Positions 1 to 49,374 of a stretch of DNA of 49,374 nt are shown piece by piece (position 1 is the stretch's first letter; each line of letters starts with the position of its first letter). The translations under genes were made by a program, and so were the position numbers. A model generated the notes under the pieces. The model was not told where the DNA came from. It saw only the letters and a program-made list of their open reading frames with translations, and made no database searches. The DNA is from Bacteroidales bacterium (GTDB taxonomy: Bacteria > Bacteroidota > Bacteroidia > Bacteroidales > P3): NCBI GenBank assembly GCA_017449975.1, contig JAFSYK010000076.1, positions 1-49,374 of the forward strand. The letters are read 5' to 3'.

Positions 1-482
1 GGGCTGTCCTGATCGGGACCGATGTTGCGCCACAACTCATACATGAAGGCCTGGCAGAAACGCATGATTTCGGCGTCGCTCTTTCCGACGGGGTCGAAAT
101 CGGAACCACCCTTACCACCGCCGAGAGGCAGCATGGTGAGGCTGTTCTTGAAGATCTGCTCGAAGCCCAAGAACTTCAGCATGGAGACGTTCACAGCCTT
201 GTGGAAGCGGAGACCGCCTTTGTATGCGCCGAGGGCGGCGTTGAACTGCACACGGTAGCCGAGGTTGGTGCAAACCTCACCCTTATCGTTGACCCAAGTC
301 ACGCGGAAGGTGAAGATACGGTCGGGCTCGACAATGCGCTCAACGATCTTGTTGGCCTCGAACTCGGGATGTTTGTTGTATTCCTCTTCGATGGTCTCAA
401 GAACCTCGCGGACGGCCTGCAAGTACTCATTTTCGCCCGGATGTTTGGCCTCCAGGTTAGCCATGATTTCCTTTACTTTCAT
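1..482 (-). CDS. gdhA: Glutamate dehydrogenase, N-terminal part (cut by window edge)
   Basis: The reverse strand reads 160 open codons from the ATG at 480-482 to the left edge. The protein begins MKVKEIMANLEAKHPGENEY and contains RVTWVNDKGEVCTNLGYRVQ, then the substrate-binding block NAALGAYKGGLRFH and the glycine-rich LPLGGGKGGSDFDP with its conserved lysine. These are hallmarks of hexameric, usually NADP-dependent, glutamate dehydrogenase, which interconverts 2-oxoglutarate plus ammonium and glutamate in the cytoplasm. The Rossmann cofactor domain lies outside the window, so cofactor preference cannot be read here. A perfect TAnnTTTG box lies about 46 bases upstream of the start. Confidence 0.93.
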   Translation of the reverse strand, partial: MKVKEIMANLEAKHPGENEYLQAVREVLETIEEEYNKHPEFEANKIVERIVEPDRIFTFRVTWVNDKGEVCTNLGYRVQFNAALGAYKGGLRFHKAVNVSMLKFLGFEQIFKNSLTMLPLGGGKGGSDFDPVGKSDAEIMRFCQAFMYELWRNIGPDQDS

Positions 483-527
483 AATATGAATGATTTGAGT
501 TAGAAAATGTATTTAATTAGATACTCG

Positions 528-535
528 CAAATGTA
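528..535 (-). promoter_or_regulatory. Bacteroidota -7 box for the glutamate dehydrogenase gene
   Basis: Reads TACATTTG on the minus strand, a perfect match to the Bacteroidota TAnnTTTG element, about 46 bases before the ATG. A clear TTTG -33 element is not obvious; the upstream stretch is very A/T-rich. Confidence 0.6.
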
Positions 536-640
536 AAGAAAAAAACTTTAATAAAAAAACTTTTTTATTTAGAAACTGTTTAAAATTAATTCAATGTATT
601 TCTTGAAGCATCTGAATTGGTGAATTTCGGAAATGGTGAA

Positions 641-758
641 GTCGAGAAGATATGAAGATGTGAAGATGTGAAGTCATGAAGCTTAACATCTTAACACCTT
701 AGCATCTTAACAACATTACACTGCCAGCCGCTTTTTAGTTTTTACCTTTTAGTTTTCA
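641..758. repeat. Short tandem-repeat tracts in the intergenic gap
   Basis: The gap between gdhA and the barrel gene holds a degenerate GAAGATRTGAAG tract (about 643-680), a run of CTTAACATCTTAACACCTTA type (about 679-712), and a TTTTTAGTTTTTACCTTTTAG tract near 731-758. The last kind recurs near 19104, 23565 and 31353. No coding sequence is seen. Confidence 0.6.
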
Positions 759-765
759 AAAACCG

Positions 766-1536
766 CTAAAAAGAAATATTCAGTCCCAATGTCGCCAGCG
801 TGGTGTGCAGCTTGTTTCCGTCGAAGAAGCCGTTGTTTGTATAGGAGCCGTTCGTTCCGTCGTTGATGGTGGTCCGTGTGGTCAATACCACCTCGCTCTT
901 GCCGAGGTCGTAGTAATAGAGCGAGAAGGAGATGTTTTTCTTGAGTTGAAAACCGATGCCCACGCGAAACATGAAGGTGTTGGCCGATTCGTAATCGAAG
1001 ACAAGCTCTATGTTATCGCTCTCACATTTGTATTTGGTGATGTAGCGGAAATTCAGGCCGGCCTCACCCTCGAAGAAAAACGCCTGCTCCTCGCGCAGGG
1101 GTATCTTGTATCGCACGCCCGCCATGATGGGGATGTTGAAATATTTGGGTATGCGTTTCGTCATGAAACCGCCGCCGTATGTCTGATCCAGATAGTCGCT
1201 AACGTCGTCCAAATAATGTGAGGCGACGCTACTGAGCCAGGTGTAGAGGAAGTCGCCGCGCAGGCAGAAATACATATTGTCCGTGGCCCAGGGAATATAC
1301 GTGCCCACACCGATGCCAACGCCCATGTCGGCAGCTCCATTTTCGCCATAGTCAAACACTGCGATGTCGCTCGCACCCGTAGATTGGTTATAGTTGCCGT
1401 CGCCGAAATCTCCCAACGGAAGAATAAAACCCATGTTGATTTCCCAAGTCCGCTGTCCCACGGCAGTCGTCGGACAGAAGAGTGTTGTCAAAAGTAAAAA
1501 TGCGGCGGAAAGAAGCAGTGCTTTTGTGGTTTTCAT
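766..1536 (-). CDS. Outer-membrane beta-barrel protein (intact copy)
   Basis: 256 residues. A signal peptide (MKTTKALLLSAAFLLL, cleaved near AVGQ-R) is followed by alternating polar and hydrophobic strands rich in Gly, Tyr and Phe, and the chain ends TLGLNISF with a C-terminal Phe, as expected for a barrel inserted by the Bam machinery. It resembles the PorT-like or OmpW-sized barrels of Bacteroidota, but no specific function can be named. Its 5' end is the parent of the truncated copies at 2402-2680 and 4138-4374 and of the remnant at 4956-5062. A TAATTTTG box lies about 110 bases upstream. Confidence 0.85.
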   Translation of the reverse strand: MKTTKALLLSAAFLLLTTLFCPTTAVGQRTWEINMGFILPLGDFGDGNYNQSTGASDIAVFDYGENGAADMGVGIGVGTYIPWATDNMYFCLRGDFLYTWLSSVASHYLDDVSDYLDQTYGGGFMTKRIPKYFNIPIMAGVRYKIPLREEQAFFFEGEAGLNFRYITKYKCESDNIELVFDYESANTFMFRVGIGFQLKKNISFSLYYYDLGKSEVVLTTRTTINDGTNGSYTNNGFFDGNKLHTTLATLGLNISF

Positions 1537-1645
1537 GATGCTGATTGTTTGATGAAAAGCTGATGATGTTGTTGTGCCTTAAAATAAATATAGGATATCA
1601 ACCCATAAATATTATACGTTAATCCTTAAACGTTTCTTCATGTTG

Positions 1646-1653
1646 CAAAATTA
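1646..1653 (-). promoter_or_regulatory. -7 box for the outer-membrane barrel gene
   Basis: TAATTTTG on the minus strand matches TAnnTTTG and implies a 5' leader of roughly 105 bases for the gene at 766-1536. The truncated copies do not carry this upstream region. Confidence 0.5.
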
Positions 1654-1731
1654 CATCTTTTTACCGTTTCTCTTGTCTTCAAAACTCTTTTTTCATGTAA
1701 TAGGTTGCCCTGTAAAAGGAGAGATTGTTTA

Positions 1732-2364
1732 CTAATGACTTACCTCTTTCCCCGATGCGAGGAGTTTCTTGTAGTTGTTGTAGAAAAGCATATAGCGTTC
1801 AAGGTTGGGGCCGTGATATCGTTCGATGTCCAATACCCGCTCAATATGACGCAATCCCTCTTCTTTTCGCCCAGCAAGATATAGCATTACGGGATAGTAG
1901 TAGTCTCTTCGATCGTTTGAAATGCCTTTCCGTAGTTCTACAATGTTAAGCATTGTGTTAAGGTCTTTCATTTTTTCGTAATAGGGGAATGCATATTTTT
2001 GTATTGACTCCATCATATTATCTACGTATGGAGTGCAGGGCATTGCTCGGTTCATACGCCATTGAATATATTTTTGTTCGGGCATAATAAAGCCAATTTG
2101 GCCTCCTATAATAAAAGTCTCTATGTCGCATTCTCTTTCTGTTAACTGAGCATAGAGTCGGTTGACAGAACCAATAGATACTCCTACAAAAATATCCATG
2201 ATGAACTCAGAACTGTATGAATGAAGACCATTTGCGTGGATGGATAAATAGTTGTTCCCGTCATTCGAGTAGACGTGAAAATATTTTCTCCGTTTGAAAT
2301 ACATTTTTTTCAACCGCTCACGGATCTCTTTGTGGACGATTTGAGAATAACTAGGTATAGACAT
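1732..2364 (-). CDS. DUF4304-like cytoplasmic protein, possible immunity protein
   Basis: 210 residues with no signal peptide or membrane segment. The N-terminal half (KKMYFKRRKYFHVYSNDG, then an IHANG strand, then IMDIFVGVSI) resembles the DUF4304 pattern of a charged helix, a FKR[KR]-x-F turn and two beta strands. The C-terminal half is helical (YYPVMLYLAGRKEEGLRHIE). DUF4304-type proteins often occur near polymorphic toxins as presumed immunity proteins; that role is inference here, since no toxin gene is visible. The gene is AT-rich compared with the core genes and sits directly downstream of a truncated barrel stub. Confidence 0.7.
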   Translation of the reverse strand: MSIPSYSQIVHKEIRERLKKMYFKRRKYFHVYSNDGNNYLSIHANGLHSYSSEFIMDIFVGVSIGSVNRLYAQLTERECDIETFIIGGQIGFIMPEQKYIQWRMNRAMPCTPYVDNMMESIQKYAFPYYEKMKDLNTMLNIVELRKGISNDRRDYYYPVMLYLAGRKEEGLRHIERVLDIERYHGPNLERYMLFYNNYKKLLASGKEVSH

Positions 2365-2383
2365 ACTTTATTATCTAAATAAG

Positions 2384-2412
2384 GGTTAAAAACCTGCACT
2401 TTCAGTGCAGGT
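2384..2412 (-). terminator. Rho-independent terminator after the second barrel stub
   Basis: A 9-bp perfect stem (ACCTGCACT / AGTGCAGGT, 2392-2412) with a 3-base loop is followed on the minus strand by TTTTT. It overlaps the end of the truncated gene at 2402. Confidence 0.6.
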
Positions 2413-2680
2413 CACTTTCAATTTCCGTGGCCCAGGGAATATACGTGCCCACACCGATGCCAACGCCCATGTCGGCAGCTCCATTTTCGCCATAGTCAAA
2501 CACTGCGATGTCGCTCGCACCCGTAGATTGGTTATAGTTGCCGTCGCCGAAATCACCCAACGGAAGAATAAAACCCATGTTGATTTCCCAAGTCCGCTGC
2601 CCCACGGCAGTCGTCGGATAGAAGAGTGCTGTCAAAAGTAAAAATGCGGCGGAAAGAAGCAGTGCTTTAGAAGTTTTCAT
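2402..2680 (-). pseudogene. Truncated 5' copy of the outer-membrane barrel gene (stub 1)
   Basis: 92 codons. The first 85 residues match the intact barrel at 766-1536 with only a few substitutions (for example MKTSKALL for MKTTKALL), up to GTYIPWAT. The frame then leaves homology and stops within EIESDLH. The break is abrupt, in the CCGTGGCCC sequence, which suggests a recombination junction rather than gradual decay. The product would be an exported fragment that cannot form a barrel. Confidence 0.85.
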
Positions 2681-2776
2681 GATGCGGATTGTTAATTAAT
2701 GATTTGAGAATATAGGCTTACTTTACCGTAAAAAACATATCAATTATCATACACGTTATGCCTTAAACATTAAACT
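2681..2776 (-). repeat. Duplicated spacer between lipoprotein gene and barrel stub (copy 1)
   Basis: This spacer is nearly identical to 4375-4474: both contain GATTTGAGAATATAGGCTT, the CCGTAAAAAACAT stretch and TTATGCCTTAAACATTAA. The duplication therefore covers lipoprotein 3' end, spacer and barrel 5' end as one block. Confidence 0.85.
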
Positions 2777-3232
2777 TTATTTAAAAGGATACTGAAAAGT
2801 GAAGTCACAACGTTTCAGGCTGTCTACTCCGATGTCTAACAGAGATATCTGTCCAAGTATATTATAACTCAACAACAAAGAGTCAGCAGTACAATAGAGC
2901 GTTTGTTCAGGAGTGACAGTGTCGAAGATATAGATTGGGCCCAGGTCATAAGGAATCACGGTGCTGGGATGTGACAATTTCCATTCAATATAATCTTCTA
3001 TGCAGTCTCTCCCCCACGCAATTTCGACATATGCTACCTCGCCAGGATACTTTACTGATGAATGCCTCATGCCGAATTTTTCAATTCCATGATCATCCCC
3101 CCCCCATACTTGTCCAACCTTTATTGGGATTTCGGATGCATTTGTTATATAAATTTTTTGGTGGCAAGTGGATTTGTCTCCACATGACGCCAGGACCAAG
3201 GCCAGCGTAGCCCATAAAAACCAATTTTTCAC
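2777..3232 (-). CDS. Lipoprotein A, variable-middle paralog
   Basis: 151 residues starting at a GTG codon; the in-frame GTG gives a proper lipoprotein signal peptide (MKNWFLWATLALVLASC, lipobox LASC). The first 17 residues and the last 35 or so (SLLLSYNILGQISLLD to the end QYPFK) are nearly identical to the paralog at 4475-4942. The middle is diverged although a common pattern persists (TCHxxIY, the IPI block, the DC-E-EW block, DT-x-x-P-x-QT). Function is unknown. The setting, next to DUF4304-like and helical-repeat genes, would fit a lipid-anchored immunity protein, but this is inference. Confidence 0.75.
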   Translation of the reverse strand: MKNWFLWATLALVLASCGDKSTCHQKIYITNASEIPIKVGQVWGGDDHGIEKFGMRHSSVKYPGEVAYVEIAWGRDCIEDYIEWKLSHPSTVIPYDLGPIYIFDTVTPEQTLYCTADSLLLSYNILGQISLLDIGVDSLKRCDFTFQYPFK

Positions 3233-3245
3233 AACTTGAGATGAT

Positions 3246-3400
3246 TTAATAAGTGGTTCTATAATAAAATCCTAAATACAATCCTTCGACCAAAGATCCA
3301 ATGGGATTAGAGCCATACCATGTCATATAATCATACCATGTCCCATTCGCCTTTTTATACTGCAAAGTTATAGTGGATACTGAAAAGTGAAGTCACAACG
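3246..3400 (-). pseudogene. Fused 3' fragments: lipoprotein tail plus orphan C-terminus
   Basis: On the minus strand 3400-3368 encodes RCDFTFQYPL and a stop, a third copy of the lipoprotein 3' end. A few bases later an unrelated open frame without a start (3360-3246) encodes a C-terminal segment containing NGTWYDYMTWYGSNPIGS and ending LYLGFYYRTTY. The last 70 or so bases of this second piece recur at 4956-5024. Both pieces look like leftovers of deleted genes. Confidence 0.65.
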
Positions 3401-3429
3401 CTATGAGAATATGTTGGTGTGGTTATGGT

Positions 3430-3951
3430 TTATGATTGTTGTAATGCCTCCAGTTGCTCGACCAATGATTTCCATTTTTTTATCTCGCCTGTAAGAAATG
3501 GAAAAGGAATATGGTAATACTTCTCTCTTTCGGCTAAAAGTCTCCGAGCATATTCGTATTCATCTTTCTTGCGTTGTTTTATGATAATCTCGGCAATGCC
3601 CATTTCACATATGGAATCATTGTACTTTGCGTTAGGGTGATTATTGTTATATGTGTTAACAATCTCGTAATGTTCCCGTGCCTTATCATACAGCCCATGC
3701 TTCAAATAGTAGTCGGCTAAATCACAGTGAGCGAACATGACATCCAGATTCGCATACGGATACTCGTCAAATAATTTGTTGGTAAGCATTAATGCAGACG
3801 GGAAGTAGTCAGAACTAGCATATAACAATAGCCCCGCTTGAATTCTGAGATACTGGGGTGCGTTCCATTTTCTTGCCCTTGAAAGTTTCGTAAAGAACAT
3901 GCTTTCAATCTCTGCATTCCAAGTTGTTTGTCGGTACCAGTCTTGTTTCAT
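3430..3951 (-). CDS. Helical-repeat (TPR-like) cytoplasmic protein
   Basis: 173 residues with no signal peptide. The chain is almost wholly helical; the middle carries a TPR-like pair (HCDLADYYLKHGLYDKAREH, then a second helix pair from NAKYNDSICEMGIAE). The N-terminus (MKQDWYRQTTWNAEIE, then NAPQYLRIQAGLLL) is a pattern I associate with small Bacteroidota proteins found in gene arrays near toxins, but I cannot name a family with certainty. AT-rich; the ATG follows an orphan reading-frame end by 10 bases, as if the pair had been translationally coupled. Confidence 0.72.
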   Translation of the reverse strand: MKQDWYRQTTWNAEIESMFFTKLSRARKWNAPQYLRIQAGLLLYASSDYFPSALMLTNKLFDEYPYANLDVMFAHCDLADYYLKHGLYDKAREHYEIVNTYNNNHPNAKYNDSICEMGIAEIIIKQRKKDEYEYARRLLAEREKYYHIPFPFLTGEIKKWKSLVEQLEALQQS

Positions 3952-3961
3952 GGTTTATTTG

Positions 3962-4147
3962 TTATGGTATTTTTTTTATTACTTTATGTGGTATAGTCTC
4001 TAATGATTTTATTAAACCGGGAGATAGCGTTGTCCCATTTGCTTGCCGCACGTAAAGGATAAACATATAGTCGTTTGTCCGGCAATACAGAATAAAATCT
4101 TTAATTTGCCAAGTGTTGTCTAAATATCTTACATTTTTTACCTCGTA
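3962..4147 (-). pseudogene. Orphan 3' coding fragment, 61 codons without a start
   Basis: Directly after the barrel-stub junction the minus strand has an open frame (YEVKNVRYLDNTWQIKDFIL at its left end, then a TNDYMFILYV strand, ending HKVIKKIP and a stop at 3962). It has no plausible start codon and is out of frame with the stub at 4138-4374. It looks like the C-terminal end of a lost gene joined to the barrel leader. No family recognised. Confidence 0.45.
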
Positions 4148-4374
4148 CCGATGCCAACGCCCATGTCGGCAGCTCCATTTTCGCCATAGTCAAACACTGC
4201 GATGTCGCTCGCCCCCATAGATTGGTTATAGTTGCCGTCGCCGAAATCACCCAACGGAAGAATAAAACCCATGTTGATTTCCCAAGTCCGCTGCCCCACG
4301 GCAGTCGTCGGACAGAAGAGTGTTGTCAAAAGTAAAAATGCGGCGGAAAGAAGCAGTGCTTTTGTGGTTTTCAT
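4138..4374 (-). pseudogene. Truncated 5' copy of the outer-membrane barrel gene (stub 2)
   Basis: 78 codons. Residues 1-76 equal the intact barrel except for QSMGA in place of QSTGA; after GVGIG the frame ends at once with TR and a stop. The junction is a few codons earlier than in the stub at 2402-2680, so the two truncations are separate events or were trimmed differently. Confidence 0.85.
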
Positions 4375-4474
4375 GATGCGGATTGTTAAATTAATGATTT
4401 GAGAATATAGGCTTTCTTTACCGTAAAAAACATGTCAATTACCATACACATTATGCCTTAAACATTAAGTTCCC
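4375..4474 (-). repeat. Duplicated spacer between lipoprotein gene and barrel stub (copy 2)
   Basis: Near-identical to 2681-2776. Together with the flanking lipoprotein 3' end and the barrel 5' end it makes a duplicated block of several hundred bases. Confidence 0.85.
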
Positions 4475-4942
4475 TTATTTAAAAGGATACTGAAAAGTGA
4501 AGTCACAACGTTTCAGGCTGTCTACTCCGATGTCTAACAGAGAAATCCGACCAAGTATATTATGATTCAACAACAAAGAGTCAATAGTACTGTAAAAGGT
4601 TTGCGCAGGATGAACCGTATCGCAGATAAATATTGTCATCATTAGTGAATAGTAGCTGTCGCGATGTGACAAAGCCCATTCCACCTCTTCCTCTAGACAA
4701 TCATTCCAGCCTGCCATTTCAACTTCTTCTATCTGATATGGATGAACTATTTTGTTTTTCGAATCGCTCAAGGTACATATTACCGAATCGGTAAAGCGGT
4801 ACACTGTTATAAGGCATACTCTAATCGGAATATCGGACATGTTTTTGACATAAATCCTCTTGTGGCATGTCGATGACTCATTTTTTCCATCACATGACGC
4901 CAGAACCAAGGCCAGCGTAGCCCATAAAAACCAATTTTTCAC
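4475..4942 (-). CDS. Lipoprotein B, variable-middle paralog
   Basis: 155 residues from a GTG start, lipobox LASC. Shares its signal peptide and C-terminal region (NILGRISLLDIGVDSLKRCD and the QYPFK end) with lipoprotein A at 2777-3232 almost exactly, while about 100 central residues differ strongly. Conserved landmarks in the middle (STCHKRIYV, IPIRV, DCLEEEVEW, DTVHPAQT) show that the two share a fold. Exported and lipid-anchored; function unknown. Same GTG start and same upstream sequence (TTAAATCATCTCAAGTT) as paralog A. Confidence 0.75.
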   Translation of the reverse strand: MKNWFLWATLALVLASCDGKNESSTCHKRIYVKNMSDIPIRVCLITVYRFTDSVICTLSDSKNKIVHPYQIEEVEMAGWNDCLEEEVEWALSHRDSYYSLMMTIFICDTVHPAQTFYSTIDSLLLNHNILGRISLLDIGVDSLKRCDFTFQYPFK

Positions 4943-4955
4943 AACTTGAGATGAT

Positions 4956-5062
4956 TTAATAAGTGGTTCTATAATAAAATCCTAAATACAATCCTTCGAC
5001 CAAAGATCCAATGGGATTAGTAACAATGTAGCAGAAAGAAGCAGTGCTTTTGTGGTTTTCAT
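4956..5062 (-). pseudogene. Chimeric remnant: barrel leader joined to orphan C-terminal sequence
   Basis: From the ATG at 5060-5062 the minus strand encodes MKTTKALLLSATLLL, the start of the barrel signal peptide, then runs directly into the sequence shared with 3246-3315 (the NPIGSLVEG region), but out of frame. It is the shortest of the four barrel 5' copies and marks the upstream end of the mosaic. Confidence 0.7.
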
Positions 5063-5296
5063 AGTGCATGGGGGTTTATTTGCAAAAATACTTTATTTTT
5101 TACACTCAATAATTAAGTATAAGTGAAAAACGGTGATATGGTATTTTGAGACACTGAAAAAATAATACGATACAATTGATCTTTTTGAACACGGATATCT
5201 CGGATTGAACGGATATTTGCTTGCCTATCGGCAAGCGTTGCCGTAGGCATTATCCGTATTATCCGTTAAATCCGTGTTCGTTCAACAAGTTCATGG
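5063..5296. other. Intergenic region with an imperfect hairpin
   Basis: No gene seen. Contains an imperfect inverted repeat (TGCCTATCGGCAA / TTGCCGTAGGCA, 5222-5249) flanked by CGGATAT and ATCCGT words pointing both ways (about 5192-5275). Such ATCCGT-rich inverted sequences are common between genes of Bacteroidales; a role is not evident. Confidence 0.4.
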
Positions 5297-5477
5297 ATTC
5301 GAATCCGCCAGGCGTGCCCTTAATGGGGCACGGCGCACCGCGGGGGGTGCGCTTCTCCGCTTCGCTATCGAAAGCAGCCACTGGCAATGCAATTATAGAC
5401 AATATATTTCCCAGCTATTTTGCGTGCAAAATGCGCTCAATAATTAAATTCTATTTAAGGAATTCCTATATGGCGGT
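5297..5477 (+). repeat. Tandem repeat, copy 1 (181 bp)
   Basis: Begins ATTCGAATCCGCCAGGCGTG and ends just before the next copy at 5478. It includes a GC-rich half (GGCACGGCGCACCGCGGGG) and an AT-rich half ending in GGAATTCCTATATGGCGGT. The short inverted repeat TTTTGCGTGCAAAA lies within it. Confidence 0.9.
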
Positions 5478-5725
5478 ATTCGAATCCGCCAGGCGTGCCC
5501 TTAATGGGGCACGGCGCACCGCGGGGGTGCGCTTCTCCGCTTCGCTATCGAACATTGCCACTGGCAATGCAATTATAGACAATATATTTCCCAGCTATTT
5601 TGCGTGCAAAATGCGCTCAATTTTGCGCTTATTATGCGTGCAAAATGCGCTCAATTTTGCGCCTATTATGCGTGCAAAATGCGCTCAATAATTAAATTCT
5701 ATTTAAGGAATTCCTATATGGCGGT
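5478..5725 (+). repeat. Tandem repeat, copy 2 (248 bp, internally expanded)
   Basis: Same unit as 5297-5477, with one G fewer in the G run and with two extra 34-bp sub-units of the TTTTGCGC-TATTATGCGTGC type inserted, which accounts for the 67-bp length difference exactly. The sub-units repeat the GCAAAATGCGCTCAA word three times in a row. Confidence 0.9.
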
Positions 5726-5818
5726 ATTCGAATCCGCCAGGCGTGCCCTTAATGGAGCACGGCGCACCGCGGGGGGTGCGCTTCTCCGCTTCGCTATCGA
5801 AAGCAGCCACTGGCTGCT
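5726..5818 (+). repeat. Tandem repeat, copy 3 (partial, 93 bp)
   Basis: The GC-rich half of the unit only; it ends after AAAGCAGCCACTGGC, just short of the stop codon of the alpha/beta hydrolase gene at 5823. The array therefore abuts the 3' end of that gene. Confidence 0.85.
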
Positions 5819-5822
5819 TTCT

Positions 5823-6632
5823 TCACATATAGCAGGTGTCGACGAAGTCGCGGATGTATTTGGCCACGTAGTCGTGGGCTTCGAGGTGCGCCATGTGGCA
5901 CACGTTGTCGAGCAGCATGATTTCGGAGTGATGCGGCACCATGGCCTGCGAGACGGCGACCTCGATGGGCAGCCGCGAGTCGTTCTTGCCATAAATGAAC
6001 ATGCAGGGTACCTGTAGCCGCTGCAGGGTGTGGATGTGGTGCGGACGACGCATCATGCCCTGCTGGGCGGCAACGAGACTCTGCTCGGTGGTCTCGAGGC
6101 ACTGGTCCTTCAGGTCTTTGATTTCCTGCGCCAGCTCGGCACGCTTGCTAGTGTCGAACAGCGAGGGGATGAAATTCATGACATAGCCGCTGCGGTTGCG
6201 GAGGATTTCCTCGCAGGTCTCCATACGCTGCCGCTTCTTCTCCTCGTCGTCGGCCAAGGCATGCGAGTGGAGCAGACCCAATCCGCGCAACGAGTAGGGA
6301 TACTGCTCGGCAAACGACAGGGCGACGTAGCCGCCCATGGAGTGACCCATCATGACGTACTGCTCGACACCGGCATACTCCAGCACGGTCTTCACACAGC
6401 GTGCCATGAAATCCATGGTGTGGATGTCGGAATAGGACTGGCTGTAGCCGTGGCCGGGCAGGTCGATGGTGATGACACGAATATCGTGCATCAGCTTCAA
6501 CACCAGCGGACTCCACACATCCAGGTTTTGCATGAATCCATGCAGCAGTACCAACGTTTTCGCATTCTCGCGACCTTCGTCGCGATAGTGTAACTGGCGG
6601 CCTTCGTGCGTAAGGATTCGATGCATTTCCAT
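5823..6632 (-). CDS. Alpha/beta hydrolase
   Basis: 269 residues, no signal peptide, cytoplasmic. The fold is clear: LLHGF oxyanion loop at about 29-33, nucleophile elbow GHSMGG with Ser98, acid residue in GKNDSRLP near 218, and catalytic His in CHMAH near 246-249. The lid region between is helical and charged (LAQEIKDLKDQCLETTEQSL). It belongs with the broad esterase/lyase/epoxide-hydrolase group, often annotated as a carboxylesterase or BioH/MhpC-like enzyme; the substrate cannot be read from sequence. Single gene with its own TAATTTTG promoter box. Confidence 0.9.
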   Translation of the reverse strand: MEMHRILTHEGRQLHYRDEGRENAKTLVLLHGFMQNLDVWSPLVLKLMHDIRVITIDLPGHGYSQSYSDIHTMDFMARCVKTVLEYAGVEQYVMMGHSMGGYVALSFAEQYPYSLRGLGLLHSHALADDEEKKRQRMETCEEILRNRSGYVMNFIPSLFDTSKRAELAQEIKDLKDQCLETTEQSLVAAQQGMMRRPHHIHTLQRLQVPCMFIYGKNDSRLPIEVAVSQAMVPHHSEIMLLDNVCHMAHLEAHDYVAKYIRDFVDTCYM

Positions 6633-6660
6633 AGTCGAAAAGTTATAATAATTGCGATTA

Positions 6661-6668
6661 CAAAATTA
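6661..6668 (-). promoter_or_regulatory. -7 box for the alpha/beta hydrolase gene
   Basis: TAATTTTG on the minus strand, about 28 bases before the ATG; matches TAnnTTTG. Confidence 0.55.
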
Positions 6669-6767
6669 GGGCTTTTGTTGCAACGCTTACCACATTGTAA
6701 CAAAAAGAGATACACAAACAATTGTTGATAAGCTTGCCCGTTTCCGACAGGAAGGACAGCCTCACTG

Positions 6768-9167
6768 CTACCGATCTATCAGCCTGACAGACAGCTCCGT
6801 TCCGGAAATATGGGTACTGTTTCCGTAGGCCGAAACGGTAATACGATGGCGGTCAACACCCTGCGCCATGAGGTAGCGTCGCACCGACTCGCCGCGGAGC
6901 AGACTGATGCGGTAGCACCGCTCGGATTCGACGCCCTGATGATAGCTGACGATGTCGACACGGGCCTCGGGATGCCGCTTCAGATAGTCGGCCAAGGCGG
7001 GAAGGGCGCCGGGGTGCGTGATGTACTCGCCATCGTCGCCGGAGTGGAAAGCCACATTGTCGAGCGTCCAGCCGCTATTGCCAGCCGCCGCTTTGCGGTT
7101 GTGGGTTGTGGCTGCGCTGTAGTAAGCTTTCGTCTTGCCACGGTCCGAAGCGAAATAGAGCAGGCTCTCGTCGGAATTGAACATAAGTTCGCCCTCGCGG
7201 TGGGCGCTGTTGACCTCGCGGCCCAGGTTCTCGGGTTCGGACCACCGCTGCCAGCTGCCGTCGAGACGGGTGGCGCGGTAGATGTCGCCATAGCCCATGC
7301 CGCCGCGACCGTCGCTGACGAAGTAGAGGGTCTTGCCGTTGCGGCTCATCAGGGGGTAGCGCTCGCAGTAGGGGGTGTTGACGGGGCTGTCAAGATGGAC
7401 GGGCGTGCCCCACCATCCGTTGGCACAAGGGACATAGTAGAGGTCGGTGGCCAGGGCGGTGTCGCCGTGGTAAAGGGTTCCGGAACGCTGGATGTTGCAC
7501 CCTTCGGGACGGTCGGAGGCAAAGAGCATGCCGCTGCCGTCGGGCAACATATAGGCGTCGGTCTCGATATACGAAGTATTGACCGGTGCGGGCAACGCCG
7601 TGTCGAGCTGCCAGACGGTGCCGTCGTAGTGGGCGGTCCAGATATCGCCGTCGCGACCCACCAGCATCTTCGTGCCGTTGTCGTAGCGGCAGAAAGGCTC
7701 CCAGCCCTTGTCGCCGTCGGCAAATACTATGGGTGCACCGTCGCCCAGCCGCGGCGAGACGCTCTCGCGCGTGACGATGGCGTTGTCAGCGTTCTCCAAC
7801 AGCTTGGCCAATTCCTGATATTCCTGTCGACATTCGGTCTCGAAACAGAGCGAGAGGTCCTGCATGGTTTTCTGTGCCGCCTTCCAGCGTTTGGCATCGA
7901 GGTTGGCCTGCAACATGCGTTGCAGCGCCACGAAGATGATGCGCTTGCCCATATTCATCCGCACGAAAGAGGCATACTCCGATTCGCGTCCGGCGTTGTA
8001 GGGTCGCAGCAAGTCGAAGGCGTCGACACGCACCCCTTGGGCAAGGTCGCCGCGGACGCTCTCCATGAAGGGGTAGTCGCGGTGGCGCTCGGCGAAATCG
8101 GCCACCGGGCCGCGGTTGCCCTCGCAGGCGTGCCAGCCATAATAGAGCTGGTAGAGGCAGGTGTGGTCGGCATCCAGCGGATAGTGCTCCAGATAGCGCG
8201 CGGCAGCGCCCGCGTCGTGGTTCCGCTCGATGCGATCCCGCAGCTGTTGCAGCGCCTGCTCGGCCAGCGGGTCGGTGTCGTGGGACTGGATAAAATCGAC
8301 ATAGTCCTGCGCCGACTGCAGCAGATAGAACTGCTCGAGGGCAATGGTGTCCATCATATTGAGCGCGTTCAGGTAGTCGTCGGCCAGCGGGTGGTGCAGC
8401 AGGAAATCGCGGTAGGCTTCGGCGGTGTGGCTGTTGTAGGCATGGAGGTAGGCGATGCGCCCCTTGCGTTTCTCGGCCGCACGTTGCACGGCGGCGTTCT
8501 TTGCATAGCGCTGCGCGATGACGTCGACCTGCTCCTCACTCTCGGCCTGGCGGAGCTGTCGCTCAGCCTGTCGCACCAGCGCCGCCTCGGCGCTGTCGCC
8601 CTCGTCGGTGCCACCGTAGCGGTCGAGGAAGGCATAGTAGCCGTCGGCACCCTGCGACGCTTCTGCGTCGCGGTAGGCGGCGCTGACCTTCATCTGGTTG
8701 AGCTGTTGCCGGATGGAGGGCTCACGCTTGAAATATTGGCCATAGTGGTCGATTTCCGACCGCGTCAGCGGCGGGTCGGTCAGCAGGTAAGCCATGGTGG
8801 AGAGGACGATGCGGTTCCGCTTCTCGCGGATGGCGTTGATGTTGACGCCCTGCTTGATGAGCCGGTTGGCTTCGCGTATCTTCTTGCCGCTCTGCAGCAG
8901 GTCGGTGAAATAGAGCTCGGCCTGGTTGATGTAATAGTAGGCCAGCGGACGGTTGAACATGGGGTTCAGGCTGTCGGCATAGAAGTCCGAGAGACCTATC
9001 AGCGTGGGGATGTGGTCGGGCTGCTCCACATAGGAGCGGTAGAGCTGCGTGTAGCGGGACTTGTAGACCACCGACGCACTGTCGCCACTCTGCGCGCGGC
9101 CCACGAGGGTCGACAGCGTCAGCGCGACGGCGAAAAGACAGAACGACAGATGGCGGGATGGTCTCAT
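6768..9167 (-). CDS. OmpA-family protein with helical N-terminus and PD40 propeller
   Basis: 799 residues. Signal peptide (ends near GRAQ-S), then about 430 residues of helical repeats, then a beta-propeller region with PD40-type blades (LFASDRPEGCNIQ, LYFVSDGRGGMGYGDIYRA, LYFASDRGKTKAYY at about 545-660), then a C-terminal OmpA-like domain (RVDIVSYHQGVE to RISLLRGESVRRYLMAQGVD, near 735-790). The last domain lacks the usual GHTD loop, so peptidoglycan binding may be weak. The domain order recalls PorE of the type IX secretion system but without its lipobox or carboxypeptidase-regulatory domain; a peptidoglycan-linked periplasmic role is likely. The start overlaps the upstream stop (ATGA). 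Last gene of a three-gene operon. Confidence 0.82.
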   Translation of the reverse strand: MRPSRHLSFCLFAVALTLSTLVGRAQSGDSASVVYKSRYTQLYRSYVEQPDHIPTLIGLSDFYADSLNPMFNRPLAYYYINQAELYFTDLLQSGKKIREANRLIKQGVNINAIREKRNRIVLSTMAYLLTDPPLTRSEIDHYGQYFKREPSIRQQLNQMKVSAAYRDAEASQGADGYYAFLDRYGGTDEGDSAEAALVRQAERQLRQAESEEQVDVIAQRYAKNAAVQRAAEKRKGRIAYLHAYNSHTAEAYRDFLLHHPLADDYLNALNMMDTIALEQFYLLQSAQDYVDFIQSHDTDPLAEQALQQLRDRIERNHDAGAAARYLEHYPLDADHTCLYQLYYGWHACEGNRGPVADFAERHRDYPFMESVRGDLAQGVRVDAFDLLRPYNAGRESEYASFVRMNMGKRIIFVALQRMLQANLDAKRWKAAQKTMQDLSLCFETECRQEYQELAKLLENADNAIVTRESVSPRLGDGAPIVFADGDKGWEPFCRYDNGTKMLVGRDGDIWTAHYDGTVWQLDTALPAPVNTSYIETDAYMLPDGSGMLFASDRPEGCNIQRSGTLYHGDTALATDLYYVPCANGWWGTPVHLDSPVNTPYCERYPLMSRNGKTLYFVSDGRGGMGYGDIYRATRLDGSWQRWSEPENLGREVNSAHREGELMFNSDESLLYFASDRGKTKAYYSAATTHNRKAAAGNSGWTLDNVAFHSGDDGEYITHPGALPALADYLKRHPEARVDIVSYHQGVESERCYRISLLRGESVRRYLMAQGVDRHRITVSAYGNSTHISGTELSVRLIDR

Positions 9168-9685
9168 TTGGTGATGGCGACGGTGCGCAGGATGTTGTCG
9201 AAATATTTGTCGAAACGGGCGTAGGTGTCGCCGGTCGTCTCCATGCGAATCTCGATGCCGGTGTTCTTGTCCATGAAATAAATCATGCGAAACTGGTACT
9301 CCTTGCGGTCGTCGGTGCTCTGGTAGGCGCCGAGGTAGCCGAGCCCTTCACCGGGGATGCCGTCGGTGTATTCGTCCATCGACTGGAACGGCTGCTGCAG
9401 GAAACGGTCGTAGGCCAGGTCGAAAGTGCTGCCCGCATAGTTGCGGTGCACGTAGATGCGCAGGAACGGGTAGATGGTGTCGCCCGTGGCGTCGACCACC
9501 ACGCTGTCGGTGTAGACATAGAGGTAGACGTTGGTATTCTTGTCCACCTCGATGGTCTTCAAATAGTTCCATTCGCCCGTCGGCAGGTCGATGGTGGCGT
9601 GCGTCTGGGGGATGCGGAGCTGCTGGGCGGAAAGGCCGAACGGCAGAAGCAGCAACAGGGCGGCTAAGAGACTTGTGTGGCGCAT
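9164..9685 (-). CDS. Secreted protein of unknown function
   Basis: 173 residues with a clear signal peptide (MRHTSLLAALLLLLPFGLSA, cleaved before QQ). The mature part is a mixed alpha/beta domain with LRIPQTHATIDLPTGEWNYL, a VYLYVYTDSVVVD strand and a C-terminal IEIRMETTGDTYARFDKYFD helix; the pattern recalls small PsbP/DUF1795-like domains but I cannot assign it. It overlaps the glycosyltransferase gene by 22 bases upstream and the OmpA-family gene by 4 bases downstream, so the three are surely co-transcribed. Confidence 0.82.
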   Translation of the reverse strand: MRHTSLLAALLLLLPFGLSAQQLRIPQTHATIDLPTGEWNYLKTIEVDKNTNVYLYVYTDSVVVDATGDTIYPFLRIYVHRNYAGSTFDLAYDRFLQQPFQSMDEYTDGIPGEGLGYLGAYQSTDDRKEYQFRMIYFMDKNTGIEIRMETTGDTYARFDKYFDNILRTVAITK

Positions 9686-10860
9686 AGGAATTCTATCAAT
9701 TGTTGGGTTAATGTTTCGATGTTGTAGGTGTCGGCGATGAGCTGGTAGGCGTTGCGACCTATCTGCTGGCAGTATTCCGGTTCCTCGATGCAGCGGCGTA
9801 TCTGCCGCACGAAGTCGTCGGCGGTGTCGGCCAGCAGCAGGTGCTCGCCGTCGCGGGCATCGATGCCACGGGCGCCGACACGGGTGGTGACCACCGTCTT
9901 GCCGACCGACATGGCCTCGATGATTTTCACCCGTATGCCGCTGCCCGAGAGCAGGGGCACGACGTTGATCTGCTTGGAGGCGATGAAGTACATGGCGTCG
10001 GCCACCTCGCCCACCACGGTGACGCCGTCGGGCTGGTGGTCGATGAGACGGCGCGGCATCTTGCGCCCCGCCAGGTAGAGACGCGCCTGCGGCACCTCGG
10101 CGTGCAGCCGCGGCCACACCGACTGGAGGAACCAGTCGATGCCCTCGACATTGGGCATCCAGTCCATCGAGCCCAGGTGGAACAGCGACGCGGGCTCCAC
10201 GTCGATGTGCTCCATCGGTTCGGGGTTGATGCCGAAGGGGATGCTCGTCAGCGGTCGGCGGCAGCCGTTCTGGCGGAAGAGGTCGGCGTCGGCGGGACTG
10301 ATGCAGACCACGGCGTCGTAGTCGTTGATGTGCTCCAGCTCGTAGTGGCGCAGCGTCAAGGCCAGGTGCTTCAGGTAGCCCCGCTTGAGAGGGATGTGGC
10401 AGCCCTGGGCCATCTGCTCCCAGATGCGGTGCTCCACATTGTGGGCACGCAGCACCACCTGGGCGTGGCTGTGCTGCCGTATCATGGGTATGTAGGGCGT
10501 CAGAAACAGCCCCTCCACCAGCACCACGTCGTAGCGGGCGGTCTGCAGCACCTCGCGCAGCTTGTCGGCGAAGGCAGCGCTGCGGTAACGGCGCACGTGA
10601 TACGACTCGCCGCTCAGCATGGCGTAGAGGGCGGGCAGCAGGTGGGGACGGAGGTCGATATGCACGGCCTCGAACTGCGTCTGCTGCCGGTAGGCGTCGG
10701 TCATCTGGTCGTGGAGCACGGGGTGCTTGTCGCTGCACACCGCCAGCACCTTCACCCGATGGCCGGCGTCGAGCAACCCCTGCGTGATGCTGTGCATAGC
10801 CAGCGTGCCCCCGTCAACCGGAGGATAAGGAGGCTTGATGCAAAGCTGCAGGAGGTTCAT
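9664..10860 (-). CDS. Glycosyltransferase, GT4-type
   Basis: 398 residues, two Rossmann domains (GT-B). N-terminal KPPYPPVDGGTLAMHS is the glycine-rich acceptor loop typical of GT4 enzymes, followed by RAHNVEHRIWEQ, the SIPFGINP linker, and a C-terminal sugar-nucleotide site with the E-x7-E motif region (SGSGIRVKIIEAMSVGKTVV). It transfers a sugar from a nucleotide donor to an envelope glycan or lipid; donor and acceptor unknown. First gene of an operon with a secreted protein and an OmpA-family protein. The ATG directly follows a short CAACTCTC-type repeat tract on the minus strand. Confidence 0.88.
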   Translation of the reverse strand: MNLLQLCIKPPYPPVDGGTLAMHSITQGLLDAGHRVKVLAVCSDKHPVLHDQMTDAYRQQTQFEAVHIDLRPHLLPALYAMLSGESYHVRRYRSAAFADKLREVLQTARYDVVLVEGLFLTPYIPMIRQHSHAQVVLRAHNVEHRIWEQMAQGCHIPLKRGYLKHLALTLRHYELEHINDYDAVVCISPADADLFRQNGCRRPLTSIPFGINPEPMEHIDVEPASLFHLGSMDWMPNVEGIDWFLQSVWPRLHAEVPQARLYLAGRKMPRRLIDHQPDGVTVVGEVADAMYFIASKQINVVPLLSGSGIRVKIIEAMSVGKTVVTTRVGARGIDARDGEHLLLADTADDFVRQIRRCIEEPEYCQQIGRNAYQLIADTYNIETLTQQLIEFLCATQVS

Positions 10861-10900
10861 GGGGGAATTGAGAATTGAGAGTTGAGAGTTGAGAATTATT
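10861..10900 (-). repeat. CAACTCTCAA-type repeat tract abutting the glycosyltransferase start
   Basis: Read on the minus strand: degenerate AATTCTCAACTCTCAACTCT units ending AATTCCCCC immediately before the ATG. The same family precedes recN and aroK. Confidence 0.7.
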
Positions 10901-10970
10901 GCTAGGATGACCTAGGATTGCCTAGGAAAACCTAGGATTGCCTAGGAAAACCTAGGATTGCCTAGAAAAA
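10901..10970. repeat. 20-bp tandem repeat built from CCTAGG palindromes
   Basis: Three units of CCTAGGATTGCCTAGGAAAA (10911-10970, the last one degenerate) after a partial unit at 10901. Each unit has two CCTAGG hexamers, so the array is a ladder of 6-bp palindromes spaced by 4 bases. It lies between yitT and the glycosyltransferase operon. Confidence 0.9.
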
Positions 10971-10985
10971 GCTAGCCGCTAACCG

Positions 10986-11936
10986 CTATTCCTTCGGCAG
11001 GGATTTGAAGCCCAGACCCAGGATTTCGGAGCTGTCCATGATGTTCACGAAAGCGTTGGGGTCGATGCGGTGCAGGTTGCTTTTCAGCTTCACCATATCG
11101 GTGCGGTCGAGGGTCACGTAGACCATCTTGCGCTCGTTGCCCTGATAGAGGCCGGTGCCCATCAGCAGGGTGCCGCCGCGCTCCAGGTCGTTGAGGATAT
11201 AGCTTCGCACCGCCTCCAGCTCGTCGGTGACGATGAACATGGTCTTGTAGCTCTTCATGCCGTCAACCACGAGGTCGATGATCTTGCTCTCGATGAAGAT
11301 GAGGATGATGGAGTAGATCGGCAGACGGATGTCGTCGAAGGCGATGAGGGTGGTCAGCGAGATGAGGCTGTCGACAATCAGCACCAGGGTGCCGAGGCTG
11401 ATCTTCGTGTATTTGTGGATCACCATGGAGATGATGTCCGAGCCGCCGCTGGTGGCGCCGGCACGGAAGATGACGCCGATGGCGACACCGTAGATAAGAC
11501 CGGCGACGACGGTGTTGAGGAAAAAATCGGGGATGAAGCCCTTCAGGTAGCCGCCCTCGTTGATGTAGAAGTCCACGTCGGGGTTGGCCTCGAAGAAGCC
11601 GCGGTTGTAGTCATAGATGACCGGGTCGTAGCCCCATGTGATTTCCAACAGATAGGTGAACACAGGAATCAGGATGACCGAGATAATGGTCTTCACACCG
11701 AATTTGGGGCCCAGGATGATGGTGCCGATAATCAGCAGCGGGATGTCCATACAGATGCCCGCCAGCGAGATTTTCCAACCCCAGAGGGCGTTGAAGACGT
11801 TGGCCAGACCGTAGACGCCGCCGGGCGCCAAGTGGTAGGGGTTCACAAACATCACGTCGCCGATGGCGAACAGGGCGCTGCCGAGAATGAGCAGCAGGTA
11901 GGAATAGATTTCCTTTTTCAGATTAGTGTTGTTCAT
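10986..11936 (-). CDS. YitT-family membrane protein
   Basis: 316 residues. Start chosen at ATG 11934-11936 (MNNTNLKKEIYSYLLL); the longer open frame upstream runs through the tRNA gene and is not coding. Five to six membrane helices with the family motif AIGDVMFVNPYHLAPGGVYG and a second glycine-rich loop FRAGATSGGSDIISM, then a C-terminal cytoplasmic DUF2179 domain (about residues 220-305; MFIVTDELEAV, YVTLDRTDMVKLK). These are integral inner-membrane proteins of uncertain substrate. A TACATTTG box at 12030-12037 gives a leader of about 85 bases. Confidence 0.92.
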   Translation of the reverse strand: MNNTNLKKEIYSYLLLILGSALFAIGDVMFVNPYHLAPGGVYGLANVFNALWGWKISLAGICMDIPLLIIGTIILGPKFGVKTIISVILIPVFTYLLEITWGYDPVIYDYNRGFFEANPDVDFYINEGGYLKGFIPDFFLNTVVAGLIYGVAIGVIFRAGATSGGSDIISMVIHKYTKISLGTLVLIVDSLISLTTLIAFDDIRLPIYSIILIFIESKIIDLVVDGMKSYKTMFIVTDELEAVRSYILNDLERGGTLLMGTGLYQGNERKMVYVTLDRTDMVKLKSNLHRIDPNAFVNIMDSSEILGLGFKSLPKE

Positions 11937-12029
11937 TGTATTAAGAGCGTATATGAATGCATTTTGGCAGTCTCCCGAGTGGGCTGAGAGCCGTTGAAAG
12001 ACTGTTTTCAAGGCAGTTAAAATAATTTG

Positions 12030-12037
12030 CAAATGTA
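12030..12037 (-). promoter_or_regulatory. -7 box for yitT, divergent from the tRNA promoter
   Basis: TACATTTG on the minus strand, matching TAnnTTTG. It lies 15 bases from the oppositely directed tRNA box. Confidence 0.55.
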
Positions 12038-12051
12038 CAATTATTTTTTCA

Positions 12052-12059
12052 TATCTTTG
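12052..12059 (+). promoter_or_regulatory. -7 box for tRNA-Gly
   Basis: TATCTTTG, a perfect TAnnTTTG match, 18 bases before the first base of the tRNA. Confidence 0.6.
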
Positions 12060-12077
12060 CACCTGCAAACAGCGAAT

Positions 12078-12153
12078 GCGACAGTAGCTCAGTTGGCAGA
12101 GCGGCGGCTTCCCAAGCCGCAGGTCGCGGGTTCGAACCCCGTCTGTCGCTCCA
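12078..12153 (+). tRNA. tRNA-Gly (anticodon CCC)
   Basis: Complete cloverleaf: acceptor stem GCGACAG / CTGTCGC, D arm GCTC...GAGC, anticodon stem GCGGC / GCCGC with the 7-base loop TTCCCAA (anticodon CCC), T arm CGGGTTCGAACCCCG, discriminator T, and CCA encoded in the DNA. U73 agrees with bacterial glycine tRNAs. A strong terminator follows at 12173. Confidence 0.97.
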
Positions 12154-12172
12154 AGTCGAAAGACCCCCATCA

Positions 12173-12212
12173 TCCCCGCCTTCGGCAATGCCGAAGGCGG
12201 GGATTTGTTTTT
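12173..12212 (+). terminator. Rho-independent terminator after tRNA-Gly
   Basis: A 15-bp perfect stem (TCCCCGCCTTCGGCA / TGCCGAAGGCGGGGA) followed by TTTGTTTTT. Confidence 0.92.
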
Positions 12213-12312
12213 GGAGGTACTCAACAACTCCGACACTCCCCAAAACAGGATAACCCATTTCCCCCATTGACACCCACAATCCTCCATCGACCGAATAAGA
12301 AACCAAAAAGAC

Positions 12313-12389
12313 AAAAATGGTCGATAAACTGGATTTGAAACAGAAAATGGTCGATAAATCCAACATTGGACGATAAAATGGTCGATAAC
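12313..12389. repeat. Dispersed GGTCGATAA words
   Basis: Three copies of AAATGGTCGATAA (near 12315, 12345, 12376) and one variant TTGGACGATAAA (12366) lie in an otherwise featureless AT-rich stretch between the tRNA terminator and the 6S-like RNA. The rest of 12213-12560 shows no gene. Confidence 0.6.
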
Positions 12390-12565
12390 AATGGAATCCC
12401 CACCGAATCCATAATACGCAATCGCCCACCACACCCTTTCATTTTGTCATTTGGGATGTTTTTCGTAATTTTACCGACACTTCCATAAAGAATGGATTCC
12501 CTAAAGCAACTGAAAACCAAATATTAATAACAGAAAGAGAATAGAGTCAATACATCCTTGATTAG

Positions 12566-12705
12566 GCTGAAATACCAGAATTAGGACCTCGGGAACACGT
12601 CAGCACAGATAAGACAACGGATGTTTACGCTCAATTATGGGCGTGGACAGTAGGTTGTAGTTTGACGTGGGCAGTCCTAAGCCCTGGTATTCCAATCTTC
12701 CCCAC
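12566..12705 (+). ncRNA. ssrS: Probable 6S RNA
   Basis: The strand folds into one long rod. The closing stem pairs AATACCAG (12571-12578) with CTGGTATT and TTAGGAC with GTCCTAA. After an internal loop ACGTCA pairs with TGACGT, then ACAAC with GTTGT, and an apical stem ACGCTC / GGGCGT closes an AATTAT loop. A long interrupted hairpin with a central bubble, about 140-170 bases, intergenic and with its own terminator, is the 6S architecture; 6S RNA binds RNA polymerase holoenzyme and tunes transcription in stationary phase. The 5' end is estimated; a weak CATCCTTG box lies at 12553-12560. It could instead be another structured RNA of this group. Confidence 0.65.
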
Positions 12706-12741
12706 GCCCTTTTTTCGTAAAACGTAAAAAGGGCTTTTTTT
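12706..12741 (+). terminator. Rho-independent terminator of the 6S-like RNA
   Basis: GCCCTTTTT pairs with AAAAAGGGC around a short loop, followed by a T tract (TTTTTTT). Confidence 0.85.
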
Positions 12742-12795
12742 ATGCCCACAAGAACAAGGATTTAATTATAGCTTTTCATCTGTATTCTATTATCC

Positions 12796-14931
12796 ATGCA
12801 AGACATTAATTCCTCATTTTCAATAGGTGAATTTCTTTCATTGTCTTTAGAGGACTTTCTAGGAAGGTTGACAAAAAAACATCTAGGTCACCATTCAAAC
12901 CTGGTTAGTAATCAGAAAGTGGCATGGGAGAAAGAATATGACGACCTTCAATCTATTTTAAAGGATATCGACGGTAAAAGAGGTAGAATTATTTTTGAAT
13001 ATAGTATTCCCAGCCTGCCGAAAACTATTGATGTAGTTCTGCTATTAGGAGGGATCATATTTGTGATTGAATATAAGGCAAATTCCACTGGCGAAAACGA
13101 TCTTGCTAAACGTCAAACAAAAGGATATGCTCTACGTTTGAAATTCTTTCACAGTAGAAGTAATGACAAATGGATTGTGCCTATTCTTGTTTCCACAGAC
13201 GCACCTGACAAACAATTTGAACTAAAAAGGTCGGATGCCGACATGGTGTATGAAATCATAACTTGTAATTCTGCCAATTTAAAAACTGTTCTAGATACGG
13301 TCTTAACAGAAACTGGATTTGACGGAGATTCAACATGGGAAGATAAGTGGGAAACAGGCATATTCAAAGCCAGCCCAACTATCATTGACGCTGCACGTAA
13401 TGTTTGGCGATCTAACAATGTTGTTGGCTTTACAAAGGGTGAGGCAGAGAAAGAAACACGACTGCTCGCAGAAGACTATATAGTAAACACCGTAGTGGAA
13501 GAAACCAAACAAAGGAATGGTGGCCATGGCAAATCCATTTGTTTCGTAACAGGTGTTCCAGGGGCAGGAAAAACATTGGTAGGGCTGAATGTTTCTGTAG
13601 CCTTGCAAAATGTCGGCGCAAGCATGTTATCTGGTAATGGCCCATTGGTTGCCGTATTAACAGCGGCTTTAAAGCGGGACCTCCAAAGGTATAAAAAACA
13701 ATTGAAGAACGCCACTAATGAGATATCTGTTGAATCAATCATCCGAGGTGCTTATGGTTATAAGAAAGAAATATTTGAAAAAAGACTAGACTATCATGTG
13801 GGCAAAGGATCTGTTTCTTTAAAAGACGATGCAGAATTAAGTAGCCAACATGTATTGATATTTGACGAAGCCCAACGTGCTTGGAATAAGGAAAAGATGA
13901 TACGACCAGGGCAGAGCGGTAAGAAATACTGGCAAGAAGAACTGTTCCCGTTCTCTGAGCCTGGACTTTTGCTATGGGATATGAATCAATGCGACTGGGG
14001 TGTTTTTGTTTGTCTTGTTGGCGGAGGGCAGGAAATACATACTGGAGAGGCTGGTATATGTGAATGGTTACGAACCCTAGAAGAGACACCTGAATTAAAA
14101 AATTGGCACATTTATATGTCTGATGAGCTCATGGGCGATGTCTATAATAGCAACGGTAGCTCTATAAAGACCATAGAAGAATACAGAACATTTTTTGAAG
14201 GGGAAAAAAGGCTTACCATTAGCAAGAAGTTGCATTTAACAGCATGCCAGCGTTCGAACAGAACTGAAAAAGTTTCTGATTTTGTTGAAGAACTTCTGAA
14301 TTGCAATGCTGAAAAATGCAAACAACTCTATCATGACGAAATCAAAGGAAAATATCAGATTTATATCACAAGAGATATTGAAATAGCAAAATCTAAATTG
14401 AGAGAACGAAAGCGCGAAATCCTGGATAAAGGATATGTTGACGGCAAAAATGATGAAGAAATACGTATTGGTATGCTTATGTCTTCAAAAGCTGCTCGTA
14501 TGAGACCCTTGGGCTATGAAATTAAGAAGGAAAGTCAATATAAAGACAAAGTTCCAAATTGGTTCCTTGATTCAGAGGATACAGTCGTCTCATCAGATTT
14601 TCTTGAAATAGCTCTTAATGAATTTTTTGTTCAAGGCCTCGAACTTGATTTGGCTGCCATATTATGGGATGCAGATCTGAGATATAATGAGAAGAAAAAT
14701 GAATGGGACTACTTTGAATTTAATGATAGATATTGGAGTGCGGTTGATAAAAGCCACCAGAAACTAAAACGTGTCTATATGAAGAATGCGTATCGCGTTC
14801 TGCTCACACGAGCCCGCACTGGAATGGTTATTGTTGTTCCTGAAGGAAGCCAGATTGACAAAACACGAAGTCCAGAATTCTATGATTGTACATATAACTA
14901 TTTAAAGTCAATTGGATTAGAGGAAATTTGA
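12796..14931 (+). CDS. Nuclease-helicase of the DUF2075 (Schlafen group 3-like) type
   Basis: 711 residues. N-terminal PD-(D/E)xK-like nuclease: IDVVLLLGGIIFVIEYKA (near 76-95) supplies the D...E-x-K signature. A P-loop ATPase follows with Walker A GVPGAGKT (about 252), Walker B IFDEAQRAW (about 354), a TACQRSNRTE motif (about 482) and a C-terminal helicase motif YRVLLTRARTGMVIV (about 665), as in DUF2075 superfamily 1-type domains. Such nuclease-helicase fusions often sit in phage-defence islands; a defence role is inference. The gene is AT-rich relative to its neighbours, stands alone between the 6S-like RNA and a REP array, and so looks acquired. No RNA or partner gene beside it is evident. 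Confidence 0.85.
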   Translation: MQDINSSFSIGEFLSLSLEDFLGRLTKKHLGHHSNLVSNQKVAWEKEYDDLQSILKDIDGKRGRIIFEYSIPSLPKTIDVVLLLGGIIFVIEYKANSTGENDLAKRQTKGYALRLKFFHSRSNDKWIVPILVSTDAPDKQFELKRSDADMVYEIITCNSANLKTVLDTVLTETGFDGDSTWEDKWETGIFKASPTIIDAARNVWRSNNVVGFTKGEAEKETRLLAEDYIVNTVVEETKQRNGGHGKSICFVTGVPGAGKTLVGLNVSVALQNVGASMLSGNGPLVAVLTAALKRDLQRYKKQLKNATNEISVESIIRGAYGYKKEIFEKRLDYHVGKGSVSLKDDAELSSQHVLIFDEAQRAWNKEKMIRPGQSGKKYWQEELFPFSEPGLLLWDMNQCDWGVFVCLVGGGQEIHTGEAGICEWLRTLEETPELKNWHIYMSDELMGDVYNSNGSSIKTIEEYRTFFEGEKRLTISKKLHLTACQRSNRTEKVSDFVEELLNCNAEKCKQLYHDEIKGKYQIYITRDIEIAKSKLRERKREILDKGYVDGKNDEEIRIGMLMSSKAARMRPLGYEIKKESQYKDKVPNWFLDSEDTVVSSDFLEIALNEFFVQGLELDLAAILWDADLRYNEKKNEWDYFEFNDRYWSAVDKSHQKLKRVYMKNAYRVLLTRARTGMVIVVPEGSQIDKTRSPEFYDCTYNYLKSIGLEEI

Positions 14932-14979
14932 CTGACCCGATACTGCAAGGTTTGATTCTTTTTTTCATTATTTATGGAC

Positions 14980-15179
14980 CCGAATTGAATTCGGGGATAA
15001 TGGACAAAGGGGTGGGAAAAGCTTGGGATAATGATCGAATTGAATTTGGGGCCTAATGGACAAAGGAGTGGGAAAGGTTTGGGAAAAGATTGAATTCGGG
15101 GATAATGGACAAAGGGGTGGGAAAGGCTTGGGATAATGATCGAATTGAATTTGGGGATAATGGACAAAGGAGTGGGAAA
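14980..15179 (+). repeat. REP-like array, four units of 50-55 bp
   Basis: Units start near 14980, 15036, 15086 and 15141. Each has GAATTGAATTYGGGG-ATAATGGACAAAGG-RGTGGGAAA and most continue with GCTTGGGATAATGATC. The first unit has the full palindrome CCCGAATTGAATTCGGG. The array lies 85 bases upstream of the REP-associated transposase, and a matching copy lies inside that gene at 15631. Confidence 0.88.
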
Positions 15180-15202
15180 TAGAGAGTTTTCTGACGGGTG
15201 GA

Positions 15203-15210
15203 TATCTTTG
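15203..15210 (+). promoter_or_regulatory. -7 box for the transposase gene
   Basis: TATCTTTG, perfect TAnnTTTG, 55 bases before the ATG and just after the last repeat unit. Confidence 0.55.
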
Positions 15211-15264
15211 GCAATATAATTTGTTTCTTCTCGTTAATTAGAAAAGAATCAGTATAATAGTACC

Positions 15265-16278
15265 ATGTCGGTGCAAGAGAAATGGCAATGGCAAGAGCCG
15301 GGGACGGCTTGGAAGGGAGTCGGGATATATCATGTCACGCTGACGGTGCCATCTCGTGAGCCCTTGCTGGGCACTCTGGCGATTCCGCAGAACGACCCAA
15401 CACAAGCACATGTGATCCGGACTGCATTGGGGGAAGCAATTGTAGAAGAACTCTACGTGATGTGCAAGCACTATCCTTCTATTCGCATTCTCCAATTTTG
15501 CCTTATGCCAGATCATCTGCATGCCATTATTCATGTAACACGGGTTATGGATACCAGTATCCGCAGTGTGATTCGCGGATATTGGCAGGGGGTGAAGAAG
15601 CATGGACGATCACACACTTTGTCGATTAATCCCGAATTAAATTCGGGACCACTGGACAAAGAGACAGGGACAACAGGCAGCGGAACGGAAGCCACCTATC
15701 CATTCCCTGTTTTCACCGAACGCCCGTTCATTCGCTCGCTGTCACGACGAGGGCAATTGGACACGATGATGCGGTATGTGCAGATGAACCCTCAACGGCT
15801 GGCCACCAAACGCCAAAAACCGGGCTTCTTCCGCGTGCAGCGGGGAATCGAGGTTGCGGAACGTAGCTACGACGGCGTGGGGAATGCTACACTACTGATG
15901 GCCGAGCGATTCGAGACCGTACATGTGCGGCGAGCGATGGTACAAGCAGCCGAACAGGGCGACAACGCTCCGCTGCGCGATTACATGAATGGCTGTGTGC
16001 TGGCAGCGCGCCAAGGGTCGGTGATGGTTTCCCCTTTCATCTCACCACAAGAAAAACAGGTGATGGAGGTGCTGTTGAGAGAGCGACTGCCGTTTATCCT
16101 CCTTACAGACAACGGATTTCGCGAATATTACAAGCCAACGAATCGCCTTTTTGACGCTTGTGCAGCAGGACGTGTGCTCATCCTCAGCCCATGGGCGTAT
16201 GATGCCAACAAACGGCATATCAGCCGCGAGAATTGCGTTGCACTCAATATTATGGCAGAAGAAATAACAAAGATATGA
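15265..16278 (+). CDS. REP-associated tyrosine transposase (RAYT) with C-terminal extension
   Basis: 337 residues. The Y1/IS200-like HUH core is clear: MPDHLHAIIH (near 82-91) holds the metal-binding HxH pair, and MMRYVQMNP (about 170) holds the candidate catalytic tyrosine. RAYTs nick and join single-stranded DNA at REP hairpins. Residues about 200-337 form an extra domain (LLRERLPFILLTDNGFREYY, then GRVLILSPWAYDANKRHISR) that looks Rossmann-like and that I cannot assign. Residues about 120-133 are encoded by a copy of the REP palindrome itself. The stop overlaps a vsr stub (ATGA). Good candidate for mobilising the adjacent array. Confidence 0.87.
   Translation: MSVQEKWQWQEPGTAWKGVGIYHVTLTVPSREPLLGTLAIPQNDPTQAHVIRTALGEAIVEELYVMCKHYPSIRILQFCLMPDHLHAIIHVTRVMDTSIRSVIRGYWQGVKKHGRSHTLSINPELNSGPLDKETGTTGSGTEATYPFPVFTERPFIRSLSRRGQLDTMMRYVQMNPQRLATKRQKPGFFRVQRGIEVAERSYDGVGNATLLMAERFETVHVRRAMVQAAEQGDNAPLRDYMNGCVLAARQGSVMVSPFISPQEKQVMEVLLRERLPFILLTDNGFREYYKPTNRLFDACAAGRVLILSPWAYDANKRHISRENCVALNIMAEEITKI
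15631..15670 (+). repeat. REP-like unit inside the transposase gene
   Basis: CCCGAATTAAATTCGGG is a perfect palindrome around one base and is followed by CACTGGACAAAGAGACAGGGA, matching TAATGGACAAAGGGGTGGGA of the upstream array. It is translated in frame as NPELNSGPLDKETG. Confidence 0.85.
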
Positions 16279-16349
16279 CCGACACGATGACACCGGAGCT
16301 GCGGCACCGCTGTATGTCGCAGATACACAGCAAGGGGACGAATTCCTAA
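16275..16349 (+). pseudogene. vsr-like DNA mismatch endonuclease, N-terminal stub
   Basis: 24 codons: MTDTMTPELRHRCMSQIHSK then GTNS and a stop. The pattern (MTD-x-x-TP-E-x-R-x-x-CM-S-x-I) is the typical N-terminus of Vsr very-short-patch repair endonucleases, which are normally about 140 residues. The catalytic part is gone. The ATG overlaps the transposase stop. Confidence 0.6.
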
Positions 16350-16361
16350 AAAAAATTGCCG

Positions 16362-16724
16362 ATGACAGAGATGATGACTTTTGAGGACCGGGCGGCGTTG
16401 CGGCGGTGGCTGGCGGAGAACCATGCTTCGGCGCGCGAGTGCTGGGTGGCTTCGTATCGCAGCAAGGTGCCCATCCCCTCTGCCCTACCCTACCTGGAGG
16501 TGGTGGAGGAGGCGCTCTGTTTCGGCTGGATTGACTCGACCGTCAAGAAGATGCCCGACGGGCGACTGGCCCAGCGCATCTCGCCACGGCGCAAGAAGAG
16601 TCACTGGACCGACCTCAACATCGCCCGCTGCCACGATCTGGAGCGCCGCGGACTGATGACGGAGGCGGGACGGAAGGCGCTCCCCACAACCGCAGCCCAA
16701 CCAACAACATCATACAATGAATAG
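16362..16724 (+). CDS. YdeI/OmpD-associated (OmdA) family protein, shortened
   Basis: 120 residues from ATG 16362 (a TTG two codons earlier is possible). The core motif run is present: WLAENHASARECWVASYRSK, then EVVEEALCFGWIDSTVKKMP with the family's conserved GWIDS, then RISPRRKKSHWTDLNIAR. Relatives I know are about 190 residues and continue past the LMTEAGRKALP point; here the frame ends in a non-family tail (TTAAQPTTSYNE) and overlaps the next gene by 8 bases. It is probably truncated. Function in the family is poorly defined (linked to bacteriocin or peptide resistance). Confidence 0.75.
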   Translation: MTEMMTFEDRAALRRWLAENHASARECWVASYRSKVPIPSALPYLEVVEEALCFGWIDSTVKKMPDGRLAQRISPRRKKSHWTDLNIARCHDLERRGLMTEAGRKALPTTAAQPTTSYNE

Positions 16725-17181
16725 CAAAGAAGAGAAATACCAGCTGCTGACGCAGCAGATCGGTGCGCTCATTGCGGGCGAGACCGACGAGATAGCGGTG
16801 ATGGCCAACGTCTGCGCCCTCATCCATGAGACGATGGGGTTCTTATGGACGGGTTTCTACCGCGTGAAGGACGGCGAACTGCTGCTGGGGCCGTTCCAGG
16901 GACCGCTAGCCTGCATGCACATCGCCTATGGCCGCGGCGTCTGCGGCACCGCATGGAAGCAACGCGAGACAATCGTCGTTCCCGACGTCGAAGCGTTCCC
17001 CGGACATATCGCCTGCAGCAGTCTGTCGCGGTCAGAGATTGTTGTCCCCCTCATCTCCCCCGACGGCGAGGTGCGGGCTGTGCTCGACATCGACAGCAAG
17101 GAGCTGGCGACCTTCGACAGCGTTGACCGGCACTATCTGGAAGCCATCTGTAGAATGATAACCCATCCGTCGGACCTTTGA
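16717..17181 (+). CDS. msrC: Free methionine-(R)-sulfoxide reductase (GAF domain)
   Basis: 154 residues forming a single GAF domain, full length for the fRMsr (YebR/MsrC) family. Landmarks are GFLWTGFYRV, then GPFQGPLACMHIAYGRGVCG and HIACSSLSRSEIVVP; Cys66, Cys76 and Cys100 match the family's catalytic and resolving cysteines. The enzyme reduces free methionine-(R)-sulfoxide in the cytoplasm using thioredoxin. The ATG overlaps the end of the YdeI-like gene, and the next gene begins 35 bases downstream. Confidence 0.92.
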   Translation: MNSKEEKYQLLTQQIGALIAGETDEIAVMANVCALIHETMGFLWTGFYRVKDGELLLGPFQGPLACMHIAYGRGVCGTAWKQRETIVVPDVEAFPGHIACSSLSRSEIVVPLISPDGEVRAVLDIDSKELATFDSVDRHYLEAICRMITHPSDL

Positions 17182-17216
17182 GCAACGACGATACCCACCA
17201 CCAAAAACCTTTACCG

Positions 17217-17900
17217 ATGAAAAGAATATTGCAAGCACTGCTCCTGGCCGTGATGACGATTACTTTCGTCTCCTGCGGAGATAAACAACCGGCTGCGCCA
17301 GCCACCGAAGAGAACGACGCCCTCACCACCATCTGCCTGACGGACACGTCGCGCAACCCCATAGCGGTGCTGGAGAAGCTGATGTCGCAGCCCTCCTGCC
17401 GCATGCACGGACCCGAACACCATGTGTTGGTGGGCGCAGCACTGCTGACGGCCTACAACAACTGCCTGCCCGACAGCGCCAAGCTGGATATGGTGGCGGC
17501 GCTGGCCGAAGTGAAGGAACGCGGACAGCAGGTGCCGGGCGGCGCCTGCGGATATATGGGCGCCTGCGGCGCCGCCATCAGTACGGGCATCTTTATGTCT
17601 GTCGTCACCCGCAACACGCCCTTCTCGACCGACACCTGGCGCTTGTGCAACCTGATGACCGCCCGCGCACTGGAACAGGTGGCGGAGAACGGAGGACCGC
17701 GCTGCTGCAAGCGCGACTCCTACCTCTCGGTGCTGGCAGCCGTCGACTTCGTCAAGACGCACCTCGGCGTGGAGATGGAGAAACCCGAGGTGCGCTGCTC
17801 CCGCAGCCAGATCAACGCCCAGTGCATCGGAAAAAAGTGTCCCTTTTCACCGGTGACGGCGGACGAGGACGACCCCTCCGACCCGCAGGGCGAAAAATAG
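17217..17900 (+). CDS. Lipoprotein with a DUF5714-like cysteine-rich domain
   Basis: 227 residues from ATG 17217, chosen because it gives a lipoprotein signal (MKRILQALLLAVMTITFVSC, lipobox FVSC); an upstream ATG at 17178 would bury it. The mature part is helical and cysteine-rich: CRMHGPEHHVLVGAALLTAY, then GACGYMGACGAAISTGI, ENGGPRCCKRDS and a C-terminal CIGKKCPF. The HGPEHH-LVGAAL pattern fits DUF5714. The paired cysteines suggest metal or redox binding, but the function is unknown. Probably co-transcribed with msrC. Confidence 0.8.
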   Translation: MKRILQALLLAVMTITFVSCGDKQPAAPATEENDALTTICLTDTSRNPIAVLEKLMSQPSCRMHGPEHHVLVGAALLTAYNNCLPDSAKLDMVAALAEVKERGQQVPGGACGYMGACGAAISTGIFMSVVTRNTPFSTDTWRLCNLMTARALEQVAENGGPRCCKRDSYLSVLAAVDFVKTHLGVEMEKPEVRCSRSQINAQCIGKKCPFSPVTADEDDPSDPQGEK

Positions 17901-17987
17901 CCGCCGACTGACCGAAAAAAATTTTACAACGGGGTGTAACATTCTCCTGTTTTGCCATACTATAAAGGTAGGCAAAACGATAGTCTG

Positions 17988-18143
17988 TCACCACTCCCAC
18001 TCCTCGACTTCGTAGGAAGGTACCGTGTCCGAGGTGGCCTGCGCGGCGCTTCCCGCGTTGCTGTCCACGTCGTCGGTTTTGGAACAGGAGACCGCCAACA
18101 GCGCAAGCGCTACAAGGGGGAGGAGGATTCGGGAGACACTCAT
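17988..18143 (-). CDS. Small acidic lipoprotein (51 aa)
   Basis: Begins MSVSRILLPLVALALLAVSC with lipobox AVSC, then a 31-residue acidic tail (SKTDDVDSNAGSAAQATSDT, ending YEVEEWEW). The start, signal peptide and GC-rich codon use are coherent although the gene is short. The tail is too small to fold into a domain; it may be a surface-exposed or membrane-tethered acidic peptide. Convergent with the lipoprotein gene at 17217-17900. Confidence 0.6.
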   Translation of the reverse strand: MSVSRILLPLVALALLAVSCSKTDDVDSNAGSAAQATSDTVPSYEVEEWEW

Positions 18144-18190
18144 GGGGTGGGACTGCTTTCGTTGCGCCGCTGCTGCCCAGAAAAAAAATT

Positions 18191-18338
18191 ATCCGTGAGA
18201 CTTTCTTGTCGACGTGGAGGTTCGCCAAAACCCGCATTACACCAAGAAAGCTCACGGATATCCGTGAACGCTTTCCTTTTCTTTTGTAATGCAATTGAAA
18301 TTTGGCGATTTCCACGTACAAAGAAAAGCAAAAGACGC
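18191..18338. repeat. Pair of inverted MITE-like elements
   Basis: Unit X (18191-18259, 69 bp) has perfect 9-bp terminal inverted repeats (ATCCGTGAG...CTCACGGAT), extended to about 17 bp by ACTTTCTTG / CAAGAAAG. Unit Y (18260-18338) is a diverged reverse complement of X: GCTTTC, GTAATGC, TTTGGCGA and TCCACGT appear in the order expected. The join is the 16-bp palindrome TCACGGATATCCGTGA. No gene lies in 18144-18508. Confidence 0.65.
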
Positions 18339-18457
18339 TTTTAAATATTTATCTATTTATGTCTCTATTCGGTAGGATAATTTTTGGTTAGGAGTAGCAG
18401 TACAACCGTGACGTTGTGCATACTTGGTTAATTACAAGGCAAAAATACGAAGAAAAA

Positions 18458-18490
18458 GAAAAAGCTGATGGAAATTCCATCAGCTTTTTT
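18458..18490 (-). terminator. Terminator of the nitroreductase gene (symmetric, possibly bidirectional)
   Basis: AAAAAGCTGATGGAA pairs with TTCCATCAGCTTTTT; on either strand the stem is followed by T residues. It lies 18 bases past the stop of the gene at 18509. Confidence 0.88.
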
Positions 18491-18508
18491 ATCAAGAAGG
18501 TCTTGCGA

Positions 18509-19039
18509 CTACTTCACAATGCGGTAGTAGTTCTCCTTGCGCGGCTTGGGAGCGGCCAGCGGCTGTGCCGCGTAGCCCAGCGCCAAGGCGCCGATGCCCA
18601 TCAGTCCGTCGGGCAGGCCGAGGCGACGCATGAGGTCGCGACCCTCGTCGGTGTCGAACATCTCACGCTCACGGTTGATCCAGCAGGAGGCCAGACCGAT
18701 GGCGTGGGCGGCATTCATCATATTGCCCAGCACCAGCGAACCGTCGCAGACGCCGTGGGGCCACTTGTCCGGACGCGACGTGAAGACCAGCACGATGGTC
18801 GGCGCGCCATAGTAGGGGTTGTCATTGGTGCCCATCACCGCAGCATTCATGCGTACCAGCTGCGCCACCATGTCGGGGTTCTGCACAGCCACAATCCAGG
18901 GGTCCTGCACGCCACGGGCCGTCGGGGCGTAGGTGCCGGCCTCGAGGACGGCCTGCAACTCATCGTCGCGGATCTGATCGGGACGGTAGGCGCGCACGCT
19001 GCGCCGCTCACGGAGAGATTGAAGAATAGGGTTATCCAT
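18509..19039 (-). CDS. Nitroreductase-family flavoprotein
   Basis: 176 residues, normal for the compact FMN-dependent nitroreductase family. N-terminal LRERRSVRAYRPDQI contains the RRSxRxY FMN-phosphate motif; GTYAPTARGVQDPW is the conserved APTA block, and GLASCWINR plus LALGYAA near the C-terminus complete the fold. Such dimeric cytoplasmic enzymes reduce quinones or nitro compounds with NAD(P)H; the substrate here is unknown. Single gene with a TTAGACYAATTGG repeat tract upstream and a strong terminator downstream. Confidence 0.92.
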   Translation of the reverse strand: MDNPILQSLRERRSVRAYRPDQIRDDELQAVLEAGTYAPTARGVQDPWIVAVQNPDMVAQLVRMNAAVMGTNDNPYYGAPTIVLVFTSRPDKWPHGVCDGSLVLGNMMNAAHAIGLASCWINREREMFDTDEGRDLMRRLGLPDGLMGIGALALGYAAQPLAAPKPRKENYYRIVK

Positions 19040-19072
19040 GGAAAAGAACGTGTTAGTGTGGGAATGTGTCTT

Positions 19073-19135
19073 ATTGGACTAATTAGACCAATTAGTCTAA
19101 TTGGTTTTAGTTTTTAGCTTTTACTTTTTACTTTA
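19073..19135. repeat. TTAGACYAATTGG and TTTTAGTTTTTAG repeat tracts
   Basis: 19073-19104 holds about three degenerate units of the ATTGGACTAATTAGACCAAT kind; 19104-19135 holds TTTTAGT/TTTTACT units. Both families recur elsewhere in the window (41863, 46421 and 48345; 731, 23565 and 31353). Confidence 0.7.
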
Positions 19136-21007
19136 TTTAAAAAGGGCCTCGATCTGGTCGTTGTAGAAAGCGGCGACGTTGCGGCGGATGAGTTTCTGCG
19201 TGGGGGTGAGGAACTTGTTGGCCTCGCTCCAGGTGTCGGCGACGAGGACAAACTTGCGTATGCGCTCGGTCTCGCCCAGCTCGGCATTGTATTTATCCAT
19301 AACCCTCTGGTAGCGGGCTATGACCATCTTGTCGGCAATCAGCTCCTCGCGGGTCTTGTCCAGCTTCCGCTCGGCCTTGGCCTTGCCGCCCTTCGACTTT
19401 TTGGACTTCTTGCCCTTCGCAGCCTTGTCCGCCGGAGCGGGAGCAGACGTGGAATGGCGCAGATACCAGTCGCCCAGCATGTCGAAATCGGGCGCGATGA
19501 CGGCGGCAGCGAACTTCTGGTCGGCGCCCACCACCATCATGTCGAGGATAAACGGCGACTGCTTCATCTTCTCCTCGATGACTTCGGGATTGATGTATTT
19601 GCCCATCGAGGTCTTGAACATGCTCTTGGTGCGGCCGGTGATGAAGAGGTAGCCTTCGGGGTCGAAATAGCCAGTGTCGCCCGTGTGGAACCAACCCTCG
19701 GCGTCGATGGCCTCGGCGGTGAGTTCGGGCTGGTTGTAGTAGCCCTTCATCACGTTGCCGCCACGACACTGAATCTCGTTGGTCTCTTTGTCGATGCGCA
19801 CCTCGATGGAACGCATGGCGAAGCCCACGGAGCCGATGCGGCGACCCTTCTTGTTGCTGTTGGTCACGGCGATGAGCGGCGAACACTCGGTGAGGCCGTA
19901 GCCCTCGTAGAGGTCGAGACCCACGCAGGAAAAGAAACGGGTGAGGCGCGGCTGGATGGTGGCGCCACCGCTGACGAGCATATAGAGCTCGCCACCCATG
20001 CTCTCGCGAATCTCTTTATAGACCAACTTGTCGGCAATCTTTTTCTGAATCTTGTACCAAGCGCTGAGCTTCGACTCGTCGAGATCGTACTGGAACGCCA
20101 GGTCGATGGCCCAGTCGAAAATCTTCTTGCCCACGCCACTCATCTTCTCGCCCTTGCGGAAGATTTTGTCGTAGACCTTCTCGATGAAGCGCGGCACGCA
20201 GGCCATCATATTGGGGCTGATCTCCTTGCAGTTGTCGCCCACCTTGGCGATGCTCTCGGCATAGGCCACGGTGAAGCAGAGCCACTGGTAGAGGTAGCCC
20301 ATCATGCGCTCGTAGATGTGGCACATGGGCAGCCAGCTGAGGGCCTTGGTCCAGGTCTTTCCGGGGCTTTCCTTGATTTCCTGCACATTCATAATCAGGC
20401 CGCGGTGGGTCAGCATGGCACCCTTGGGCACACCCGTGGTGCCGCTGGTGTAGATCATGGTGCAGACATCGTCGATGGTCAGCGCATCCTTGATTTCCTG
20501 CAGCTTGGCGGGAGCGTCGGGATGCTCGGCCAGATAGCGGCGACCCAGCTCATAGATATCGTCCATCGACTTCACCTCCTCCATGGGGACGATGGTGCAT
20601 AAATTTTCCAGATGGGGCAGCTTCTCGCGGATATTGCTGATTTTCTTATACAGCGTGGGGGTCTCCACCACCAGCAGACGCACCTGGGCGTCGTTGAGGA
20701 TATACTGGTAGTCCTCCTCGCTGATGGTCGGATAGATAGGCAGCAACACGGCACCCGTCTGCTGCACGCCGAAATCCACATAGTTCCACTCGGGCCGGCC
20801 GGCACTGATGAGGCCGACATTCTCGCCCTTCTTCACACCGAGGTGCAGCAGGGCGTAGCTGATGAGGTTCGACTTTTCAATATACTCGTCAATATAGTGA
20901 CTCACCCACTGTCCGTTCTCCTTGAACTGGAACACGGGACGCTCGGGATGCAAAGCTTTACGCCACTCCAAAAGGTCAAATAATCGACACGGTTCTTGTA
21001 ACTCCAT
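19133..21007 (-). CDS. fadD: Long-chain fatty-acid--CoA ligase (AMP-forming)
   Basis: 624 residues from ATG 21007 (MELQEPCRLFDLLEWRKALH); a longer frame upstream runs through the promoter. The adenylate-forming fold is clear: TMIYTSGTTGVPKGAMLTHR (P-loop), YEGYGLTECSP, EGWFHTGDTGYFD, GRTKSMFKTSMGKYINPEVI. It activates fatty acids to acyl-CoA through an acyl-adenylate. An insertion near 525-550 is very rich in Lys, Ala and Ser (KGKKSKKSKGGKAKAE), probably a disordered basic loop in the C-terminal domain. Promoter box TACATTTG at 21035. Confidence 0.93.
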   Translation of the reverse strand: MELQEPCRLFDLLEWRKALHPERPVFQFKENGQWVSHYIDEYIEKSNLISYALLHLGVKKGENVGLISAGRPEWNYVDFGVQQTGAVLLPIYPTISEEDYQYILNDAQVRLLVVETPTLYKKISNIREKLPHLENLCTIVPMEEVKSMDDIYELGRRYLAEHPDAPAKLQEIKDALTIDDVCTMIYTSGTTGVPKGAMLTHRGLIMNVQEIKESPGKTWTKALSWLPMCHIYERMMGYLYQWLCFTVAYAESIAKVGDNCKEISPNMMACVPRFIEKVYDKIFRKGEKMSGVGKKIFDWAIDLAFQYDLDESKLSAWYKIQKKIADKLVYKEIRESMGGELYMLVSGGATIQPRLTRFFSCVGLDLYEGYGLTECSPLIAVTNSNKKGRRIGSVGFAMRSIEVRIDKETNEIQCRGGNVMKGYYNQPELTAEAIDAEGWFHTGDTGYFDPEGYLFITGRTKSMFKTSMGKYINPEVIEEKMKQSPFILDMMVVGADQKFAAAVIAPDFDMLGDWYLRHSTSAPAPADKAAKGKKSKKSKGGKAKAERKLDKTREELIADKMVIARYQRVMDKYNAELGETERIRKFVLVADTWSEANKFLTPTQKLIRRNVAAFYNDQIEALFK

Positions 21008-21034
21008 ATGGTCTTTTGATTGGTTAATAAGGTG

Positions 21035-21042
21035 CAAATGTA
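21035..21042 (-). promoter_or_regulatory. -7 box for the acyl-CoA ligase gene
   Basis: TACATTTG on the minus strand, 28 bases before the chosen ATG; it supports that start over the longer frame. Confidence 0.6.
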
Positions 21043-21173
21043 CAAAAAAATGCGAAAAAAACCTAAAAATGCTCCCCCTTTTTATTCGTTCAAATTGTGC
21101 AACCAACAGACAATAAAGCCACGCAAACGGCGTTATATGTCGTGTGTGGACCCACCCGTCCGCCAGACAAAAC

Positions 21174-21536
21174 ATGAGGGAGTACCTGGTCATATCAACA
21201 AACGTCGACCTGCTGCGCGTGGCATCGGAGAGCATTGTCTTCATCTCCTCCGACGGCAACTACTCGTCGTTTGTCTTCACCTACGGCGAGTCGCGGGTGG
21301 TGACCATGCAGCTCGGCCAGGTGGAGCGCCTGCTGGCCATACAGCTGGACCGCAGCGGCGCCGACTTCATCCGCATCGGCAAGAGCCTCATCATCAACCG
21401 CAACTTCATCAGCTATATCAACCTCACCAAGCAGCAGCTGGTGCTGTCCGACGGACATGCCACCAGCCACAGCCTCACCGCGTCGCGCGAAGCACTGAAG
21501 CAGCTCAAGGAGTTAATCGAAAAAGGATTGCAATGA
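21174..21536 (+). CDS. LytTR DNA-binding protein without receiver domain
   Basis: 120 residues from ATG 21174 (an ATG at 21144 is possible). It is a bare LytTR domain: VASESIVFISSDGNYSSFVF, then QLDRSGADFIRIGKSLIINR and FISYINLTKQQLVLSDG, the typical three-strand DNA-binding core with the HRS/GKSxIIN recognition loop. Stand-alone LytTR proteins regulate nearby genes and often pair with a membrane protein. Here the stop overlaps the start of the next, membrane-anchored gene (ATGA), so the two are likely co-regulated, possibly as regulator and sensor or inhibitor. Confidence 0.88.
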   Translation: MREYLVISTNVDLLRVASESIVFISSDGNYSSFVFTYGESRVVTMQLGQVERLLAIQLDRSGADFIRIGKSLIINRNFISYINLTKQQLVLSDGHATSHSLTASREALKQLKELIEKGLQ

Positions 21537-22396
21537 ACAAGATGAACGAAATAGACGACAACGAAATCCGCGTCATCGGCGACGGCGGCGGCGACCGCAA
21601 GCGGCTGCCCTGGTGGGTGTGGCTGCTGGCAGGCATCGCTGTCGTGGCGGTGGCTGTTGTCGTACTGCAGCCGAAAGCAGCAAACGCACCGTCACCCAAA
21701 CCGTCCGGCAACGCCGCCACGCAACAGGCCGACGGCACCCCGTCCGACATCTGGCTTGAAAACACCGACGCCCAGCTGCCCTCCTGCACCCTTGTCACCG
21801 ACACGCTCATCGACACCATCCATCTGCAGATTTACACCCCCTACAATGCCGTGCCCGAGCTGCATGTGGGCCGCATCGACACCGCCGACAGCGACATCAT
21901 CCTGGCCGCCATGGCCGCCGACCTGCGGCGCGACAACGGCAAGATTGTCGGCGCCTTTGTCCTGGCCGGCGAACCGCTGTCATGGGGGCTCTCCAAGAAA
22001 GGCTACTGCGCCATCCTCGACGGACGCATCACCCTCGGCATGGCCGACAACTCGCCGCTCTTCGAGCAGGCCACCGAGCAGGGCGGCTATTTCTTCCGCC
22101 AGTACCCGTCGGTCGACGCCGGCACACCTGTCGAGAACCGTCCCGAGAACGCCTCGTTCCGTCGCGCGCTCTGTCTGCTGGACGGCAAGGTCTGCATCAT
22201 CGGATGCACCGACCGGGTGCTGATGAACGACTTCAGCGCCACGCTGGTCAAACTCGGCGTGAGCGAAGCCCTCTTCCTAGTGGGTGGCACCGCCGACGGC
22301 TGGTGCCGCACTGCCGACGGCAGCTTCATCCGTTTCGGCTCCGCCTGGGCCCGCAACGCGAAATACATGAACCATATCGTCTTCCGCAAACAGTAG
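21533..22396 (+). CDS. Membrane-anchored protein with phosphodiester-glycosidase-like domain
   Basis: 287 residues. A charged cytosolic N-terminus of about 25 residues precedes one membrane helix (WWVWLLAGIAVVAVAVVVL), then a low-complexity Pro/Ala linker and an extracytoplasmic domain. That domain has GYCAILDGRITLGMADNSPL, an EQGGYFFRQYP segment, then RRALCLLDGKVCIIGC and VSEALFLVGG, a pattern similar to phosphodiester glycosidase (NAGPA/DUF2233) domains; assignment is tentative. It overlaps the LytTR gene by 4 bases. It may receive a signal outside and affect the LytTR regulator, which is inference. Confidence 0.7.
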   Translation: MNKMNEIDDNEIRVIGDGGGDRKRLPWWVWLLAGIAVVAVAVVVLQPKAANAPSPKPSGNAATQQADGTPSDIWLENTDAQLPSCTLVTDTLIDTIHLQIYTPYNAVPELHVGRIDTADSDIILAAMAADLRRDNGKIVGAFVLAGEPLSWGLSKKGYCAILDGRITLGMADNSPLFEQATEQGGYFFRQYPSVDAGTPVENRPENASFRRALCLLDGKVCIIGCTDRVLMNDFSATLVKLGVSEALFLVGGTADGWCRTADGSFIRFGSAWARNAKYMNHIVFRKQ

Positions 22397-22478
22397 CGGA
22401 CCCCTTCAGCGGCGCAATCGGGTTACCAAATCGCACCCGAGACCCCATTTCATACACCAAAGACTACACTTCATACAA

Positions 22479-22511
22479 CGCCCGTCGAAACGCTTCGGCG
22501 GGCGTTTTGTT
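22479..22511 (+). terminator. Terminator of the LytTR operon
   Basis: CGCCCGTCGAA pairs with TTCGGCGGGCG (one G-U), followed by TTTTGTT. It lies immediately upstream of the next promoter. Confidence 0.85.
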
Positions 22512-22516
22512 CTACG

Positions 22517-22524
22517 TACCTTTG
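22517..22524 (+). promoter_or_regulatory. -7 box placed 4 bases before a start codon
   Basis: TACCTTTG, a perfect TAnnTTTG. The ATG of the next gene begins only 5 bases after its last G (TTTGCGGCATG), which predicts a leaderless or nearly leaderless transcript. Confidence 0.6.
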
Positions 22525-22528
22525 CGGC

Positions 22529-23551
22529 ATGAAACGATTCACCTATCTGCTATTGGCTGCCGCCGAATTGCTGGTTTCTTGCAGCCACGACAAGGGACTG
22601 CCCTCCGCCCAGCGCGGCGTGTATCACTGGAAAACGACCTACGACCCCACCGAGTGGGAGAAAGAGTGGATGAAAGAGCACCGCGTGGGTCGCCTGTATG
22701 TCAAACTGTTCGACGTGGTGACAGGCGAGGCGGCCAACGAGCCCGACTGGAAGATGGTGCCCGAGGCCACCACGATATTCAAACAGAAGTTGCCGGCCGA
22801 CATGGACGTGGTGCCGGTGGTCTATATCACCGTCGACGCCATCCGGGCGCTGGAGTACGACGAATGGGACTGGAGCGAGTCCGCCCCGCTCTATGCCCGT
22901 CTGCTGGTGAAACGCATCGACGACATGATGGCCGAACACTACGACGGCACAGTGCGCGAGGTGCAGCTGGACTGCGACTGGACCGACCAGACCGAAACGG
23001 CCTGGTTCTCGTTTGTCCACAAGGTGAAAGAGCTGCTGCACAAACGGAACATCTGCCTCAGCGGCACGCTGCGTCTGCACCAGCTCCACGAGGTGGCATG
23101 GCCGCGTGTGGACCGCTGGGGCGACGCCGACTCCATCCCCTTCGACCGCAGCCTGCTGATGTGCTACAACACCGGTCGGCTGCAGGCGCCAGACACCCGA
23201 AACTCCATCCTCGACTTCGACGACGTGGAGCCTTATCTGAAACAGTATATCCTTGATTCGTTGCCCCGCACCGATGTTGCCTACCCCGTCTATGGCTGGG
23301 GTGTGGAGTTCGACAAGCAGGGCAAATTCCAGCGGCTGATCAACTCGCGACAGTTGTCCGACAACCTGCGGTCGCAGCAAAAACGCGACGTCACCATCCG
23401 CGAAGAATGGGGCGAACCGGGCGAGATACGCCGCACCCAGCGCGCCCTGCCCGTCCTCGACAATCCCCACACCACTATCCTCTATCACCTTGATTCGTTA
23501 AACCTTTCCCGTTACAGTTATGAAGAGATCGAAGCTTTCTACAACCGTTAG
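22529..23551 (+). CDS. Lipoprotein of unknown function, barrel-like
   Basis: 340 residues. Lipoprotein signal MKRFTYLLLAAAELLVSC, lipobox LVSC. The mature domain alternates beta strands and helices (GRLYVKLFDV, VVPVVYITVDAIRALE, VREVQLDCDWTDQTETAWFS, SGTLRLHQL, RSLLMCYNTG), suggesting a TIM-barrel related to glycoside hydrolases; DUF3142-like proteins look similar. The VQLDCDWT strand with paired acidic residues would be the active-site candidate. I cannot assign a substrate. It overlaps the next gene by 32 bases, so the two exported proteins probably work together. Confidence 0.75.
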   Translation: MKRFTYLLLAAAELLVSCSHDKGLPSAQRGVYHWKTTYDPTEWEKEWMKEHRVGRLYVKLFDVVTGEAANEPDWKMVPEATTIFKQKLPADMDVVPVVYITVDAIRALEYDEWDWSESAPLYARLLVKRIDDMMAEHYDGTVREVQLDCDWTDQTETAWFSFVHKVKELLHKRNICLSGTLRLHQLHEVAWPRVDRWGDADSIPFDRSLLMCYNTGRLQAPDTRNSILDFDDVEPYLKQYILDSLPRTDVAYPVYGWGVEFDKQGKFQRLINSRQLSDNLRSQQKRDVTIREEWGEPGEIRRTQRALPVLDNPHTTILYHLDSLNLSRYSYEEIEAFYNR

Positions 23552-25982
23552 GCACATTATAACTCTTAGTTTCTACTTTTTAGTTTTTACCTTTCCAACG
23601 TTCGCCTGCGGACCGGCCTATTTCAGTGCTGCCGACAACCGCATCTACCGCATTCTGCCACCGCTTTGGCAAGCCCCGGAGGATCCGGCGGAAATGAGCT
23701 TCGCAACCCGCAACATCCTGCTGTGGGGCAAGCAGACGGGCTGCCGCGACACCGCCGCCATCCGAAATGCCATCTATCAAGGCTCGCTGGCCGACTGGGA
23801 GACGTTGTACAAGAAATATGTACTGGCGCAGCAGATCGACGCCGACAGGCACAACAAGGCGTTCTTTGGCAACGGTTTTGTCAAAAGACTGCAAGGGTCA
23901 CACCCCGACAAGGAAGGCATCCGCATCCTCTATTGGTCGAAGCTGTACGAAAGCATCCGCAACGCACAGCGTTCGCCGTGGTACTACAACAGCCACGTCG
24001 AGACAGACGAGGTGCGCCAGCTGCGAACGATGTACAAAGCGTTGCAGCGTTACAAGCCCTCCCCCAAGTATGCCGACCGCTACACCCTGCTCACCAGCAA
24101 ATGCCTGTGGGCGCTGGGCGAGGACAGCGCCAACGTCGCGCTGTGGGACCAGTGCAAGCAACGGCTGAAGAAAGACATCTTCTACGACGAGGTCATGGAG
24201 TATGTGAGTCGCAGCCTCAGTGACATGGGGCGCGACGACGAGGCCTACGCCCTCTATCGGAGCACCCTCAAAGAGATTGACAAGATACCCTTCAACGCCT
24301 CGCTGTCGGAACGTTTGCGGGCAATGCTGCGCATCTGTCCCAACTCATACAACATTGCAATCCTGCTGCAGGAATACCTGACCGACCTCGACCGTGATTT
24401 GGCTTCTGCGTACCGCTTCAATGAGGACGAAACGAAACCCATGTTGGCGGTGGCGCGTGAGGCGTTGGCCAATCCCAAAGTGCGCAACAAGGCCATGTGG
24501 CGCTATGTGGCGGCCTGCACACACGATTACGAGGGCCATCCCGACAGGGCGCTGGCCATGCTGCGGGGTGCTGAGCAGGGAGGCGGCGATGCCTTTCTGC
24601 GGCAATCCGTTCGGGTGCTCACCTTCTACCTCCGTGCCCGTAGCGCGTCCATCGACGACGCATTTGAGCAATATGCCATCGGCGAGGTGAAATGGATGGA
24701 CAGCGAGGCGTTGCGCGAATGGCGCCAACTGCCCGACGATATCCGTCAGAACATCAGCCATGTCGCCAGCTGGGGTACAACCAATGTCCTCAACAAGCTA
24801 TACTTTTATGCCGCCTTGCGACGCGTTATGCTGGAGGACAGCGTGGGGCTGGTCTGGCGCTTGGCTGCCGCGGGCCGCGACGTGCGTGCGCTGCAGATGG
24901 CCAACGTGGCCGACAATCATATTATGATTTTTAGCCGCAACAGCACATTGGAAAAAGTACGCTACACCAACGACAGCATCTATCGTGTCTGGTACACCGG
25001 CAACGACCAAAAGTACCATGGCCAGTGGATCAGCTCCCTGTCCGACACACTCGCGCTAGATGGTCATCACTACTATTTTGACGCAGTGCGATGCAACTGC
25101 CACGACTACAGCAACGGGCTTTTTGCGGTGGCCGACAGGATGAGTGCCGGAGCACTGGCCGAATACTGCCGGCGACTGGAGCATCCATTAGACCGGACAG
25201 ACCGCTGGTTCAACACCCGCAGCTACACCAACGGCGACTACTGGCAGGACATCGTCGGCACGCACTATCTGCGTGAACGGAAGTACGCTGCCGCCGTCAA
25301 ACACCTGCGTCGGGTCTCACCCAGTTACCAGCAGCGCATGAACGTGTGGTTTGACATCGACCCCTTCAGCATAGACCACAGTGTCGCCAACCACGACACC
25401 ACCCATTACAAGCTGCGTTTTGCCCAAAAGATGGATTCGCTGCAACGCGTCATGCTCCACGACAGCGATGCCGACCGTCGCGGCCTGGCCATGCTGGAAT
25501 ACACCATCGGACTGGATAACAGTTTCAACATGTGCTGGATGACCACCTCCTATCAGAAAGGCTGGACAGGAGCGAACCTGACCGACATCGACGAAACGGT
25601 CTATGCCGAAAAAGCCCAATCGGTAGTCAAGCAGCTGCGGAAGAAAGCCTTCGCCACCCTCCGCTCCGACGATGCCAAAGCCCGGGCCTACGCCCGCATC
25701 GGCCACTACAGTAAAATCTGGAAGCGCTACGCCCACACCCCCACCGGCCAACACCTCGCCCTGGTCTGCGACCGTATGGACCTGTACCAATCGCCCGTCG
25801 CCAAGGCAGAAACCAGCATCCAACAGCCAGCAGAGGACTGCACCCTCACCGCCCCCCAAGCCTACCCCCTCCTGCAGCACTACCTCCTCCCCACCGCCTA
25901 CGAGCGGTACAGGGCGAAGGAGGGTGTAAGAACCTGTCACCGGAGTACTACTCGTAGCGCATCATATTGGCGAGTTGAATGA
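23520..25982 (+). CDS. Large exported protein of unknown function
   Basis: 820 residues. After MKRSKLSTTVRHIITLS a hydrophobic stretch FYFLVFTFPTFACGP forms the signal region; the DNA for it is a TTTTTAGTTTTTAC-type repeat also found between genes. The rest is rich in helices with many Arg, Tyr and Trp and probable helical repeats (EAYALYRSTLKEID, HPDRALAMLRGAEQGG, RERKYAAAVKHLRRVSP). No domain recognised. Large ACGP-starting exported proteins of this type are familiar in Bacteroidota. The last 20 or so residues run into the convergent abiEii gene (35-base overlap) and may be non-native, so the true C-terminus could have been lost. Confidence 0.75.
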   Translation: MKRSKLSTTVRHIITLSFYFLVFTFPTFACGPAYFSAADNRIYRILPPLWQAPEDPAEMSFATRNILLWGKQTGCRDTAAIRNAIYQGSLADWETLYKKYVLAQQIDADRHNKAFFGNGFVKRLQGSHPDKEGIRILYWSKLYESIRNAQRSPWYYNSHVETDEVRQLRTMYKALQRYKPSPKYADRYTLLTSKCLWALGEDSANVALWDQCKQRLKKDIFYDEVMEYVSRSLSDMGRDDEAYALYRSTLKEIDKIPFNASLSERLRAMLRICPNSYNIAILLQEYLTDLDRDLASAYRFNEDETKPMLAVAREALANPKVRNKAMWRYVAACTHDYEGHPDRALAMLRGAEQGGGDAFLRQSVRVLTFYLRARSASIDDAFEQYAIGEVKWMDSEALREWRQLPDDIRQNISHVASWGTTNVLNKLYFYAALRRVMLEDSVGLVWRLAAAGRDVRALQMANVADNHIMIFSRNSTLEKVRYTNDSIYRVWYTGNDQKYHGQWISSLSDTLALDGHHYYFDAVRCNCHDYSNGLFAVADRMSAGALAEYCRRLEHPLDRTDRWFNTRSYTNGDYWQDIVGTHYLRERKYAAAVKHLRRVSPSYQQRMNVWFDIDPFSIDHSVANHDTTHYKLRFAQKMDSLQRVMLHDSDADRRGLAMLEYTIGLDNSFNMCWMTTSYQKGWTGANLTDIDETVYAEKAQSVVKQLRKKAFATLRSDDAKARAYARIGHYSKIWKRYAHTPTGQHLALVCDRMDLYQSPVAKAETSIQQPAEDCTLTAPQAYPLLQHYLLPTAYERYRAKEGVRTCHRSTTRSASYWRVE

Positions 25983-26775
25983 AGTAATCGTTGCTCCAGA
26001 TGTCCAAGTCGTGCGGGTTCTTGACGAAAGGTCGCACGTCGGCTTTCACTTGGTTGATGTCCGCCTGGGTTAATCTTTCTTTAAGCAGTTCAACAAACTG
26101 AGCCTTATCCAGCTCCATTCCGTTGAACTCCTTGATTCGGACCTTTAGATGGTCGAAATTCAGCGGCACGCCATTGCGTACATACCACTCGAAATCGTAC
26201 CAGTCGCGCCCTTTGACACGATGCTTCCACTGGCGGAACGCCAGCGCATGCATCTTGCCCGCAAAAAGGTTCGACAGGGTCACGCAGCGCGTCATAAACG
26301 AAAATGGCTGCAGCAACAGCCTTTCCTCGGTATCGAACTGCAGGGGTGGCAGGGTGTCAACCTCAATCTTGATTTTCACACTCTTCTCTGTGCGGAACGA
26401 GAGGTTGTACACATCGGTGTTATCCTTTAGAAAAGCCGACTCCACCTTGCCGAAATGCTGTTTGTCCTTGCGGGTAATCTCCACCTCGCGCCCCAACAGC
26501 CTGCACTCGTCGACGATGGCAGGGAAATATTTTTCCAGCGTGAAGTTCTCATCCTTCCGCAACAGCGTGAAATCCATGTCCTCCGAATAGCGCTCCAGCC
26601 CGTGGAATATCCGCAGGCAGGTGCCGCCATAGAAAGCTGCCTCGCTGAAGAAACCACCTCGGTAGAGTCCGCATAGCACCACCTGCTGCATCACCTCGTA
26701 GGTGGCGTTACGACGGGCGTCGGCCGTGTCCATCGGGTAACGAGACAGCATCTGTTCAAAAATGTCCATGCTCAT
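25948..26775 (-). CDS. AbiEii-type toxin, nucleotidyltransferase
   Basis: 275 residues, within the family range. The nucleotidyltransferase signature is intact: FYGGTCLRIFHG (near 48-59), then GLERYSEDMDFTLL with the paired acidic residues, and a later KIKIEVDTLPPLQ strand with the third acid, followed by LFAGKMHALAFRQWKHRVKG with the conserved basic helix and RDWYDFEWY. AbiEii-family toxins use a nucleotide to modify and inactivate tRNA or other targets; with AbiEi they form a toxin-antitoxin pair first known from phage abortive infection. Located 14 bases downstream of the antitoxin gene. Confidence 0.9.
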   Translation of the reverse strand: MSMDIFEQMLSRYPMDTADARRNATYEVMQQVVLCGLYRGGFFSEAAFYGGTCLRIFHGLERYSEDMDFTLLRKDENFTLEKYFPAIVDECRLLGREVEITRKDKQHFGKVESAFLKDNTDVYNLSFRTEKSVKIKIEVDTLPPLQFDTEERLLLQPFSFMTRCVTLSNLFAGKMHALAFRQWKHRVKGRDWYDFEWYVRNGVPLNFDHLKVRIKEFNGMELDKAQFVELLKERLTQADINQVKADVRPFVKNPHDLDIWSNDYFIQLANMMRYE

Positions 26776-26789
26776 ATCGATTTTTTGTG

Positions 26790-27440
26790 TCAGGAATCAC
26801 CCTTTGGGGCATCGCCAGCCGCCAGCTGGATGAGATAGGAAATCATCTCGCTCTTTACCGATGCGGTCCGACGGCACTGCTCCAACAGTTCCGTGTCGAA
26901 ATCCCGCAGGGCGTCCATATCGAAACGCAAGTCCGACTCAAGATAATTCCTCAAACTTTTGGCATTGGGCGTATTCACACCGGATGTCTTCAACAGCAAG
27001 TCGCACAAAGCCTTTTCGGGACTGGCAATAAGGTAACTGTCGTTGTCCTCCTGCATCTGACGGATACCGATAGGGAAATAATCGACGGAACACGACTGAT
27101 AAGAGAACCTGCCGAGCGGCGTATCGAAACTGCGGCTGTGCTTGATGGTCATCGACTGGGTCTCGTACACTCGTTCAGGGATGAGTCCATAAAACCGCAG
27201 CGCCGTCAGCATACTGACATACGAAGGACCGTATAGGTGATTGGCCACAAGGGCCGGCAACACCGTTGCGCCATCCTCCGCGCTGCGCACATAAAGACCG
27301 CGCTTCAATCGGACAATGCGCCCCTCCTGCTCCAGCCGCCGTGCCTTGTCGTTGATTTGTCGTGTTTCAGGGTACAAAGTCGCCAGCACAGAGGGAAGGA
27401 AAGGAATGTTACCAACTTGATACAAAGCCTCTTTCACCAT
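26790..27440 (-). CDS. AbiEi-type antitoxin and autoregulator
   Basis: 216 residues from ATG 27440 (MVKEALYQVGNIPFLPSVLA). Earlier in-frame ATGs at 27461 and 27545 lie at or before the predicted transcription start and are unlikely. N-terminal winged-helix domain (PETRQINDKARRLEQEGRIV, RLKRGLYV) is followed by the AbiEi C-terminal domain (GPSYVSMLTALRFYGLIPER, ASPEKALCDLLL). Family members neutralise the toxin and repress their own promoter by binding inverted repeats; a matching inverted repeat is present at 27480-27516. Confidence 0.88.
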   Translation of the reverse strand: MVKEALYQVGNIPFLPSVLATLYPETRQINDKARRLEQEGRIVRLKRGLYVRSAEDGATVLPALVANHLYGPSYVSMLTALRFYGLIPERVYETQSMTIKHSRSFDTPLGRFSYQSCSVDYFPIGIRQMQEDNDSYLIASPEKALCDLLLKTSGVNTPNAKSLRNYLESDLRFDMDALRDFDTELLEQCRRTASVKSEMISYLIQLAAGDAPKGDS

Positions 27441-27463
27441 ATTAATAAAACTTATCCGCATTG

Positions 27464-27471
27464 CAAATATA
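27464..27471 (-). promoter_or_regulatory. -7 box for the AbiE operon
   Basis: TATATTTG on the minus strand, a perfect TAnnTTTG, 23 bases before the chosen ATG. Confidence 0.6.
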
Positions 27472-27479
27472 TAAAATTC

Positions 27480-27516
27480 CGTACAGAAAACCGAGTTTTT
27501 GTCGTTTTTCTGTACG
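27480..27516. promoter_or_regulatory. Operator-like inverted repeat upstream of abiEi
   Basis: CGTACAGAAAA (27480-27490) is the exact reverse complement of TTTTCTGTACG (27506-27516). The pair lies just upstream of the -7 box and would cover the -33 region, the position expected for AbiEi self-repression. Confidence 0.7.
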
Positions 27517-27599
27517 AAATTTTGCAAAAGCAGTATAAAATTCAATATGTTTAGGCAGCCATTCCCTTGTAATCATAGCCAAGCATGCGCATTTGAGCC

Positions 27600-27652
27600 A
27601 TTACGAAAAAAGTCGTAACGAAAAAATGCGTAATATGGAAACCTGTTTTAAA
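27600..27652 (+). repeat. Direct repeat, copy 1, of the ATPase 5' region
   Basis: ATTACGAAAAAAGTCGTAAC followed by GAAAAAATGCGTAATATGGAA; nearly the same as 27818-27870. Here the frame after the ATG closes quickly, so no gene follows. Confidence 0.88.
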
Positions 27653-27799
27653 TGAAAAGAATAGGATGATTGAGCCTTTTCACTAAGAGTTAAAAACAAC
27701 TTAAAGCATATTAATTAGTTATATTGTGTAGATAAGGAAATTATGGAAAACAGATTAAGCAAATTGCATGATTCCGTTTTGCATAATGGAGAAAAATCA

Positions 27800-27807
27800 T
27801 ACCTTTG
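27800..27807 (+). promoter_or_regulatory. -7 box for the ATPase gene
   Basis: TACCTTTG with a TTTG -33 candidate at 27778-27781 (18-base spacing). The predicted start of transcription lies after the first possible ATG at 27805, which excludes that start. Confidence 0.65.
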
Positions 27808-27817
27808 CAAAATAGTT

Positions 27818-27870
27818 ATTACGAAAAAAGTCGTAACGAAAAAATGCGAAGTATGGAAAACCCATTTAAA
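27818..27870 (+). repeat. Direct repeat, copy 2, leader and start of the ATPase gene
   Basis: ATTACGAAAAAAGTCGTAAC, then GAAAAAATGCGAAGTATGGAA; this copy contains the real start codon. Each copy itself has ACGAAAAA twice around GTCGTA. Confidence 0.88.
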
Positions 27871-28932
27871 TTCGGTACTATTGTTGAGGCAGAGTACTTC
27901 ACCGACAGAGTGGACGAAGTAGCCTACATCAAAGAATATGTGAAGAGCGCCAACCATCTGGTATTGATAAGTCCTCGTCGCTTTGGGAAAAGCAGCGTAG
28001 TAGCAAAAACGGTGAAACAAAGCGGCCGCAAGCACATCACCGTCAACCTGCAGCAGGTCACCTCGGTGTCCGATTTATCGGCCACACTGCTCCGCGAGTT
28101 CTTCAAGGTGCACCCCCTGGAACGAATCCGCCACTTGATTACCCATTTCCGTGTCATTCCCACGGTGTCGACCAATCCTGTGACGGGATCCATGGATGTA
28201 TCGTTCCAACCTGGCGCTGACGGCACCGTACTCATCGAAGATGTGCTGACACTCATTGAACGAGCCCATACCGAGAAAGACCGCATCATTGTAGTGCTCG
28301 ACGAGTTCCAGGATATACTCGACCTGGCGCCTAATTTCGACAAGCAACTGCGCTCCATTATGCAAAACCAGAAACACATCAACTACATCCTGTTGGGAAG
28401 CCAAGAGAGCATGATGACCGACATCTTTGAAAACAAGAAATCACCCTTCTATCATTTCGGTCAAATGATGCGGCTGGGGAAACTCCCGCGAGAGGACTTT
28501 CATCGCTATCTTTCTGAACGGTTGACAAAAATCTTTCCTGAGAGTTGCAATGAATTGGCAGACAGCATATTGAATTACACCAACTGCCACCCTTATTACT
28601 CGCAGCAGCTGGCAGCCAACGTATGGCAAGTAGGCGTTTTGCAGCAGGGGATAGAGAACCCTTTCGAGACCGCCATTGGGCACATTGTGGCCGCTCACGG
28701 GTTGGACTTTGAGCGCATTTGGATGAACTTTAACCGAACTAACCGATGGATACTAAAACGACTCTCCACGGGCAAGCCGCTGCAGTCGGGCGAGTATCGC
28801 ACCAGTACCATTTACAGCGCCCTAAAGCGCCTGCAGAAAGACGGCTATGTCATCTATTCCGACCACTACGAGATGGAAGACCCCTTCTTCCGCGAGTGGA
28901 TATTGGCCAGTGAAGAAACACCTTTTGCATAA
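27853..28932 (+). CDS. AAA/STAND-type ATPase (COG1672-like)
   Basis: 359 residues from ATG 27853 (MENPFKFGTIVEAEYFTDRV; ATG 27844 is possible). N-terminal PF-x-FG...FTDR is the typical entry of archaeal-type ATPases. Walker A is LISPRRFGKSSV (about 37-48), Walker B IIVVLDEFQDI (about 143-153), sensor region YILLGSQESMM. The C-terminal part (NRTNRWILKRLSTGKPLQSG, STIYSALKRLQKDGYVIYSD) is a winged helix. STAND ATPases of this kind are frequent in mobile or conflict-related loci, target unknown. Own promoter; its leader region is duplicated 218 bases upstream. Confidence 0.87.
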   Translation: MENPFKFGTIVEAEYFTDRVDEVAYIKEYVKSANHLVLISPRRFGKSSVVAKTVKQSGRKHITVNLQQVTSVSDLSATLLREFFKVHPLERIRHLITHFRVIPTVSTNPVTGSMDVSFQPGADGTVLIEDVLTLIERAHTEKDRIIVVLDEFQDILDLAPNFDKQLRSIMQNQKHINYILLGSQESMMTDIFENKKSPFYHFGQMMRLGKLPREDFHRYLSERLTKIFPESCNELADSILNYTNCHPYYSQQLAANVWQVGVLQQGIENPFETAIGHIVAAHGLDFERIWMNFNRTNRWILKRLSTGKPLQSGEYRTSTIYSALKRLQKDGYVIYSDHYEMEDPFFREWILASEETPFA

Positions 28933-29073
28933 TGAAGAAACACGCATTAGTGACCGCATCTTCGCCCTCTGGCTTCGCCGAATGTTGGATTTAGGAATAT
29001 GAAGAAATATGATTTTTGCCAATTGTCTGGACAATGGAGAATATGTAATCAAATACCACCCCGCTTAGGTTTA

Positions 29074-29268
29074 ATGAAACCGCGTAAAAGAAATAAGAAG
29101 ATTCCATTGGAGATTCTTGCGGCGCGCAGGGCAAACCGTGAGATTGAACAGCTGTTGCATGGCGACGGGTTCCATGCTCGCACGCGCGTCAGGAAAAGCA
29201 AGAAGGTCTACTGTCGCAAGCGGAAACACCCGACGGCGGAGGGATTATTGGGTGTTAGCGGAGAATAA
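29074..29268 (+). CDS. Small basic conserved-type protein (64 aa)
   Basis: MKPRKRNKKIPLEILAARRA, then NREIEQLLHGDGFHARTRVR and KSKKVYCRKRKHP. Start taken at 29074 because the 25 codons before it are not protein-like. Small Bacteroidales proteins with a KKIPLEI-x-x-ARRxxREIE start and a RVRKSKKVYxRK end are common; function unknown. Very basic, so nucleic-acid or ribosome contact is possible. Confidence 0.6.
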   Translation: MKPRKRNKKIPLEILAARRANREIEQLLHGDGFHARTRVRKSKKVYCRKRKHPTAEGLLGVSGE

Positions 29269-29272
29269 TTCG

Positions 29273-29280
29273 TATATTTG
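29273..29280 (+). promoter_or_regulatory. -7 box for aroQ
   Basis: TATATTTG, followed by CAGCATG at 29281-29287. The ATG at 29285 would again give a nearly leaderless message; the ATG at 29318 leaves a 34-base leader. Confidence 0.55.
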
Positions 29281-29317
29281 CAGCATGGCGGCGGGTTTGC
29301 GGCGCGCCAAGAAGATT

Positions 29318-29743
29318 ATGAAGAAGATAGAGATTATCAATGGGCCGAATTTGAATTTGACGGGGGTTCGGGAGCCGGCGGTCTATGGCACGGTGACGAT
29401 GGAGTCTCTGTTGGCGCGGCTGCGGGCGCAGTATCCCGATGTCGAGATCGGCTACTACCAGAGTAATGTGGAGGGGGAACTCATCAACCGGCTGCAGGCG
29501 GTGGGTTTCTCGGCCGACGGCATCATCCTCAACGCCGGGGGCTACACCCACACCAGCGTCGCCATCCACGACGCCATCGCCGCCATCACCACCCCTGTGG
29601 TGGAGGTGCATATCAGCAATATCTACGCCCGCGAAGAATACCGTCGTCACTCGCTGCTGAGCGACGTCTGCCGCGGCGTGGTCTGCGGACTGGGACTGGA
29701 GGGCTATCGGCTGGCCGTCGAGTCGTTCCTATTCGAAGATTAG
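29318..29743 (+). CDS. aroQ: 3-dehydroquinate dehydratase, type II
   Basis: 141 residues from ATG 29318 (MKKIEIINGPNLNLTGVREP), the usual length. Catalytic landmarks: the NGPNLNLTGVREPAVYG loop with the active-site Arg and Tyr, QSNVEGELINRLQ, NAGGYTHTSVAIHDAI, and VEVHISNIYAREEYRRHS with the catalytic His and Arg. It dehydrates 3-dehydroquinate to 3-dehydroshikimate in the shikimate pathway. An ATG at 29285 would add 11 residues. The 3' end overlaps the convergent helix-hairpin-helix gene by 15 bases. Shikimate kinase is in the same window at 48554. Confidence 0.96.
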   Translation: MKKIEIINGPNLNLTGVREPAVYGTVTMESLLARLRAQYPDVEIGYYQSNVEGELINRLQAVGFSADGIILNAGGYTHTSVAIHDAIAAITTPVVEVHISNIYAREEYRRHSLLSDVCRGVVCGLGLEGYRLAVESFLFED

Positions 29744-30370
29744 ATACGGCGCCAAACGCGCCAGCGTGGTGTCGTCCATCGTCGCCACCAGCCGCAGGTC
29801 GTCGACCGTGCGATAGGCATGCCCTTTGTCGCGCCAGCGGATGATGTCGCGCGCCTGGTAGGCGTCGACGTAGGGGTGCCGCATCAGTTCCTTGATGGTG
29901 ACTTTGTTGATGTCGATGTAGCGCAGGCTGTCGGTCGTCACCGTCACGTGCGGCAGCAGTCCCTGGTAGCGGTCGTCGGTCATGCCGTAGACCTCGCGCA
30001 GCTGCTCCACGCTGTAGTAGCCGCCCAGCCGCTCACGGTAGCGCACGATGCGACGGGCAAAGGTCGGCCCGATGCCGTACAGCATCTGCAACGTCAACGT
30101 GTCGGCCTCGTTGAGGTCGACCACCACCGGCCGCTTCTGCGGTGCCGCCGCTACCGCAGCATCCGACGGCGCCGTGCGCTCCCACGTCGGCCGCTGTGTC
30201 GACCTGCGATACCGCTGTCGCCGCCATTCGGCGGGATGTGACGGTCGCGCCGGCACCCCGTCGGCAAGGCTGTCGGTGACGCCGCCCACCGGCATCGGTT
30301 CGGGCAACGGTCGCCGCACCCGCACCAACAGCACGATGGCGGTAGCCGCCATCAGCAGCGCCAGCCACAC
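29729..30370 (-). CDS. Membrane-anchored helix-hairpin-helix protein (ComEA-like)
   Basis: 213 residues from GTG 30370; the membrane helix begins at once (WLALLMAATAIVLLVRVRR), and the open frame extends back to the panC stop without an ATG, so the true start could lie up to 18 codons upstream at a rare codon. After a Pro/Arg-rich linker come two HhH-type modules: VDLNEADTLTLQMLYGIGPT with FARRIVRYRERLGGYYSVEQ (about 88-130), and IDINKVTIKELMRHPYVDAY with ARDIIRWRDKGHAYRTVDDL. Such proteins bind double-stranded DNA outside the inner membrane, as ComEA does in DNA uptake. Confidence 0.82.
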   Translation of the reverse strand: MWLALLMAATAIVLLVRVRRPLPEPMPVGGVTDSLADGVPARPSHPAEWRRQRYRRSTQRPTWERTAPSDAAVAAAPQKRPVVVDLNEADTLTLQMLYGIGPTFARRIVRYRERLGGYYSVEQLREVYGMTDDRYQGLLPHVTVTTDSLRYIDINKVTIKELMRHPYVDAYQARDIIRWRDKGHAYRTVDDLRLVATMDDTTLARLAPYLIFE

Positions 30371-30427
30371 ATAGCTGCGGCGTAGCGACAGATGGGATAG
30401 CGGATGCGAGGCGATAGGCGGAATGGT

Positions 30428-31349
30428 TTAGCGGAAACGTACCATGTCGATGAGGCGCACCCCGTCGAGCCAGACGGCGATACAGCCCACCGACCCCTTG
30501 GCGTCGCGCCACTGCTCGATGGGTTGCAGCGTGGTGTCGTCGACCACGTCGAAATATTCGGGCTCAAACTGCAGTCCGTTGGGCTGCGGGCAGACCTCGT
30601 GGAACGACGAGAGGGTGTCGAGCACCCAGAGACGCACCGCCTCCACATCCTCGTATTCGGACATCTCGACGGCCTGCGTCAGCGTGTCGTAGATGACGGG
30701 CGCTATCTCGCGGGCCTCCGCACTGAGGCGTGCGTTGCGGCTGCTCAGCGCCAGACCGTCGTCGGCGCGGACAATGGGACACGGCACCAGCTCAATCGGG
30801 TACTTGATGAGGCGCAGCAGACTCTTGATGACCGCAATCTGCTGGTAGTCCTTCTCGCCGAAATAGGCGCGTGTGGGCTGTGCCAGGTCGAAGAGGCGAC
30901 GCACCACGATGGCCACGCCGTTGAAGTGGCCGGGACGCCGCGGACCCTCCATCACCTCGGCCACAGGCCCCAGGTCGTAGACGATGCCGTCGGTAGGTTC
31001 GGGGTACATCTCCTCGACGGTGGGTGCGAAAGCGAGCAACTGTGAATTGTGAATTTTGAAGTTTGGATTGTGAATCTTTCAAAATTCGACTTTCCAAATT
31101 CGAGATTAACTCGAGGTCGGCATCGAGGGTGCGCGGATATTTCTCCAGGTCTTCCTTGTTGTTGAACTGGATGGGGTTGACGAAGAGGCTGACCACCACG
31201 AGGTCGTTCTCGTCGATCGCGCGACGTATCAGCGAAAGATGGCCCTCGTGAAGGGCACCCATGGTGGGCACCAGACCGATGGTCAGACCTTGGCGTTTGG
31301 CCTCGGCGACCCGTTGAGTCAGCTCGGCGGCAGAAGATATTTGTTGCAT
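30428..31349 (-). pseudogene. panC: Pantoate--beta-alanine ligase, disrupted by frameshift and insertion
   Basis: Two reading frames together cover the whole enzyme. 31349 to about 31105 encodes [40 protein letters not shown] and TLDADLEL. 31039-30428 encodes [52 protein letters not shown] and GLALSSRNARLSAEA, to the RFR end. Between them, where relatives have about 9 residues, lies an AT-rich 60-70 bp stretch of GAATTGTGAATTTTGAAG character that also shifts the frame. PanC makes pantothenate from pantoate and beta-alanine. All motifs are otherwise intact, so the lesion is recent, tolerated by frameshifting, or an assembly error. Confidence 0.85.
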
Positions 31350-31430
31350 AGGAAAACTAAAAACTAAAAGCTATAAACTAAAATTGTAATCAACAATTCA
31401 ACAAATAAACAATTCAACAGTTCAACAAAA
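31350..31430. repeat. Tandem-repeat tracts between panC and the holin-like gene
   Basis: AAAACTAAAAACTAAAAGCT units (31353-31387) directly precede the panC ATG on the minus strand. AACAATTCAACAAATAAACA units follow (31390-31430). Confidence 0.7.
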
Positions 31431-31435
31431 CACAA

Positions 31436-31909
31436 TCACTCCACCTCTTCGTAGGGGGTGAAGCCTTCGTCGTCCTGGTTATTGTCGTTGGGCGACTGGT
31501 AGCTGTTGTTGCGTCGCAGCGCCTTGTTGGGCAGCTCGAGCAGGTAGTTGAAGAACGTCAGCAACAGGCTGAACCAGAAGGCGCTGCCGAAGCCGTCGAC
31601 ATGGAAGTTGGGCACCAGCTTGGCGGCCAACAGGATAATCAGCGTGTTGATGACCAGCATGAACAGTCCCATCGAGAACAGCAGCACCGGCAATGCCACG
31701 ACAATCAGGATGGGACGGATGAAATTGTTGAGCAGTGAGATTACCACGGCGGTTATCACCACCGCCATCAGTCCGTCGAAGCGGATGCCTGGCAGCAGGT
31801 AGCCCGCCAGCACGGCGGCCAGCGACATGACAATCACACGGGTGACAAAGCCCCACGGGCCCATAAAGAAATGGTTGTTCTGGTTGTTGTTGTGAATGGT
31901 TATCCTCAT
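31436..31909 (-). CDS. Phage-holin-family (PF04020-type) inner-membrane protein
   Basis: 157 residues with four membrane helices: VTRVIVMSLAAVLAGYLLPG, LMAVVITAVVISLLNNFIRP, ILIVVALPVLLFSMGLFMLV, and AFWFSLLLTFFNYLLEL. The NFIRPIL motif and the G-x-R loop (PGIRFDG) are characteristic of this four-helix family. Despite the name the proteins are chromosomal and not linked to phage here. Tail acidic (NDNNQDDEGFTPYEEVE). Starts 4 bases inside the stop of the tsaC gene, so the two are co-transcribed. Confidence 0.88.
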   Translation of the reverse strand: MRITIHNNNQNNHFFMGPWGFVTRVIVMSLAAVLAGYLLPGIRFDGLMAVVITAVVISLLNNFIRPILIVVALPVLLFSMGLFMLVINTLIILLAAKLVPNFHVDGFGSAFWFSLLLTFFNYLLELPNKALRRNNSYQSPNDNNQDDEGFTPYEEVE

Positions 31910-32526
31910 AAGTTTATCTCTCCTTTTCCATAGCGGAGCACGACGGGCGCATCGCCCGAGCAGTCAACCACCGTCGACGGGCTGTCGTCGCCGATGCCGC
32001 CGTCGACCACCAGGTCGACGCGGTTGCCGAACATCTCGTGTATCAGCTCCGGGTCAGTCAAATATTCTTTTTCCAGCTCCTCGTCGATGCGGCGCACCGA
32101 TGTCGCCACCAGCGGGCAGCCCACCTCTTCGATGATGGCCTGCAGGATGGCATTGTCGGGCACCCGCACGCCGATGGTGCGGTTGGCGTTCTGGTAGTTG
32201 CGCGGCAAATTGCCGCTGGCCTCCAGGATAAACGTGTAGGGCCCCGGCAGCGCCGACTTGAGCAACGCGAACGTCTCCTTGTCGAGCGGCCGCACATACT
32301 CCGACACCTGGCTCAGCGACGCACAGAGCAGCGAGTACTTGGCCTGTTTCAACTTGAAACCCTTGAGGTGGGCGATGTCCTCCACCGAACGTTTGAACTC
32401 CATGCTGCAAGCGAAAGCATAGAGCGTGTCGGTGGGCAGCACCGCCACAGCACCCTCGCGCAGCCGGTCGGCCACACGGCGCACCTCGCGCACATTGGGA
32501 CTCTCTGAATAAATCTTTACCTGCAT
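31906..32526 (-). CDS. tsaC: Threonylcarbamoyl-AMP synthase (Sua5/YrdC/TsaC)
   Basis: 206 residues, a single YrdC domain. Motifs: EGAVAVLPTDTLYAFACSM, HLKGFKLKQAKYSLLCAS (lysine cluster of the active site), LPGPYTFILEAS, RTIGVRVPDN, and GCPLVATSVR. The enzyme joins threonine, bicarbonate and ATP to threonylcarbamoyl-AMP, the first step of t6A formation on tRNA. First gene of a two-gene operon; a TAACTTTG box at 32626 gives a leader of about 90 bases. Confidence 0.93.
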   Translation of the reverse strand: MQVKIYSESPNVREVRRVADRLREGAVAVLPTDTLYAFACSMEFKRSVEDIAHLKGFKLKQAKYSLLCASLSQVSEYVRPLDKETFALLKSALPGPYTFILEASGNLPRNYQNANRTIGVRVPDNAILQAIIEEVGCPLVATSVRRIDEELEKEYLTDPELIHEMFGNRVDLVVDGGIGDDSPSTVVDCSGDAPVVLRYGKGEINL

Positions 32527-32625
32527 TATAAAGTTTAACGTTTAAACAGCCCACGGTCCTGTTCTGCAATATGATATACTGAATTATTGTCAAACCTTAT
32601 TAATTTACCCTCTCTTAAGAGGATG

Positions 32626-32633
32626 CAAAGTTA
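32626..32633 (-). promoter_or_regulatory. -7 box for tsaC
   Basis: TAACTTTG on the minus strand, a perfect TAnnTTTG match. Confidence 0.6.
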
Positions 32634-32701
32634 CGAAAAATGTACAATAATGAAATAAGTATTACAATTGTGCGTTATTTGTATTGTGTAATAGCGAAAA
32701 T

Positions 32702-34144
32702 GTGAATAGAAAAATTCTTCGTCAGATAGCGACCATCATATTATTGTTGCCACTGTTTGTGAGCTGCAACAAAGAAGAGGAGTGGGTGAGCGGACTGCAA
32801 GACATCGAGTTCTCGTGTAGCGAACTGGACTTCGACACCGTCTTCACCCAGTGCGGCACCACCACGCGGCAGCTGAAGCTCTACAACCGGGGCGACGACA
32901 ACATCCGCATCGACCAGGTGACCCTGCAGCGCGGCGCTGCCAGCTGCTTCCGTGTCAACGTCGACGGCGACACCGCCCTGGTGGCGCGCCAGGTGGAAAT
33001 TGCCGCCGGCGACAGCTGCTTCATCTTCGTGCAGGCCACCATCGACCCCAACAGCAGCAGTGCCCACTTCCTCGAGACCGACACCCTGCTGCTGCGCTGC
33101 GGCAGCACACAGCGCGGACTGCCCCTGCGGGCCTGCGGTCGCAACGCCGTCTATCACCTGCCCCAGCACACCCTGCAGCTGGCCGACGGCACCTATCCCC
33201 TCGACAACTTCGGCAACCGCTACGAATACAGCGTCATCGACTGCGCCAACTGGCGCCACGACCTGCCCCACGTCGTGGTGGGCTACGCCGTGGTCGACGC
33301 CAACAGCACCCTCAGCCTGACGGCGGGCGACGAGCTCTACTTCTACAACGACGCCGTGCTGTGGGTCTACGACAGCGCCACGCTGCATGTCGAAGGCAGT
33401 GCCGAACAGCCGGTGCGCTTCACCTCGCTGCGCCACGACGGCTGGTACGACCTCCTGCCCGGCCAGTGGGGCTACGTATGGCTCAGCAGCGGCAGCCACG
33501 ACAACGTCATACGCCACGCCGTCATCGAGAACGGCACCGTGGGCATCCTCGCCGACACCAACGTGGGCGGCAACCCCACGCTGATTGCCGACCACTGCGA
33601 GATACGCAACCACTCGATGGCGGGCCTCCTCGGACAGACGGCCTACATCGTGGCCTCCGACCTGCTGGTGCACAACTGCGGCACCGCCACGGTGGCCCTG
33701 CAGTATGGCGGCCACTACGAGCTGGACCACTGCACCCTGGCCGACTACTGGAGCTATAGCGGTCGCAACAACGCCAGCGTCATCGTCAACAACTACTTCG
33801 TCGTCGGCAACCTCGCCTACCTCTATCCCCTGCCCCTGGCGCGTTTCAGCAACAGCATCATCTACGGCAACCGCCATGCCGGCGAGCTGCTGCTCGACAT
33901 CGACACCCGTGTCACCGCCGTCGTCGACATCGACAACACCATCGTGCGTGGCGGCGACTGGGACGTCGACCCCTGCTTCGTGAACCCCGCCAACGGCGAC
34001 TACCGCCTGGCCGACGGCTCACCGGCCACCGGCCTCGGCTACCGCTTCAGCAGCGCAACCAAACAGGGTCGCTGTCTCAACATACCCTTCCACAACAAGC
34101 CCCTGACGGTGGCGCCACCCAAGAAAATAACACTACACCCATGA
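32702..34144 (+). CDS. Lipoprotein with right-handed beta-helix
   Basis: 480 residues from GTG 32702, which gives a lipoprotein signal (MNRKILRQIATIILLLPLFV, then SCNK; lipobox FVSC); no ATG is available. An N-terminal immunoglobulin-like beta domain (LDFDTVFTQCGTTTRQLKLY) is followed by parallel beta-helix rungs (NVIRHAVIENGTVGILAD, NPTLIADHCEIRNHSMAGLL, YELDHCTLADYW, FSNSIIYGNRHAGEL) and a C-terminal VDPCFVNPANGDYRLADGSP closing motif typical of parallel beta-helix surface proteins. Polysaccharide binding or cleavage is possible, but no catalytic set is evident. Overlaps ruvA by 4 bases (ATGA). Confidence 0.8.
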   Translation: MNRKILRQIATIILLLPLFVSCNKEEEWVSGLQDIEFSCSELDFDTVFTQCGTTTRQLKLYNRGDDNIRIDQVTLQRGAASCFRVNVDGDTALVARQVEIAAGDSCFIFVQATIDPNSSSAHFLETDTLLLRCGSTQRGLPLRACGRNAVYHLPQHTLQLADGTYPLDNFGNRYEYSVIDCANWRHDLPHVVVGYAVVDANSTLSLTAGDELYFYNDAVLWVYDSATLHVEGSAEQPVRFTSLRHDGWYDLLPGQWGYVWLSSGSHDNVIRHAVIENGTVGILADTNVGGNPTLIADHCEIRNHSMAGLLGQTAYIVASDLLVHNCGTATVALQYGGHYELDHCTLADYWSYSGRNNASVIVNNYFVVGNLAYLYPLPLARFSNSIIYGNRHAGELLLDIDTRVTAVVDIDNTIVRGGDWDVDPCFVNPANGDYRLADGSPATGLGYRFSSATKQGRCLNIPFHNKPLTVAPPKKITLHP

Positions 34145-34728
34145 TAGAATACCTGAACGGCCTACTCACCGCCCTCGAACCCACCCGCGCCGTTGTCGAA
34201 TGCAACGGTGTGGGCTACTGCATGGAGATCACCCTCAGCAGCTACGACCAGCTGCAGCGCACCATCTCCGGCGCCACACCACAGCCGCAGGTGAAGCTGA
34301 TGGCCCACGAAGTCATCCGCGAAGACGAGCACCTGCTCTACGGCTTCTGCGACGAAGCGGAGCGTGCCATGTTTCGCCTGCTCATCGGCGTCAACGGCGT
34401 CGGTGCCGCCACGGCACGTGTCATGCTGTCGTCGATGACCGTCGACGAGCTCCGCGACGCCATCGCCACCCAGAACGTGCGCCTGATACAGCGTGCCAAA
34501 GGCATCGGTGCCAAGACGGCACAGCGCATCGCCCTGGAGCTGCAGGACAAGGTGGGCAGCGTGTCGGCCGCCAGCCGCAGCGACAGCGGCAGCCTGGCCC
34601 GCGAGGAGGCACTCACCGCCCTCACCACGCTGGGCTTCCCGCGTCCCGCCGCCACCAAGGTGCTGCAGAGCCTCTCCCCCACCCTGTCGGTGGAAGAGAT
34701 GATCAAAGAGGCCTTGAAGGCATTGTGA
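34141..34728 (+). CDS. ruvA: Holliday junction DNA helicase RuvA
   Basis: 195 residues, three domains as usual: an N-terminal OB fold (MIEYLNGLLTALEPTRAVVE), central tandem helix-hairpin-helix motifs (FRLLIGVNGVGAATARVMLS and LIQRAKGIGAKTAQRIALEL), and a C-terminal helical domain (EEALTALTTLGFPRPAATKV) that contacts RuvB. It binds four-way junctions as a tetramer and loads RuvB. Directly upstream of sprA, a neighbourhood known from other Bacteroidota. Confidence 0.97.
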   Translation: MIEYLNGLLTALEPTRAVVECNGVGYCMEITLSSYDQLQRTISGATPQPQVKLMAHEVIREDEHLLYGFCDEAERAMFRLLIGVNGVGAATARVMLSSMTVDELRDAIATQNVRLIQRAKGIGAKTAQRIALELQDKVGSVSAASRSDSGSLAREEALTALTTLGFPRPAATKVLQSLSPTLSVEEMIKEALKAL

Positions 34729-34750
34729 TTCGTGATTTGACAATAGAAAA

Positions 34751-34864
34751 ATCATCAAACAGAAGCTCCATATACTAGTCGTTTTCCTGCTGCTCTGCTT
34801 TGCGGCGGGGGCGACCTATGGTCAGACCGCCGACACCAACCGGCGGGCGCTGGGCGGCACCTTC
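34751..34864 (+). other. Signal peptide of SprA encoded upstream of the first ATG
   Basis: In frame with the SprA reading frame, 34736-34864 is open and encodes NRKIIKQKLHILVVF, then a LLLCFAAGATYG core ending in Q, a convincing signal peptide. But after the in-frame TGA at 34733-34735 there is no ATG, GTG or TTG before 34865; only ATC (34751, 34754), ATA (34772) and CTG codons are available. Either a rare start codon is used or a base is missing from the sequence. Confidence 0.6.
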
Positions 34865-37800
34865 ATGCCGTCCAACATCACCACCAGCGTGGAGTACGAC
34901 GCCGCCAACAACTGCTACCTGCGCGTCACCAAGCTGGGCGACCGCGTCATTGCGCGCACCATCATGACCTTCGAGGAGTACCAGCAGTGGCGCAACGAGC
35001 AGATCAACCAGCAGTACTGGAGCGACAAGAACAGCAGCCTCGACGCCAGCACCAAAGACTACGGCCTGCTGAGCAAGATACCCGGATTCAACGCCATCAG
35101 CGACAAGTTGGAATCGCTCATGGCCATACCGGAAATCAGCATCAACCCCAGCGGTAGCGCCGACCTCACCTTCCAGGTCATCAACAACTACCGCGAGAAC
35201 CCCGCGCTGGATGTCACCAAGCGCAGCGTCACCACCTTCGACTTCGACGAGAACATCCAGATCAACCTCAACGCCAAAATCGGCGACCTCATCAACTTCG
35301 ACATCAAGTGGAACACGCAGGCCACCTTCGACTTTGAGAACCAGATTAAGCTGCGCTACGAAGGCAAAGAGGACGACATCATCAAACTCATCGAGGCCGG
35401 CGACATCTCCTTCCCGCTCAACACCCAGCTCATCAAAGGCAGCCAGCAGCTCTTCGGCTTCCACACCACGCTGAAATTCGGCAAGCTCACCATCGACGCC
35501 GTGTTGAGCCAGAAAGAGACCTCCACCGAGAACCTGCAGGTGAAAGGTGGCGCCAGCAGTCACGAATTCGAGATACGTGCCGACGAATACGAGGACAACC
35601 GCCACTTCTTCGTAGCCCAGTACTTCTACGAGAACTACAACCGCGCCCTGTCGACGCTGCCCGTGGTCAACAGCAACATCCGCATCATCCGCATGGAGGT
35701 GTGGCGTACCACCGTGGGTGCCGCCATCACCAACAACCGCAACATCGTCGCCCTGACCGATATCGGCGAGAACCACCCCTCCAACAGCCGCATCGCCGGC
35801 GGCTACTCGGCGCTGCCGCGCAACAGCAGCAACAACCTGCTGAACATGATCAACCTGCAGGCCATCCGCAGCATCAGCAACGTCACCAGCTACATGCAGA
35901 GCATGGGCATGGAGAGCGGCACCGACTACGAGAAAATCGAGAACGCCCGCCTGCTCAACAGCAGCGAATACACCTATAACAGCCAGCTGGGCTTCATCTC
36001 GCTCAACCAGCCGCTGAGCAACGACCAGGTGCTGGCCGTGGCCTTCCAGTATCAGGTCATCGGCGACACCACCATCTACCAGGTCGGCGAGCTCACCACC
36101 GACGGCATCAACGACCCCAACGCACTGGTGGTCAAGTTGCTCAAAAGCACCACCATCAACACCCACCGTCCGATGTGGAAGCTGATGATGAAAAACGTCT
36201 ACTTCCTCAAGAGCACCCAGATCAGCCGCGACAACTTCCGTCTCAACGTCCTCTACGAGAACTCGCAGGGCGGCGTCGGCATCGGCTACTTCACCGAAGG
36301 TCCCAAAGAGGGCGTGCCGCTGGTCGAAGTCTTCGGTCTCGACCGCATGGACGCCACGCAGAACTACTACTACGCCGACGGTGTCATGGACTGGTTCGAC
36401 AGCGCAGCCTTCAAGGGCGGCATCATCCAGTCGAGCACGGGCCGCATCTACTTCCCCTATGTGGAGCCCTTCGGCAAAGACCTGCGCGCCATGCTGGGCG
36501 ACAACACGCTGGCCGACCGCTACTGCTACGACTCGCTCTACACCATGACGCAGACGCTGGCGCGCCAGTATGCCGACAAAAACAAATTCTACCTGGAGGG
36601 CTACTACACCAGCTCCGTGAGCGGTGAGATATCGCTGGGCTACAGCGTCACGCAGGGCTCGGTGACCGTCACCGCCGGCGGCGTGCCCCTCATCGAGAAC
36701 GTCGACTACACCGTCGACTACATGATGGGTACCGTGCGCATCATCAACGAGAGCATCCTCAGCAGCGGCACCCCCATCAGCGTGTCATCGGAGAACAACT
36801 CCTTCAGCATGACCACCAAACGCATGCTGGGCCTGCACCTCAACTACGAGCTGGCCAAAGACTTCAACATCGGCGCCACGGTCATGAACCTGCACGAGAA
36901 GCCGCTGACGCAGAAGAACAACTTTGGCGAAGAGCCCACCAGCAACACCATCTGGGGTCTGGATGTCAACTACAAACACGAGGTGCCCTTCATCACCAAG
37001 CTGGTCGACATGCTGCCCGGCATCGACACCAAAGCCCCGTCGACCCTGTCGCTGACCACCGAATTCGCCCACTTCATCCCCGGCATGTCGAAGACCGGCA
37101 GCAGCGAGGGCAGCGTGAGCTACATCGACGACTTCGAGGGTGCCGAGGCGGGCATCGACCTCAAGAACGTCGGCACCTGGCATCTGGCCAGCACCCCGCA
37201 GGACTGGAGCAGCAGCATGCCGCTCTTCCCCGAGACGGCGCCCAACACCGGCCGCGCCTACGGCTTCAACCGCGCCAAGCTGGCCTGGTACCGCATCGAC
37301 GACCTGTTCTACAGCAGCAACTGTCCCGACAACATCTCCGCCGACGACCGCTCGAAGCCCTACGCGCGTCGCATCGCCGAGCAGGAGGTCTTCCCCAACA
37401 AAGACCTCGCCGCCGGACAGCTCACCTACGTCTACGAACTCAACCTGGCCTACTATCCCGACGAGAAAGGTCCCTACAACTTCGACGTGGCGGGCGGCGC
37501 CTTCAGCTCCGGTATCGACGCCAACGGCAAGCTGCTGAACCCCCGCAGCCGTTGGGGCGGTATCATGCGTGCGTTGGACTACACCGACTTCGAGACGCAG
37601 AACATCGAGACCATCGAGTTCTGGCTCATGGACCCCTTCATCGAGAACCCCTCACACCACGGCGGCAAGCTCTACATCAACCTGGGCGACATCAGCGAGG
37701 ACATCTTGCGCGACGGCCGCAAAGCCTTTGAGAACGGCCTGACCGTCGACGGCACCAACCGCGACACCACGATGTGGGGCGTGGTGCCCACCACACAGCC

Positions 37801-40800
37801 CATCGTCAACGCCTTCGACAACGAGTCGTCGACGCGCCGCTACCAGGATGTCGGCTACGACGGTCTGAGCAGCACCCACGACATGTACGACGAGCAGAAC
37901 TTCTACAGCGACTACCTGGCCGAGATCGCCGCCGTCTACGGCGTGGGCAGCACGGCCTACCTGCAGGCCGCCGCCGACCCGTCGAACGACGACTTCCGAT
38001 TCTTCCGCAGCAGCTACTACGACGACAACAACGTCAAAATCAACGACCGCTACAAGCGATACAACAACCCCGAGGGCAACTCGCCCGTCGACAGCGACAA
38101 CCCCGAGAGCTACCCGACGGCCGCCACCACGCTGCCCAACATCGAGGACATCAACCGCGACAACACCCTCAGCGAGGCGGAGAACTACTACCAATACATC
38201 GTCGAGCTCGACCCCAGCCACATGAACATCGGCGAGAACTACATCGTCGACATCCAGGAGGCGCAGAACGTGCAGCTGGCCAACGGCGAGAGCACCACCT
38301 GCAAGTGGTACCAGTTCCGCATCCCCATCCGCGAGCCGCAGCAGCGTGTGGGTAACATCAACGGCTTCCAGTCCATCCGCTTCATGCGTATGTTCCTCAA
38401 CGACTTCGACGAGCCCATCATCCTGCGTTTCGCCACCCTCGAATTGGTCTACTCCACCTGGCGCAAATACAGCGAGAGCCTGCTGCAGCCCGGCGACTAC
38501 TCGCCCTCGGGCGACGACGAGACCAGCTTCTCCATCTCCACCGTCAACATCGAGGAGAACGGCTCGCGCGAGCCGGTACCCTACGTGCTACCCCCGGGCA
38601 TCGAGCGCGAGGAGTGGTACAGCAGCAGCTCGTCGTCGACACAGCTCAACGAGCAGTCGCTGTCGATGAGCATCACCAATCTGTCGCAGGGCGACGCCCG
38701 CGCCGTCTACCGCAACGTGAAATACGACCTGCGCTACTACGGCAAGATGCGTATGTTCGTCCACGCCGAGAAACAGCAGTCCATCGACCAGCTCTACGAC
38801 GACGACCTCATGCTCTTCGTGCGACTGGGCACCGACTACACCAACAACTACTACGAATACGAGGTGCCGCTGAAACTCACCCCGTGGGGTGTCAGCCGCG
38901 ACCAGGCCGACATCATCTGGCCCGACGCCAACACCGTGGACATCGACCTCACCCAGCTGGTGGACATCAAGACGCGGCGCAACAAGCACATCCGCAACGG
39001 CGAGAGCCAGTACAGCCGCCTCACCGCCTACAGCGAAGTCATCAACGGCCACACCTACAGCGTCATGGGTACGCCCAACCTAGGCAAGGTGAAGGTCATC
39101 ATGGTGGGTGTCCGAAACCCGCGCAAAGAGCGACTGGACGACGGCAACGACATGCTGCCGAAATCGGTCACCGTGTGGGTCAACGAGCTGCGACTGGCCG
39201 ACTACAACAACCACGGCGGCTGGTCGGCCATGGTGCTGGCGCGCACCAACCTCGCCGACATCGGCAACGCCTCCATCTACGGCGCCTACACCTCGGCGGG
39301 CTTCGGCAACCTCGAGGACAAACTGGTGGGTCTGGAGCTAATCAACCACTTCAACCTGCAGACCACCCTCGACCTGGAGCTGGGACGCTTCCTGCCCGAC
39401 AAGTGGGGACTGCATATCCCCTTCTACATCGACCACAGCCGTGAAATCGGCAGCCCGGAATACAACCCGCTGGACCCCGACGTCAAGCTGCGCGACGACC
39501 TGCGCACCTACAACACCCGCGCCGAGCGCGACAGCATCCGCGAGCTGACACAGCAACGCAAGAACGCCACCAACATCACCTTCACCAACGTGCGCAAAGA
39601 CCGCACCGGCGAGAAAGCGCTGACGCCGCACTTCTACGACATCGAGAACTTCAGCTTCAACTATGCCTACAACCACGAGCACCGCAGCGACGACGAGACG
39701 GAATACTACGACAAGAAGATGCACCGCGGCAGCATCAACTACAACTACAACATCGCCCAGCCCAAGCATATCGCGCCCTTCAGCAAGAGCCGCAAGATGC
39801 AGGACAAGAAGTGGCGCATCATCAAGGACTTCAACCTCTACTACCAGCCGCGCAGCGTCTCGCTGACCACAGAGATTATGCGCGACTACGAGGAGACCAA
39901 GCTGCGCAACAAAGGCGAGGCGCTGGTCATCATCCGTCCCACCTATTTCAAGCAGTTCACCTGGAACCGCAGCTACGGCCTGCAGTACGACATCAGCCGC
40001 AGCATGCGACTGCAGTACTCCTCGACGGCCTTCGCCAACGTCGACGAGCCCGTGGGCCGTGTCGACACGCCGGGCGCACGCGACTCGATATGGCGCAGCC
40101 TGATGCACGGCGGCGAGATACGCAACTTCGAACAGAGCTTCAACCTCACCTGGGACGCCCCTGTCGGCAAGCTGCCCTACCTCGACTTCGTCAAGATGCC
40201 GCTCTCCTACCGCACCAACTACCGCTTCGAGGGTAGCACCGCTGCCACCCAATCGCTGGGCAACACCTTGGAGAGCAACACCACCATGCAGGCGTCGACG
40301 GTCATGAACCTGAACACGCTCTACAACAAATCCAAGCTCCTCAAGCAGGCCTACGTCGACAACCGCAACAAGAAGAGTGCCGACAAGAAAGCCACGGCCG
40401 ACCTGAAGCGCGACAGCACCATCAACCAAGACTCGCTGCGCCACGCCCAGATGATGGAGCGGCTGCGCGAGGTGGGCTACTTCGGCCTGCGCTTCGTCAC
40501 CGGTCTCAAGACCATCAACCTGCAGTACACGCAGACCACCGGCAACTATCTGCCGGGCTACATGGGCACCGCCACCATCATGGGTCTCGACCCGCGCAAC
40601 GGCTGGACGCCGGGTGTGGGCTACATCCTGGGCTTCACCGACGACGCCGTCGAGCGGCTGCGCGACGACGACCTGCTCTCGCGCGACAGCCTCATGAACA
40701 ACGCCCACCACAACACGGTGAACCGCACGCTGACGCTGCAGGCCACCGTCGAACCCATCCGCGACCTGAAGATCGACCTCAACTGCACGCAGAACTACAG

Positions 40801-41854
40801 CTCGCGCGACGAGTACTACTACAAATACCTGAGCGAATGGGACCGTGTCGAGGGTCCGCTGCAGTACATCACCACCGGCAACTACACCACCACCATCTGG
40901 TCGTTCCGCACCGCCTTCAAGAACAAAGAGGCGCTCTTCCAAGAATTCCTCGACAACCGCAGCATCGTGGCGCAGCGGCTGGCCGACGCCAACGACGACC
41001 CCTACAGCAGTCAGATGGTGCGCGACTCCGCCAGCGGACGCTACTATCCCGCCGGCTACAGCGGCAACAGCCAGACCGTGTTGCTCACCAGCTTCCTGGC
41101 CACCTACACCGGCAAGGATGTGCGCGACTACGGCTTCTCGCCCTTCCTCAAATTCCCGGTACCCAACTGGACCGTCAACTACACCGGCCTCAACAAGGTG
41201 CCGATGCTCAAGCAGTGGTTCACCAACATCACCCTGTCGCACAAATACACATCGACCTACAGCGTGGGCAGCTACTACACCGACGCGCAGCTGTCGGGCG
41301 TGTCGGGCTACGACTACGGCAGCGAGAGCCTGGTCAACGGCAGCGGCGACTACATCCCGCCGGTCAGTATGGAGGCCGTGCAAATCAGCGAGCAGTTCAA
41401 CCCGCTGATACGTGTGGCGGTGAGCCTCGTCAACAACTTCCAGTTCAACTTCTCCCTGCAGAAGAACCGCACGCTGGCGCTGAGCTTCGCCAACAACCAG
41501 CTCACCGAGTCCACCCGCGACGGCATCACCTTCGGCGCCGGCTACCGCTTCAAAGATGTGGAGCTGCACATCAAGAGCGGCGGACGCACCCACGACTTCA
41601 AGAGCGACGTGGTGCTGCAGCTCAACCTCACCTACAACAGCAACAAGACCGAGATACGTAAAATCAACCAGAACCTGAGCCAGATCTCCACCGGCAGCAA
41701 AGTGTGGATGGTCGAGCTGTCGGGCGAGTACGCGCTGTCGACCACGCTGACGCTACGCCTCTTCTTCCAGACCAACATCAACACCCCCTACATCTCCAAC
41801 TCCTACCCCAACTCCACCACCAAAGGTGGCCTGACCATCCGGTTCAGCTTCTAA
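34865..41854 (+). CDS. sprA: SprA, type IX secretion outer-membrane translocon (Sov)
   Basis: 2,329 residues from the first ATG; the true chain probably begins upstream at the signal peptide described separately. Size and composition match SprA/Sov, the 36-strand barrel that forms the type IX secretion pore. Features: N-terminal beta-rich region with NPSGSADLTFQVINNYRENP, paired SprA N-domains (VSYIDDFEGAEAGIDLKNVG at about 750), RIPIREPQQRVGNINGFQSI, long stretches of alternating strands, and a terminal TTKGGLTIRFSF strand. Rich in Asn, Tyr and Thr. Downstream gene is a TPR protein. Secretion of CTD-bearing proteins to the cell surface is the family's role; no other por or gld gene is in the window. 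Confidence 0.93.
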   Translation: MPSNITTSVEYDAANNCYLRVTKLGDRVIARTIMTFEEYQQWRNEQINQQYWSDKNSSLDASTKDYGLLSKIPGFNAISDKLESLMAIPEISINPSGSADLTFQVINNYRENPALDVTKRSVTTFDFDENIQINLNAKIGDLINFDIKWNTQATFDFENQIKLRYEGKEDDIIKLIEAGDISFPLNTQLIKGSQQLFGFHTTLKFGKLTIDAVLSQKETSTENLQVKGGASSHEFEIRADEYEDNRHFFVAQYFYENYNRALSTLPVVNSNIRIIRMEVWRTTVGAAITNNRNIVALTDIGENHPSNSRIAGGYSALPRNSSNNLLNMINLQAIRSISNVTSYMQSMGMESGTDYEKIENARLLNSSEYTYNSQLGFISLNQPLSNDQVLAVAFQYQVIGDTTIYQVGELTTDGINDPNALVVKLLKSTTINTHRPMWKLMMKNVYFLKSTQISRDNFRLNVLYENSQGGVGIGYFTEGPKEGVPLVEVFGLDRMDATQNYYYADGVMDWFDSAAFKGGIIQSSTGRIYFPYVEPFGKDLRAMLGDNTLADRYCYDSLYTMTQTLARQYADKNKFYLEGYYTSSVSGEISLGYSVTQGSVTVTAGGVPLIENVDYTVDYMMGTVRIINESILSSGTPISVSSENNSFSMTTKRMLGLHLNYELAKDFNIGATVMNLHEKPLTQKNNFGEEPTSNTIWGLDVNYKHEVPFITKLVDMLPGIDTKAPSTLSLTTEFAHFIPGMSKTGSSEGSVSYIDDFEGAEAGIDLKNVGTWHLASTPQDWSSSMPLFPETAPNTGRAYGFNRAKLAWYRIDDLFYSSNCPDNISADDRSKPYARRIAEQEVFPNKDLAAGQLTYVYELNLAYYPDEKGPYNFDVAGGAFSSGIDANGKLLNPRSRWGGIMRALDYTDFETQNIETIEFWLMDPFIENPSHHGGKLYINLGDISEDILRDGRKAFENGLTVDGTNRDTTMWGVVPTTQPIVNAFDNESSTRRYQDVGYDGLSSTHDMYDEQNFYSDYLAEIAAVYGVGSTAYLQAAADPSNDDFRFFRSSYYDDNNVKINDRYKRYNNPEGNSPVDSDNPESYPTAATTLPNIEDINRDNTLSEAENYYQYIVELDPSHMNIGENYIVDIQEAQNVQLANGESTTCKWYQFRIPIREPQQRVGNINGFQSIRFMRMFLNDFDEPIILRFATLELVYSTWRKYSESLLQPGDYSPSGDDETSFSISTVNIEENGSREPVPYVLPPGIEREEWYSSSSSSTQLNEQSLSMSITNLSQGDARAVYRNVKYDLRYYGKMRMFVHAEKQQSIDQLYDDDLMLFVRLGTDYTNNYYEYEVPLKLTPWGVSRDQADIIWPDANTVDIDLTQLVDIKTRRNKHIRNGESQYSRLTAYSEVINGHTYSVMGTPNLGKVKVIMVGVRNPRKERLDDGNDMLPKSVTVWVNELRLADYNNHGGWSAMVLARTNLADIGNASIYGAYTSAGFGNLEDKLVGLELINHFNLQTTLDLELGRFLPDKWGLHIPFYIDHSREIGSPEYNPLDPDVKLRDDLRTYNTRAERDSIRELTQQRKNATNITFTNVRKDRTGEKALTPHFYDIENFSFNYAYNHEHRSDDETEYYDKKMHRGSINYNYNIAQPKHIAPFSKSRKMQDKKWRIIKDFNLYYQPRSVSLTTEIMRDYEETKLRNKGEALVIIRPTYFKQFTWNRSYGLQYDISRSMRLQYSSTAFANVDEPVGRVDTPGARDSIWRSLMHGGEIRNFEQSFNLTWDAPVGKLPYLDFVKMPLSYRTNYRFEGSTAATQSLGNTLESNTTMQASTVMNLNTLYNKSKLLKQAYVDNRNKKSADKKATADLKRDSTINQDSLRHAQMMERLREVGYFGLRFVTGLKTINLQYTQTTGNYLPGYMGTATIMGLDPRNGWTPGVGYILGFTDDAVERLRDDDLLSRDSLMNNAHHNTVNRTLTLQATVEPIRDLKIDLNCTQNYSSRDEYYYKYLSEWDRVEGPLQYITTGNYTTTIWSFRTAFKNKEALFQEFLDNRSIVAQRLADANDDPYSSQMVRDSASGRYYPAGYSGNSQTVLLTSFLATYTGKDVRDYGFSPFLKFPVPNWTVNYTGLNKVPMLKQWFTNITLSHKYTSTYSVGSYYTDAQLSGVSGYDYGSESLVNGSGDYIPPVSMEAVQISEQFNPLIRVAVSLVNNFQFNFSLQKNRTLALSFANNQLTESTRDGITFGAGYRFKDVELHIKSGGRTHDFKSDVVLQLNLTYNSNKTEIRKINQNLSQISTGSKVWMVELSGEYALSTTLTLRLFFQTNINTPYISNSYPNSTTKGGLTIRFSF

Positions 41855-41862
41855 AAAACAAC

Positions 41863-41890
41863 CTATTAGACTAATTGGACGAATTAGACC
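41863..41890. repeat. ATTAGACTAATTGGAC tract
   Basis: Two to three units of the TTAGACYAATTGG family between sprA and the TPR gene. Confidence 0.6.
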
Positions 41891-41908
41891 AATAAAACAC
41901 CAACCAAG

Positions 41909-43258
41909 TTGAAGAAAGATCGATTCAAAGGATACGACGACGAGGTACGCCGACTGGTGACCCACTTCGAAGAGGGCCAGCAGCAGGGGTCACACCCCTA
42001 CTTCGACCCCGACGAGCTGGAAATCATCATCGACTTCTACCTCGACGCCATCGACGAAGCCCTGCGCAAGACCACCCTGCCGGCCGACACACGACGGCTG
42101 GAGAACGCCGTGGCCTATGCCGAACGACTCTTCCCGACAGCACCGGGCATACGGCTCCGCAAGGCCCACCTCTACTCCATCCAGGGACGCTACGACCACG
42201 CGCTGAAGATACTCCACGAGCTCGAACGTCTAGAGCCCGACAACACCGACGTGCAGTATGCGCTGGGCACGGTCTACAGCGCCCTCGACCAGCATCGGCG
42301 CTCCATCCAATATTATACGCAGGCTGCCCGCGACGGCTACCAGCTGGGCACCATCTACGGCAACATCGGCGACGAGTACTACCGCATGGGACGTCCCGAG
42401 GACGCGCTGCGCTACTACAAGAAATCGGTGGCGCGCAACGCCGACGAGGAGCGGTCGCTGCACAACCTCGAAGCCACCTACGACGAGCTGAACCAGAACG
42501 GCGAAGCCATCGACTTCTTCAACCATTTCGTGCGGCAGAACCCCTACAGCCGTGTGGGCTGGTTCTGTCTGGGTCGCGCGCAGATGAGCTTTGCCGACCG
42601 CCACAACGGACAGCGGGAGCACTACCTGGCCGCCATCGACGCCTTCCGCTTCGTGCTGACCATCGACAGCCGCTACTTCGACGCCTACGTGCTCATCGCC
42701 GAATGTCAGCAGACGCTGCACGACCATGCGGGCGCCGTGGCCACCCTGCGCGAGTCGCTCGACTGCGCCGCCGACGCCGCCAACGTGCTCTTCTCCATCG
42801 CCACCATCTACATGGAGATGCAGAACTTCCAGACGGCCTCCATCTACCTGAAACAGGCCACCGAGCGCGACCCCTTCTTCAGCGAGGCGTGGCTCAGGCT
42901 GGCGGAATGCTACGACTACATGGGCTACTCCGACGACGCCGAGATGCTCTACCAGCGGTCGCTGGGCATGAACGAGGAGAACGACGACTTCTGGCTGCGC
43001 TATGCCGACTTCCTCATCCACCGCAAACGGTACGACGAGGCCATCACCCTCATGCAACGGGGGCTCACCAACGCCGACTACCCCCACGCCTTCAACCTGC
43101 GGCTGGCCTGCTGCTATTTCTACACCGGCCAGCGCAACATGCTGTTCAACACGTTGATTGACTGTACGCAGAACGGCGACCCCATCAACGAAATCCTCGA
43201 TTTCTGTCCCGAGATGGCCGCCGACGCCGACGTCATGACCATCCTCGACAGCCGATAA
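41909..43258 (+). CDS. Tetratricopeptide-repeat protein
   Basis: 449 residues from TTG 41909 (MKKDRFKGYDDEVRRLVTHF); no ATG is near. No signal peptide, so cytoplasmic. At least eight TPR units run from about residue 65 to 420: PGIRLRKAHLYSIQGRYDHA, NTDVQYALGTVYSALDQHRR, YGNIGDEYYRMGRPEDALRY, SEAWLRLAECYDYMGYSDDA and others. TPR stacks serve as protein scaffolds. Its place 54 bases after sprA suggests co-transcription; a link to secretion is possible but not shown. Confidence 0.88.
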   Translation: MKKDRFKGYDDEVRRLVTHFEEGQQQGSHPYFDPDELEIIIDFYLDAIDEALRKTTLPADTRRLENAVAYAERLFPTAPGIRLRKAHLYSIQGRYDHALKILHELERLEPDNTDVQYALGTVYSALDQHRRSIQYYTQAARDGYQLGTIYGNIGDEYYRMGRPEDALRYYKKSVARNADEERSLHNLEATYDELNQNGEAIDFFNHFVRQNPYSRVGWFCLGRAQMSFADRHNGQREHYLAAIDAFRFVLTIDSRYFDAYVLIAECQQTLHDHAGAVATLRESLDCAADAANVLFSIATIYMEMQNFQTASIYLKQATERDPFFSEAWLRLAECYDYMGYSDDAEMLYQRSLGMNEENDDFWLRYADFLIHRKRYDEAITLMQRGLTNADYPHAFNLRLACCYFYTGQRNMLFNTLIDCTQNGDPINEILDFCPEMAADADVMTILDSR

Positions 43259-43270
43259 CGGTACAGAACC

Positions 43271-43480
43271 TTATACTGTTTCATACTGACGCATCACGGC
43301 TTCTGTCAATTTGCCCCAAAACTCATCACCAGTGATGTATTTTTGCGGTTTCCCCTCGGCAATCTCACGCAAATCGCGCTCAATGATGTCCTCCCAACGA
43401 GCACGCTGCTCGGGAGTGAGGTCATCCTGCATCTCCATGACATCAGCGTCTTCCAGTGTGTCTACAAGTATATTGCTCAC
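43271..43480 (-). CDS. Small acidic protein (69 aa), antitoxin-like
   Basis: MSNILVDTLEDADVMEMQDD, then LTPEQRARWEDIIERDLREI and AEGKPQKYITGDEFWGKLTE. Mostly helical and acidic. The size and the helix-rich C-terminus resemble small antitoxins of the addiction-module type, but no toxin gene adjoins it. Convergent with the TPR gene, 12 bases apart. Confidence 0.55.
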   Translation of the reverse strand: MSNILVDTLEDADVMEMQDDLTPEQRARWEDIIERDLREIAEGKPQKYITGDEFWGKLTEAVMRQYETV

Positions 43481-43638
43481 AATAGATAGGTGTTGATTTC
43501 GATTTGCAATTTTACAAACAATTTCTGAATAATTATGAATTCAATTTTGGATAATCTCTCGCCACAGGCGACTCCAAAAATCCGCAACAGCAGAACAATA
43601 ATAATGTGAAATATGCGTTATACAAATAAAAGAAGGAT

Positions 43639-43893
43639 ATGCCTGTTATCAGTCGCTTTTATGGAATAGTCATCAAGATGTTCTTCAAACCGAAAGAACA
43701 TGAACCCGCACATATTCACGCCATCTATGACGAATATGTGGGAATCTTTGATATCCATACCTATGAGATGACGATGGGAGATTTGCCAGTCCAGGCACAA
43801 CGACTTGTAAAGGAGTGGCTCCAAATCAATGGTCCCGCTCTTATTGAGATGTGGAACACACAGATAATAAAACAACTTCCTCCGCTGGAATGA
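43639..43893 (+). CDS. DUF4160 protein
   Basis: 84 residues: MPVISRFYGIVIKMFFKPKE, then HEPAHIHAIYDEYVGIFDIH and GDLPVQAQRLVKEWL. The [FY]YGI-x-I-x-M[FY]-x-D/E-H-x-PAHIHA pattern is the DUF4160 signature. The family is usually found directly upstream of a DUF2442 gene, as here (4-base ATGA overlap), and is treated as a candidate toxin-antitoxin pair. Confidence 0.88.
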   Translation: MPVISRFYGIVIKMFFKPKEHEPAHIHAIYDEYVGIFDIHTYEMTMGDLPVQAQRLVKEWLQINGPALIEMWNTQIIKQLPPLE

Positions 43894-44138
43894 ACACGCT
43901 ACCTCGCATAAAAACAGTTGTACCGATGGATGGATACCAGCTTTCCATCCTGTTTGACGACGGCAAGAAAGTTGTCTATGATGTGGCCGAGGACATTGAG
44001 AACATCACGGCATTCGGTGATCTGCGTACCGTCGATGGGCTCTGGCCGCAGGTGCAGATAGACAAGAGCCGTACGGTAGTCTATTGGAACGACTGGATAG
44101 ACATTCCGTCCGACACACTTTACGAATACGGTCGATAA
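43890..44138 (+). CDS. DUF2442 protein
   Basis: 82 residues from ATG 43890 (MNTLPRIKTVVPMDGYQLSI), overlapping the DUF4160 stop by ATGA. Landmarks: LSILFDDGKKVVYDVAEDI and the C-terminal TVVYWNDWIDIPSDTLYEYG. DUF2442 proteins have a small beta-rich fold and are the regular partner of DUF4160; which is toxin and which antitoxin cannot be told here. Confidence 0.88.
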   Translation: MNTLPRIKTVVPMDGYQLSILFDDGKKVVYDVAEDIENITAFGDLRTVDGLWPQVQIDKSRTVVYWNDWIDIPSDTLYEYGR

Positions 44139-44275
44139 ACCGCCCGTTTTTACTTAAAGGGAGTCACTTCACACACATAGGGCCCCTTCTTTCTTTTCCT
44201 GTCCGATTTACGTCCTGCATGACGACCCGCCCAAGTTTTTGTTTTTTTTGTTTTGCCGGATTGAACAAATCCTAC

Positions 44276-44283
44276 TATCTTTG
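44276..44283 (+). promoter_or_regulatory. -33/-7 promoter for the DedA gene
   Basis: TATCTTTG at 44276-44283 with TTTG at 44252-44255, 20 bases apart: a full Bacteroidota promoter. It excludes the longer upstream start of the DedA frame. Confidence 0.7.
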
Positions 44284-44304
44284 CAATTTATAACAATCCT
44301 CACT

Positions 44305-45090
44305 ATGCGTCACATACGACCGATTCTATTCCTTTTACTGCTCTCCTTCTCGCTGAACGCCGTCGTGGCGGCACCGGCGGAGAGCGTCAATATCGCCGAG
44401 ACGCTGCGTAGCGACGACAGCGCCTCGACCGGCTTCGTCGCCACGGCGCTGCGCTGGTACGACGCCCACATGAACTACGGCGCCGTCGGACTGCTGATGA
44501 CCGTGGAGAGCTCCTTCATCCCCTTCCCGTCGGAAGTGGTGATACCGCCCGCCGTCTATGTGGCCTCCAACCCCGACAGCGCCGGCGGCATGAACGTGTG
44601 GATCATCCTGCTGGTGGGCACGCTGGGCGCGCTGCTCGGTGCCTTCATCAACTACTTCCTCTCGCGTTGGCTGGGACGTCCCATCATCTACGCCTTCGTC
44701 AACAGCAAAGTGGGACACCTGCTCTCGCTCAGCCGCGAGAAGATGGAGCGGGCCGAGGAGTACTTCAACCAGCGGGGCAACATCTCCACCCTGGTGGGAC
44801 GCCTCATCCCCGTCATCCGACAGCTCATCTCCATCCCCGCAGGTCTGTCGAAGATGAACATCGGCGCCTTCGCCCTCTTCACCTTCCTGGGTGCCGCCAT
44901 CTGGAACGTCGTGCTCACCCTGCTGGGCATCCTGGCCTATCGTGCCGCCAAACCCGACCTCATCGAACAATACAGCCATCACCTCAGCATCGCCATCATC
45001 GCGATCTTCTGTCTGGCCGTCGTCATCTTCACCGTCCGTCTGCTATGGAAGAGAAAGAAAAAGAACTCGACAACCGGCACCGCGATGTAA
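44305..45090 (+). CDS. DedA-family membrane protein
   Basis: 261 residues from ATG 44305. A signal-like N-terminal helix (MRHIRPILFLLLLSFSLNAV) is followed by the DedA/VTT core: ESSFIPFPSEVVIPPAVYVA with the conserved E and P residues, LVGTLGALLGAFINYFLSRW, FNQRGNISTLVGRLIPVIRQ, LISIPAGLSKMNIGAFALFT and AAIWN, then two more helices. DedA proteins are inner-membrane lipid or undecaprenyl-phosphate transporters or flippases needed for envelope integrity. The tail is lysine-rich (KRKKKNS). Overlaps the next small gene by 46 bases. Confidence 0.92.
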   Translation: MRHIRPILFLLLLSFSLNAVVAAPAESVNIAETLRSDDSASTGFVATALRWYDAHMNYGAVGLLMTVESSFIPFPSEVVIPPAVYVASNPDSAGGMNVWIILLVGTLGALLGAFINYFLSRWLGRPIIYAFVNSKVGHLLSLSREKMERAEEYFNQRGNISTLVGRLIPVIRQLISIPAGLSKMNIGAFALFTFLGAAIWNVVLTLLGILAYRAAKPDLIEQYSHHLSIAIIAIFCLAVVIFTVRLLWKRKKKNSTTGTAM

Positions 45091-45221
45091 TCCGTCGCTG
45101 GGGACTGTGGCGCATGGACCGGCCGCTGCCGCCGCGGGGCTGCAGCTGGGGTTTCTACGCCTTCCTGCTGCTGTTGGTGCTGTTTCTGATCGTCATGTTC
45201 ATCCGCTACCGTCATGCATAG
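45045..45221 (+). CDS. Small single-span membrane protein (58 aa)
   Basis: MEEKEKELDNRHRDVIRRWG, then LWRMDRPLPPRGCSWGF and one membrane helix YAFLLLLVLFLIVMFIRYRH. The start lies inside the end of the DedA gene and the stop overlaps sufS by 8 bases, which indicates translational coupling. Orientation by positive charges is ambiguous: charges flank both ends. No family recognised. Confidence 0.65.
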   Translation: MEEKEKELDNRHRDVIRRWGLWRMDRPLPPRGCSWGFYAFLLLLVLFLIVMFIRYRHA

Positions 45222-46416
45222 AGAACTATTCCCCATACTCGACCAACAGGTCTACAACCATCCGCTGGTTTACCTCGACAACGCCGCCACCACCCAGAAA
45301 CCGCTGTCGGTGGTGGAGACCATGAGCGACTACTACCTGCACCAGAACAGCAACATCCACCGCGGCGCCCACCACCTGGCCGAGCAGGCCACCGAGCGCT
45401 ACGAGGCGGTGCGGCGACAGGTGCAGCAGTTCATCGGCGCCGCCCACAGTCACGAGATCGTCTTCACGCGCGGCACCACCGAGAGCATCAACCTGGTGGC
45501 CGCCAGCTTCGGACAGCAGTTCCTGCGCGCGGGCGACGAGGTGGTGGTCTCCGAGATGGAGCACCACTCCAACATCGTCCCCTGGCAGCTGGCCTGCCAG
45601 CGACAGGGCGCACGGCTGCGTGTGCTGCCCTTCGACGACGACGGCATCCTGCAGGTCGACCAGCTGGCGTCGCTGCTCAACGAGCACACCCGCCTGGTGG
45701 CGGTGACACAGGTGTCCAACACGCTGGGCACCGTCAACCCGCTGCAGGAGATCATCGCTACGGCGCACCAGCACCACATCCCCGTGCTGGTCGACGGCGC
45801 CCAGGGCATCGCCCACATCCCCATCGACGTGCAGGCGCTGGGCTGCGATTTCTACTGCTTCTCGGCCCACAAGATGTACGGCCCCATGGGCGTCGGCGTG
45901 CTCTACGGCCGCGAGGAGTGGCTCGACCAGATGCCCCCCTACCAGGGCGGCGGCGAGATGATCAAGGAGGTGCGCTTCGACGGCACCACCTACAACGAGC
46001 TGCCCTTCAAGTTCGAGGCCGGCACACCCGCCGTGGCGGAGGTGCTGGGACTGGGCAGCGCCATCGACTTCATGCAGCAGGTGGGCGTGGAGACCATCGC
46101 CCGCCACGAACAGGAGCTGCTGGCCTACGCCACCGCGCAGCTGCAACAGATCGACGGCATGCGCATCTTCGGCAACGCACCGCACAAGACCTCCGTCGTC
46201 TCCTTCCTCGTGGGCGACGCACACCCCTACGACGTGGGCACCCTGCTCGACAAGCTCGGCATCGCCGTGCGCACGGGACACCACTGCACACAGCCCGTCA
46301 TGGACCACTACGGCATCCCCGGCACCGTGCGCGCCAGCTTCGCCATCTATAACACCAAAGAGGAGGTAGACGAACTCATCCGAGCATTGGAACGGATAGT
46401 TCCAATGCTCGGATGA
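45214..46416 (+). CDS. sufS: Cysteine desulfurase, SufS type
   Basis: 400 residues, full length for group II NifS-like enzymes. PLP-site motifs: VYLDNAATTQKPLSVVETM, TRGTTESINLVA, EMEHHSNIVPW, VDGAQGIAHIPIDVQALGCD, and SAHKMYGPMGVGVLYG with the Schiff-base lysine (about 220). The catalytic Cys lies in RTGHHCTQPVMDHYG (about 357). It removes sulfur from cysteine for Fe-S cluster assembly. No sufBCD gene is in the window. The last 12 codons are part of a 17-bp inverted repeat. Confidence 0.96.
   Translation: MHRELFPILDQQVYNHPLVYLDNAATTQKPLSVVETMSDYYLHQNSNIHRGAHHLAEQATERYEAVRRQVQQFIGAAHSHEIVFTRGTTESINLVAASFGQQFLRAGDEVVVSEMEHHSNIVPWQLACQRQGARLRVLPFDDDGILQVDQLASLLNEHTRLVAVTQVSNTLGTVNPLQEIIATAHQHHIPVLVDGAQGIAHIPIDVQALGCDFYCFSAHKMYGPMGVGVLYGREEWLDQMPPYQGGGEMIKEVRFDGTTYNELPFKFEAGTPAVAEVLGLGSAIDFMQQVGVETIARHEQELLAYATAQLQQIDGMRIFGNAPHKTSVVSFLVGDAHPYDVGTLLDKLGIAVRTGHHCTQPVMDHYGIPGTVRASFAIYNTKEEVDELIRALERIVPMLG
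46377..46415 (+). terminator. Perfect 17-bp hairpin overlapping the sufS stop codon
   Basis: CATCCGAGCATTGGAAC and GTTCCAATGCTCGGATG pair exactly around GGATA. The stem covers the codons for IRALERIVPMLG and part of the stop. No T tract follows, so it is not a textbook terminator; it could stabilise the mRNA end or come from a local inversion duplication. Confidence 0.5.
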
Positions 46417-46420
46417 AACG

Positions 46421-46682
46421 AATTAGACTAATTAGACTAATGGGACCAATGGGGCTAATGGGACCCATTAGACCAATGGGGCTAATGGGCAAAATGGGCA
46501 GAATGGGCAGAATGGGCGGGATAAAATAACTCCCAACTCCCAACAACTCAACAAATAAACAACTCAACAATTCAACAATTCAACAACTCAACAACTCTCA
46601 ACAAATAAACAAATAAACAAATAAACAACTCAACAACTCTCAACAATTCAACAACTCAACAACTCAACAACTCTCAACTCCC
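46421..46682 (+). repeat. Composite repeat block before recN
   Basis: Order: ATTAGACTAATTAGACTAAT units (46421-46486), AATGGGCAGAATGGGC units ending GGGATAAAATAA (46487-46529), then CAACTCAACAATTCAACA units mixed with AATAAACAAATAAAC (46530-46668), ending CAACTCTCAACTCCC directly before the TTG start of recN. The same order occurs before aroK. Confidence 0.88.
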
Positions 46683-48341
46683 TTGCTTCTCTCGCTACAT
46701 ATAGAAAATTTCGCCTTGATACGGCAGAGCGACATCCGCTTTGGCGACGGCTTCGTCGCCATCACGGGTGAGACGGGTGCCGGCAAGAGCATCATGCTCG
46801 GCGCGCTGGGCTTGCTGCTGGGTCAGCGGGCCGACACGGCCGTGCTGGCCGAGAAAGAGAAGAAATGTGTCGTCGAGGCCCAGTTCGACATCGCCGGACT
46901 GGCGCTGGCGCCGCTCTTCGCGGAGCTGGATGTGGACTACGACGACCGGCTGATACTGCGGCGCGAGATACTGCCCTCTGCCAAGAGTCGCGCCTTCGTC
47001 AACGACACCCCCGTGCAGCTGCCGGTGCTCAAACAGATCGGCAGCCGCATCATCGACATACACTCGCAGCACCAGACGCTGACGCTGGCCGACAGCGGCT
47101 ACCGGCTGGCGCTGCTCGACACGCTGGCGGGCGGCGACAGCCGTGCCGCCTACGCTGACGCCTACCGTGCCTACAGCGCGCTGAAGAAAGAGCTGGAGGC
47201 GCTGACGACCCAGGAGGCCGCCAACCGCAAAGAGCAGGACTACCTGCAGTACCAGTTCAACGAGCTCTACGAGGCCCGCCTGACGGCCGACGAGCAGGAG
47301 GAGCTGGAGGCGGAGTCACAGCTGCTGGCCCACGCCGAGGCGGTGCGCGAAGGGCTCGCCACCGCGGCGGCCACCCTCGACGACGACAGCGAGCAGGCCG
47401 TGCTGCCACGCCTGCGGCAGGCCAAGAGCGTCCTCAGCCGTGTGGCCGACTACCACAAGGCGGCGGCAGAGCTGCTCTCTCGTCTCGACTCGGCACTGGT
47501 GGAGCTCGACGACATCAACAGCGGCGTCGTCGCCGCCGCCGACGGTATCAGCTACAGCCCCGAGCGGCAGCAGGAGGTCGACGAGCGGCTGGCGCTGCTC
47601 TACCGGCTGGAGAAGAAACACGGCGTGGAGCGCGTGGCGGACCTCATCGCCATCCGCGACGAGCTCGACAGCCGGCTGCAGTCCATCGCCACGCTCGACG
47701 ACCGCATACAGGCGCTGATGGAGCGGGTGGACAAGGCCTACGCCGTGGTGCAACAGACGGCGGAGGCGCTCACACAGGCCCGTCGCAGCGCCGGCGAGGC
47801 GCTGACGGAGGGCATCATCCCCACGCTGCACGAGCTGGGCATGCCCGAGGTGCGCTTCCGCGTGGAGCTGACGCCGTCGCACACCTACGGGCCGCAGGGC
47901 TGCGACAGCGTGGCCTTCCTCTTCAACGCCAACAAAGGGGGGGAGATGCGCGACCTGTCCAAGGTGGCGTCGGGCGGCGAGCTGTCGCGCCTGATGCTGG
48001 CCATCAAGAGCATGCACACCTCGCGCACACTGCTGCCCACCATCATCTTCGACGAGATAGACACCGGCGTCAGCGGCGACATCGCCGGCGCCGTAGGCCG
48101 CATCATGCGCCGCATGGCACAGCGCATGCAGGTGGTGGCCATCACCCACCTGCCACAGATCGCCGCCCTGGCAGGACAGCACCTGAAGGTGTACAAAGAG
48201 ACCGACGCCGAACGCACCGTGTCGTGCATCAAAGAATTGGCCGGCGACGCGCGCACCACCGAGGTGGCCGTCATGCTCAGCGCCGACCCACCCACCCCCG
48301 CAGCCCTCCAGACCGCCAAAGAGCTGATGGGAGGCCAATAG
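46683..48341 (+). CDS. recN: DNA repair protein RecN
   Basis: 552 residues from TTG 46683 (MLLSLHIENFALIRQSDIRF). SMC-like ATPase: Walker A GETGAGKSIMLGALGLLLGQ near 30, IDIHSQHQTLTLADSGYRLA, a coiled coil across about 150-360, then the ABC signature VASGGELSRLMLAIKS (about 425) and Walker B TIIFDEIDTGVSG, then ITHLPQIAALAGQHLKV. It gathers double-strand break ends for recombinational repair. The start codon is the only sensible one and abuts a repeat block, so initiation might depend on that leader. Confidence 0.96.
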   Translation: MLLSLHIENFALIRQSDIRFGDGFVAITGETGAGKSIMLGALGLLLGQRADTAVLAEKEKKCVVEAQFDIAGLALAPLFAELDVDYDDRLILRREILPSAKSRAFVNDTPVQLPVLKQIGSRIIDIHSQHQTLTLADSGYRLALLDTLAGGDSRAAYADAYRAYSALKKELEALTTQEAANRKEQDYLQYQFNELYEARLTADEQEELEAESQLLAHAEAVREGLATAAATLDDDSEQAVLPRLRQAKSVLSRVADYHKAAAELLSRLDSALVELDDINSGVVAAADGISYSPERQQEVDERLALLYRLEKKHGVERVADLIAIRDELDSRLQSIATLDDRIQALMERVDKAYAVVQQTAEALTQARRSAGEALTEGIIPTLHELGMPEVRFRVELTPSHTYGPQGCDSVAFLFNANKGGEMRDLSKVASGGELSRLMLAIKSMHTSRTLLPTIIFDEIDTGVSGDIAGAVGRIMRRMAQRMQVVAITHLPQIAALAGQHLKVYKETDAERTVSCIKELAGDARTTEVAVMLSADPPTPAALQTAKELMGGQ

Positions 48342-48553
48342 GAGGAATGGGACCCATTGGACCAATTAGACCAATTGGACTAATTGGACCAATGGGCAGA
48401 ATGGGCAAAATGGGCAGAATGGGCGGGATAAAAAAACTCTCAACTCCCAACAACTCAACAAATAAACAACTCAACAATTCAACAACTCAACAACTCAACA
48501 ATTCAACAACTCAACAACTCAACAACTCAACAACTCAACAACTCTCAACTCCC
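48342..48553 (+). repeat. Composite repeat block before aroK
   Basis: Same order as at 46421: TTAGACCAATTGGACTAATT units (48350-48393), ATGGGCAGAATGGGC units ending GGGATAAAAAA, then CAACTCAACAATTCAAC units, ending CAACTCTCAACTCCC before the TTG. Length about 210 bp compared with 262 bp before recN. Confidence 0.88.
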
Positions 48554-49027
48554 TTGAAATACTACCTGATCGGCTATATGTATAGCGGCAAGACGACCTT
48601 TGGGCGGCAGCTGGCGGCGGAGCGAGGGATGGACTTCCTCGACCTGGACCGCGCCTTCGAGGAGCGCTACCACTACACCGTGCCACGCTTCTTCGCCCAG
48701 TTCGGCGAGGCGGCGTTCCGCGTGCTGGAGACACAGATGCTGCACAGCACCGCCGACCTCGACAATGTCGTGGTCTCCACCGGCGGCGGCACCCCCTGTC
48801 ATGCCGACAACATGGACTTCATCCTCGCCCACGGCACCGCCATATACCTGCAGATGGAGGTCGACGCGCTGGCACAGCGCGCGCTGCGCTCCCACAACCC
48901 AAGGCCGCTGATGCAGGGGCTGTCGCCCGACGAGGTGCGCAGCAAGATCGCACAGCAACTGAAAGAGCGCGAAAGGTACTACCTCCGCGCTCCTATCATC
49001 CTCGACGGCACCTGCCCGAAGCTTTAA
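48554..49027 (+). CDS. aroK: Shikimate kinase
   Basis: 157 residues from TTG 48554 (MKYYLIGYMYSGKTTFGRQL). Walker A GYMYSGKTT, the FLDLD metal/shikimate-binding aspartates at about 30, STGGGTPCH shikimate-binding loop (about 77-85), HNPRPLMQGL lid arginine, and the C-terminal RERYYLRAPIIL. It phosphorylates shikimate at O3 with ATP. The frame is open far upstream through the repeat block (as poly-NNST/QQL), but that stretch is repeat translation, not protein. Same pathway as aroQ at 29318. Confidence 0.95.
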   Translation: MKYYLIGYMYSGKTTFGRQLAAERGMDFLDLDRAFEERYHYTVPRFFAQFGEAAFRVLETQMLHSTADLDNVVVSTGGGTPCHADNMDFILAHGTAIYLQMEVDALAQRALRSHNPRPLMQGLSPDEVRSKIAQQLKERERYYLRAPIILDGTCPKL

Positions 49028-49374
49028 CGTTACAGACATATATTCCATATAATCGGCAAATTTTCATATCAAAACACGATGGAATCCGCTCAGACCAGGT
49101 GGCTCCTTTCGTGGCTATTCTCTAATTATTGATGGATTATTCAATCCTTCTTTGTGGGTTTTACGAAACCAGCAATGCTTTCCAATCTTGCATACTGAAA
49201 AGCCAATCGGAAAGATATGATGGACAACTGATTATATGGTAGTGTTTCATCCAGTGTGTCTGGAGTCTGAGTACTCTAGGGTACGATGCAAAACTAAATA
49301 ATTATTTTCATATTAGAATTATGTTTGTGAGATTTATTGTGATTTTTCTTTTTTATCAAGCTGATTTACTGCAA
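49028..49374. other. Intergenic tail of the window
   Basis: AT-rich, with no open frame of note and no hairpin with a T tract. I see nothing I can name in it; it may hold the promoter region of a gene beyond the right edge. Confidence 0.4.

Follow-up and report, generated by a model that had tools for sequence, protein, structure and literature searches.

What the repeated structure at about 483-5822 of the window stores, and how it arose, is the question that this locus raises; the window is the whole stretch of 49,374 nt analysed here. In this island, short genes alternate with partial copies of a putative outer-membrane barrel gene. The preliminary description had read it as a cassette store with the barrel leader as its repeated homology, carrying genes of immunity kind and no visible toxin. 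We consider that the island is probably an orphan-immunity array against Rhs-type polymorphic toxins, acquired and by now decayed in part.

All genes of the array are on the minus strand in the ORF list of the window. As described before, the array contains two genes for lipoproteins and two for small cytoplasmic proteins, and all four are open reading frames: lipoprotein 1 (155 aa, 4475..4942), the 173-aa protein (3430..3951), lipoprotein 2 (151 aa, 2777..3232) and the 210-aa protein (1732..2364). Their G+C contents are 39.5%, 39.3%, 41.9% and 39.3%, respectively; the window as a whole has 55%, and the barrel with its stubs 51%. At 5083..5090 on the minus strand, 20 nt upstream of the first leader, lies a TAnnTTTG motif, which we take to be a candidate promoter element of the array; the window contains 30 matches to it against 15.0 expected and none of 100 shuffles reached 30, an excess that alone is no proof of a promoter. 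Comparison across relatives, which had been proposed, found the island sporadic and missing from the same site. In the window the island lies between a hydrolase gene and gdhA. These two genes were both seen in 49 of 58 fetched relatives and were less than 500 bp apart in 38 of these 49 (145 bp in the nearest relative, G031); none of the island genes was found at the hydrolase-gdhA site in the fetched stretches of the 58 relatives.

The intact barrel gene (256 aa, 766..1536, minus strand, G+C 50.8%) gave matches below threshold to OMP_b-brl_2 (PF13568; E 0.0033, 17.9 bits, cut-off 27) and to NCBIfam outer_TDE1717 (E 1.4e-4, under the family's cut-off). Alignment of the 5' ends and spacers bore out two cut copies besides the intact one, about 97% identical to it in nucleotides over 86 and 77 codons. 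One is a 92-codon ORF (2402..2680) composed of 86 barrel codons (8 of 258 nt differ) and then foreign sequence; the other is a 78-codon stub (4138..4374) in which 6 of 231 nt differ. The duplicated spacer was also confirmed: 80 nt (family D9) in front of the 92-codon stub, after lipoprotein 2 (2694..2773), and in front of the 78-codon stub, after lipoprotein 1 (4389..4468), are 95% alike. The conservation is limited to these two units, and the intact barrel is preceded by a spacer of much lower likeness. The claimed fourth copy, reduced to a leader, held in part: a leader-like start of 14 codons (family D4) exists at 5021..5062, with 88% likeness over 49 nt. Because this is clearly less than in the other barrel copies, it is possibly the start of a different gene, either a lost toxin gene or another exported gene. 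The junctions lie at three different barrel codons (14, 77 and 86) and do not keep the reading frame; the 14-codon start meets a toxin tail out of frame.

No close relative of the barrel was found. The scan of genome contigs gave no confirmed relative. A search of 100 of the 121 genomes of the genus gave foreign matches of 31-36% identity at best, and 93 of the 100, own genome included, had a weak match of some kind. At E 1e-30 the own genome alone passed among 191 family genomes. In L089, a barrel-like ORF (E 2.7e-4) comes after a relative of the 173-aa gene at the edge of a contig, a match too weak to build on.

The toxin was said earlier not to be visible, but C-terminal toxin remnants precede three of the four putative immunity genes, as out-of-frame final 21 to 60 codons. 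Scar 2 (3962..4144, minus strand) consists of the final 60 codons, with the stop, of a toxin tip of Tox-REase-7 type, and the 78-codon stub is out of frame with it. In the profile search suggested for the orphan C-terminal fragments, it matched PF15649 above the Pfam cut-off (E 3.3e-9, 37.3 bits, cut-off 25) over profile positions 43-82 of 84, the sole match to this family in the own genome. It is 52% and 43% identical to tips in loci L087 and L090. The family motifs are GxxxE and IxD (PMC3482391, in the portion available); they should fall in the missing half, so the match is a remnant, the C-terminal half only.

Next to scar 2 is the gene of the 173-aa protein, a putative immunity protein against Tox-REase-7, of which relatives lie directly 3' of the Tox-REase-7 tips in the two genomes of L087 and L090. 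The Rhs core was found within the locus in five of eleven other genomes with a match to this family. The helical repeat ascribed to the protein before is consistent with a TPR_2 match, which is weak and under the cut-off (E 0.0035). Compared with its own-genome paralogue, the gene shows pS 0.73 and pN 0.26, and the 210-aa gene likewise shows pS 0.76 and pN 0.29 against its own; differences are mostly synonymous in both, a selection signal that is rough because synonymous sites are near saturation.

The lipoproteins are preceded by tails of one and the same Rhs-type tip. Scar 1 (4956..5020), before lipoprotein 1, contains the final 21 codons and stop and ends GFYYRTTY; scar 3 (3246..3362), before lipoprotein 2, contains the final 38 codons and stop, and the two are 99% alike (family D5). 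This tail resembles the terminal part of an Rhs tip in L086 (0 of 2000 shuffles reached the score of scar 3), and that tip is itself displaced and directly upstream of a member of the same lipoprotein family; Rhs was also found at the loci of this family in L081 and L085. A second match is a tail in L084, placed 27 nt before the lipoprotein there. Likeness was found to these two of six sequences tried (the other four gave p 0.07 to 0.80), and tblastn E-values were modest (0.027 and 0.007). The two lipoprotein genes are mosaic: likeness is 99% in a 130-nt block that covers the tail upstream and the beginning of the lipoprotein gene and 86% in the 3' 161 nt, and the middle is diverged, with the same residue at 87 of 150 aligned codons. 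Recombination across shared flanks therefore did happen. At 3375..3400 (family D12), 26 nt repeat the 3' end of the lipoprotein gene exactly, as the trace of another lipoprotein copy.

The 210-aa family is sporadic (4 of 121 genus genomes, own included), and in two of the three other genomes with a match it is located directly 3' of an Rhs toxin (L091) or behind a shortened Rhs tip (L092). In the frames examined, no toxin tail was seen before the window gene; a terminator-like hairpin followed by five T (2388..2413, minus strand, z -4.57) sits there, between the 92-codon stub and the gene. This hairpin is absent from the output of the consensus terminator scan. No tail was seen either before the relative pair on contig C2 of the own genome, where the 210-aa paralogue carries a frameshift. 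The DUF4304-like label proposed earlier proved weak: DUF4304 (PF14137) gave zero matches at E<=1 for the window protein, and two homologues reached E 0.1 and 0.11 (13.0 and 12.9 bits, cut-off 23.2). Searches of Pfam, NCBIfam and PADLOC assigned none of the four cargo proteins to a named immunity family. The view that the carried genes are of immunity kind is supported by the position of their relatives 3' of Rhs toxins or tips elsewhere in the genus and by the tails before three of them.

We assigned Rhs to the loci of relatives through PF05593, SpvB and TIGR03696. The core turned up in half of the 14 loci with relatives (seven, the other seven having none) and in 0 of 58 control loci. The Rhs core model was built from five of the seven positive loci, so only L081 and L092 are new finds. 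In the window, no Rhs core was detected at E<=1e-5 and no complete Rhs toxin system is present; nor is a fragment of the core found before the tips, and barrel 5' ends occupy that place. In the own genome, Rhs was found on another contig only, with 28-34% identity to the query; as the assembly is 95% complete, a toxin could sit in the missing part.

Comparable scars were found in other genomes. In L082, 63 codons of an exported gene, which precedes Rhs in L091, are followed by about nine toxin-end codons and then the lipoprotein; in L081 an Rhs-core stub stands immediately before the 173-aa relative; and in L042/L092 an Rhs stub is joined to a toxin tail, with the 210-aa relative behind. Since the scars in these three other genomes are on other 5' stubs, the barrel leader need not be special.

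From these observations, a course of events can be proposed for the orphan array. The immunity genes would be expressed and shield the cell from neighbours still armed with the toxins. In the cytoplasm, the 210-aa and 173-aa proteins would counter nucleases; the lipoproteins, in the envelope, would counter a toxin that works there. With less confidence, the toxins may have been lost by displacement or deletion. The upstream end of the event would have been inside an exported gene (the barrel in this case) and the downstream end in the toxin's final codons, so that a usable promoter would still have preceded the immunity gene. Repeated rounds of this, together with tandem duplication and with recombination between the shared flanks (tail, lipoprotein and barrel), may then have produced the array and its mosaic lipoproteins, also a less confident step. 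Considering that there is no complete stored tip, that the tails are without most of the toxin and that other stubs occur elsewhere, the barrel may be simply the gene adjoining the break.

A more specific role of the barrel is conceivable, though we think it rather unlikely. Its 5' end would be a reusable upstream anchor. Incoming DNA would recombine over the shared lipoprotein-spacer-barrel flanks, with its other end joined illegitimately within the tail of a toxin gene already in place; this would disarm the toxin, keep the immunity gene and add a promoter and leader. If this were true, repetition would act as a ratchet that leaves only immunity genes where there had been a toxin array, and in the mosaic lipoproteins immunity alleles would have been exchanged while the flanks for the signal peptide and the C terminus stayed fixed.

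A rival explanation, which we judge improbable, is the simple decay of a tandemly duplicated lipoprotein and barrel operon, with unrelated genes trapped and the defence function gone. It would account for two units with flanks 95-99% alike, both with the barrel truncated, for stubs out of frame with the tails, for the multiple scars and for the frameshifted paralogue on C2. However, all four cargo genes are still open though the toxins are gone, they come from families found 3' of Rhs toxins and the tails upstream fit them, and lipoprotein middles that are saturated while the unit flanks are 95-99% alike are not expected of simple duplication.

A cassette-capture system, in which the barrel 5' end is a constant homology like the Rhs core or CdiA elsewhere and toxin-immunity tips are swapped behind it, is less probable still, and the earlier reading of the barrel leader as the repeated homology of a working cassette store is not supported here. 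A barrel-like 5' end does lie upstream in the same unit for three of the four immunity genes, and the units are mosaic, but whole tips are absent, no barrel 5' end carries an intact one, and the junction codons vary and are out of frame. Against it are also the other stubs in the scars of three other genomes and the five loci of barrel relatives (L094-L097, L099), in which no Rhs core was found and the neighbourhoods looked ordinary. That the island is a rAID element is very improbable: its four minus-strand genes are short and co-oriented, three of them below 41% G+C (that definition asks for two or more), the host is of the Bacteroidales and conserved spacers precede two stubs, but no ORF in 483-5822 is long enough for a tyrosine recombinase, the longest being the 256-aa barrel, and toxin tails link the genes to Rhs toxins in place.

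Regarding the island as an orphan immunity array, its value is in the junctions. Such arrays are already known, and the transition from an armed to an unarmed locus has mostly been inferred so far. Here most junctions are still readable as a 5' stub, the toxin's final codons and the matching immunity gene, and the scars indicate how protection could persist without the weapon in a rumen-type bacterium. As related genomes contain intact toxins and three independent-looking scars on other stubs, toxin excision with retention of immunity becomes directly comparable in rumen-type Bacteroidales. Three putative immunity families (210-aa, helical repeat and lipoprotein) are proposed with partner toxins.

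In the literature, titles and abstract openings gave no description of barrel stubs within an immunity array, which is no proof of absence. In the type VI secretion clusters of Vibrio cholerae, as far as the available text of PMC5361080 goes, arrays of immunity genes form by sequential displacement of effectors, and homology-facilitated illegitimate recombination was proposed for them. The likeness is in serial orphan immunity genes and in old effectors displaced or cut to the 3' end; the differences are the Rhs-type toxins and Bacteroidales host here, the lack of a current effector at the array head, and the upstream piece of the junctions, an outer-membrane barrel 5' stub. The poly-immunity loci of PMC3482391, in the parts available, also have several unrelated immunity families adjoining, and the tables pair Tox-REase-7 with all-alpha HEAT-repeat immunity proteins, among others, like the helical-repeat gene 3' of the Tox-REase-7 tail here. 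In contrast to those loci, the proteins here have no Pfam immunity-family match, and the lipoproteins gave no match to any named family, Imm65 being the only lipoprotein immunity protein listed in that collection. The rAID and AID-1 systems of gut Bacteroidales (PMC12247911, in its available portion) resemble the island in short, co-oriented orphan immunity genes of low G+C, whereas the island is without a recombinase, retains toxin tails and has barrel stubs between its genes. The displaced Rhs tips of the same genus (L086, L091 and L092) differ in that the window has lost the core of Rhs and the greater part of every tip, with barrel 5' ends instead, and they share with it the serial order of a tip end followed by its immunity gene.

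In the direction of transcription, the first minus-strand element listed for the island (about 483-5822) is a leader-like start at 5062, which is followed by a first tail (4959-5020), lipoprotein 1, a spacer, a 78-codon stub of the barrel gene, and a second tail of 60 codons (3965-4144), out of frame with that stub and directly followed by the 173-aa gene. Then come a 26-nt copy of the lipoprotein 3′ end, a third tail (3249-3362), lipoprotein 2, a second spacer, a 92-codon barrel stub, a hairpin with a T run, the 210-aa gene and, last, the intact barrel. The leader-like start may derive from the barrel, from the lost toxin gene or from some other exported gene. The stubs differ from the intact barrel at 8 of 258 nt (92 codons) and 6 of 231 nt (78 codons), far from chance; this and the order of elements bear out the anatomy given in the preliminary description. 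Contig C84 of the same genome carries 53 nt (17029-17081, locus L004) that resemble the spacer preceding the intact barrel (window 1583-1634; 79% identity, E 7e-4).

We consider it quite probable that this array is orphan immunity, retained after toxin loss; the immunity genes would be expressed and protective. By their alignments, the fragments between the genes are toxin ends. The second tail matched the Pfam profile Tox-REase-7 (E 3.3e-9, 37.3 bits with a cut-off of 25 bits, profile positions 43-82 of 84), and showed 52% identity with the end of an Rhs tip (the C-terminal toxin part) in L087 and 43% with an Rhs toxin end in L090, each lying directly 5′ of a relative of the 173-aa gene. The tail before lipoprotein 2 has a 99% copy before lipoprotein 1, and aligned in L086 with the terminal part of a displaced Rhs tip, behind which lie lipoproteins of the island family, and in L084 with a tail 27 nt 5′ of a lipoprotein; 0 of 2,000 shuffles reached either score. 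Its tblastn E-values were modest (0.027 and 0.007), and alignments with four further tip ends were unsupported (shuffle p 0.07-0.80). No tail was recognised before the 210-aa gene at the island site.

Similar junctions were found in other genomes. In L091 an exported gene precedes Rhs; L082 (G077) has 63 codons of this gene, then about nine codons resembling the L084 tail, then a lipoprotein; L081 (G041) has an Rhs-core stub without tip immediately 5′ of a 173-aa relative; and G030 (L042/L092) has the last part of a nuclease tip, fused to an Rhs stub, before a 210-aa relative. Therefore the pattern of a 5′ stub, little or no toxin and an immunity gene recurs on stubs other than the barrel.

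By their gene neighbourhoods, the cargo families go with Rhs. The 210-aa family occurs in 4 of 121 genus genomes, own counted: in G044 directly after a 2016-aa protein with SpvB, RHS repeats and TIGR03696, in G030 after a shortened Rhs piece sharing the G044 toxin end, and in G078 only as a contig-edge piece. The 173-aa family occurs in 12 of 121, own counted, and the 11 other genomes gave five loci with Rhs core (G030, G053, G041, G084 and G044). Lipoprotein relatives (E<=1e-5) were found in six other genomes, three of them with Rhs core in the fetched locus (G041, G105 and G038). Altogether, Rhs core was present in 7 of 14 fetched loci with cargo relatives, whereas none was found in the 58 gdhA-hydrolase loci or the 5 barrel-relative loci. 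Seven sequences from five of the positive loci had gone into the model used, which leaves L081 and L092 as the only independent finds.

Lipoproteins of another family lie near Rhs loci or lipoprotein clusters in L083, L085, L086, L091, L092 and L098; their C-terminal motif KMWPPYGTYD is near-constant, the rest of the protein varies, and they are possibly a second immunity lipoprotein family.

Within the 95% complete assembly of the own genome, the island remnant was the sole match to PF15649, Rhs repeats were found on one other contig, and the G044 toxin as query found that contig alone (28-34% identity). On contig C2 (L093:11800-13100), a 210-aa-like and a 173-aa-like gene again form a pair, with no toxin adjoining; a frameshift in an A-run interrupts the former close to its start. 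Behind this pair is an extra 210-aa-like start with a stop after about 11 codons. On contig C68 (L104), a large Rhs protein is followed by a 588-aa displaced Rhs tip and small ORFs, apparently an intact toxin-immunity locus of another kind.

The island is judged foreign to its site on the comparison of neighbouring genes. The adjoining hydrolase gene had matches in 109 of 121 genus genomes, own counted. Among site stretches from 58 other genomes, 49 contained both hydrolase and gdhA, gdhA lying outside the stretch in nine; the gap was below 500 bp in 38, including 145 bp for G031, the nearest relative, and 987-7434 bp in 11, two of which (L150 and L151) were inspected and held other genes. None of the 58 stretches gave matches at E<=1e-6 to the barrel, lipoprotein, 210-aa or 173-aa proteins. 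G+C content is 39-42% in the immunity genes, about 51% in barrel and stubs and 55% in the window, a difference suggesting that array and barrel may have separate origins. Between island and hydrolase gene (5297-5814) there is an 89-nt G+C-rich repeat in three copies and a 34-nt unit in four, with no copies in other fetched loci. Elsewhere in the window (25948-27545), two adjoining minus-strand ORFs were read by eye as a candidate AbiEii/AbiEi-like pair.

The two lipoprotein units are identical over tail and signal peptide (80 of 80 columns, 141-220) and close to the lipoprotein 3′ end (40 of 40, 621-660), with 15 of 40 columns the same in the middle (341-380), where pS is 0.67 and pN 0.43. Such a mosaic is what flanking recombination or gene conversion would produce; plain duplication would not.

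TAnnTTTG, which we take to be a promoter element of the host's phylum, is present before the first leader (5083-5090) and the intact barrel (1646-1653); the window (1-49374) has 30 copies versus 15.0 expected, and 0 of 100 shuffles reached 30. The hairpin before the 210-aa gene has a z of -4.57 and is followed by a T run, thus this gene may need its own promoter.

The rAID systems of gut Bacteroidales, by the features excerpted from PMC12247911, have a recombinase, whereas the island has no such recombinase. Poly-immunity loci have been described, and Tox-REase-7 is listed with all-alpha HEAT-repeat immunity in the excerpted text of PMC3482391. The closest published parallel, as far as the excerpt of PMC5361080 goes, is the displacement model of the Vibrio immunity arrays, in which an incoming module replaces the effector and the old immunity gene stays.
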